Positions 1-36,703 of a DNA stretch of 36,703 nucleotides are shown one piece after another. The number at the start of each line of letters is the position of its first letter. Positions within the stretch are counted from its first letter, which is position 1. Below the pieces are notes generated by a model that searched no databases, was not told where the DNA came from, and saw nothing but the letters and a program-made list of their open reading frames with translations. Origin of the DNA: Flammeovirgaceae bacterium (GTDB taxonomy: Bacteria; Bacteroidota; Bacteroidia; Cytophagales; Cyclobacteriaceae). The DNA is taken from the NCBI GenBank assembly GCA_021298015.1, contig JAJTGY010000038.1, positions 1 to 36,703 on the forward strand. Direction: 5' to 3'. The translations under genes were made by a program, and so were the position numbers.

Positions 1-73
1 GCTTTTTTAGATATGCCACTACCAATTTCCTTTTTGTCTCTTGGCTATCTTTCGTGCCTCGTTTGTCTGCCAT
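1..73 (-). CDS. Unassigned protein, N-terminal fragment cut by window edge
   Basis: An ATG at 71-73 opens a minus-strand frame that stays open to the window edge (24 codons). It begins MADKRGTKDSQETKRK and ends in VVAYLKK. The charged start followed by a helix-like stretch could fit the N-terminus of a TetR-type regulator, but this is too short to assign. It lies downstream of the carotenoid genes in the same orientation. A promoter-like TATTTTTG box stands four bases before the ATG, which supports a real start and suggests separate transcription. Confidence 0.4.
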   Translation of the reverse strand, partial: MADKRGTKDSQETKRKLVVAYLKK

Positions 74-77
74 GGCA

Positions 78-85
78 CAAAAATA
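78..85 (-). promoter_or_regulatory. Bacteroidota -7 box for the left-edge gene
   Basis: Minus-strand TATTTTTG is an exact match to TAnnTTTG and lies four bases before the ATG at 73. I see no TTTG at 19-21 bp upstream, so only the -7 half is supported. The closeness to the start codon predicts a leaderless mRNA. Confidence 0.4.
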
Positions 86-144
86 CAAATTTCTTTTGAT
101 GTATCACTAAATTACGCTCCTATTAATAAGTCCGCAGAAAATGT

Positions 145-846
145 TTAGCGCGCGGGTTGGCGCTGGCGGAAGTGCTCAAACAAGCGCACATTCATCAGCA
201 ACAGGGCCATGCCATAAAAAGTATCTTCAAACGGAATGGTGCCCATGCGAATGCCCATGACCTCGTCCGCGTTATACCACACCACTTCCTCGGGTATGCC
301 TGTTCCTGTTAAGATACCGTTGACAATGAAAAACGGGATGAGAATAAACAGAAAAGCAAAATAGAACCGACCAATGTAGGTGGTTTTCCAAACCCAGCGG
401 TGCAGCGCAATCAGCACCGCACACACCACAAAAGCACTGGCGGTGTACCACCTGTCATAATTCACGGCTGCCAGCACCAGCAGGCCCACTACCAGCACTT
501 CGGAAAGGCGGTTGGCGGTAGCTGCGCTTACGCGTTCGCGTTTGCTCAGGATGTTGACGGCTTCGTAGGTGAACGCGCAGGCGTACGGAATGCAAATGAA
601 GAACAGAACTTCTTCAATGGGCAGGTTGATAAAATAGATACCCGAGAGGTAGCGCGGGTTAAAACCCCACACGCCCATGTCGGTGAACCAAATGTCCCAC
701 ACAATGAAGAAAGCCGCGGGCAGCACGATGGATGGCCACAAGGCTTTCCACTGTTGATAGAACTTATGACGGGGATGAAACGAGAATACCAACGGGAACA
801 GGATGGAAAAAAAATCCACCAGCAGGTAGGTGTATTTCTCGTTCAC
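145..846 (-). CDS. crtY: Lycopene beta-cyclase, fused CrtYcd (CarR-domain) type
   Basis: Integral membrane enzyme expected to cyclise the ends of lycopene to give beta-carotene. The 233 residues are strongly hydrophobic with about six or seven membrane segments. They form two tandem CarR-type domains: the first carries PIEE (76-79) followed by FFICIPYACAFTYE, the second carries the matching PFED (205-208) followed by TFYG. In actinobacteria these halves are separate crtYc and crtYd genes; here they form one chain, as is common in Bacteroidota. The start lies three bases after the crtZ stop, so the gene is the last one of the carotenoid operon. The family also includes cyclases with other end-ring specificity, so the beta-ring product is an inference supported by the adjacent crtZ. 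Confidence 0.88.
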   Translation of the reverse strand: MNEKYTYLLVDFFSILFPLVFSFHPRHKFYQQWKALWPSIVLPAAFFIVWDIWFTDMGVWGFNPRYLSGIYFINLPIEEVLFFICIPYACAFTYEAVNILSKRERVSAATANRLSEVLVVGLLVLAAVNYDRWYTASAFVVCAVLIALHRWVWKTTYIGRFYFAFLFILIPFFIVNGILTGTGIPEEVVWYNADEVMGIRMGTIPFEDTFYGMALLLMNVRLFEHFRQRQPAR

Positions 847-849
847 GTT

Positions 850-1350
850 TTATTGGGTTTCCTGCCGGTCTTTTTTAAGCTTCAGGTCGCCCTTCTCATA
901 CTTTTTTGGGGCGTAGAGAAATCCGAACGCCTCGCAGCCTTCTTTGCTGTGTTTGGCGTGGTGGATGTAGTGCGCGTGAATCATCCGGTTGAGGTAGTGG
1001 CTGCGGTTCTTTGGCCGCCACTTGATGCGCTGGTGCACAATCACATCGTGAAAAATGAGGTAGAACAGTCCGTAGCACAAAATACCCACCGCCACGGCAA
1101 ACAGGTAGGGGCTGGGGTACACGGTGGTAGAAATCAAAAACAATGCGATGGACGGTATACTGAAAACCACGGCAAACCAATCGTTTTTTTCCAGGGCATG
1201 GTCGTGAACGGTGTGGTGCGATTTATGCCAGACCCACAAAAAGCCGTGCATCACATACTTGTGTATAACCCAGGCCACGGCTTCCCACAGCAAAAATGTG
1301 CCGATGGCAATCAGCGAACACCAAAAAATAACCCATCCCGAAATCTCCAT
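850..1350 (-). CDS. crtZ: Beta-carotene hydroxylase (CrtZ family)
   Basis: Di-iron membrane hydroxylase of the fatty-acid hydroxylase superfamily, predicted to hydroxylate the beta rings of beta-carotene to give zeaxanthin. The histidine motifs are clear: H30-K-Y-V-M-H35, HKSHH (42-46), HDVIVH (101-106) and HYIHH (127-131). The C-terminal KEGCEAFGFLYAPKKYE is the usual CrtZ ending. The 166 residues are a normal family length. It sits between the SRPBCC gene (11-base gap) and the cyclase (3-base gap). No ketolase (crtW) gene is in the window, so the end product predicted here is zeaxanthin rather than a keto-carotenoid. Confidence 0.9.
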   Translation of the reverse strand: MEISGWVIFWCSLIAIGTFLLWEAVAWVIHKYVMHGFLWVWHKSHHTVHDHALEKNDWFAVVFSIPSIALFLISTTVYPSPYLFAVAVGILCYGLFYLIFHDVIVHQRIKWRPKNRSHYLNRMIHAHYIHHAKHSKEGCEAFGFLYAPKKYEKGDLKLKKDRQETQ

Positions 1351-1361
1351 ATCTGCAAGGC

Positions 1362-1841
1362 TCAGGCGCTTTTCTTTAAAGGCGATTGAAAGTAATCGGC
1401 CAGCACCCGGAAGCGATGGTCAAAAATACGATTTACCTCACGCTCCACAAAAAGCCAGTTGGCCAGGCGGCCGAGCAGGCCAAGCGGCACTGCGTAATTC
1501 ACTTCATCGGTCATTTCCACACCGCCCGGCACTTCGCGGAAGTGATGCTGGTGATGCCACAGCGCATATGGCCCGAAGCGCTGCTCATCCACAAAATAAA
1601 CGGGCTCCTGTACGTGGGTGATTTCCGTAGTCCAGTTCACGGTAATGCCCGGCAGGATGCTCACCTTGTAGCGGATGATTTGACCGGGGTAGGTTTTATC
1701 GCCCCCGGAGATGTACACAATTTTGAAGCCCATGTGTTCGGGCGTGATTTTCGACAGGTTGCGGGGCGTGGAGAAAAAGGCCCAGGCTTCGGCCAGGCTG
1801 ATGGGTAATACCTGAACGCGTTTGAGGTTGTAAATCTTCAT
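1362..1841 (-). CDS. SRPBCC-fold ligand-binding protein of the carotenoid operon
   Basis: A 159-residue protein of the SRPBCC (START/polyketide-cyclase-like) superfamily. It starts MKIYNLKRVQVLP and contains SLAEAWAFFSTPRNLSKITPEHM, the typical N-terminal helix region, plus a YALWHHQHHF segment and a C-terminal amphipathic helix with REVNRIFDHR. The reading frame stays open further upstream, but the ATG at 1841 fits the fold's first strand, and the upstream extension runs into the broken toxin gene. Proteins of this kind recur in Bacteroidota carotenoid clusters beside crtZ and photolyase, but I know of no proven function. Binding a carotenoid or another hydrophobic ligand is inference. Confidence 0.75.
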   Translation of the reverse strand: MKIYNLKRVQVLPISLAEAWAFFSTPRNLSKITPEHMGFKIVYISGGDKTYPGQIIRYKVSILPGITVNWTTEITHVQEPVYFVDEQRFGPYALWHHQHHFREVPGGVEMTDEVNYAVPLGLLGRLANWLFVEREVNRIFDHRFRVLADYFQSPLKKSA

Positions 1842-1872
1842 GTCGAGATAACAGCCCCGCCATGGCTTTGTT

Positions 1873-2129
1873 CTAGCGATAAATGTCTTTTCTGTGTCCG
1901 ATGCGCCTGATCTCCACAATCCGAATTACATCTTCGACAAAATAGATAATTCGAAGTCGCCAACCCGAATTCGCCAGAGTGATTCACGTTGACCTTCTGA
2001 TTTTTTCGCACCTGGTGGACGCGGATTTTCTGCTAAGTCATCAACTGCCCGGCTGATTCGCTTGACCGCGGATTTTGGCAGTCTTTCCAGTTCCTTCTCG
2101 GCCGATTTCTTGAAAAGGATCTGATACAT
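1873..2129 (-). pseudogene. RelE/ParE-family toxin, frameshifted
   Basis: Toxin half of a type II toxin-antitoxin pair. The ATG frame from 2129 reads MYQILFKKSAEKELERLPK and continues to LWRIRVGDF, the standard RelE/ParE fold. It then runs into nonsense and a stop at 1926 (67 codons). Moving to the -1 frame directly after the Phe codon restores RIIYFVEDVIRIVEIRRIGHRKDIYR and a TAG at 1873-1875, which is the exact C-terminal half of the family. The repaired protein would be 85 residues, the usual length. One missing base (for example TTCCGA read as TTCGA) explains everything. Without the tail the toxin lacks the HRKDIYR region and is probably inactive. A sequencing error would look the same. 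Confidence 0.85.
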
Positions 2130-2132
2130 CGG

Positions 2133-2327
2133 TTAAAGCTTACCCTTTTTCTTTAGTCGCTTTTTAACGTTTTCCCACCGAGATGACGTCTCATTTCCCC
2201 TGGCCTCGGCAATAATGGAATCCAGCAGGTCGCCAATTTCGTCATCAAACTTTTGCAAGGTCTTTAGATCTATGACAACTGCCTTTTTCCGACTCTTCTG
2301 GTCGGTGATATAGCTAATTCCTTTCAT
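2133..2327 (-). CDS. Type II antitoxin (RelB/Phd-like)
   Basis: A 64-residue protein beginning MKGISYITDQKSRKKAVVIDL. This is the short N-terminal strand pattern (Y-I-T-D-x-K-G/S-x-K-x-A-V-V-I-x-L) of small antitoxins paired with RelE/ParE toxins. A helical acidic middle (LLDSIIAEAR) and a lysine-rich tail follow. Its stop lies three bases before the toxin start, the usual antitoxin-first, tightly coupled order. It appears intact although its toxin is frameshifted. I see no strong promoter of its own in the 129 bases upstream. Confidence 0.72.
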   Translation of the reverse strand: MKGISYITDQKSRKKAVVIDLKTLQKFDDEIGDLLDSIIAEARGNETSSRWENVKKRLKKKGKL

Positions 2328-2456
2328 AGTGTCATAAAGTTACGTGTTTTGAGCCAAAGGCTTATGTTGATGAAAAACTGGCCATCTGATTGCCTGGGTT
2401 TCGAAATCGTCTATAGCGAAACCCTTAATGCTCGCAGGGTGTAAAGGCTCTGGTAG
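2328..2456. repeat. Non-coding gap with an 8-bp inverted repeat (2396-2403 / 2417-2424)
   Basis: This gap separates the photolyase stop from the antitoxin start. GGGTTTCG at 2396-2403 pairs with CGAAACCC at 2417-2424 around a 13-base loop. No T-run follows on either strand, so it is not a typical terminator. It lies at the edge of the inserted toxin-antitoxin module. Nothing else is recognised in the gap. Confidence 0.35.
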
Positions 2457-3788
2457 TTATTGACCTTTTAAAGCCACCGAGTAGGCGTTCAACACGCGCT
2501 CGCGCGCGGCTGCATGATCGACAATGGGCGCAGGGTAGGCAGGCGTACCCAGTTCGTGCACCCATTTTTTGATGTAGGTGAGGTCGGGATCAAATTTTTC
2601 CGTTTGCAGGGCCGGGTTAAACACACGGAAATACGGAGCGGCATCGCAACCGCTGCCGGCCGCCCACTGCCAGCCGCCATTGTTGGCCGCCAGGTCGAAG
2701 TCCAGCAACTTTTGGGCGAAGTACGCTTCGCCCCAGCGCCAGTCAATAAGCAGGTGCTTGGTGAGAAAACTGGCCACGATCATGCGCACGCGGTTATGCA
2801 TGTAGCCGGTGGCGTTGAGTTCGCGCATGCCGGCATCTACAATCGGGTAGCCCGTTCGGCCTTCGCACCAGGCGCGGAATTCCGTGGCGTTGTTGCGCCA
2901 CGCCACCTTGTCGTAGTCCGGTTTGAATGCCTTCGTCACCACCTGCGGGAAATGCCACAGGATCATGTGATAGAAATCGCGCCAGATCAATTCGTTGAGC
3001 CACACGTCATTTTTCTGACGAGCTACTTTCACGAGTTGGCGAATGCTAACCGTACCAAACCGAAGGTGCACACTCAGGCGGGTGGTGCCGTCAATGCCGG
3101 GGTAGTTGCGCTGCCGGTCGTACGCTTCAATGATGGAAGTCTTGATCACCCGTGGTGGAAAGGGCTGGCTAGTGGCTTTAAACCCGAGCGCTTCCAGCGT
3201 AGGTAGCGCCTGTGGCGGCATCTTCTTGAAATGCTGTTGAACCTTGCTGATGTCGAACGAAGTGAGTCCCTCGCCTGCGAGGCGCGCTTTCCATTTTTTG
3301 GAGTATGGCGTGAAAACCGTGTAGGGCCTGCCATCGTCTTTTACGACTTCGTCTTTTTCAAAGATCACCTGGTCTTTAAACGTGTGAAACGTGATGCCGC
3401 GCGAGTTGAGCTGTTGCTTCACGCGCTCATCGCGTTCGCGCGCATAGGGCTCGTAATCGTGGTTGGTGAATACAGCCAGCGGTTGCCAGCGGCTGAAAAA
3501 ATCGAGGGGACTACCGTGCACCACCACCAGGCTACTGCCGAGCGCCACCAGTTGTTCCTGCAGGGTTTGCAGGGCCTGGTGAATGAACTCAACCCTGCGG
3601 TCCTGTTTGTCTTCCAGGTGATCGAGTATCTCCGTGTCGAAGATGAATATCGGCACTACCGGCCGGCCTTCGCGAAGGGCGTGGTACAATCCGCAGTTGT
3701 CGGTCAGCCGCAGATCCCTTCGGAACCAAAAGACGGTGCTGTCTTCCGGGATGACGTCACTACTTTTTGTTGGACTGAAGGGTTTCAA
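2457..3788 (-). CDS. phr: Deoxyribodipyrimidine photo-lyase (class I CPD photolyase)
   Basis: Flavoprotein that uses blue light to split UV-induced pyrimidine dimers in DNA. The N-terminal alpha/beta antenna domain opens with TVFWFRRDLRLTDN. The C-terminal FAD domain shows GTTRLSVHLRFGTVS, NELIWRDFYHMILWHFP, GYPIVDAGMRELNATGYMHNR, DWRWGEAYFAQKLLDFDLAANNGGWQW and YFRVFNP, all class I hallmarks. At 443 residues it is slightly short of the usual 460-480. The only workable start is a TTG at 3786-3788, which overlaps the end of the DUF6435-like gene by 29 bases, so translation is probably coupled. Its place in a carotenoid operon under a B12-type photoreceptor fits a photo-oxidative stress regulon. 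Confidence 0.9.
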   Translation of the reverse strand: MKPFSPTKSSDVIPEDSTVFWFRRDLRLTDNCGLYHALREGRPVVPIFIFDTEILDHLEDKQDRRVEFIHQALQTLQEQLVALGSSLVVVHGSPLDFFSRWQPLAVFTNHDYEPYARERDERVKQQLNSRGITFHTFKDQVIFEKDEVVKDDGRPYTVFTPYSKKWKARLAGEGLTSFDISKVQQHFKKMPPQALPTLEALGFKATSQPFPPRVIKTSIIEAYDRQRNYPGIDGTTRLSVHLRFGTVSIRQLVKVARQKNDVWLNELIWRDFYHMILWHFPQVVTKAFKPDYDKVAWRNNATEFRAWCEGRTGYPIVDAGMRELNATGYMHNRVRMIVASFLTKHLLIDWRWGEAYFAQKLLDFDLAANNGGWQWAAGSGCDAAPYFRVFNPALQTEKFDPDLTYIKKWVHELGTPAYPAPIVDHAAARERVLNAYSVALKGQ

Positions 3789-3936
3789 TTTCCTTTTCCA
3801 GTTTATCGATGGCCTCCATTTTCACGGCATACAATTTCAAATCGCCTGAGCGTTGGATGTGCATCGCTTCTTCCAGCATCTTGTTGCGCTGTGCGATCAG
3901 CGCTTTCAGGGGGTCCTTCTTTAAAAATGAAAACAT
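3760..3936 (-). CDS. Small DUF6435-like protein
   Basis: A 58-residue frame starting ATG at 3936. It reads MFSFLKKDPLKALIAQRNK, then MLEEAMHIQRSGDLKLYA and VKMEAIDKLEKEIETLQ. The MFxFLKxDP start and the E-A-M-x-x-Q-R-S-G-D-x-x-x-Y centre are what I remember of DUF6435 proteins, small cytoplasmic helical proteins of unknown function in Bacteroidota and marine proteobacteria. It should fold as a helical hairpin. It lies 55 bases after the idi stop and its last 29 bases overlap the TTG start of the photolyase, so it may serve to couple translation of that gene. Confidence 0.7.
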   Translation of the reverse strand: MFSFLKKDPLKALIAQRNKMLEEAMHIQRSGDLKLYAVKMEAIDKLEKEIETLQSNKK

Positions 3937-3991
3937 GGCGATTCTTTGTTAATAGAAACAGGTTAGCGCGCGGATTGTTCAGCCGAGACCG

Positions 3992-4504
3992 TCAGCGCGG
4001 AGCGCGAAAGTGCGGGTGGTCAAGAATCAGGCGGAACCAGGGCGTGAACTGCTGGGGATCGGTGTGAACCTGCTGTTTCAGCGAATGGAGATCCACGAAC
4101 TTCCAGTCTTCGGCTTCGTGCTCGTTGAGTACGGGTTCACCATCAAACTGCCCGATAAACACATGGTCGATCTCGTGTTCAATCAGTTGGTTGTCCAGCG
4201 GTGCCTTGTACTGAAACTTGAACGCAAATCGCGGATTGGCTTCGATACCCATTTCCTGGCGGAGTTTTCTTCGGGCGGCTTCTTCGAGTGCTTCACCCGG
4301 CCGGGGGTGGCTGCAGCACGTGTTGGTCCACAAGCCGCTGCTGTGGTACTTGGTTTGTGCTCTTTTCTGCAGCAACATTTCACCGTGCGAGTTGAACAGC
4401 AAAACCGAAAACGCGCGATGCAGCGAACCGGTGCGGTGGGCTTCCATTTTTTCCATGACGCCCGTCACCTCGTCATGATCATTTACCAACACCACCTGCT
4501 CCAT
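3992..4504 (-). CDS. idi: Isopentenyl-diphosphate delta-isomerase, type I
   Basis: Cytoplasmic enzyme that interconverts isopentenyl and dimethylallyl diphosphate, supplying the carotenoid pathway. The 170 residues carry the type I (Nudix-fold) signatures: HRAFSVLLFN, LLQKRA, LWTNTCCSHPRPGE with the catalytic Cys in C-S-H-P (residue 64), EEAARRKLRQEMG, and EHE (109-111) with the acidic residues that bind the metal and protonate substrate. The start lies two bases after the crtB stop, so the two are probably translated together. No GGPP synthase (crtE) gene is in the window; that enzyme must be encoded elsewhere. Confidence 0.92.
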   Translation of the reverse strand: MEQVVLVNDHDEVTGVMEKMEAHRTGSLHRAFSVLLFNSHGEMLLQKRAQTKYHSSGLWTNTCCSHPRPGEALEEAARRKLRQEMGIEANPRFAFKFQYKAPLDNQLIEHEIDHVFIGQFDGEPVLNEHEAEDWKFVDLHSLKQQVHTDPQQFTPWFRLILDHPHFRAPR

Positions 4505-4506
4505 CT

Positions 4507-5346
4507 TCAGATTCGGTTGAGTTGATGTTTGACGTACGAGTAGGCGAGCAGCCGCATTTTTTGGCGGTTGCGAATGCGCACCCGCTCGTTCAAAATGAGA
4601 TCGCTGGACGAATTGATAATCTTGTTGAACAGCGCTACATAGTACACGTACGCTACGTAAACGCCAAAGCGCACGGAGCGCGGCAATAGCTTGATGCCTT
4701 CGAGGGCATGGTCAAAATCAGCCCGTATGTCGGCCTCAATTTGCTTTTTACCGTCTTCGGTTAGTGCATCGAGTTGCAGATTGGGAAAGTAAACGCGCCC
4801 CATCTGGTAATCGGCTTTCAGGTCGCGAAGGAAATTGACTTTCTGAAACGCTGAGCCGAGACTCATGGCATGGGGTTTCAGCTTTTGGTATTGTTCATCG
4901 CTTCCGTTGCAAAACACGCGCAGGCACATGAGGCCCACTACCTCGGCCGAACCCAGGATATAGTCCTTCATACCTTGCTGATCGTATGTTTTGCGGGTGA
5001 GGTCCCACTCCATGCTGCGCAGAAAGCAATCGATCAGTTCGCGATCGATCCGGAAATCATTGACCGTTCGTTGAAAGCTGTGGAGTATCGGGTTGAGGCT
5101 GATTTTTTCGTCAATGGCGCGGTAGGTGTCTTGCTTGAAGCGCTCGAGCAGTTCTTGTTTGTTGTGTTCGTGAAACGTATCCACGATTTCATCGGCAAGC
5201 CGAACGAAGCCATACAACGCGTAAATGGGGTCGCGGAATTCTTTTTGCAGACACAGGATGCCCAGCGAGAACGAGGTGCTGTACGCCTTTGTGCTCAGGC
5301 GGCTGCAACGCATAGCTACTTTGTCGTATAGGGCGCGATTCGTCAT
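4507..5346 (-). CDS. crtB: Phytoene synthase
   Basis: Condenses two geranylgeranyl diphosphates head to head to form phytoene, the first committed carotenoid. The 279 residues show the two aspartate-rich motifs of the squalene/phytoene synthase family: D52-E-I-V-D56 and D175-L-K-A-D179 followed by YQMGRVYFP. The N-terminal region (YSTSFSLGILCL, YALYGFVRLADE) is also typical. The gene starts 24 bases after crtI and ends two bases before idi. Squalene synthases share the fold, but the pairing with crtI makes phytoene the likely product. Confidence 0.92.
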   Translation of the reverse strand: MTNRALYDKVAMRCSRLSTKAYSTSFSLGILCLQKEFRDPIYALYGFVRLADEIVDTFHEHNKQELLERFKQDTYRAIDEKISLNPILHSFQRTVNDFRIDRELIDCFLRSMEWDLTRKTYDQQGMKDYILGSAEVVGLMCLRVFCNGSDEQYQKLKPHAMSLGSAFQKVNFLRDLKADYQMGRVYFPNLQLDALTEDGKKQIEADIRADFDHALEGIKLLPRSVRFGVYVAYVYYVALFNKIINSSSDLILNERVRIRNRQKMRLLAYSYVKHQLNRI

Positions 5347-5370
5347 AACGAAACGTGTAAGGTACGGCTT

Positions 5371-6849
5371 TTAGGCGTTTTTGTCACGTTTTTTCAGTTG
5401 AGCGGCAACCACTTGTCCCGAAATGATGCTGGGCGGCACACCGGGACCGGGCACGGTCAACTGACCTGTATAAAGCAGGTTAGGCACTTTTTTGTTGAGA
5501 ATGGAAGGTTTCAGATTGGCCGTTTGCCACAGGGTATTCGCCAGGCCGTAGGCATTTCCTTTGAAGGAATTGTAGTCGGAAATGAAGTCGGCATGAGCAT
5601 AGCTCCGCTTGAACACAATGTTATCTCGAATGGACTGGCCCATCAGTTTTTCAAAGCGATCGAGGATCATCTGAAAATATTTTTCGCGCAGCTCGGCCGA
5701 ATCAGTAAGGCCGGGCGCTACGGGAATAAGAAAGAACAGGTTTTCGCAACCTGCTGGGGCCACGGTGGGGTCCGTTACCGAAGGAGCCGAAACGTAAAAC
5801 TGCGGTGACGTAGGCCACTGGGGCTGATCATAGATTTCTTTGGCATGGCGGCCAAAGTCCTGGTCGAAATACAACGTGTGATGCAAGAGCCCGCTCACGC
5901 GTTTATTAACGCCCACGTAAAAGATCAGGCTGCTCGGTGCCATAGTTCGGTTCTGCCAGTAGTATTCGGTATATCTGCGATAGTCGGGCAGCAGCAGGTG
6001 CTGCTCCACGTGATGGTAATCCGCGCTCGCCACGATGTAGTCCAGTTCGCGCACGACTCCGTTGACCAACAGTCCTTTGGCCCGGGTGCCGTTCATGCTG
6101 ATCTGCTGCACGGAGCTGTTGTACTCAAATTTTACGCCCAGTGAACCGGCTAACTGCACCATGCCGTTGATCACCTCAAACATGCCTCCGCGCGGATACC
6201 ACGTGCCGAGCGCCATGTCCGCATAGTTCATGAGGCTATAGAGGGCCGGAGTTTTTTGTGGGGTAGCTCCGAGAAACAACACGGGGAACTCGAGTAGTTG
6301 CACCAGCCGGGGCTCTTTGAAAAATTTCCGCACATAATCCGAAATGGAGGAGAACACGTGCATTTTCAAAACACCTGACATCAACTTGGGGTCCAGAAGT
6401 TCACCCAGGCTCAGGCCGGGCTTATACACCAGTTCATTAATCCCGATTTCGTATTTGTATTTTCCTTCTTCGATGAAACGATCGAAGGCAGGTCCGCTTC
6501 CCGGTTCGAGGCGCTCAAACATCGCGCGAAGCGCAGGGAGACCTGCGGGAATATCCAGAATGTCGTTCGGACCGTAGACGATGCGATAGGAGGGATCAAG
6601 CCGCTCGAGCTGATAATAATCAGAGGGTTTTTTCCCAAAGGCCTGAAAGAACCGCTCAAACACACCGGGCATCCAGTACCAACTGGGGCCCATGTCGAAG
6701 GTGAAGCCTTGTTCGTGAAACTGGCGGGCACGCCCGCCAGGCGTGGCGTTTTTTTCGAATACGGTTACTTCATACCCATCCCGCGCCAGAAAGCACGCGG
6801 CTGACAGCCCGGAAAAACCGGAGCCAATAACGCCAACTTTTTTTGCCAT
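5371..6849 (-). CDS. crtI: Phytoene desaturase (CrtI type)
   Basis: FAD-dependent, membrane-associated desaturase that converts phytoene to lycopene. The N-terminal Rossmann motif GVIGSGFSGLSAACFLA (residues 6-22) is followed by YEVTVFEKN, GGRA and FTFDMGPSWYWMP, a near-standard CrtI opening. The C-terminal GQLTVPGPGVPPSIISG is the bacterial-type phytoene dehydrogenase signature. At 492 residues it is the family length. It begins 7 bases after the ECF sigma stop, so sigma and desaturase share a transcript. How many double bonds it introduces cannot be read from sequence; lycopene is inferred from the downstream cyclase. Confidence 0.94.
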   Translation of the reverse strand: MAKKVGVIGSGFSGLSAACFLARDGYEVTVFEKNATPGGRARQFHEQGFTFDMGPSWYWMPGVFERFFQAFGKKPSDYYQLERLDPSYRIVYGPNDILDIPAGLPALRAMFERLEPGSGPAFDRFIEEGKYKYEIGINELVYKPGLSLGELLDPKLMSGVLKMHVFSSISDYVRKFFKEPRLVQLLEFPVLFLGATPQKTPALYSLMNYADMALGTWYPRGGMFEVINGMVQLAGSLGVKFEYNSSVQQISMNGTRAKGLLVNGVVRELDYIVASADYHHVEQHLLLPDYRRYTEYYWQNRTMAPSSLIFYVGVNKRVSGLLHHTLYFDQDFGRHAKEIYDQPQWPTSPQFYVSAPSVTDPTVAPAGCENLFFLIPVAPGLTDSAELREKYFQMILDRFEKLMGQSIRDNIVFKRSYAHADFISDYNSFKGNAYGLANTLWQTANLKPSILNKKVPNLLYTGQLTVPGPGVPPSIISGQVVAAQLKKRDKNA

Positions 6850-6856
6850 ACAGGAC

Positions 6857-7369
6857 TCACTCAGAATCCCTGTAACCTACTAATCTTTTTTGGATTTCCT
6901 TCCGGGCGTGGAAGATGCGGTTTTTCACCGTGCCGATGGGAATATTGAGGTGCTGCGCAATCTCGTGGTACTTGTAGCCAGTCGTGTACATCTTGAACGG
7001 CACCAATAACTCATCCTTCACATCGTTCACGTTTCGCCACATCTCTTTGAATTCGATACTGCTTTCGGGCTTGTTAAATGTGTGGGTGTCTTCTACGTTG
7101 AGGTAATACAGTTCTTTGGTGTCATCGCGCTGGGTGCGGGCACGCTGAGCCTTGCGGTAGTTGTTGATGTAGGTGTTGCGCATTATGGTGAACAACCAGC
7201 CCTTCAGATTGGTATCCTCGCGAAATTTATCGCGGTAGGTGAGGGCCTTTAAAATCGTGTCCTGAACGAGGTCAAGGGACTCTTCACGATCGGTAGTGAA
7301 GCGTCTGGTGAACAACCGAAGCGTAGGGCGTAAGCTTGCAACCTGGTGGGTAAATTCGATGGCCGTCAT
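6857..7369 (-). CDS. ECF RNA polymerase sigma factor of the carotenoid operon
   Basis: A 170-residue sigma-70 family factor with only regions 2 and 4. Region 2 is seen in LDLVQDTILKAL and NLKGWLFTIMRNTYINNYRKA. Region 4 is seen in YHEIAQHLNIPIGTVKNRIFHARKEI, a helix-turn-helix for the -35 element. The frame is open 21 codons further upstream, but the ATG at 7369 is chosen: it begins the conserved helix (MTAIEFTHQVASLRP) and lies downstream of the exact promoter at 7403-7433. No anti-sigma gene is adjacent, unlike the CarQ-CarR pair of Myxococcus, so control is probably transcriptional through the palindromes at its promoter. It probably drives itself, the crt operon or other light-stress genes. 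Confidence 0.9.
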   Translation of the reverse strand: MTAIEFTHQVASLRPTLRLFTRRFTTDREESLDLVQDTILKALTYRDKFREDTNLKGWLFTIMRNTYINNYRKAQRARTQRDDTKELYYLNVEDTHTFNKPESSIEFKEMWRNVNDVKDELLVPFKMYTTGYKYHEIAQHLNIPIGTVKNRIFHARKEIQKRLVGYRDSE

Positions 7370-7372
7370 ATC

Positions 7373-7406
7373 TTTGTTTAACTTTTTGTCCGAAATGTTG
7401 AACAAA
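7373..7406. promoter_or_regulatory. Palindromic operator, proximal copy, over the sigma -7 box
   Basis: TTTGTTTAAC (7373-7382), 14 bases, then GTTGAACAAA (7397-7406): arms match at 9 of 10 positions. It covers the predicted transcription start and half of the -7 box, a position where a bound repressor would block polymerase. It has the same arm sequence and the same 14-base spacer as the palindrome at 7436-7469. Binding by the neighbouring MerR/B12 regulator is inference. Confidence 0.7.
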
Positions 7407-7433
7407 TGTAGCCACCGAAAATTAACCCCCAAA
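7403..7433 (-). promoter_or_regulatory. Promoter of the ECF sigma-carotenoid operon
   Basis: On the minus strand, TTTG (7430-7433), exactly 19 bases, then TACATTTG (7403-7410). This is a full match to the Bacteroidota housekeeping promoter (-33 TTTG, -7 TAnnTTTG). Transcription should start near 7397-7400 and leave a leader of about 30 bases before the sigma ATG at 7369. Confidence 0.8.
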
Positions 7434-7435
7434 AT

Positions 7436-7469
7436 AATGTTTAACTTTTTTTATTAAAAGTTAGACAAA
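7436..7469. promoter_or_regulatory. Palindromic operator, distal copy, just upstream of the -33 box
   Basis: AATGTTTAAC (7436-7445), 14 bases, then GTTAGACAAA (7460-7469). The arms match at 7 of 10 positions and share the core TGTYYAAC with the proximal copy. It begins 3 bp upstream of the -33 box and overlaps the last codons of the regulator gene. Its centre is 63 bp from that of the proximal palindrome, close to six helical turns, so one oligomeric protein could bind both on the same DNA face. The AT-rich repeat could also act as a weak terminator of the regulator gene. Confidence 0.62.
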
Positions 7470-8348
7470 CTTTAGAGATGCCAATATGTCCTTGAGCATC
7501 AATGCGTTGTGGAATACACGGAGATTGTCCGGCAGCGTCAGGGGGGCTTTTTTCACTGCGTAGCCCGAGGCCAGCACTACCGATTCGGGAAGGTCGCGGC
7601 AAATCGTGTTGAGGAAATTTTGCACCTCTGAGGCCGGGGGTACCGAGGTGAGTTGGGTGATGATGTAGCGCGGCTTATGTATGGCGCAGATGGCTTTGAG
7701 ATCTTCATACGGCACGGTTTGGCCCAAGTAGTATGTTCGAAAACCTTCTTTTTTCACCACATAGTGGAAGAAAAGCAGGCCGATTTCGTGCAATTCGGTC
7801 TCGGGCAGAAAAAGCACAATGCGCGGGTTCGTCTTGGGCGGCAGCGGCAATTGGTCAATGGCTGCTATGATCTTCTGCCGGATAAGGTGCGAAATGAAGT
7901 GCTCCTGGGCCGGGTTAATGTTGCCGGTTTGCCACAATACGCCAATCTTTTCTAAGAACGGATAGATGATTTCCAGCACCGTGCGCTCAAATCCAAAACG
8001 CTGACTCAGCTGGGTTACAATCCCCTCGAATTTTTCTTCTTCGAGATCGATCATGGCCAGAATCAGCTGGTCGATAAAGATTTCGGTATCGGCCTGGGTG
8101 CTGCTGATCTCGGCAACTTTCTGGTTCAACTCCTCCAGCGACAGGTCTACAATTTTCGAAATCTTGAAGCCATTTTGGTTCAGCAACGATACGTTGATGA
8201 TCTTCTTCAGGTCGTCATCGGAATAAAACCGGATGTTGGTGCCAGTGCGGTTGGGGCTAACGAGGTTGTGGCGTTTTTCCCAAATACGAATGGTGTGGGC
8301 TTTTATTCCCGATAGCTGTTCGAGTTCCCGAATAGAATATTTGCCCAT
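7461..8348 (-). CDS. MerR-family regulator with cobalamin-binding domain (CarH/LitR-like photoreceptor)
   Basis: A 295-residue protein with a MerR winged-helix DNA-binding domain (residues 3-70; YSIRELEQLSGIKAHTIRIWEKRH, then IRFYSDDDL), a four-helix cap domain (about 85-170) and a Rossmann-like B12-binding domain (175-295). In the CarH family, light breaks the adenosyl-cobalt bond of bound coenzyme B12 and frees the DNA. The ligand set known from Thermus CarH (Trp131, Glu141, His142, His177) is matched here by W139, E149-H150 (W-x9-EH) and H187 in E-L-H-E-I-G. So it is probably a B12-dependent photoreceptor rather than a B12-free relative. It lies directly upstream of the ECF sigma gene it probably represses. 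Confidence 0.85.
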   Translation of the reverse strand: MGKYSIRELEQLSGIKAHTIRIWEKRHNLVSPNRTGTNIRFYSDDDLKKIINVSLLNQNGFKISKIVDLSLEELNQKVAEISSTQADTEIFIDQLILAMIDLEEEKFEGIVTQLSQRFGFERTVLEIIYPFLEKIGVLWQTGNINPAQEHFISHLIRQKIIAAIDQLPLPPKTNPRIVLFLPETELHEIGLLFFHYVVKKEGFRTYYLGQTVPYEDLKAICAIHKPRYIITQLTSVPPASEVQNFLNTICRDLPESVVLASGYAVKKAPLTLPDNLRVFHNALMLKDILASLKFV

Positions 8349-8439
8349 TTTGCTGTCAAAACGGAAGTTTTACTTCCATTCATCGGAGTTACAACATCCG
8401 CCAATGTCAAATGTTTAAACAAAGTTCGTTTTTTTACAC
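8349..8439. promoter_or_regulatory. Divergent intergenic region with hairpin (8363-8377)
   Basis: These 91 bases separate the start codons of the regulator (minus) and the helicase (plus) and must hold both promoters. GGAAGT (8363-8368), TTT, ACTTCC (8372-8377) is a perfect palindrome that would fall in the 5' leader of the regulator mRNA. No exact TTTG-N19-TAnnTTTG promoter is visible on either strand. A looser repeat, GTTACAACA / TGTTTAAAC (8389-8420), resembles the operator arms but has different spacing. Confidence 0.35.
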
Positions 8440-10884
8440 GTGCAACCGGATGTAAAACCTGCCCTCGATTGGTTCGAAAACAAAGGCTGGCAACCGTTTG
8501 CCTTTCAGCGCGAGGCGTGGGCTGCCTACCAGCAGGGGTTCAGCGGCCTGGTTAACGCCCCCACCGGCAGTGGGAAAACCTATTCCCTACTTTTGCCCAT
8601 TCTGCTCGAAGGAATGGCCCATCCTGCGGCAAAAAAGGCGGGTCCGTTGGCCATCTGGATTACGCCAATCCGGGCGCTGAGCAAGGAAATTCATATTTCG
8701 GCCATGCGGGCGATTGAAGGCCTTGGGGCTAACCTTACCGTGGGCATTCGTACCGGTGATACATCCGTGCGCGAACGCACCCGCCAACAGGAGCGCCCAC
8801 CCGACCTGCTCATCACCACGCCCGAGAGCCTTCACCTGATGCTGGCTCAAAAAAATTATCCGCAGTTTTTCGCGTGGTTAAGTGCTGTGGTGGTGGACGA
8901 ATGGCACGAGCTGATGGGCTCCAAACGTGGCGTTCAGATGGAACTGGCGCTCAGTCGCCTGAAGGTTATCACTCCGGCTCTGCGCGTGTGGGGCATTTCG
9001 GCCACCATCGGCAATCTGGATCAGGCTGCAGAAGTCTTGTTGGGCGTTCCCCTGCCGGAAAAGCGTGTTACCATTCGGGCCAACATTCAAAAGCCCATCG
9101 CCATTCATTCCATTCTGCCGGATGAAGTTGAGACGTTGCCGTGGGCCGGGCACCTCGGCATTCAGTTGTTGCAAAAAGTCGTTCCCATCATCAAGGCGAG
9201 CAACAGCACACTCATCTTTACCAACACACGTTCCTTTGCCGAAATCTGGTACCAAAAGTTATTGAATGAAGCGCCAGAGTTGGCGGGACTGATCGCGATG
9301 CATCACGGCAGCATCAGCCAGGAATTGCGCACGTGGGTGGAAGAACAATTGTATGAGGGCAAACTCAAGGCCGTGGTGTGCACGAGCAGCCTCGATCTCG
9401 GGGTGGATTTTCGGCCGGTGGAGACCATTATTCAAGTGGGCAGCCCGAAAGGCGTTGCCCGTTTTCTACAGCGTGCGGGCCGAAGCGGCCACCAGCCGGG
9501 CGCGGTCAGCCGCATTTATTTTTTGCCCACGCATTCGCTCGAGCTTACTGAAGCTGCGGCTCTGCGGGAAGCCATCCACCGCCAGGTGGTGGAAGAACGG
9601 ATTCCTTATGTGCGCTCGTTCGATGTGCTGGTGCAGTACCTCGTCACGCTGGCGGTGTCCGAAGGTTTTCGTCCGGCCGATCTGCTGCGCGAAGTTCGCT
9701 CCACCTTTTCATTTTCCAGCATCAGCGATGACGAGTGGAACTGGACTCTCCAATTTGTGACTACAGGGGGCGCAGCCCTTACTGCGTACAACGAGTATCG
9801 AAAAGTTGTGGTCGAAAATGGTGTGTATCGCGTGGATAACAAGCGAACGGCCTTTCGGCACCGATTGTCCATTGGCACCATTGTGGGCGAGCAATCGATG
9901 CAGGTGAAGATGATGACCGGTAAGTTCCTGGGGTCGATTGAAGAGTACTTCGTTTCCTCGTTGCACCCGGGCGATGTTTTTTGGTTTGCCGGCCGCACGC
10001 TGGAATTTGTACGGCTGAAAGATATGGATGTGCTGGTGCGCAAGTCGAAGCGCAAGTCGGGGAAGGTGCCCTCGTGGCAGGGTGGCCGAATGCCGTTGTC
10101 TTCGCAAATGAGTGCCCTGATTCGGGAGAAAATTGATGAAGCGTCCCGGCAAGCCGAACGCGATCCTGAGATGCAGTTTATTCAGCCCCTGATGGCTTTG
10201 CAACGCGAGCGCTCGCACTTGCCCGCGATGAATGAATTTTTAGTGGAGTATTTGGAGAGTTCGGAAGGCTATCACGTGATGATGTACCCGTTCGAGGGGC
10301 GGCAGGTACACGAGGGGCTGGCCGCCCTGGTGGCCCACCGCATCGCCCGCACACATCCGATCACGTTTTCCATTGCCATGAATGATTATGGTTTTGAATT
10401 ACTCAGCGATCAGCCCATTCCTATTGAGGAAGCGATTGAAACCAATGTGCTGGGCAGCGAAGATCTGCTGAAAGATATTCAGGCCAGTATCAACTCCACC
10501 GAAATGGCCAGGCGCAAGTTCCGCGACATTGCATCAATTGCCGGGCTGGTGTTCAAAGGTTTTCCGGGCCAGCGTGTGCGCGACCGGCATTTACAATCCA
10601 ACTCGCAGCTTTTTTTTGATGTGTTTCACGATTATGAATCCCACAACCTGCTGCTGCTGCAGGCCTATGAAGAGGTCATGGATTTCCAGCTGGAGGAAGT
10701 TCGCCTTCGGGCGGCCCTGGAACGTATACGTCACCAAAAGATCGTGATCACCTATCCCGAAAAACCGACTCCGTTTGGATTCCCGATTATGGTTGACCGG
10801 CTCAGCCGCGACAAGCTCACCAGCGAGCGCCTGGAAGATCGCGTTAAGAAGATGATGGTGATGTGGGGTGATGAAAAAAATTAG
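8440..10884 (+). CDS. Ligase-associated DEXH-box DNA helicase (Lhr-like)
   Basis: An 814-residue superfamily 2 helicase. The start is GTG at 8440. Walker A is APTGSGKT (40-47), motif Ia WITPIRALSKE, motif Ib TTPESLHLML, motif II DEWH (153-156) and motif III SATIG. Motifs V and VI are seen in STSSLDLGVDFRPVE-like CTSSLDLGVDF and FLQRAGRSGH. The long C-terminal region with KGFPGQ is that of Lhr-family helicases. The size and the presence of pdeM nearby indicate the form found in bacterial loci with an ATP-dependent DNA ligase, a beta-CASP exonuclease and PdeM, linked to DNA-damage response. Ligase and exonuclease genes are not in this window. Its TAG stop overlaps the stop of the convergent porin gene. 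Confidence 0.88.
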   Translation: MQPDVKPALDWFENKGWQPFAFQREAWAAYQQGFSGLVNAPTGSGKTYSLLLPILLEGMAHPAAKKAGPLAIWITPIRALSKEIHISAMRAIEGLGANLTVGIRTGDTSVRERTRQQERPPDLLITTPESLHLMLAQKNYPQFFAWLSAVVVDEWHELMGSKRGVQMELALSRLKVITPALRVWGISATIGNLDQAAEVLLGVPLPEKRVTIRANIQKPIAIHSILPDEVETLPWAGHLGIQLLQKVVPIIKASNSTLIFTNTRSFAEIWYQKLLNEAPELAGLIAMHHGSISQELRTWVEEQLYEGKLKAVVCTSSLDLGVDFRPVETIIQVGSPKGVARFLQRAGRSGHQPGAVSRIYFLPTHSLELTEAAALREAIHRQVVEERIPYVRSFDVLVQYLVTLAVSEGFRPADLLREVRSTFSFSSISDDEWNWTLQFVTTGGAALTAYNEYRKVVVENGVYRVDNKRTAFRHRLSIGTIVGEQSMQVKMMTGKFLGSIEEYFVSSLHPGDVFWFAGRTLEFVRLKDMDVLVRKSKRKSGKVPSWQGGRMPLSSQMSALIREKIDEASRQAERDPEMQFIQPLMALQRERSHLPAMNEFLVEYLESSEGYHVMMYPFEGRQVHEGLAALVAHRIARTHPITFSIAMNDYGFELLSDQPIPIEEAIETNVLGSEDLLKDIQASINSTEMARRKFRDIASIAGLVFKGFPGQRVRDRHLQSNSQLFFDVFHDYESHNLLLLQAYEEVMDFQLEEVRLRAALERIRHQKIVITYPEKPTPFGFPIMVDRLSRDKLTSERLEDRVKKMMVMWGDEKN

Positions 10885-12086
10885 ATACCGGCTTCTATCT
10901 GGAAACGCCAGATCCAACCATCGCTGTTGGGGCGCGTTGCCTGCAACCAGGTAAACGTCTCATAGGTAAACTCAGTCTGCAACTTCACACGATGCCCCCG
11001 CAGGTATTTATTAACGCCCAGGGTTACCTGCTGGGTTCGGGGGTCCAGCGTTTGAATTTCAGGCGCGGGCGTTACGCGGGAGTAGCGACCCACCACTTCG
11101 TAGTTATTTTTCCAGACATAGCTGGCCTGATAGTTTTCGCCATGCCCCACAAATACATGCTGTTGCACGGTGGGGTTGGCGGGGTCATATGTGATGGGGT
11201 TCTCGGCATCACGCCAGATGAACTCGGTGGCGAGGGCGAGCCCATTATACTTTAAAAGGAAATCCGCCATACTGGTTTTTATATCGCGGGCTTCATATAA
11301 GAACTTACCCAACTGGCCACCCGCTCGTTTCGCATTTTCGTTGTTCGAATAGGTAATCCCCATTGAAATTTTTGGCTTTGGCTCCCGTGCCAAATCGCCT
11401 TCGAAGTAATCACCGTTATTTTTAAATTCACCCAATGGGAGCAATTCGATACGACCGGTGGCGGCAATTCCTTTTTGGGCCGTGTTAAAATTTCGCCCTT
11501 CACCGTTGGAAAGAGCTCCGCGAAGAACGTAGTGGAATCGATTGAACCGGCTGCGATAATAAGCTTGTAAGCCAAAGTCGCGGTCGATATTGAATACCGC
11601 ATTTACGATTGACCGATCCGGCAGTTGCAAATCACCTGACGACACCACCCGCTGCCGGTTACCGGGTAGTTTGGTTTGCCCCAGCCCCAGCGCAAAATGC
11701 CGGTTGAAGTTGTAGATGATCATGGCATCGCGAATGATGTTGGGAAAACCCGAATCCTCGAAGTCAATATCACCACGGGAAAAAGAGAGTTGAATAACGT
11801 AGGTGAGTTTGGGGTTGTAGAGGTACCCATCGAGCCGCAAACGCAGCCTGCGCACACGGGCTTCGACTTCATTTACGGAAAAGTCAGATCCGCTAATGGT
11901 CGTAATGCCGATTCGGTTCTGCAGGCGGAAGCGAATGTTCATCAGGAAGGCGCTATCTGGAGAGGTTATGCCGAGACCTTTGCCCCAGGTAAAGTAGGGA
12001 ACCTGATAGGCGAGTAAGTCGTCTTTTTTTTGAGCCTTCGCCTGAAGGGCGACAACCAGTGCGGTGAGTATCAGTATTCGTTTCAT
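10881..12086 (-). CDS. Outer-membrane porin of the phosphate-selective O/P family
   Basis: A 401-residue secreted beta-barrel. Residues 1-19 form a signal peptide (MKRILILTALVVALQAKAQ). The mature part has the OprO/OprP-like pattern: RFRLQNRIG, EARVRRLRLRLDGYLYNPKLTYVIQLSFSR, DAMIIYNFNRHFALGLGQTKLP, then alternating barrel strands and a final strand ending WRFQIEAGI. The gene starts on the base after the PiT permease stop, so the two are one operon that carries phosphate across outer and inner membranes. Its TAA stop shares bases TTAG with the stop of the convergent helicase gene. The solute is inferred from the neighbour; related porins carry other anions. Confidence 0.82.
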   Translation of the reverse strand: MKRILILTALVVALQAKAQKKDDLLAYQVPYFTWGKGLGITSPDSAFLMNIRFRLQNRIGITTISGSDFSVNEVEARVRRLRLRLDGYLYNPKLTYVIQLSFSRGDIDFEDSGFPNIIRDAMIIYNFNRHFALGLGQTKLPGNRQRVVSSGDLQLPDRSIVNAVFNIDRDFGLQAYYRSRFNRFHYVLRGALSNGEGRNFNTAQKGIAATGRIELLPLGEFKNNGDYFEGDLAREPKPKISMGITYSNNENAKRAGGQLGKFLYEARDIKTSMADFLLKYNGLALATEFIWRDAENPITYDPANPTVQQHVFVGHGENYQASYVWKNNYEVVGRYSRVTPAPEIQTLDPRTQQVTLGVNKYLRGHRVKLQTEFTYETFTWLQATRPNSDGWIWRFQIEAGI

Positions 12087-13505
12087 TTACCAGTCGGCCA
12101 GCGAACGGAACAGGAAGAACAACGTTCCCGACATGATCATCACCACCGGCAGAGTGAGAACCCAGGCCAACAGAATATTCCGAACCGTATCGAATTGTAA
12201 ATTTTTCACGCCTTTGCTGGCCACCATACTGCCGGCAATGCCAGACGATAACACCTGCGTAGTGCTCACCGGCCAACCAAACTGACTGGCCATGCCAATG
12301 GTTGTGGCGGCCACCAGCTCAGCGCTGGCACCCTGTGCGTAGGTCAGGTGCTCTTTCCCGATTTTTTCACCAATCGTTTTTACAATGCGTTTCCAGCCAA
12401 TCATGGTGCCCAAACCCAATGAAAGCGCAATCATCACGACCACCCAGGTGGGCGAGTAGTCGGTTATGGAGCGAAGTTCTCTCGCGCTGTCCTTTATGAC
12501 TTTTTTATCCACTTCGCTCAATCGTACTTCGTCTTTTCCGATCAACGACTTCACATTCCGGTCAATCACGAGAATATCTCTGCGCATCAAAAAGCGCTCC
12601 TGTTTACTAATCTCCTTTACGCTGGCTTTGCTTGTCAGATCGTTTTTCAGCTTCCCACTTAGAGCCAGTGTTTCGGCCCACTTCACGCTATCCGGGTGGG
12701 ACAACGGCTTGGGGTCCACCAAACCGACAACACGTTCGATTTTTGCCATGGGTTCCGACAGCTCGGCCGGGAGTACTTTGCTGTTGAGGGCGAAGTAGGA
12801 GGGAACAATTCCAATCAGAATCAACATCACCAACCCAACGCCTTTTTGCCCGTCATTTGAACCATGTGAATAGCTAACGCTGGTGCAGGTGAGAATGAGA
12901 ATGGAACGAATCCAGAACGGAGGTGGTGAGTTTTTTTTCGGTTCTTTAAAAAGACTGTCACCGTATTGCGTTTTTTTGGTAGCCACCCGAAGGAGCAACA
13001 TCAGGAACACCGTCATGGAGAAACCGATAGCCGGTGAAATCAACAAGGCCAGGCCGATTTTTTTTGCCTGTCCCCAGTCCACTGCCGCACCGGCAACTTC
13101 GGGCAGCAACGAGTAGGCAATGCCCACACCCAGGATCGACCCGATCAGGGTATGGGAGCTGGAACAGGGTATCCCAAAATACCAGGTTAATAAATTCCAG
13201 AAAATCGCACTCAGTAGCAATGCCATAATCATCGCCAGACTGTGGGCAATGTTTTGATCAATCAGGGATTCAACCGGCAGCAGGTTGATAATGCCGATCG
13301 CTACGCTGATGCCGCCTAGCATAACGCCCAAAAAATTCCATACACCCGACCAGATAACAGCCGCCCAAGGCTTCATGGAGTGGGTGTAGATCACCGTGGC
13401 CACCGCATTGGCTGTGTCGTGGAAGCCGTTCACAAATTCAAATCCGCAGGCGGCCGCCAGACATAAAAAAAGCAGCACGGAATAGGAGAAGTCTAACTCA
13501 AACAT
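12087..13505 (-). CDS. pit: Inorganic phosphate transporter, PiT family
   Basis: A 472-residue inner-membrane permease for phosphate with the PiT/PHO4 repeats. The first is GFEFVNGFHDTANAVATVIYT (residues 21-41, near the N-terminus) and the second is SYSHGSNDGQKGVGLVML. About ten membrane segments are apparent. A soluble insert of roughly 100 charged residues sits between the halves, beginning after LSEPMAKIERVVGL and ending before SPTWVVVMIALSLGLGTM, as in other bacterial PiT proteins with a long central loop. It is followed at once by the porin gene. A PhoU-like gene, often adjacent, is absent here. The upstream 216 bases are shared with the divergent pdeM gene. Confidence 0.9.
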   Translation of the reverse strand: MFELDFSYSVLLFLCLAAACGFEFVNGFHDTANAVATVIYTHSMKPWAAVIWSGVWNFLGVMLGGISVAIGIINLLPVESLIDQNIAHSLAMIMALLLSAIFWNLLTWYFGIPCSSSHTLIGSILGVGIAYSLLPEVAGAAVDWGQAKKIGLALLISPAIGFSMTVFLMLLLRVATKKTQYGDSLFKEPKKNSPPPFWIRSILILTCTSVSYSHGSNDGQKGVGLVMLILIGIVPSYFALNSKVLPAELSEPMAKIERVVGLVDPKPLSHPDSVKWAETLALSGKLKNDLTSKASVKEISKQERFLMRRDILVIDRNVKSLIGKDEVRLSEVDKKVIKDSARELRSITDYSPTWVVVMIALSLGLGTMIGWKRIVKTIGEKIGKEHLTYAQGASAELVAATTIGMASQFGWPVSTTQVLSSGIAGSMVASKGVKNLQFDTVRNILLAWVLTLPVVMIMSGTLFFLFRSLADW

Positions 13506-13721
13506 AAAAGAGCGGAGGGTTCAGGTTTGCTAAATCTGCGGCAAGTTAGATTATGTCAAGATTACCAATATTACCCCAATGTTAATAAAAACCCCAGCCA
13601 TTCCCGGATTGCCCGGCTTTATTTTAACCCACAAGTTATCAACAGGTTACAGTTCATATTCGCCTGCACCCCCGGTTTGATTTTGGGCAGTTGGCGTTTG
13701 CGTGTTTTATTGCCCGGCAGA

Positions 13722-14405
13722 ATGGATTCGAAAAGGCAGGGGCAGACGATTGACGTTGTGATTGGGGGGGAGCAACTGGTATTGCTGCCCGAAAAGGCCT
13801 GTAGGCTTCCGCAACACCAGGCGTTGTTGGTGGCCGATTTGCACCTGGGAAAAGTCAATCATTTCCGCAAGGCCGGTATTGCCGTTCCGGCCGCGGCCAA
13901 TGACCGCAACACCGAAGCGCTCATCCAATTGCTGCGGCAGTGGCAACCCGCGCGGTGTATTTTTTTGGGTGATTTGTTTCATAGCCACTACAATGAGGAG
14001 TGGGAGGTGATGGGCCAGATCGCGGGCCATTTTTCGGCCTGTCAATTTGAGTTGGTGTTGGGCAACCATGATATCCTCAGTCCGGTGCAGTACGATCGTC
14101 ACCGCATTCGCGTTCATCGGGAATCGCTGCAAGTCGGTAAGTTGTTGCTCACCCATCACCCGCTGGAGGAGCATACGGGCTGGTACAACCTGGCTGGCCA
14201 CCTGCATCCCGGCTTACCGTTACGCGGAAAAGCTCGCCAGTCGCTGACCTTGCCGTGCTTCTATTTTGGTCCACGTGGAGGCCTGCTGCCGGCCTTTGGG
14301 GCGTTCACCGGGCTGGCCCGCATTCGCCCGGAACCGGAGAGCCGCGTGTTTGTTGTTGCCGATGGCAAGGTTTTGGATGTTAGTCAGCCACGGGAGTATG
14401 CGTAA
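13722..14405 (+). CDS. pdeM: Ligase-associated DNA damage response endonuclease PdeM
   Basis: A 227-residue calcineurin-like metallophosphoesterase. The motif order is VADLHLGKVNHFRKAG, FLGDLFHSHYN, LVLGNHD, LTHHPLE and AGHLHPG, covering the two-metal ligands (DxH, GDxxHS, GNHD, H, GHxH). The ATG at 13722 is chosen because the earlier in-frame start at 13527 adds 65 residues unlike the family. PdeM is usually found with an ATP-dependent ligase, an exonuclease and the Lhr-like helicase; here the helicase lies 2.8 kb to the left, across a phosphate-uptake pair. Its last 8 bases overlap the start of the CapA-family gene. The gap at 13506-13721 shows no exact promoter motif on either strand. Confidence 0.85.
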   Translation: MDSKRQGQTIDVVIGGEQLVLLPEKACRLPQHQALLVADLHLGKVNHFRKAGIAVPAAANDRNTEALIQLLRQWQPARCIFLGDLFHSHYNEEWEVMGQIAGHFSACQFELVLGNHDILSPVQYDRHRIRVHRESLQVGKLLLTHHPLEEHTGWYNLAGHLHPGLPLRGKARQSLTLPCFYFGPRGGLLPAFGAFTGLARIRPEPESRVFVVADGKVLDVSQPREYA

Positions 14406-15684
14406 ACTGATTTTCATTTTGGGGCTGCTATCGGGAGGGGTGCAGGCGCAGGACAGCGCCCGGTTGCGGTTGCTGTTTGTGGGCGATATCATGCAGCACG
14501 ACACCAACATTCAAGCGGCTTACAACCGCCAAACGGGTCGCTATGATTACGCGTCATGCTTTCGCTACATCAAGCCGCACATCCAGTCGGCTGATATTGC
14601 GTTTGGCAATCTTGAGTTGACCCTGGCCGGCCCTCCTTTTACAGGATACCCTCAGTTCAGTGCGCCCGATGAGTTGGCGTTTGAATTAAAACGAACCGGG
14701 TTCGATGTGCTGGTGACCGCCAACAACCACAGTGCCGATCGCGGTAAACGGGGATTAATCCGAACCTTGGATGTGCTGGACTCAGCCGGACTTTTTTACA
14801 CAGGCACCTTTCGTACACCGGAAGAACGTGACCAGTCGTATCCGCTGTTGATTGAGCGCGATGGCTGGCTGCTGGCGATTCTGAACTATACGTATGGCAC
14901 CAACGGTATTCCCGTGCCTGCCGGTACGGTTATCAACTTGCTGGATACCGTACAGATGAAGAAGGACTTTACCCGCACCAAATCCTTCAAGCCCGATGCC
15001 ATTTTGGTTTTTCCCCACTGGGGTATTGAAAATGTGCGGGTGCCGAATGCCGAGCAGAAAAAATTATCAGCTTTTTTTGTCCGGCAGGGAGCAACTCTGG
15101 TGATAGGTTCACATCCCCATGTGGTACAGGGTGTAGAATTTTTAGCCGAGCGTAATAAGCTGGTTGCGTGGTCGCTCGGTAATTTTGTTTCCAACATGCG
15201 CAAGCGCTATCAAGACGGAGCGATGTTGTTGACGGTGGATTTATTCAAGCAAAATGGAACCGTGGCGGTGCAACGCCCGCACTACCAGTTGGCTTGGATG
15301 CTGGCTAACGCACCCGACAGCATTGCGCTGGTTCCCGCAGAAATAGGTGATACGTTGATCACCCGGATGAGTACCGCCCGCGAGCCCTACCGGATTTTTA
15401 TGGATGACAGCCGTGCGCATTTGACGAAAGAGAACAAAAACGTGACCGAGGGCATGCCCCGGTACACCTATCGAATTTTGCTGATGGAGAATTCGGATGA
15501 ACTTTCTCCAAAATGGCCCGAGATTATCCGGTTTTACGGGGTTTACAAAAGCGTTGACCTGAAAGGTAACATCAACTGGTACGCGGGTGAGTTTGAGGAC
15601 GAGGACGTGGCACGAGCCGTGCTGCTTGAAATCAAAACCAAAGCATCGTTTTCAAAAGCCTCGCTGGAGGCGTTCATTAATTGA
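14398..15684 (+). CDS. Secreted CapA-family protein (PGA_cap metallophosphatase-like)
   Basis: A 428-residue protein of the CapA/PgsA family, known from poly-gamma-glutamate capsule systems but widespread with other or unknown roles. Residues 1-18 form a signal peptide (MRKLIFILGLLSGGVQAQ). The family motifs follow in order: LLFVGDIMQHD, AFGNLE, VTANNHSADRGKRG, LVFPHWGIE, VIGSHPHVVQG and AWSLGNFVSN. The ATG at 14398 is chosen because it gives the signal peptide; the open frame extends upstream inside pdeM. It overlaps pdeM by 8 bases, suggesting coupled translation. No PgsBC genes are nearby, so a capsule role is not supported. A strong terminator follows. Confidence 0.85.
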   Translation: MRKLIFILGLLSGGVQAQDSARLRLLFVGDIMQHDTNIQAAYNRQTGRYDYASCFRYIKPHIQSADIAFGNLELTLAGPPFTGYPQFSAPDELAFELKRTGFDVLVTANNHSADRGKRGLIRTLDVLDSAGLFYTGTFRTPEERDQSYPLLIERDGWLLAILNYTYGTNGIPVPAGTVINLLDTVQMKKDFTRTKSFKPDAILVFPHWGIENVRVPNAEQKKLSAFFVRQGATLVIGSHPHVVQGVEFLAERNKLVAWSLGNFVSNMRKRYQDGAMLLTVDLFKQNGTVAVQRPHYQLAWMLANAPDSIALVPAEIGDTLITRMSTAREPYRIFMDDSRAHLTKENKNVTEGMPRYTYRILLMENSDELSPKWPEIIRFYGVYKSVDLKGNINWYAGEFEDEDVARAVLLEIKTKASFSKASLEAFIN

Positions 15685-15714
15685 TATCACAACAGACGTT
15701 TGGGATTTTCGGGC

Positions 15715-15766
15715 AGGCGTCAGACGGCTCTCAGTCAAAGCAAACAAGCCGTCAGACGCCTTTTTC
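15715..15766 (+). terminator. Intrinsic terminator after the CapA-family gene
   Basis: AGGCGTCAGACGGCT (15715-15729) pairs with AGCCGTCAGACGCCT (15747-15761) at 14 of 15 positions around a 17-base loop and is followed by TTTTCTT. It lies 30 bases after the stop at 15684. The rest of the gap to 15910 holds smaller overlapping repeats (GTCGG/CCGAC, TCCGA/TCGGA near 15797-15824) and no gene. Confidence 0.8.
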
Positions 15767-15910
15767 TTGGCGCCATCTCAAAAATGCTTCCCTATGTCGG
15801 GTTGAGTCCGACTTTGATCGGACAGTCGAAGGCTGACAATTGAAAATTGATTTTGAGGTGGCTTCTAGTTTCGTTGTACAAACAGGCTTAGCTTCCTTAC
15901 CTGTACTTTT

Positions 15911-17095
15911 CTAGTCGAGGGCAGCCACTCCTGGCAATACTTTACCTTCAAAGTACTCCAGCAAGGCGCCACCGCCTGTTGAGACATAGCTCACCTCGTC
16001 ACTGAAGTCAAACTGGGCCACGGCTGCGGCTGAATCGCCACCGCCAATGAGGGAGAACGCGCCATTTTTCGTGGCGCTGACTACCGCTTCGGCAACGGCT
16101 TTGGTGCCGCCTTCAAATTTCTCCATTTCAAAAACACCCATCGGGCCGTTCCACAATATGGTTTTCGAGTTGCCGATCACCTTGGCGAAAACTTCGCGCG
16201 CCTGCGGGCCGATGTCAAGCCCCATCCAGTCGTTGGGGATCGCCATATTCATGGTGATGGTCGTGTTGGCATTGGCATCGAACTTATCGGCTGCGATAGA
16301 GTCAATCGGCAAGTGCAGTTCAACGCCCTTGCTTTTGGCCTTCTGGATCAACTCTTTAGCCAGGTCAAGTTTGTCTTCTTCCACCAGTGATTTTCCGATG
16401 CTTCCGCCCATGGCTTTAAAAAACGTATAGGCCATGCCTCCGCCAATGATCAGGTGGTTGACTTTGGCGAGAAGCCGTTCGATGATCAGAATCTTGTCCG
16501 AGATTTTGGCACCACCCATAATGGCCGTAAACGGCTTGGCGGCATTCTCCATTACTTTTTTTGCATTGGCTAACTCGGCCGCCATGACATAGCCCGCGCA
16601 TTTTTCCTTAACAAACTGGGCCACAATCGTAGTGGAGGCATGAGCACGGTGAGCGGTGCCGAAGGCATCATTCACGTAGATGTCTCCATGCTTGCTTAGT
16701 TTTTCCGAGAAACCCGGGTCACCTTTTTCTTCCTGCTTATAGAAACGCAGGTTTTCCAGCAGCAGGACTTCTCCAGGCTGTAACGCAGCCGATAGCCTGA
16801 ACGCTTCATCTCCGATGCAGTCGCCCGCGAACTTCACCGGGCGACCCAGCAAGGCTTCAGTTGTTTTCACGGTATGCTTCAGCGAATATTTTTCCTCCGG
16901 GCCCTCCTTTGGACGGCCGAGGTGTGACATCAATATGCAACTGCCGCCATCGGCCAGAATTTTCTTTAGTGTAGGTATGGTGGCCCGAATACGATTATCG
17001 TCCGTCACATTAAAACTCTTGTCGAGCGGCACATTAAAGTCTACCCGAATCAAGGCACGCTTGCCTTTGAAATTGATTTGATCTACCGTTTTCAT
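15911..17095 (-). CDS. pgk: Phosphoglycerate kinase
   Basis: Glycolytic enzyme that transfers phosphate between 1,3-bisphosphoglycerate and ADP in the cytoplasm. The 394 residues include the N-terminal substrate loop [35 protein letters not shown], the hinge region with GGAKISDK, and the nucleotide-domain motifs WNGPMGVFE and [10 protein letters not shown]. The length is normal. It starts 20 bases after the 6-phosphofructokinase stop, so two glycolytic kinases share an operon headed by sua5. Its stop lies about 145 bases from the capA terminator, facing it. Confidence 0.96.
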
Positions 17096-17115
17096 AATCT
17101 GCTGAACACTATTCG

Positions 17116-18216
17116 TTAATCACCAAAAATTATTCCCAATCCCTTGGCCGCTTTTACCAGCGGGCCGCCTTTGCTCACGATGTTGTACTCGCGTGTGGCT
17201 TCTTCCAGTGTAACCGAAGTGATCTGATTGTTCTTCAAGGCTACCATCCGGCCAAAATTACCTTCCAGGACCAACTCAAACGCCTTGACGCCAAACAAGG
17301 ATGCCAGTACCCGGTCGAATGCGGTGGGGCTGCCGCCCCGCTGTACGTGGCCCAAAACCGTTTCGCGAATCTCTGCTGTACACCCCGCCTTTTTCAATTG
17401 CTGCGAGAGCTGATAGGCGACTCCGCCAAGTCGCACATGCTCGGAACCCTTTTCTCCGACTGACGAGGTGATGGTTCCGTCTTTTGGCTTGGCACCTTCG
17501 GCAATCACGATGTTGACAAAACCCTGGCCGTTCACATAACGGGAATTGATCTTCTTCACCAGTTTGTTGATGTCATACGGTATTTCCGGAATCAGGCATA
17601 TCTCGGCACCACCCGCGATGGCCGTGTGTAACGCAATCCAGCCGGCATCGCGACCCATCACTTCCATAATCATGACGCGATCGTGACTCTCGGCCGTGGT
17701 CACCAGCTTGTCGAAACTATCTGTCGCAATTTGAACCGCAGTTTGAAAGCCAAACGTCATGTCGGTAGCTGAAAGGTCGTTATCGATCGTTTTAGGCACA
17801 CCCACCACGGACAAATCCTTTTTATACAAGGCTTCGGAAATCCGTTGCGATCCATCACCACCGATGTTAATCACGGCATCAAATCCAAGTGATTTGATCC
17901 GTTTGACCAATTCCTCTGTGCGGTCGATCATTTTGATAGAGCCGTCCGGTTGAGGCATGGGGAAGTTGGTGGGATTTCCCTTATTCGTGGTCTTCAGTAT
18001 GGTGCCCCCGCGCACATGAATGCCGGCTGTGCGTTTGCGCGTCAGCTTGACGAGTTCGGTAGGCTCACTGAACACACCGTTGAAGGCCTCGATGCTGCCG
18101 TACACCTCCCAGTTTTTTTCTTTTCGTGCACGCTTGCAGGCTGCCCGAATCACGGCATTTAGGCCCGGGCAGTCGCCACCTCCGGTGAGGATCAATAACT
18201 TTTTCTTTTTCTCCAT
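17116..18216 (-). CDS. pfkA: 6-phosphofructokinase (group III type, ATP-dependent signature)
   Basis: Phosphorylates fructose 6-phosphate in glycolysis. The 366 residues show [14 protein letters not shown] near the N-terminus, IGGDGSQR (118-125), VPKTIDNDL (140-148), [19 protein letters not shown] and [16 protein letters not shown]. At the two positions that tell phosphoryl donors apart (Gly104 and Gly124 of the E. coli enzyme) this protein has Gly122 and Lys142. That combination marks the mixed-substrate group III, with Gly at the first site pointing to ATP rather than pyrophosphate. It begins 9 bases after the sua5 stop and is followed by pgk. Confidence 0.92.
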
Positions 18217-18225
18217 AATAAATTC

Positions 18226-19179
18226 TTAACGCGAAGTTGCTGCTCTTCGCAGCCGATCATTTATGGCACGCCCGATCCCGGTGTCCGGTACGAGTTCGGC
18301 CAGCACCAAGGTAACATCCATTTTGTCAAATTGACGAAGGGCAGCAAACAAATTTTGTGCGGCTTCTTCAAGCGAACCCGATGACGACAATACAATCTGC
18401 GGCACAGGCGTATCCGGCAATCGTTTGTGGTAACGCAACAGCGCCAATTTCTCGTTTGGATGTTGGGTGAGCAGTTCCGCTATGTTACCCAGCACAATTT
18501 GCCTGGCGGGCGCATAGTGGCTCGCCAGCTGGCCGGGTGCCACCGGGTTTGATGAAGAGTGCGTCATGACGCGCACACGACCCACTACGTTTTCAATTTC
18601 CTCTACGGCTACGCCCCCCAGCCGGTAGATCACCGGCCCATCGTCAAATCCCACAATGGTCGATTCAACACCCACCCGGCAGGGTCCGCCATCCAGAATA
18701 TAAGCCACCCGGCTACCTAACTGCTCCTGCACATGTTCGGGCCGCGTTGGACTGACATAGCCGAAGGGATTGGCGCTTGGGGCGGCCAGAGGGTAGTCAA
18801 GCAGATGAAGAAGTTCCAGTGTTAACTCATGCGAGGGGCATCGAACGCCCACGGTTGGCAAGCCGGCTGTTACCAGATCGGGGATGTGATTTTTCTTGGG
18901 CAAGACCAGGGTAAGGGGCCCCGGCCAAAACGTGGCGGCCAATGCCTGTGCCTGATCGGGAAAATCGGTCACGAGTTCATGCACGCGCATGGCCGTGGCA
19001 ACATGCACGATCAGCGGATCGAAGGACGGTCGGTTTTTGGCAGCAAATATTCGGGCTGCGGCCGTGGCGTCCAGCGCATTGGCAGCTAGTCCGTAGACTG
19101 TTTCGGTTGGTATGGCCACGAGCTCTCCGCGATCGAGCAATTGTTTTGCCCGGTTGATATCCTTGCCCAATTCGGCCAT
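18226..19179 (-). CDS. sua5: L-threonylcarbamoyladenylate synthase (Sua5 type)
   Basis: Makes threonylcarbamoyl-AMP, the precursor for the t6A base at position 37 of tRNAs reading ANN codons. The N-terminal YrdC domain (about 1-205) shows GELVAIPTETVYGLAANA, KNRPSFDPLIVHV, FWPGPLTLVL, VGVRCPSH, APSANPFGYVSPT and GVESTIVG. The C-terminal Sua5 domain (about 225-317) makes it the long form, linked by APGQLASHYAP. A minus-strand TATCTTTA box lies exactly four bases before the ATG. It heads a tight run with pfkA and pgk, so tRNA modification and glycolysis genes are co-transcribed. Confidence 0.93.
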   Translation of the reverse strand: MAELGKDINRAKQLLDRGELVAIPTETVYGLAANALDATAAARIFAAKNRPSFDPLIVHVATAMRVHELVTDFPDQAQALAATFWPGPLTLVLPKKNHIPDLVTAGLPTVGVRCPSHELTLELLHLLDYPLAAPSANPFGYVSPTRPEHVQEQLGSRVAYILDGGPCRVGVESTIVGFDDGPVIYRLGGVAVEEIENVVGRVRVMTHSSSNPVAPGQLASHYAPARQIVLGNIAELLTQHPNEKLALLRYHKRLPDTPVPQIVLSSSGSLEEAAQNLFAALRQFDKMDVTLVLAELVPDTGIGRAINDRLRRAATSR

Positions 19180-19183
19180 GGGG

Positions 19184-19191
19184 TAAAGATA
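19184..19191 (-). promoter_or_regulatory. -7 box of the sua5-pfkA-pgk operon
   Basis: Minus-strand TATCTTTA (7 of 8 to TAnnTTTG) is followed by CCCC and the sua5 ATG. No TTTG is visible 19 bp upstream. The four-base gap repeats that seen before moaA, moaD and the left-edge gene. Confidence 0.4.
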
Positions 19192-19213
19192 GCGCTACAC
19201 TTCGATTAATGGC

Positions 19214-19762
19214 TTAGCGCTTCACGTGCCGGGCGCGGGCAGATTTTTCCAACAGGCGATGGACGGATTTTTCTTGCGTGAAATGGGGCAAGTCATCAAA
19301 CGAGATCCAGCGTACATCATGGGATTCTTCGCTCACCTCAACTTTGTCTGACGGGTCAGCGATCAGCCAGAACCGCACATCATAATGATCGTGAGCGGGA
19401 AAGTCAGCGCGGGCCGGTATCGGGTGGATGTCAAGGTCGAAAAAAGCAGACGTCTTCACCTCAAACCGGATCACTCCGGTTTCCTCCCGTGCTTCGCGCA
19501 GCGCTACCGCGAGCAGATCTTCTTCGCCATCGGCATGGCCACCCGGTTGTAGCCAACGATTGAGCTTGGCGTGATGAACCAGCAGCGTATGGGTGTGTTC
19601 AGGATTGGTGATCCAGGCAGAGCCGGTAAAGTGGCCCGGCAAATGATAACGTTGAAAGCAATCGGAGTGCGTCAGCAGCCATTGGCAACGGGTGACGAAT
19701 TCTTGCTCTTCCGCATGCGGCTCGTGTAAGCGTAACTGACGCTCCAATTCCGTCCGCGTCAT
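19214..19762 (-). CDS. Nudix hydrolase
   Basis: A 182-residue cytoplasmic hydrolase for a nucleoside-diphosphate-linked or related substrate. The Nudix box GHADGEEDLLAVALREAREETGV fits GX5EX7REUXEEXGU perfectly. The preceding GSAWITNPEHTHTLLVHHAKLNRWLQPGG and following HYDVRFWLIADP, SEESHDVRWIS match NUDIX proteins of the group with a long N-terminal helix. The substrate cannot be told from sequence. Its ATG overlaps the stop of the small secreted protein in an ATGA, so the two are translationally coupled. It precedes sua5 by 34 bases, and sua5 has its own promoter box. Confidence 0.85.
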   Translation of the reverse strand: MTRTELERQLRLHEPHAEEQEFVTRCQWLLTHSDCFQRYHLPGHFTGSAWITNPEHTHTLLVHHAKLNRWLQPGGHADGEEDLLAVALREAREETGVIRFEVKTSAFFDLDIHPIPARADFPAHDHYDVRFWLIADPSDKVEVSEESHDVRWISFDDLPHFTQEKSVHRLLEKSARARHVKR

Positions 19763-20103
19763 TGAATCACGATGGTGACTTTGTTCAGTTTGTTTTCCTC
19801 CAGCTTACCGATCATCTCCCCTCCACCGGCATTGTCTTTGTCATCCTTGCGCACCAGCACCCAATACGCAATGGGCTCCAGTTTTTTCAGTTTCACCATG
19901 CCCTTTTCATCGCTCACCCCTTCGGCTATGGGGTTTACTTCTTTCAGGTAGTCATCCTCCTTTCGAAACAATTTGAGCGAGGCGCCTGAAACGGTATTGC
20001 CGGCTTCATCCCGCACGGTAACGTTCAGGTTGGTATTAAAAATCTGGTTGGGCTCGTGGACAAATCCCATGGCCCAAATGGTCAGCATCAGTATTGTTTT
20101 CAT
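19759..20103 (-). CDS. Small secreted protein, carboxypeptidase-regulatory-like beta fold
   Basis: A 114-residue protein with a short hydrophobic N-terminus (MKTILMLTIWAMGFVHE) that looks like a weak signal peptide. The rest resembles a single beta-sandwich module: NLNVTVRDEAGNTVSGASLKLFRKED, EKGMVKLKKLEPIAYWVLVRK and KLNKVTIVIQ. The order strand, D-E-x-G-x-x-V-x-G-A, strand is that of CarboxypepD_reg/SdrD B-like modules, common on Bacteroidota cell surfaces. I do not recognise a specific family. It overlaps the Nudix gene by four bases (ATGA). Confidence 0.65.
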   Translation of the reverse strand: MKTILMLTIWAMGFVHEPNQIFNTNLNVTVRDEAGNTVSGASLKLFRKEDDYLKEVNPIAEGVSDEKGMVKLKKLEPIAYWVLVRKDDKDNAGGGEMIGKLEENKLNKVTIVIQ

Positions 20104-20130
20104 GTGTTTACAATTTTTTAATCAAGGCCG

Positions 20131-20158
20131 CCTGAAATGTTCTGGCGAACAATTCAGG
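20131..20158. terminator. Hairpin between the T9SS substrate gene and the small secreted protein
   Basis: CCTGAA-a-TGTTC-TGGC-GAACA-a-TTCAGG forms an 11-pair stem with one A-A mismatch and a four-base loop. It lies 55 bases beyond the stop of the minus-strand T9SS substrate gene. No immediate T-run follows, so it may be a transcript-end stabiliser rather than a classical terminator. Confidence 0.45.
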
Positions 20159-20212
20159 TGTGCGAAAAAGTTTCCACGGCCATTTCCAGATCAAATATAG
20201 TGATCCGGCAGG

Positions 20213-23200
20213 CTAGCGCAACAGCAGGACGCCTCCGCGTTTTTCCTGGATACCCTGTTGCGGCCGGTACACGCTGACATATTTGATCACATAGGTGTAC
20301 GTACCCACCGGCAACGGCTGGTTGAGATTGTTGTTGTACCCGCCATTCCAGGTGAAGTTCCGATCGTTGGATTGATAAACCAACTCACCCCAGCGATTGT
20401 AAATGAATATCTGGAAGTTATCGGTGATAAAGAAACTGAAGATCTTAAACGCCTGATTTTCGGCAGCGCTGCTTGACGGTCGGAATGCCGTAGGTGCATT
20501 AAGCACCGGAACGCAGTCGTTGCGCACATCGGTTTTATCGCGACTGACACAGCCAAATGTATTGGTAATGTCAACTTCGTAGAGCCCTTCGCTTGTGGCG
20601 GTGTACACCTGGGTGGTTACACCCAGTGGCACTTGGTTCTTAAACCAGTTGAACGATACAAAAGCACCCGGGTCGAGGTCAACCTGGGAGGTGGCCGGAT
20701 CGGTATTGTCTGGGTCGTTACAGATGATCACTCGATCACGGAGGAGGCCCACCGGCAGTGGCGCTTTGGATACTAAAATAGAAGCGCTGGCTGTACACGT
20801 TGATCGGGAGATATCAACCCGATACGTGCCGGCCTGGTTTTGTTGTATGGTGGGCGTGTTGGCACCGGCAATAGTTGTGCTGTTCCGGAACCAGGCATAG
20901 GTAACACCGGTGGCCGTAGTGCCGGAGGTGAGTGTGAACGGTTGGTTATCGTCACACGCCAGCGAAGCCGTGAGCGTGGCATCTACCGGCCCTACAACCG
21001 ACACATTTTTGTTGGCGGAACGCACGACACAACCATTTACGGTGCTCACCACTTCAACCGCATACGGCACACCGTCTTCCGAAAGGCCAAGCGAAACAGA
21101 ACTTCCCCCGAGGCCCCCCTGCAGCACCCCATTGCGATACCAGCGATAAGTAAAGGCTCCGGTGGGAGTAGCGTTCAATTGAACCTGACTAGCGCACTCC
21201 GTTGTCTGGGTGAAATCGGGTGCCAGGGTTCCAATCAAATCAACCGTAGTGGTAACCGTAGCGGGGCACAAACCTGGTCCGGTGGCCACTACCTGATAGG
21301 TGAACTGGCCAATGCCGGGATTGATCTGGACGGTGGCTGAGTTAGCACCGCCACTGATGCCACGGCCAGTCCAGGTGTAACCGGTTCCTCCGGCTGCCGT
21401 AATCGTGGCCGGACTGACGCACAAGTTATTGGTGAACGTCACCGGCACCACCGGGTTGGGCGTCACCGTGGTTGCGGTGGTGGCAATACAACTGTTGTTG
21501 TCCGTCACTTCAACCGTGTAGTTGCCCGCGGGTAAGATCGGTGAGGTGTCAAATGTGGTAGTGGTGGCCGTGAACGGACCTTGAACGGCACCGGTACCGT
21601 TGTTGGTAATCCGATATTGAAAATTCAGAGCACCGCCAGTGGCTACCACTCGTAATGCAACCGGGTCGCAATTGGGCCCTAATGATGAAGCAGAAATCGC
21701 AAAAGGGGCATCGGTCAAACCGACCGAGTTGGATAGTGTACAACCTGAAATTTGATCGGTCACAATGACCGAATACGTGCCCGCTTCGCGGTTGGTAAAG
21801 TTGGCTACCGAGGGAACGGCCTGATCAATACCCTGCTGATTGAACCCACCGGGTCCGGAGAGGAAATAGGAATACAACGGACCACCGGGGGGAGCCGATG
21901 CATTCAGCGCGAGGCTGATCGTGCCATCGGTGGCATTACACGTAGTCGGGTTTGTACCGGATAACACGAAGGCCGGTGACACCTTAATGTCATATACCTT
22001 AGTTTCAACCAGGAAGCAGGTCGTTACCGGGTCGGTTACGGTCACTTCATAAGTAAATGTGCCCGGTACGGTTACATCAACCGCTTGTGTTTGAGCATTC
22101 GAGGCGTTCGCGCCATTGATCCGCCATTGGTAGGTAGCACCCGGATTCAATGCATTCAGAGCCGGTGTTGCGTTGTCCTCACAGATCGTCAGGTCGGGCC
22201 CCAGATCGAGCTGGGGCCGGTTCTCAACCACAATCGATTGTGCAGAGTTGAAGCATCCGTTCACATCGGTGTTGGTGATGGTCACCATCATCTGTCGCGA
22301 TACTACGATGGTGCGCGTGGTTTCACCGGTTGACCAGCTATACGTTAAATCCGGCAGGTTGCCGGTGTTGGCATCTAATGTTACCGCACCAGTACACAAG
22401 GCAATCGCACTGGGTACGGTTGGCCGTGGCGGAGGCGAAAAAATCTGAACCGGACGCGTGAGGGTAGTATCCAGGCCGCATCGATTGGTCAGCCGCATGG
22501 ATACACTAAATGTATTCGCGGTCGCATAGGTGTGCACTGGGTTAGGCACGTTATCACTGGCGCCATCGCCAAAGAACCAGAGGAATTCATCAATCGCGTC
22601 AGTTGGTGTGCCAAAGAAATTGGTGGGTTCACCCAAACACTGACCGGCAAACTCAAACCCGGGACCGCCAAAGGCGTTCCCCACTTGCTGCACAAAACTG
22701 GGCAAGCCCAACCGGCTATTGGTGCCGCCTGCCAGGGTGAAGCCACTGAAGTTTATGGTGGATACGCGCGTGGTATCTTCATCCGCCTGAATCGTGCCGA
22801 GCACACCACTGCCATTGATCGCGATGTAGATCTGGCCGTCTGGCGCGATTTGCAAAGCGCCTAATTCGCCCGCATTTACAATGGAGTTTCGGAAAAAGGG
22901 TCGGTCCAGCGAATCCAGGAAATATTCGAACACACGCGAGGGCGGACCTTTCACCGTAGCAAACACTTTATTACCGCCAGGTGAAAACTCTACTCCGTAC
23001 ACCTGACCGGGTTGCCCTCCGCGAAGGTTGAGATTAATCTGCCGGTAGTTCGAAATTACACCAGAACTATCGACCAGTGTAAACAACTCCACCACGTTGC
23101 TCACGTTGGGTTCCGAAAGGGCCACCGCCAGATTGCCGCGCGGGCCAAGTTTCATATAGCCTTCCCCATTGGCTAATGTCTTGAACGAATGAACGGAACC

Positions 23201-25435
23201 GATTTCAGATACTACCGGTGAACCAATACCCTGACCGGAAATAGGGTAGGCGCGGAAATAATTGTTTCCATACTCATGGGCGATCAGCCACCGGCCGTTC
23301 GCTGCGATGCGCTCAGTACTCTGCGCAAATAGCAGAATGTCTTTCTCCACCACGGCACCCAGCCCTGAGTTTTGCTTCAGATCGAAGAGGGAATACCGCA
23401 ATTCGTACGGGCCCGTGCCATTGATCGCTTTGGTGGTGAAGATGTAGTATAATGTCTCATCACCCGGCACTGGCACAATCAGCGCGGATTGGGCAGACTG
23501 CGGATCGCCACCAATGCCCGTGTCGATCACGGCATTCGTTTGATCAAATACCTGATCACCATCCGTATAAAAAATGACTTCACCATTGCGATCGCAAATG
23601 ATGGAGCATCCTTCCGGAGCATTCATGGCACTGACATTTAGCGCCACCGGAGGTTGCTCATTGAAATCAATTCCGGCCCGGTTTCCAAAGTACCAGACGT
23701 TAGCCCGTTGATCGGCCAGATCATATTCTTTTACATTCACTCCGGCATATCCCGAACAACCGCCAGCGTCTGTCGCTACCACATAATAATATCCGGCTGA
23801 ATCCGGTGTCAGGGTTAGTCCGGTGTCACCGTTGGACCACACGACCGATGTCGGTGTGCCGCCTTGCACTTCCAACGTGACAGAGAATTGAGTTGGTGAA
23901 GATGAACCCCGGGGAGGAGGAAACTCGCTGCGACAGGCCGTAGTGTCCTGAACCAGTTGCAGCGTCAGAGGAAACGGATTAATGGTGACCGGTTGGGTGA
24001 CGGATTGCGTTTGCCCCTGAAAGAATGCACGCATCGTAACGTTGAATGTACCCGCGGTTTCATAGGTGTATACCGGGCTCCAGGCCGTGGTATCGAAACC
24101 CGGTTCAAATTCCCATTGCAGACTGTCGGCAGCCGGTTGCACATCCGGGAAAAAACTGGTGGGCGAATTCTGGCAAATTCCCCGGGTGGTAAACGACAAA
24201 ATGAAATTGATGTTCGATCGAGGTATAAAAGAAGGAAATTGAGTGGCGTTGAAGTTGGTGTTGCCGAGTGGCAAGGCCGTATACGTCACCGCTGCTGCAA
24301 CCGTATCGATGTTTGAAAAGCGCCCCAGCAGGAACGGACCTCCGTTCGTGGCCTGGTAGAGGTGATAAATCGAACTATCGGGCGCTATTTGCAAACCGTA
24401 GCTTCGGAAGAGCGGGCCAGCCACGAGTGGCGCCAGCGTGGTAGTCGGGTTAAGGTAATCGTATTGAAAAACCTGGGGAGCAATGCCGGCTTCTCCGTGT
24501 CTCGAGAGGTACAGGAAATTCCCACTGTTATTCCACTCAATGTCATAAATGGCCTGATTGGTGGTGGAGGGGATACCGGTATTAAGTATGAAGCTATCGA
24601 ATGTAAGACCACCCGTTGCCGAATTGAAGTTCATAATAAACGCATCGGTGCTCGCATCTTGCGGTGACACTGCCATGCGGTTGGCCCGTGCGGAATAGGA
24701 AAAGTTAGCGACTGTGGTTGGGAACGCAATACCGGAAAAATTCGTGGTGGCAAACGTGCCAGCCGGGTAACTCGCGGCATTGATCAGGGTGACCGAGTAG
24801 GTTTGGGAGTTCACTTGCTGGGTGATCAGCCAAAAATCGGTGCCGTTGGCATGCGGAATAACGATCATGCCCTCAGCCCGGTTGGGCAGCGTGGCGATCA
24901 CATTATTCTTTGGATTTTCAACCTGTCCCAATGCCGGTGCGGGAAATATGGCATTGCCAAAAAGCGCCAGGTCAACCACGCTCCATCGAATGGTGCCGCC
25001 TGCCGTGAAGTTAGCCGAGTTGGTGAAAACGAAATACTTATTGGGTTGGCCGGGCACCGGTGTAATGGCGGCCGGTTGGTTGCCTCCGGTGTTTCCCAAA
25101 AGGCCCGAGTTCGGCATCAGCAAATGACAGGCATCGTACACGCGATCGCCATCGGTGTAGAAAAGAAGATTTCCGGTGGTGGGATCTGTGGCCACGGCAC
25201 CCCCGGCTGTGCCAAAAGGCGTGGCCTGGTTCGTCACCACGCTCGCGCTGTTATTGCCCCGATTGAAGCGAAGACCGGAATTGGAGTTCCCGAAATACCA
25301 ATTGTGTTGGGCGAGTGTCTGCGCCAAACTGGCATAACTACCCAGGCAGATGAATGCCAGGGCTACACCCGACTTATATATTCTCCCCCACATGTGTTTT
25401 GCACCTGCCAACGTACAATAAAGGTTAAGCTTCAT
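20213..25435 (-). CDS. Very large T9SS type-B secreted protein with duplicated modules and PKD domains
   Basis: A 1740-residue cell-surface or secreted protein. A signal peptide (VALAFICLGSYASLAQ) is best placed if translation starts at the ATG at 25393; the ATG at 25435 is annotated as the longer choice. Two homologous modules of about 370 residues, at roughly 40-410 and 580-930, each open with WYFGN and carry FYTDGD followed by V-Y/F-D and TPVPG/VPVPG. Each is followed by a PKD domain (about 420-490, with TYETAGTFNVTM; about 940-1010, with TYATANTFSVSM). Ig-like repeats with cysteine pairs span about 1015-1645. The C-terminus (PTAFRPSSS, FQIFIYNRWGELVYQS, LPVGTYTYVIKY) is the gliding-motility-associated type-B sorting domain. 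The divergent PorP/SprF gene is its probable partner. Confidence 0.88.
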   Translation of the reverse strand: MKLNLYCTLAGAKHMWGRIYKSGVALAFICLGSYASLAQTLAQHNWYFGNSNSGLRFNRGNNSASVVTNQATPFGTAGGAVATDPTTGNLLFYTDGDRVYDACHLLMPNSGLLGNTGGNQPAAITPVPGQPNKYFVFTNSANFTAGGTIRWSVVDLALFGNAIFPAPALGQVENPKNNVIATLPNRAEGMIVIPHANGTDFWLITQQVNSQTYSVTLINAASYPAGTFATTNFSGIAFPTTVANFSYSARANRMAVSPQDASTDAFIMNFNSATGGLTFDSFILNTGIPSTTNQAIYDIEWNNSGNFLYLSRHGEAGIAPQVFQYDYLNPTTTLAPLVAGPLFRSYGLQIAPDSSIYHLYQATNGGPFLLGRFSNIDTVAAAVTYTALPLGNTNFNATQFPSFIPRSNINFILSFTTRGICQNSPTSFFPDVQPAADSLQWEFEPGFDTTAWSPVYTYETAGTFNVTMRAFFQGQTQSVTQPVTINPFPLTLQLVQDTTACRSEFPPPRGSSSPTQFSVTLEVQGGTPTSVVWSNGDTGLTLTPDSAGYYYVVATDAGGCSGYAGVNVKEYDLADQRANVWYFGNRAGIDFNEQPPVALNVSAMNAPEGCSIICDRNGEVIFYTDGDQVFDQTNAVIDTGIGGDPQSAQSALIVPVPGDETLYYIFTTKAINGTGPYELRYSLFDLKQNSGLGAVVEKDILLFAQSTERIAANGRWLIAHEYGNNYFRAYPISGQGIGSPVVSEIGSVHSFKTLANGEGYMKLGPRGNLAVALSEPNVSNVVELFTLVDSSGVISNYRQINLNLRGGQPGQVYGVEFSPGGNKVFATVKGPPSRVFEYFLDSLDRPFFRNSIVNAGELGALQIAPDGQIYIAINGSGVLGTIQADEDTTRVSTINFSGFTLAGGTNSRLGLPSFVQQVGNAFGGPGFEFAGQCLGEPTNFFGTPTDAIDEFLWFFGDGASDNVPNPVHTYATANTFSVSMRLTNRCGLDTTLTRPVQIFSPPPRPTVPSAIALCTGAVTLDANTGNLPDLTYSWSTGETTRTIVVSRQMMVTITNTDVNGCFNSAQSIVVENRPQLDLGPDLTICEDNATPALNALNPGATYQWRINGANASNAQTQAVDVTVPGTFTYEVTVTDPVTTCFLVETKVYDIKVSPAFVLSGTNPTTCNATDGTISLALNASAPPGGPLYSYFLSGPGGFNQQGIDQAVPSVANFTNREAGTYSVIVTDQISGCTLSNSVGLTDAPFAISASSLGPNCDPVALRVVATGGALNFQYRITNNGTGAVQGPFTATTTTFDTSPILPAGNYTVEVTDNNSCIATTATTVTPNPVVPVTFTNNLCVSPATITAAGGTGYTWTGRGISGGANSATVQINPGIGQFTYQVVATGPGLCPATVTTTVDLIGTLAPDFTQTTECASQVQLNATPTGAFTYRWYRNGVLQGGLGGSSVSLGLSEDGVPYAVEVVSTVNGCVVRSANKNVSVVGPVDATLTASLACDDNQPFTLTSGTTATGVTYAWFRNSTTIAGANTPTIQQNQAGTYRVDISRSTCTASASILVSKAPLPVGLLRDRVIICNDPDNTDPATSQVDLDPGAFVSFNWFKNQVPLGVTTQVYTATSEGLYEVDITNTFGCVSRDKTDVRNDCVPVLNAPTAFRPSSSAAENQAFKIFSFFITDNFQIFIYNRWGELVYQSNDRNFTWNGGYNNNLNQPLPVGTYTYVIKYVSVYRPQQGIQEKRGGVLLLR

Positions 25436-25479
25436 CAAAATCTAAAACGCCCGGTTTGCACGAAAGTATACAAATTGAC

Positions 25480-25487
25480 CAAAAATA
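25480..25487 (-). promoter_or_regulatory. -7 box for the T9SS substrate gene
   Basis: Minus-strand TATTTTTG matches TAnnTTTG exactly, about 45 bases before the ATG at 25435. No TTTG is seen at the right distance upstream. The divergent region 25436-25560 must also hold the PorP/SprF promoter; only a partial TAATTTG near 25551 is visible for it. Confidence 0.35.
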
Positions 25488-25560
25488 ACGTTAAGCAGAA
25501 GATTACCCATCAGGCGCAGCGTACTTTTATAAGTGTAGTCAAACATCGTAATTTGCTTTT

Positions 25561-26625
25561 ATGTTTTTCGGAAAAAAGCAGCGGCTAGCGGGGTTCTTCG
25601 GTCTTATCGTCTTGATGCTGGGGAACAGCGCAACGGTAACTGGTCAGGATCCGCAGTTCTCGCAATTTTATGCGGCACCCCTGTACCTGAACCCGGCCTT
25701 TGCCGGATCGACCAACCAGGCCCGCGTGGGCATGAATTACCGAAACCAATGGCCTGCCATCGATGCCAACTTTAATACGATCAGCGCGTTTGCTGATTTT
25801 TATATCGAGGATAAGAACAGCGGGGTAGGTGTTTTACTCAATCAGGACCGGGAGGGTATTTTGGGCTTAAAGTCGTTCAGCCTCGCGCTTCAGTATTCGT
25901 ACAACCTGGAGATCACCAAGGCGATTTCGTTTCGGCCGGGTATTCAGGTGGCGCTGTACAACCGCTCCATTAACTTCGACCGACTAACCTTTGGCGACCA
26001 GTTTGACCCGGCTACGGGTCAGGTGGTCAACCCGACTTCGGTGGAGAACCTGAATACCGGTGAACGGGTTTTCTTCCCTGATATTTCTGCAGGAGGCTTG
26101 TTCTATTCCAAGCGGGCGTGGTTGGGCGTTGCCGCCCACCATATTAATGAACCCAATCAGTCGCTCATCGGTGAGCAAAGCGAATTGCCGATGAAGCTCT
26201 CGGTTCATGCCGGGCTCAAGTTCTTCTTTAAGCCGGGAGTCATGGGCGAGGGATTTTATTCGCGGCCGCGCGAGCGGAGTGTCGCACCGGCTGTGCAGTA
26301 CCGCAATCAGGGGCAGTTCGACCAACTGGATATTGGGGCGTACTTCACCTTTGAACCCATCATTATCGGCACCTGGTACCGGGGTGTGCCGTACAAACAG
26401 GTAAATGATTTCGCCAATAACGAGTCGATTGTACTGCTCATTGGCTTTACCCGCAAAGGCCCCAAGGAGACGCTGAACATTGGCTATAGCTTTGACTACA
26501 CCATCTCCAAACTGGGCCCGGGTAGCGGAGGCGCCCATGAAGTGAGCGTGGTGTATAGCTGGAGCAACCGCAACCCGCGCAAGCCTCCGAAGGAAAAATT
26601 GATGATTCCCTGCCCGGATTTTTAA
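25561..26625 (+). CDS. PorP/SprF-family type IX secretion membrane protein
   Basis: A 354-residue outer-membrane beta-barrel of the PorP/SprF family, which helps secrete or anchor specific T9SS type-B substrates. A signal peptide (residues 1-29, ending NSATVTGQ) precedes the family hallmark DPQFSQFYAAPLYLNPAFAGS, then RVGMNYRNQWPAI and FADFYIEDKNSGVGVL. The C-terminal HEVSVVYSW strand closes the barrel. It is divergent from the giant type-B substrate, the classic pairing in this phylum. Its TAA stop shares four bases (TTAA) with the stop of the convergent AstE-like gene. Confidence 0.92.
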   Translation: MFFGKKQRLAGFFGLIVLMLGNSATVTGQDPQFSQFYAAPLYLNPAFAGSTNQARVGMNYRNQWPAIDANFNTISAFADFYIEDKNSGVGVLLNQDREGILGLKSFSLALQYSYNLEITKAISFRPGIQVALYNRSINFDRLTFGDQFDPATGQVVNPTSVENLNTGERVFFPDISAGGLFYSKRAWLGVAAHHINEPNQSLIGEQSELPMKLSVHAGLKFFFKPGVMGEGFYSRPRERSVAPAVQYRNQGQFDQLDIGAYFTFEPIIIGTWYRGVPYKQVNDFANNESIVLLIGFTRKGPKETLNIGYSFDYTISKLGPGSGGAHEVSVVYSWSNRNPRKPPKEKLMIPCPDF

Positions 26626-27596
26626 TCCTCTCCGCTGCCGTCAATCCGGCAAAGGTTGTCCATCCCGATGTGCATCAACGCGTCTCCCGCATTGACCACC
26701 GGGTTGTTGTTGAGCCCCACTACATATCCCATAGAGGGGGACTTCACCTGTTCGTTGTATTCGCCAAAGGGATCGGTCAGTGTGCCGATGAGTTGATTTT
26801 TATGCACCAGGTCACCGCATCTAATAGTGGGTTGAAACAAGCCGGCCGTGCGTGCGCGGGCCCATGACGAGTGCCAGACAACCCGGTTTTCCTCCTTCGC
26901 AGCCGGAGCCCACTCAATCATCTTAAGATGCTTCATCAGGCGCAGCGTACCGTTAATGCCTTCTTCAATCGCGTGGGCATCCATGCGTAACGACTCGCCA
27001 CCTTCGTACACGATAATATTTTTGCCACGTTTAGCGGCTGTTTGGCGCAGCGAATTTGGCCGGAAGGGCGAGTCAATGGTAAACGGGGCGCAAAAGGCGG
27101 CCGCCAGCTCTACGTTTTTTTTATCCTGCATCATGCACCGCACCTGCGGGTAGTTGGTGCGCATCGCACCACCGGTGTGAAAGTCGATACCGTAGTCGAT
27201 GTAAGGAATGATATCATGCGTGAGGTGGTAGGCCACGCGGGCGGCCAGCGAGCCGGTCTTCCGGCCGGGGAAACTCCGGTTGACATCCTTGCCATCCGGA
27301 ACCTCGCGTGAATAATTCAGGAATCCGTAAACGTTGATAATGGGCATGCACACGGTGGTGCCCCGCTGCACGCGGTTATGTCCGCTGTCAATAATTCTGC
27401 GGACTATTTCCATGCCGTTAATTTCATCGCCATGCATGCCGGCCGTCAGGGCCAGTACGGGGCCTGGCTCGGTGCCGTGGTAAACGTATACCGGTGTATC
27501 AATTTGGGTGCGTGACGGAAGGCGCGCAATGTTGATCACCACCTCCTTGAATTCTCCGGGGCGTACGTGCTGGTCAGCTATGATGAAATCTTTCAC
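26622..27596 (-). CDS. Succinylglutamate desuccinylase/aspartoacylase (AstE/AspA) family hydrolase
   Basis: A 324-residue zinc carboxypeptidase-fold amidohydrolase. The metal-site motifs are visible: AGMHGDEINGME (HxxE), GIDFHTGG (second His) and the catalytic VYEGGES. DVNRSFPG gives the substrate-binding Asn-Arg. The C-terminal region (GLFQPTIRCGDLVHKNQLIGTLTDPFGE, then SPSMGYVVGL) is a biotinyl-like beta domain common in this group. It follows rimK by 62 bases and with the RimB-like gene makes a conserved three-gene set. The family removes acyl groups from amino acids; an acyl-glutamate or glutamyl product of RimK is a possible substrate, but that is inference. Confidence 0.85.
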   Translation of the reverse strand: MKDFIIADQHVRPGEFKEVVINIARLPSRTQIDTPVYVYHGTEPGPVLALTAGMHGDEINGMEIVRRIIDSGHNRVQRGTTVCMPIINVYGFLNYSREVPDGKDVNRSFPGRKTGSLAARVAYHLTHDIIPYIDYGIDFHTGGAMRTNYPQVRCMMQDKKNVELAAAFCAPFTIDSPFRPNSLRQTAAKRGKNIIVYEGGESLRMDAHAIEEGINGTLRLMKHLKMIEWAPAAKEENRVVWHSSWARARTAGLFQPTIRCGDLVHKNQLIGTLTDPFGEYNEQVKSPSMGYVVGLNNNPVVNAGDALMHIGMDNLCRIDGSGED

Positions 27597-27658
27597 TACG
27601 GGTGTTGTTCAATGTCAACTCGTGCATTCAACTCCTTACGTGTTGAATCTTCGATCGT

Positions 27659-28567
27659 TTATGCATTCACTTTGTCCTTCTGAATTTTTTTTGTGCCGGC
27701 ATGTTCTTCGATGTACTGGAAGATTTTTCCGGCAATGTCCACCTTGGTGGCGTGTTCAATACCTTCCAGTCCTGGAGATGAATTCACCTCAATGATCAGT
27801 GGCCCCCGTTTTGAGGGAAGCATGTCTACACCGGCCACGGCCAGCCCCATTTTTTTGGCAGCCTCCACCGCTGCGTGTTTCTCTTGCCGGTTGAGCTTCA
27901 CCACTTCCGCATGGCCACCCCGGTGCAGGTTACTTCGGAATTCACCATCGCGTGCCTGTCGCTTCATGGCGCCCACCACTTCTCCATTCACCACAAAGGC
28001 ACGAAGGTCCGCTCCCTTGGCTTCTTTGATAAATTCCTGCACAATGATGCGCGCCTTCACCCCGTGGAAGGCTTCAATTACCGATTGAGCCGCTTTTTTG
28101 TTTTCGGCCAACACCACCCCCAGGCCTTGGGTACCTTCCAGTAGTTTGATCACGACCGGGGCACCGCCCACCGCTTCAATAACACCCTCGGTATCGCGCG
28201 AGTAATCCATAAAGATGGTTTTGGGCAGACCCAGCCCGGCCCGGGAAAGTATCTGAAGGCTGCGCAGTTTATCCCGCGAGCGAATCAGCGCCTGAGACTC
28301 CACGGCCGTGAACACTTTCATCATCTCGAATTGCCGCACGACAGCTGCACCATAAAAAGTTACAGATGCCCCGATGCGGGGAATAATGGCATCGAAGTAG
28401 TCCAGTCTGCGGCCGTTGTACCAAACCATAGGGTTTTTCTTTTCAATCACGAGCACGCATTTCATGTGGTCGATGATTTCCACTTTGTGGCCGCGCTTTT
28501 CACCTGTTTCTTTCAGGCGTTGCGTGGAGTAGAGTTTGGAGTCGCGGGAGAGGATGGCTATGTTCAT
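27659..28567 (-). CDS. rimK: RimK-family ATP-grasp glutamate ligase
   Basis: A 302-residue ATP-grasp enzyme very like E. coli RimK, which adds glutamates to the C-terminus of ribosomal protein S6 and can make poly-alpha-glutamate. Seen here: [66 protein letters not shown] (ATP loop), [28 protein letters not shown] and [14 protein letters not shown] (metal ligands). The start overlaps the stop of the RimB-like gene in an ATGA. Whether S6 is the target in this organism depends on the S6 C-terminus, which is not in the window. Confidence 0.93.
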
Positions 28568-29013
28568 ACACCGGGAATTTCAGCAGAAGGAGGGGCGGCC
28601 TGGCTGGCCATAAACGACAAATCTGTTTTGGTCACGTCAATCAGGAACCGATGCCGAAGGGTTTTGCGGCCAATCAAAACCGGAAACTTGAGATTGCCCC
28701 GATTGCTCAGGGAGAATTCAGCGCGTATCAAATGATCGAAAATCCGAATTTGGGTTTTGATCACGTAGCGAAGTTCCGCTTCGCCAAACGAATTCTTGAT
28801 TTCCCGTTGTTCAAATTTCTTGACGCGAAACGGTCGTCCGGTGAATTCGGGATGTTCTTCATCCAGCAAAACAAACTCAAGCCGACCGTTCACCACACTA
28901 ACCTGTGAACAATGCAGCGAGCAATTGTAAGCACCAGTATCAATCTTGGCATGAATGCCTTTCAACCCCAGTCCGGGTAGATCAACACGGTCGGAACGGC
29001 CCAGGATTTGCAT
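28564..29013 (-). CDS. rimB: RimB-like retropepsin-fold protein (RimK-associated, DUF785)
   Basis: A 149-residue protein of the family named ATP-dependent zinc protease/RimB. It begins [30 protein letters not shown]; the D-T-G-A motif (residues 26-29) is the retropepsin-like aspartyl active site. The later segments [22 protein letters not shown] match the family ending. In Pseudomonas RimB acts with RimK as a protease for glutamylated S6. It is the first gene of the set and overlaps rimK by four bases. The gap upstream carries the terminator of the DUF2911 gene. Confidence 0.82.
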
Positions 29014-29046
29014 ACCGAAAAAGGGAAAGTTCAGGAAAATTAAAGG

Positions 29047-29078
29047 AAATAAAAAAGCCCCCGCGGGGCGGAGGCTTT
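29047..29078 (-). terminator. Intrinsic terminator of the DUF2911 gene
   Basis: On the minus strand AAAGCCTCCGC, loop CCC, GCGGGGGCTTT form an 11-pair stem (one T-G) running straight into TTTTTTATTT. It lies just after the stop at 29100. It separates the DUF2911 gene from the rimB-rimK-astE set. Confidence 0.88.
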
Positions 29079-29099
29079 ATTTTTCACGTTACGAAATGA

Positions 29100-29600
29100 T
29101 TACCCTTTGGCTACGGCAAAAGCCACTTCGGTGTTTTCCCACCGCAGCACCACCTTGTTGTTCTCAATGGTGATTTTGAAAGTCTCCACGAAGCTGGCGG
29201 TTTTTCCCGGCTTTACGGTAAACCGCACCACATCATTGGCCTGCTTGTAATCATAGGCACCCCGCTTAATGTCTTTATTAATGATGATGGTCCACTCGTT
29301 TTCGCCCGGAATGGTGTATAAGCCGTATTTGCCTTTGGCTACGGCATTACCTTCCAGTTTCACGTTGTCACTGAATTCAATCGCAGTGGTGGCATTGGCA
29401 CCCGTGCGCCACACTTCACCAAAAGGAACTAATCCCCCCATCACCTTGCGCCCTTTGGCCGATGGCTGGTGATAATCCACGGTTACGGTAACGCCTCCGG
29501 CATTGCCGGTTGCCTTGTCCGGGGGGCTGGGCATTTTCTTGTCTTGTGCCAGGGCGGAAAACGCCAGTGTTACGAGGGCTAAAAGAAATTTGATTTTCAT
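29100..29600 (-). CDS. Secreted DUF2911 protein
   Basis: A 166-residue exported protein. The ATG at 29600 is chosen because it gives a clean signal peptide (MKIKFLLALVTLAFSALAQ); the frame stays open 14 codons upstream. The body is DUF2911: VTVDYHQPSAKGRKVMGGLVPFGEVWRTGANATT, NVKLEGNAVAKGKYGLYTIP, EWTIIINKD and VETFKITIENNKVVLRWENT. These periplasmic beta-rich proteins are common in Bacteroidota and have no established function. It stands alone, between the ffh terminator upstream and its own terminator downstream. Confidence 0.88.
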   Translation of the reverse strand: MKIKFLLALVTLAFSALAQDKKMPSPPDKATGNAGGVTVTVDYHQPSAKGRKVMGGLVPFGEVWRTGANATTAIEFSDNVKLEGNAVAKGKYGLYTIPGENEWTIIINKDIKRGAYDYKQANDVVRFTVKPGKTASFVETFKITIENNKVVLRWENTEVAFAVAKG

Positions 29601-29644
29601 AAAGTATATGGTTTGATAGTTGGTTTTACACGTGGTCATCAACG

Positions 29645-29673
29645 AAAAAATGCCCCGAAAAATTTCCGGGGCA
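29645..29673 (-). terminator. Intrinsic terminator after ffh
   Basis: Minus-strand TGCCCCG (29667-29673) pairs with CGGGGCA (29651-29657) around an AT loop, followed by TTTTTT. It lies about 100 bases past the ffh stop. Another inverted repeat, AAACATC/GATGTTT (29691-29697 and 29707-29713), sits between the two without a T-run. Confidence 0.78.
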
Positions 29674-29775
29674 CCTTTTATTTAACAACTAAACATCCTG
29701 TAAACTGATGTTTATAACGTTGAATACGTGAATGGGTTTTGCCGTTTGGGGCGCTTTTTTCCATTCATCATAAAA

Positions 29776-31107
29776 TCAGCGTTTGAACGGATTAAGGGCT
29801 GACAGGGCCCGCTTGCCTCCGCCCATTTTATTCATCGTTTTCATCATTTTGCGCATGTCCTCGAACTGCTTCAGCAACTGATTAACCTGCTGCACCGAGG
29901 TGCCGCTGCCTTTGGCAATGCGGTTCTTGCGGCTGTTGTTGATCAAGTCGGGGTTTGCCCGTTCCTCATTGGTCATCGAGCGAATGATGGCTTCAACCGG
30001 CTTAAAACTGTTGTCGTCCAGGTCAACATCCTTCATGGCCTTGCCCACGCCCGGTATCATACCCAGCAAGTCCTTCATGTTTCCCATCTTCTTGATTTGC
30101 TCCAGTTGGGTGAGGAAATCACTGAAGTCAAACTGATTTTTTCGGAGTTTCTTCTGCAAACGAGCCGCCTCTTCCTGATCGAAGGTTTGCTGGGCTTTTT
30201 CCACCAGCGTTACTACGTCACCCATGCCCAGGATGCGGCTGGCCATACGATCCGGATAGAACCGATCGATGGCATCCATCTTTTCACCCGAGCTGATGAA
30301 CTTGATGGGCTTCTCCACCACTCTCCGAATGGACAACGCGGCACCACCGCGCGTGTCGCCATCCATCTTGGTGAGTACTACGCCATCGAAGTTCAAACGG
30401 TCATTAAACGCTTTGGCTGTGTTCACCGCATCCTGGCCTGTCATGGAGTCAACCACAAACAACGTTTCGGACGGGTTGAGCGCCTCTTTCAACCGCGTGA
30501 TTTCGTTCATCATCTCCTCGTCCACGGCCAGACGGCCGGCCGTATCGACAATTACGACTCGGGCATTTACATTTTTGGCGTGTGCCAGTGCGGCCTTGGC
30601 AATGCGCACGGCATCTTTGTTGTCGGGTTCTGCGAATACCTCCACGCCAATTTGCTCGCCCAGTACTTTCAATTGGTCGATGGCCGCAGGGCGGTAGATG
30701 TCGCAGGCGGCCAACAGCACGCTGCGGCCCTGCCGTTTCAGGTAGCTGGCCAGTTTTCCGCTGAAGGTGGTTTTACCCGATCCTTGCAAACCCGCAATCA
30801 GGATTACGGCCGGATTTCCATCAATGCGGATGTCCTGGCTTTCGCCCCCCATGAGGTGCGTGAGTTCATCGCTGGTGATTTTAACCAGCAACTGGCTGGG
30901 CGAAATGGCCGTGAGCACGTTTTGGCCCATCGCCTTGGTCTTGATTTCGTCCGTGACCTCCTTGGCGACCTTATAATTCACATCGGCATCGATCAAGGCC
31001 TTACGGATTTCCTTAATCGTGCCGGCTACATTGATCTCGGTAATTCGACCCTGCCCCCGCAGCGTCTGAAATGCTTTTTCGAGTTTAAGACTAAGATTAT
31101 CGAACAT
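29776..31107 (-). CDS. ffh: Signal recognition particle protein Ffh
   Basis: GTPase that, with the 4.5S RNA, targets nascent membrane and secretory proteins to FtsY and the translocon. The 443 residues carry the N domain, the G domain with GLQGSGKTTFSGKLA, AACDIYRPAAIDQL, VDTAGRLAVDEEMM, LTKMDGDTRGGAALS and GMGDV, and the methionine-rich M domain (about 330-443; MGNMKDLLGMIPGVGKAMK, RMRKM-like MRKMMKTMNKMGGGKRA). Length and order are normal. A TACCTTTG promoter box stands about 35 bases before the ATG, so it is likely transcribed independently of the upstream moeA. Confidence 0.97.
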   Translation of the reverse strand: MFDNLSLKLEKAFQTLRGQGRITEINVAGTIKEIRKALIDADVNYKVAKEVTDEIKTKAMGQNVLTAISPSQLLVKITSDELTHLMGGESQDIRIDGNPAVILIAGLQGSGKTTFSGKLASYLKRQGRSVLLAACDIYRPAAIDQLKVLGEQIGVEVFAEPDNKDAVRIAKAALAHAKNVNARVVIVDTAGRLAVDEEMMNEITRLKEALNPSETLFVVDSMTGQDAVNTAKAFNDRLNFDGVVLTKMDGDTRGGAALSIRRVVEKPIKFISSGEKMDAIDRFYPDRMASRILGMGDVVTLVEKAQQTFDQEEAARLQKKLRKNQFDFSDFLTQLEQIKKMGNMKDLLGMIPGVGKAMKDVDLDDNSFKPVEAIIRSMTNEERANPDLINNSRKNRIAKGSGTSVQQVNQLLKQFEDMRKMMKTMNKMGGGKRALSALNPFKR

Positions 31108-31140
31108 AACTCACCCTTGTGATTCAAATAAAATGGAAGG

Positions 31141-31148
31141 CAAAGGTA
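31141..31148 (-). promoter_or_regulatory. -7 box of ffh
   Basis: Minus-strand TACCTTTG is an exact TAnnTTTG, 33 bases before the ffh ATG and within the short gap after moeA. The -33 element is not clear. Confidence 0.42.
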
Positions 31149-31156
31149 GCCATTTT

Positions 31157-32332
31157 TCAATGCCGGAAACCGATAAAGGGCAAAGGCTGGCCCGAACGAA
31201 AATGGGTGTTGGGTAATAACTCCAAAAAGCCATACACCTCCTTCAGATTGGCAAAATCGCCTGAGCCACCGCCTGGCACCGGGTAGGCGATGTTTTGACC
31301 GTTCTCATGGGCGATCTTCACTTGCAGAAAATAGGTGAGGGGCAGCTCGTTATCGTAATCGGAGGCGAGAATCGCTTTCGGCCACTGGAAACTATTCATG
31401 AGCCAGGGCTTCACATACCGGTGAAAGCACATAAACGTGGAAACCGGATTGCCAGGCAGGGCAAACACGGTGTGTCGGGGTGAGGTGCCAAACCAAAGCG
31501 GCTTCCCGGGGCGTTGGCTCACCTGATGAAAATGCTGTTGAATGCCCAACGACCGGAGCACGTCCGGAATGAAATCAAACTTACCCTGCGAAACGCCTCC
31601 GCTCAGGATGATGAGTTGGTGGCGGTTAATCCTATCGGGCAGGTCGCGTTTCAGCACCTCCCGGTCATCCGGCACATGAAACAGATTGGCTTCGATGCCC
31701 ACCTGGCGCAAGGCAGCGGACAAGGCATAACTATTCGACCGTCTGATCTGGTGCGGCAGGGGTGTGGCCTCAATATCCACCAGTTCGTCACCGGTGGAAA
31801 TGATGGCCGTGGACGGCCAGGACAACACGTTAACTTCGGTTTGCCCTACGGCTGCCAGTAAAGCGACTTCAGCGGGTGAAATTTTTTGCCCCGGGCCCAG
31901 CAATGTGGTGCCCCGTTGGGCATCCTGACCCTGCGTGTGAATGCTCTGGCCGCGTGGCAAGTCATCTATACGAATAATGGCAACACCACCTTCAATTGAG
32001 ACATCTTCATAGCGTACCACCGTGTCGCAACCTTCGGGCAACACGGCACCCGTCATCACCTCGAGGGCGACACTGGCATCGGGCAATCGCTGTTGGGGAG
32101 CGCCTGCGGCCTGCATCCCGCGCAGGTCATAGGTTCGTTGTCCGTTTTCATATGATGAATAGGCGATCGCGATGCCATCCATGGCTACCCGATGGAACGG
32201 AGGGAAGTCGCGATCGGCCGTTACGCGGCCGACCAGCACACGGCCCACGCTATGTTGCAGCGGTACGCGCTCTGACGTGGCCACGTGCGGATGGGCCTGG
32301 ATAATCCTGGTAGCTTCGGCTACACTCACCAT
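31157..32332 (-). CDS. moeA: Molybdopterin molybdotransferase MoeA
   Basis: Inserts molybdate into adenylylated molybdopterin, the last step to active molybdenum cofactor. The 391 residues show the MoeA order: VSVAEATRII, DFPPFHRVAMDGIA (domain I), AVLPEGCDTVVRYED, RGQSIHTQGQDAQRG, PAEVALLAAVGQTEV, TGDELVD and SNSYALSAAL, LSGGVSQGKFDFIPDVL, RPGKPLWFG and ALPGNPVSTFMCFHRYV (MoCF domain). The C-terminal domain IV is shorter than in E. coli. It is divergent from moaC with 32 bases between the two starts. Confidence 0.95.
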   Translation of the reverse strand: MVSVAEATRIIQAHPHVATSERVPLQHSVGRVLVGRVTADRDFPPFHRVAMDGIAIAYSSYENGQRTYDLRGMQAAGAPQQRLPDASVALEVMTGAVLPEGCDTVVRYEDVSIEGGVAIIRIDDLPRGQSIHTQGQDAQRGTTLLGPGQKISPAEVALLAAVGQTEVNVLSWPSTAIISTGDELVDIEATPLPHQIRRSNSYALSAALRQVGIEANLFHVPDDREVLKRDLPDRINRHQLIILSGGVSQGKFDFIPDVLRSLGIQQHFHQVSQRPGKPLWFGTSPRHTVFALPGNPVSTFMCFHRYVKPWLMNSFQWPKAILASDYDNELPLTYFLQVKIAHENGQNIAYPVPGGGSGDFANLKEVYGFLELLPNTHFRSGQPLPFIGFRH

Positions 32333-32333
32333 G

Positions 32334-32364
32334 AAAATGTACTTTTAGCTTTCAATATAGCAAG
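32334..32364 (-). promoter_or_regulatory. moeA promoter
   Basis: Minus-strand CTTG (32361-32364), exactly 19 bases, then TACATTTT (32334-32341; 7 of 8 to TAnnTTTG). The -7 box ends one base before the moeA ATG, so the mRNA should begin at or very near the start codon. Confidence 0.5.
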
Positions 32365-32847
32365 ATGGCCAACAAGCTAACGCATGTGGACGATACCGGG
32401 CGACCGCGCATGGTAGATGTGACCGGAAAAAACGTAACCGTTCGCACGGCCCGAGCCCGAGCAACCGTGCATTTGGGCAAGGCGATACTCCGCCAGTTGA
32501 CGGACGATGGGTTTGTGACGAAAAAGGGCCCCGTCTTTCACACCGCTATGGTGGCGGGCGTGATGGCGGCCAAAAAAACGGCTGACCTCATTCCCTTTTG
32601 CCACCCGCTGCCGCTCAACGATTGCCAGGTGAAAATCGAGGTGAAAGGCGAGCGGGTGGTGATTGTGACTGATGTTAAGACGGAGGCGAAAACCGGAGTC
32701 GAGATGGAAGCCCTGACGGCTGCTTCCGTAGCAGCGCTCACCGTGTATGATATGTGCAAGGCGCTCGGCCATACGATGGTGATTGAGGAGGTGTGTCTTC
32801 TCGAAAAGCGCGGGGGCAAGTCGGATTTCAACAGAAAGAGTGGATAA
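32365..32847 (+). CDS. moaC: Cyclic pyranopterin monophosphate synthase MoaC
   Basis: Second enzyme of cofactor synthesis: turns the MoaA product 3',8-cyclo-7,8-dihydro-GTP into cPMP. The 160 residues contain LTHVDDTGRPRMVDV, AGVMAAKKTADLIPFCHPLPL (the catalytic Lys and the CHP loop), TEAKTGVEMEALTAASVAALTVYDMCKALG and the ending EKRGGKSDF, which make this a textbook MoaC. It is divergent from moeA. About 390 bases without an annotated large gene follow. Confidence 0.96.
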   Translation: MANKLTHVDDTGRPRMVDVTGKNVTVRTARARATVHLGKAILRQLTDDGFVTKKGPVFHTAMVAGVMAAKKTADLIPFCHPLPLNDCQVKIEVKGERVVIVTDVKTEAKTGVEMEALTAASVAALTVYDMCKALGHTMVIEEVCLLEKRGGKSDFNRKSG

Positions 32848-33053
32848 CTCACATAAGGCCGGGCGTGTGTGGGCGTTGGTATTTGAATCAATAAAACCCC
32901 GTGAGCCATGCAGTTAGAAAAGATCAGATTTACCGGTAAGTGAAATGCCGCGCGGCAATAATCCGTAAAACGTTACACGGCAAGTGCAAAGCTGCAAATT
33001 GATGAAAATGAATTCATGAGTTGGGCGATTTTCGTAACCAAGATTGTTGGCTT
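32848..33053. other. Gap after moaC with a 12-bp palindrome, no gene recognised
   Basis: TGCCGCGCGGCA (32946-32957) is a perfect 12-bp palindrome followed by AATAAT and could help end the moaC transcript. A start at 32908 opens only 11 codons (MQLEKIRFTGK) and is not called a gene. No known riboswitch structure could be supported. Confidence 0.3.
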
Positions 33054-33170
33054 ATGAAAAACACACCTCGCCCTACCAATGGCATGTATATTGACTTGCT
33101 GCTGCTTGTATCAGCCGGATTTTTTATTGCTCTTGCACTCGTAACGGTGGGCTCCATGGTGTTCCACTGA
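33054..33170 (+). CDS. Small single-span membrane protein (38 residues)
   Basis: ATG at 33054 opens MKNTPRPTNGMYIDL, followed by a hydrophobic run (LLLLVSAGFFIALALV) and a short tail TVGSMVFH before TGA. The pattern, a basic N-terminus and one membrane helix, suggests an inner-membrane microprotein. It is not recognised. It lies alone between moaC and moaE. A hairpin CCGGTA-GGAT-TACCGG (33180-33195) follows 9 bases after its stop and may end its transcript, which mildly supports a real gene. Confidence 0.5.
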   Translation: MKNTPRPTNGMYIDLLLLVSAGFFIALALVTVGSMVFH

Positions 33171-33235
33171 CACACGGAGCCGGTAGGATTACCGGTTTAG
33201 AGCGCCTGGGATGGCAACCAGCTGGCCCCGTATCG

Positions 33236-33664
33236 TTAGTGAGTTGCGGTTTTCTCTGGTTTGGCTGAAATCCATTCTGCACCATCTTCAAACACTTCTT
33301 TCTTGAAAATCGGCACGTTGGTTTTCAGTTGATCGATGATATACTGGCAGGCCTCGAACGACTCCTTGCGGTGCCGGGTGGAAACGGCTACCACCACTGC
33401 GGTTTCACCGGGCTTTAAGGTGCCCACACGATGCGCAACGGCCCATCCCAGCAGCGGCCACTTTTGGGCTGCGGCATCAATGATTTTGCGTGTCTCCGCT
33501 ACGGCCATGGCTTCGTAGGCTTCGTACTCAAGCCATACTACTTTTTTATTGTTTGCCGTGTTGCGCACGTCCCCGATAAAAACATTAACGGCCCCCGCAT
33601 TCAGACTGGAGGCCGTTTCAACGACTTTCAGAATATCAATCGGATTTTCGGTGATCTTGATCAT
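33236..33664 (-). CDS. moaE: Molybdopterin synthase catalytic subunit MoaE
   Basis: Large subunit that transfers sulfur from the MoaD thiocarboxylate to cPMP to form molybdopterin. The 142 residues show AGAVNVFIGDVRN, VVWLEYEAYEAMA, VAHRVGTLKPGETAVVVAVSTRHR, EACQYIIDQLKTNVPIFKKEVFEDGAEWI. The lysines in L-K-T-N-V-P-I-F-K-K-E are the conserved catalytic ones. It follows moaD, with a terminator-like structure between them, and has a near-consensus promoter of its own (TTTC, 19 bases, TACATTTT at about 33698-33705). Confidence 0.94.
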   Translation of the reverse strand: MIKITENPIDILKVVETASSLNAGAVNVFIGDVRNTANNKKVVWLEYEAYEAMAVAETRKIIDAAAQKWPLLGWAVAHRVGTLKPGETAVVVAVSTRHRKESFEACQYIIDQLKTNVPIFKKEVFEDGAEWISAKPEKTATH

Positions 33665-33713
33665 AACGGTAGGATTTTAAGGGTGAATGAACGACACTGA
33701 AAATGTACGATTA

Positions 33714-33753
33714 AAAAAAGCCTTTCGAAAATGACTTTCATCATTTGAGGCTA
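33714..33753 (-). terminator. Terminator-like hairpin between moaD and moaE
   Basis: Minus strand: AGCCT overlapping the moaD stop pairs with AGGCT, enclosing an inner stem AAATGA/TCATTT (33741-33746 with 33729-33734). A run of seven T follows. It would end or attenuate the moaD message before moaE. Confidence 0.5.
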
Positions 33754-33990
33754 ACCTCCGCTCACGGGCGGAATGAGCGCGATTTCGTCCCCTTCGGCAA
33801 TGGCTTGCTGGTCGGTTGCGTACTGATGATTGACCGCCAGGTATAACGAACGCAACTCGCCCAACTGCGGGTATCGGGCCACCAAAAACTGTCGCAAATC
33901 ACCCACCGTCAGGCCGGGGAAGTCAACTTCCACCTCGCGGCCACCGAGAATCTCCGCCCCGATGCCAAATACTTTCAGTCGGCACTTCAT
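33751..33990 (-). CDS. moaD: Molybdopterin synthase sulfur carrier subunit MoaD
   Basis: A 79-residue ubiquitin-like sulfur carrier. MKCRLKVFGIGAEILGGREVEVDF opens the beta-grasp fold, and the chain ends IALIPPVSGG with the Gly-Gly that is adenylylated and thiocarboxylated. The ATG at 33990 is chosen because the earlier in-frame start at 34038 would overlap the divergent moaA start, and because TACCTTTA-CGGC directly precedes the ATG. MoeB, which charges MoaD, is not encoded in the window. Confidence 0.92.
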   Translation of the reverse strand: MKCRLKVFGIGAEILGGREVEVDFPGLTVGDLRQFLVARYPQLGELRSLYLAVNHQYATDQQAIAEGDEIALIPPVSGG

Positions 33991-33994
33991 GCCG

Positions 33995-34033
33995 TAAAGG
34001 TAGTAAGCGGTTAATGAAACCTTGCTAATTTTG
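33995..34033. promoter_or_regulatory. Paired -7 boxes for divergent moaD and moaA
   Basis: TACCTTTA on the minus strand (33995-34002) precedes the moaD ATG by four bases; TAATTTTG on the plus strand (34026-34033) precedes the moaA ATG by four bases. Both lie in a 47-bp divergent gap, so the two promoters overlap and should compete. Both transcripts are predicted to be leaderless. Clear -33 elements are not seen. Confidence 0.5.
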
Positions 34034-34037
34034 GCCA

Positions 34038-35027
34038 ATGACTCCGGTGCTGCACGACAACCATGGTCGCCCGATTTCGTATGCGCGGCTGGCCGTTACC
34101 GACCGGTGTAATCTCCGATGTTTTTATTGCATGCCCGAGGAGGGTATTCGCTATCTCCCCAAGAAGGATCTTCTGACGTTTGAAGAAATCGAACGACTGG
34201 TTGCGATACTGGCAGGTTTGGGTATTCATAAAATCCGCATCACCGGGGGCGAGCCCTTTGTTCGCTCCGATCTGATGGATCTGATCCGGAAAATCAGCCG
34301 CATTGAGGGCATACAGTCGTTGCACCTGACCACTAATGGAGTGTTGACCGCGCCTCACATTCCGGAGTTGAAGGCATTGGGTGTTCGCTCGGTGAACCTC
34401 AGTCTGGATACCCTCGATCGAACCCGGTTTCAGGTGATCACCCGAAGGGATGAATTTGACGCTACATGGCGCACGCTGATGCAGTTACTGGTGGCAGGTA
34501 TTGGGGTTAAGATTAATGCCGTGGTCATGGAAGGGAAAAATATCGATGACATTATTCCTTTTGTTGAACTGACACGCACGATGCCGCTTCATATTCGGTT
34601 TATCGAAGAGATGCCGTTTAATGGCGAAGGATCACACTATCCCCGACTGAACTGGACCTACCGAACGATTTTGGAATACATTCAGTCGCAATACCGACTT
34701 GAAAAGCTGCCCGATGAGCCGCACAGCACTGCGTATACGTACCGGGTACCCGGATTTGTAGGTGATGTAGGTGTGATTGCCGCCTTCAGCCGAACATTTT
34801 GTGGCACGTGCAACCGCATACGCGTTACGGCCCAAGGCATGTTGAAGACCTGCTTGTACGATGATGGCGTATTGGATTTGAAAAGCTTGCTGCGCAGCGG
34901 GATACCCGATGATCAAATCCGGATGGAACTGGGCAAGGCCTTCCGGCAGCGACCAAAAGACGGATTTGAGGCTGAGGGAAAACGAACGAAAGTAGTGACG
35001 GAATCGATGTCAACGATTGGAGGATGA
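34038..35027 (+). CDS. moaA: GTP 3',8-cyclase MoaA
   Basis: Radical-SAM enzyme that starts cofactor synthesis from GTP. The N-terminal cluster motif is C24-x3-C28-x2-C31 in TDRCNLRCFYCMP; the C-terminal cluster is C255-x2-C258-x13-C272 in FCGTCNRIRVTAQG and following. RITGGEPFVRSDLMDL, LTTNGVL and FIEEMPF are present, and the chain ends STIGG with the essential Gly-Gly tail. It is 329 residues long, as usual. Its TGA overlaps the start of the next gene in ATGA, linking cofactor synthesis to that secreted molybdopterin-domain protein. Confidence 0.96.
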   Translation: MTPVLHDNHGRPISYARLAVTDRCNLRCFYCMPEEGIRYLPKKDLLTFEEIERLVAILAGLGIHKIRITGGEPFVRSDLMDLIRKISRIEGIQSLHLTTNGVLTAPHIPELKALGVRSVNLSLDTLDRTRFQVITRRDEFDATWRTLMQLLVAGIGVKINAVVMEGKNIDDIIPFVELTRTMPLHIRFIEEMPFNGEGSHYPRLNWTYRTILEYIQSQYRLEKLPDEPHSTAYTYRVPGFVGDVGVIAAFSRTFCGTCNRIRVTAQGMLKTCLYDDGVLDLKSLLRSGIPDDQIRMELGKAFRQRPKDGFEAEGKRTKVVTESMSTIGG

Positions 35028-35536
35028 AGAAAGAATATCTGATTTTGCTGTTGATCACGTGGGCGTTGGTGGCGGAAGCACAGAACCAATTGCCGACCTC
35101 TTCATTTGTAGTGCGGGGTGCTGTAACGCGCGAGGTAACGATAACCCAACAGGACTTGCTGCGCCTGCCCATGCAGGAATTGGGTGATGTCGTGATAACG
35201 AATCACCTGGGAGAAAAGAAAAGTGAAATCCGTCAGGTACAGGGTGTTCGGCTGCGCGAAGTTCTTCAACCAGTGGAAATAGCGGAGGCATCTCCCCGGT
35301 TGCTGAGCGAATACTTTTTTGTCTTTCGCAGCCGCGATGGCTACACGGTCGTGTATTCCTGGAATGAAATTTTTAACGCGCGGTCAGGCGAGCGGTTTTT
35401 TCTGGTCGTGGGTAAGGATGGTAAAAAAATCAGCGAGTTGGACGATGCCATTCTGATGCTGGCCCCGGATGATCAGCGCACCGGAAGACGCTATCTCAAA
35501 AGCCTGAGTACAGTTGACGTAAAACGGGCACCCTGA
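35024..35536 (+). CDS. Secreted sulfite-oxidase-fold (Oxidored_molyb) domain protein lacking cysteine
   Basis: A 170-residue exported protein with signal peptide MKKEYLILLLITWALVAEAQ. The body follows the small form of the sulfite oxidase/YedY molybdopterin fold: SFVVRGAVTREVTITQQDLLRLP, VQGVRLREVLQPVEI, FVFRSRDGYTVVYSWNEIF, LMLAPDDQRTGRRYLKSLSTVDV. Enzymes of this fold bind molybdenum through a cysteine; this protein has no cysteine at all. So it either binds the cofactor differently or has lost redox function. It starts within the moaA stop (ATGA) and its own stop overlaps the next start (TGATG), so all three genes are translated in sequence. Confidence 0.72.
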   Translation: MKKEYLILLLITWALVAEAQNQLPTSSFVVRGAVTREVTITQQDLLRLPMQELGDVVITNHLGEKKSEIRQVQGVRLREVLQPVEIAEASPRLLSEYFFVFRSRDGYTVVYSWNEIFNARSGERFFLVVGKDGKKISELDDAILMLAPDDQRTGRRYLKSLSTVDVKRAP

Positions 35537-36276
35537 TGGAGTGGTACCTGCTCATTAATCTGTTTTTTGTCATTGCACTCGTTTATGCCTCCGTTGGTTT
35601 TGGCGGAGGTTCCAGTTATCTGGCGCTGCTGGCCGTGGTCGGCATTTCGGTGGTGGTGATGCGACCTACGGCCTTGCTGTGCAACCTGATGGTGGTGGCG
35701 GGGGGCACGTGGGTGTTTTTTCGCGAAGGTCAGGTGGAATGGAAGCGCATCTGGCCCTTGCTGGTGTCAAGTGTTCCGATGTCTTATGTTGGTGCCACCA
35801 TCACCTTTTCGCGCGAGGATGTTTATTTTCAAATCCTCGGTTTCTCGCTTTTGCTCGCTGCCCCTTTTCTGTGGCTGCAGCCCCACGAGCAATCTTCGGT
35901 TCGGCCGCTTCCGGTGGTCTGGTCTTTCGCTATCGGAAGTTCGATCGGGTTTGTTTCCGGATTGGTAAGCATCGGTGGTGGAATTTTTCTGTCACCCGTA
36001 TTGTATTTCCTCAGCTGGGGCCGTGCGCGACAGATTTCTGCCGCTGCCTCTTTGTTTATTCTGGTGAATTCACTGAGCGGGTTGGCCGGGCAGTGGCAAC
36101 AGGTGTTGGATTTGCCGTGGCGGTTTGTGGCGCCCCTGCTGGTGGTTGTGGTGGCAGGCGGCCAAATCGGTTCACGCCTGGGCGCCCGCAAGTTTGATCC
36201 GCTGTGGATCAGGCGCATCACCGCTGTGCTGATTGCCGTGGCGGCTGTGTTTGTGTTAAAGGACCATTGGTTTTAG
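35536..36276 (+). CDS. TauE/SafE-family membrane transporter
   Basis: A 246-residue inner-membrane protein with about seven or eight helices, of the sulfite exporter TauE/SafE family. The repeats begin VYASVGFGGGSSYLALLAVVG and IGFVSGLVSIGGGIFLSPVLYFL, the two inverted G-G-G-rich motifs of the family. It overlaps the previous stop by one base (TGATG). Members export sulfite, sulfonates or related anions, and some probably import them. Placement after a sulfite-oxidase-fold protein hints at a sulfur oxyanion, while placement in a Moco operon would also allow an oxyanion link; neither is proven. Confidence 0.85.
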   Translation: MEWYLLINLFFVIALVYASVGFGGGSSYLALLAVVGISVVVMRPTALLCNLMVVAGGTWVFFREGQVEWKRIWPLLVSSVPMSYVGATITFSREDVYFQILGFSLLLAAPFLWLQPHEQSSVRPLPVVWSFAIGSSIGFVSGLVSIGGGIFLSPVLYFLSWGRARQISAAASLFILVNSLSGLAGQWQQVLDLPWRFVAPLLVVVVAGGQIGSRLGARKFDPLWIRRITAVLIAVAAVFVLKDHWF

Positions 36277-36489
36277 CCTGGGTTTTCGGCTTCCAATCGG
36301 CAATTCCACCCTTACGCATTGGAATTCGCAGGGATTGGCCTTAGGCCGATACTGACTTAATGTACAGAATGCGCCATGTTTTGACGGGCTCCAAAGGCTA
36401 CATTTTCAGCGTGTTGGCACGTAAATCGTGCAAATCATGAGCGGTGGCTATTAAGAATATTTGAGAGTTAGCGGAAATAGCAAAAGACA
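36277..36489. other. Non-coding gap with two inverted repeats
   Basis: AATTCCA (36302-36308) pairs with TGGAATT (36320-36326), and ATTGGCC with GGCCGAT (36335-36351) around TTA. No T-run follows either one, but they may end the moaA operon. Base composition becomes clearly AT-richer from about 36430. No gene recognised. Confidence 0.35.
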
Positions 36490-36615
36490 ATGAGTAATAA
36501 CAAAATAATACTAAACGGCTGCATTGATCAATTTAAGACTGATAATGCATTAACCACATCTGATAGCGAAACCTTTGAACTGTTTGCAATGACTCAAGTA
36601 ACAAAGTCGAAATGA
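36490..36615 (+). pseudogene. Truncated N-terminus resembling AIPR phage-resistance proteins
   Basis: ATG at 36490 opens 41 codons: MSNNKIILNGCIDQFKTDN, then SDSETFELFAMTQVTK, then a TGA. As I remember it, this matches the first 40 residues of AIPR (abortive infection phage resistance) proteins, which are about 550-650 residues long and continue after the F-E-L-F-x-x-T-Q motif. Here the likeness stops at residue 39. Another frame is open from about 36604 to the window end but does not look like the next part of AIPR. This suggests a broken or rearranged defence gene. The AT-rich composition, unlike the rest of the window, is in line with acquired DNA. Confidence 0.45.
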
Positions 36616-36703
36616 AAGCTCCCCTTACTTAGTAGCATCCAAAATTAAAGAATTCCACGATGAACTTTCATCCTGTTGGAATGTGGGAAACTCCACGCCC
36701 CCC

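Follow-up and report, generated by a model that had tools for sequence, protein, structure and literature searches.

Paired inverted repeats before an ECF sigma factor and carotenoid gene cluster: a probable operator of CarH-type B12 photoreceptors in Bacteroidota

Gene content of the locus and the palindrome pair

The window, by which we mean the whole stretch of 36,703 bases that was analysed, contains a carotenoid gene cluster on the minus strand. It opens with carH (7461..8348), which codes for a protein with a MerR helix-turn-helix and a B12-binding domain, and continues with an ECF sigma factor gene (6857..7369; Pfam Sigma70_r2 and Sigma70_r4_2; ATG at 7369), a crtI-type phytoene desaturase gene (5371..6849; NCBIfam CrtID), a crtB-type phytoene synthase gene (4507..5346; SQS_PSY) and genes for an isopentenyl-diphosphate isomerase of the NUDIX type (3992..4504), a DNA photolyase (2457..3788) and, further along, a lycopene cyclase (145..846). 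The last three were recognised by domain matches, and the photolyase and cyclase genes form part of the crt cluster. The ECF gene lies directly behind the candidate operator described below, crtI and crtB are presumed to be its downstream targets, and the carH product is the presumed operator-binding light receptor. Between the photolyase and lycopene cyclase genes, at about 1927-2327 on the same strand, two small adjoining frames resemble, on inspection by eye, an antitoxin and a toxin of the RelE/ParE type.

The protein encoded at 7461-8348 combines an N-terminal MerR winged helix (PF13411, E 1.6e-14) with a C-terminal cobalamin-binding module, and displays the motifs WQTGNINPAQEH (Wx9EH) and ELHEIG (ExHxxG). 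Its sequence matches Thermus thermophilus CarH (5c8d, E 1.6e-20), and an AlphaFold2 model built from a 46-sequence alignment (pLDDT 90.5) has as its best Foldseek match the DNA-bound form of T. thermophilus CarH (5c8e, E 7.3e-17). In all 89 aligned sequences the B12-motif residues W, E, H, E and H are unchanged. The glycine of ExHxxG, residue 190 of the window protein, is replaced by serine, alanine or threonine in 42 of these 89, with the axial histidine kept in all. The wing reads T-N-I-R, its N being present in all 88 sequences that have a letter there, as against G-G-H-R in Thermus CarH. The score against the NCBIfam CarH model is 98 bits, below a cut-off of 400 that represents a threshold for naming and not a mechanistic feature. 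From the domain and motif composition we infer that this is a CarH/LitR-type B12 photoreceptor, predicted to bind adenosylcobalamin (AdoCbl) and to undergo light-driven dissociation.

Two palindromes of the shared form TGTYYAAC-N14-GTTRRACA lie 63 bp apart in front of the ECF gene, as both the sequence itself and a repeat finder confirm. The promoter-proximal copy (7373..7406, core 7375-7404) consists of TGTTTAAC at 7375-7382 and GTTGAACA at 7397-7404, with longer arms at 7373-7382 and 7397-7406. The distal copy (7438..7467) consists of TGTTTAAC at 7438-7445 and GTTAGACA at 7460-7467, and the end of the carH reading frame (7461) falls inside it. Between and beneath them on the minus strand runs a Bacteroidota-type promoter, TTG-N19-TACATTTG (7403..7432), with the -33 TTG at 7432-7430 and the -7 box at 7410-7403. 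This TTG/-7 consensus is general to Bacteroidota. For flavobacterial RpoD promoters the elements are quoted as TTG and TANNTTTG (PMC3587595). The proximal palindrome overlaps the -7 box and the position expected for the start, and the distal one sits just upstream of the -33 box. The first-pass annotation had described matched palindromes bracketing a promoter at these places, with 14 bases between the arms, and this description holds, as does the placement of the proximal copy over the -7 box; the start site that it was also said to cover is an assumed position only, and the string proposed for searches in relatives, TGTYYAAC-N18-GTTRRACA, has the wrong spacer and should read N14.

With up to three mismatches allowed, the joint pattern matches only these two places in the 36,703 bases and nowhere in 100 dinucleotide shuffles; the half-site TGTYYAAC taken singly is common enough (7 copies in the window against 4.9 expected), and what is rare is its paired arrangement. 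A zero-mismatch scan of the whole genome for TGTYYAAC-N14-GTTRRACA returned the two sites of the window and no others, and at up to three mismatches the genome has little or no excess (244 against 218 in a backwards control). No convincing further CarH site was found in the window's own genome, where one match to a looser pattern sits inside an open reading frame. When the region was shuffled and searched for dyads without recourse to the motif, some 9/10 dyad appeared in 289 of 1500 shuffles, which does not alone single the region out. Two 9/10 dyads of the same gap arose in 1 of 1500 shuffles; the real region has no same-gap pair, its 9/10 dyads comprising a single one with a 14-base spacer, at 7373, and, within the distal palindrome, three nested ones whose spacers measure 6, 8 and 10. 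The case for the palindromes rests on their conservation.

Conservation of the palindromes

CarH was searched for in 116 genomes, namely the window's own and its relatives, of which 62 belong to the home genus, and the region before the ECF gene was compared at 45 home-genus loci. The first-pass annotation had named absence from close relatives beforehand as an observation that would tell against an operator, and the comparison did not bear such an absence out. Among these loci a proximal site is present in all 45, as an N14 site (at least 12/16) in 44 and as an N15 site in the remaining one (L013), and a distal site (at least 12/16) is present in 38, at -63 (26 loci), -64 (9) or -62 (3) from the proximal one. 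The left letters TGT..A are nearly invariant (44, 44, 45 and 45 of 45), the right letters T..ACA (T25, A28, C29 and A30) are found in 45 of 45 each, and the letters between them vary; the rows were picked with the motif, which favours the absolute counts but does not build in the difference between constant and variable letters. In 7 of the 45 loci the full distal palindrome is unrecognisable, and hence two sites are not always needed. Covariation between the arms is weak, the values for positions 4-27 and 5-26 being reached by 37 and 31 of 2000 permutations. At several of the loci L013-L038 the gap between the ECF gene and crtI holds, by eye, an inverted repeat with a run of T behind it, in the manner of an attenuator or terminator. 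Neither a CarH nor an ECF match was found in 17 of the 62 home-genus genomes (e.g. G001, G002, G005, G013), and 15 of these 17 are also without crtI; the pigment-light module seems to have been lost as a whole in these genomes, some of which are incomplete.

The comparison further includes 80 named GTDB loci, among them Chryseolinea serpens, C. lacunae, Fulvivirga imtechensis, Roseivirga, Vicingaceae and many Bacteroidales. The cultured C. lacunae strain Jin1 (L117) carries both palindromes, though somewhat weaker in form. From 169 carH loci we left out 44 without an ECF or crtI match behind carH and 7 duplicates, which gave 118 unique loci; they share ancestry, and the counts are of non-independent events. 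In 100 of the 118 the ECF or crtI start has an N14 site of at least 15/16 no more than 200 bp away, against 0 of 118 in a reversed control and 1 in a carH-internal control. A scan of spacers 0-44 with each arm at 7/8 or better gives N14 in 106 of the 118 loci, N15 in 12 and at most 9 elsewhere, with 2 at spacer 14 in the reversed control. At a looser 14/16 and N13-15 a site is found in 112 of the 118 (51/56 of the named GTDB loci and 61/62 of the others), the other 6 having none within reach. Exact sites number 104 against 15 in the control across the 88 CarH-positive genomes and 7 against 6 across the 28 CarH-negative ones, the latter being a small negative control because these genomes mostly lack crtI (absent in 16 of 20 examined). 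Two CarH-less genomes, G016 and G074, possess crtI with no ECF match and no palindrome within 1.5 kb and 0.75 kb upstream, and in a third, G049, the locus is interrupted by a contig end. Taken together, these comparisons indicate that the palindromes are a conserved putative operator across many Bacteroidota orders.

The palindrome also accompanies the ECF gene where carH lies elsewhere. We ran a whole-genome search with the exact motif on 22 genomes, chosen for having exact sites without an ECF-linked carH locus or as checks, and in 15 of them a match lies directly upstream of the orthologous ECF gene with carH not adjoining. Thirteen further ECF genes away from carH were located by protein and fetched without the motif, and 12 of these 13 have a site of at least 14/16 (N14 or N15) within 300 bp; inclusion of the 15 motif-found genes raises this to 27 of 28, against 1 of 28 in the reversed control. 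One of the 15 motif-found loci, that of G101, comes from a genome without a CarH match, and in G067, also among the 28, carH is about 10 kb off on the same contig. Across the 116 genomes CarH is found in 88 and the ECF factor in 86, with 84 genomes having both, 4 CarH only, 2 ECF only and 26 neither (Fisher p 1.7e-19, a value that ignores ancestry). Both G069 and G101 have the ECF gene and the palindrome with no CarH match, in genomes that are 83-84% complete (G069 83%). In the CarH-only genomes carH stands directly before crtI, with a site between the two that scores 16/16 in L091 and L098 and 14/16 in L099; in L096, likewise from a CarH-only genome, a 16/16 site precedes carH.

Autoregulation of carH was considered as a further role and rejected: a site of at least 14/16 occurs in 24 of 156 unique carH upstream regions (reversed 4), and in the home genus only at L019 and L053. 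The window's TGTTTAAACA near 8413 is found in just 2 of 166 upstream regions, those of the window and of its 97% relative L012, and was likewise set aside.

Half-site geometry and the proposed operator

Characterised CarH operators consist of tandem 11-bp direct repeats of the form nAnnTnnACAn (PMC8156234, PMC9304148). The invariant half-site recovered here, TnnACA, is the published CarH half-site, yet it is inverted, with its copies 22 bp apart start-to-start, that is, at every second 11-bp step. The inverted pair of TGTnnA with TnnACA at offset 24 is found at 105 of 118 loci (reversed 4). Direct repeats at 11 bp are not prominent: same-strand TnnACA copies occur at 11 bp in 13 of the 118 loci, at 10 bp in 11 and at 12 bp in 13 (reversed 7, 1 and 4).

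Two sites within 170 bp are present in 79 of 146 regions and in none of the reversed ones. In the home clade, which for the spacing counts takes in the non-duplicate loci among L107-L121 as well as the 45 from the home genus, the palindromes are 62-64.5 bp apart in 43 of the 44 loci with two sites, whereas those of other families are spaced by 42-45 bp (23/35), 53 bp (2), 64 bp (1) or are scattered (9). The earlier suggestion that a 63-bp spacing would let a regulator clamp the promoter from one face is therefore plausible, although what the loci, which share ancestry, display is a preferred spacing and not a 63-bp distance common to all. In the families with a 44-bp spacing all four half-sites follow one another at regular 22-bp steps, with the orientation switching at each, and the result of a helical phase test was driven by this single spacing class of about 44 bp. 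A TTG stands 17-21 bp before TAnnTTTG in 76 of the 105 loci with such a box near the site. The G of the box falls at palindrome position 2, 12 or 23 in 52, 19 and 14 of 104 box-site pairs, registers about one helical turn apart that are weak evidence of phasing, since positions 2 and 23 are tied by the symmetry of the palindrome.

The conservation of the palindromes, the identity of their half-site with that of CarH and their presence at ECF genes that do not adjoin carH argue strongly, on comparative grounds, for an operator of the neighbouring MerR-B12 regulator, as the first-pass annotation had suggested, and underlie our reading of it as one for AdoCbl-CarH in the dark. We consider it likely that the palindrome pair serves the ECF-crt operon as its operator, at which we infer that the adjacently encoded CarH binds to repress in the dark and to release in the light. 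CarH loaded with adenosylcobalamin would oligomerise in the dark and place one dimer on each palindrome, where its two DNA-binding domains would read the facing TnnACA half-sites across 22 bp, or about two helical turns. One dimer would then cover the -7 box and start and the other would sit behind the -33 box, so that RNA polymerase would be shut out, and the conserved spacing would let the bound dimers contact each other as parts of one tetramer or of two. The half-sites match in number the four DNA-binding domains that a CarH tetramer has, with either a bridging tetramer or two cooperating dimers or tetramers being conceivable. Light would cleave the adenosyl group from B12, CarH would fall apart, and the ECF sigma factor and crt genes would be made, the sigma factor presumably relaying to crt and other genes and thereby extending the response. 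Light release through the destruction of AdoCbl has been shown for other CarH proteins (PMC8156234, PMC9304148).

CarH might instead recognise half-sites of one orientation, as direct repeats with a pitch of about 21-22 bp, in the manner of T. thermophilus, where a dimer in head-to-tail arrangement touches the first and third of the three tandem 11-bp repeats (PMC9304148). Same-strand TnnACA copies at 21 bp are indeed found in 48 of 118 loci (reversed 8), a pattern that arises because TGTTTAACA is nearly palindromic, i.e. self-complementary. The left-arm letters that this would require (C in column 8 and A in column 9) occur in just 23 and 20 of the 45 home loci, whereas the letters of the inverted form (TGT and A6) occur in 44-45 of the 45, alongside the offset-24 inverted pair at 105 of 118 loci (4 when reversed), and we regard direct-repeat recognition as unlikely. 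A different regulator that accompanies the CarH-ECF module might bind in place of CarH, in view of an operator that stays with the ECF gene and not with carH, and of CarH binding that is presumed. In our estimate this is very unlikely: carH is the adjoining regulator and the half-site is that of CarH. Moreover, among the seven loci with crtI but no ECF match behind carH, six (L091, L098, L099, L135, L169, L171) keep a site of at least 14/16 before crtI, and the seventh (L096) has its site before carH.

The overlap of the distal palindrome with the 3' end of carH could point to a role in RNA, with the distal copy as a carH terminator and the proximal one as a 5'-leader hairpin. This is scarcely credible, and we rejected it: in the home loci the carH stop wanders between -51 and -171 from the ECF start while the distal site stays at about -95, 62-64 from the proximal one; the proximal palindrome spans the presumed start site, which would leave one arm outside the RNA; and the sites persist at ECF genes away from carH.

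Comparison with known systems

Classical MerR dimers bind operators in which the dyad is centred within the promoter spacer. The operator proposed here for CarH shares with these a winged-helix MerR domain and dyad symmetry, but its dyads lie on the -7 box and expected start and upstream of the -33 box, with half-sites about two turns apart. In the LitR-LitS system of Streptomyces a B12-MerR regulator controls an ECF sigma factor that turns on carotenoid genes; the present locus is alike in these three components and differs in phylum and operator. The CarH operators of Thermus thermophilus, Bacillus megaterium and myxobacteria resemble it in the TnnACA sequence, in having several half-sites, in overlapping the promoter and in serving carotenoid genes, and differ from it in that the half-sites here are inverted, 22 bp apart and grouped in two separate palindromes. 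The CarA/CarH operator of M. xanthus carB is alike in its two inverted-repeat elements, the form in which it was first described, one lying upstream of and one overlapping the -35 region, and both being bound by two CarA dimers (PMC9304148, PMC8156234). That operator spans about 55 bp, was later parsed as 11-bp repeats and has inverted repeats that are degenerate in many relatives, whereas the present 30-bp dyads are kept across a phylum.

The open-access literature yielded neither a CarH operator from Bacteroidota nor a case of rhodopsin under CarH control, in agreement with the first-pass remark that no operator of such form was known for a Bacteroidota CarH-type protein. Chryseobacterium lacus is reported to make carotenoids in the light, in an account that describes it as without car/lit genes (PMC7064467); a Chryseobacterium-labelled MAG (L171) has carH-crtI with palindrome sites. 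In Nonlabens spongiae the crt cluster is reported to begin with a gene for a MerR regulator (PMC11855829). The CarH system as such is known, and what appears to be new is the inverted arrangement of its operator, together with a candidate rhodopsin regulon. The long-pitch inverted repeats lead to a structural prediction, a symmetric dimer on each palindrome, and such operators could serve as light switches in Bacteroidota.

Rhodopsin genes and a possible wider regulon

The motif-only genome search also returned sites away from ECF and crt genes, before genes for rhodopsin (two genomes), photolyase, fasciclin-domain proteins (two), PTPS, DUF4397 and others, and the motif alone appears to find much of its own regulon. 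The regulation of flavobacterial proteorhodopsin is called an open question in PMC3587595. Of 341 genomes from the order, 112 encode a PF01036 rhodopsin, and from these we took 70 loci, the 30 best scoring and 40 hand-picked from the list; 2 that could not be aligned were dropped, leaving 68 (the rhodopsin loci examined, all whole-genome loci and with a class-wide draw included, are L191, L211 and L247-L346). A site of at least 14/16 (N14 or N15) lies within 300 bp upstream of the rhodopsin gene in 35 of the 68, one of which (L270) repeats the discovery case L211, against 1 of 68 in the reversed control. The positives are concentrated among pump-like rhodopsins, defined as at least 55% identical to a discovery rhodopsin (34/53), with 1 of 15 among the others. 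A free scan of spacers at the pump-like genes gives prominent values at 14 (24/53) and 15 (6) and no peak in the reversed control. The class-wide draw gave 15 positives in 30 (reversed 2/30). Pump-like rhodopsin genes in CarH-positive genomes are without a site in 18 of 52 cases, and the loci from CarH-less genomes are negative in 4 of 4, only one of these (L290) being pump-like. The sites before rhodopsin genes mostly do not lie over a TAnnTTTG box, the box offset of 2 being found in only 4 cases.

We find it reasonably probable that a single B12-light operator with inverted half-sites runs a phylum-wide Bacteroidota regulon, comprising the ECF-carotenoid operon and, directly, proton-pump rhodopsins, and in places photolyase and fasciclin genes. 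If so, a B12 photoreceptor would decide when rhodopsin phototrophy is switched on. The rhodopsin gene of the window's own organism (G000 C62, L277) has no site of at least 14/16 within 300 bp, and for this reason the rhodopsin regulon is not claimed for that organism. The sites at histidine kinase, NIF3, DUF4397 and PTPS genes may be due to chance. Exact palindromes stand upstream of fasciclin (L210, L213), photolyase (L228), PTPS (L199) and DUF4397 (L187) genes in CarH-positive genomes, and these are possible further members of the regulon.
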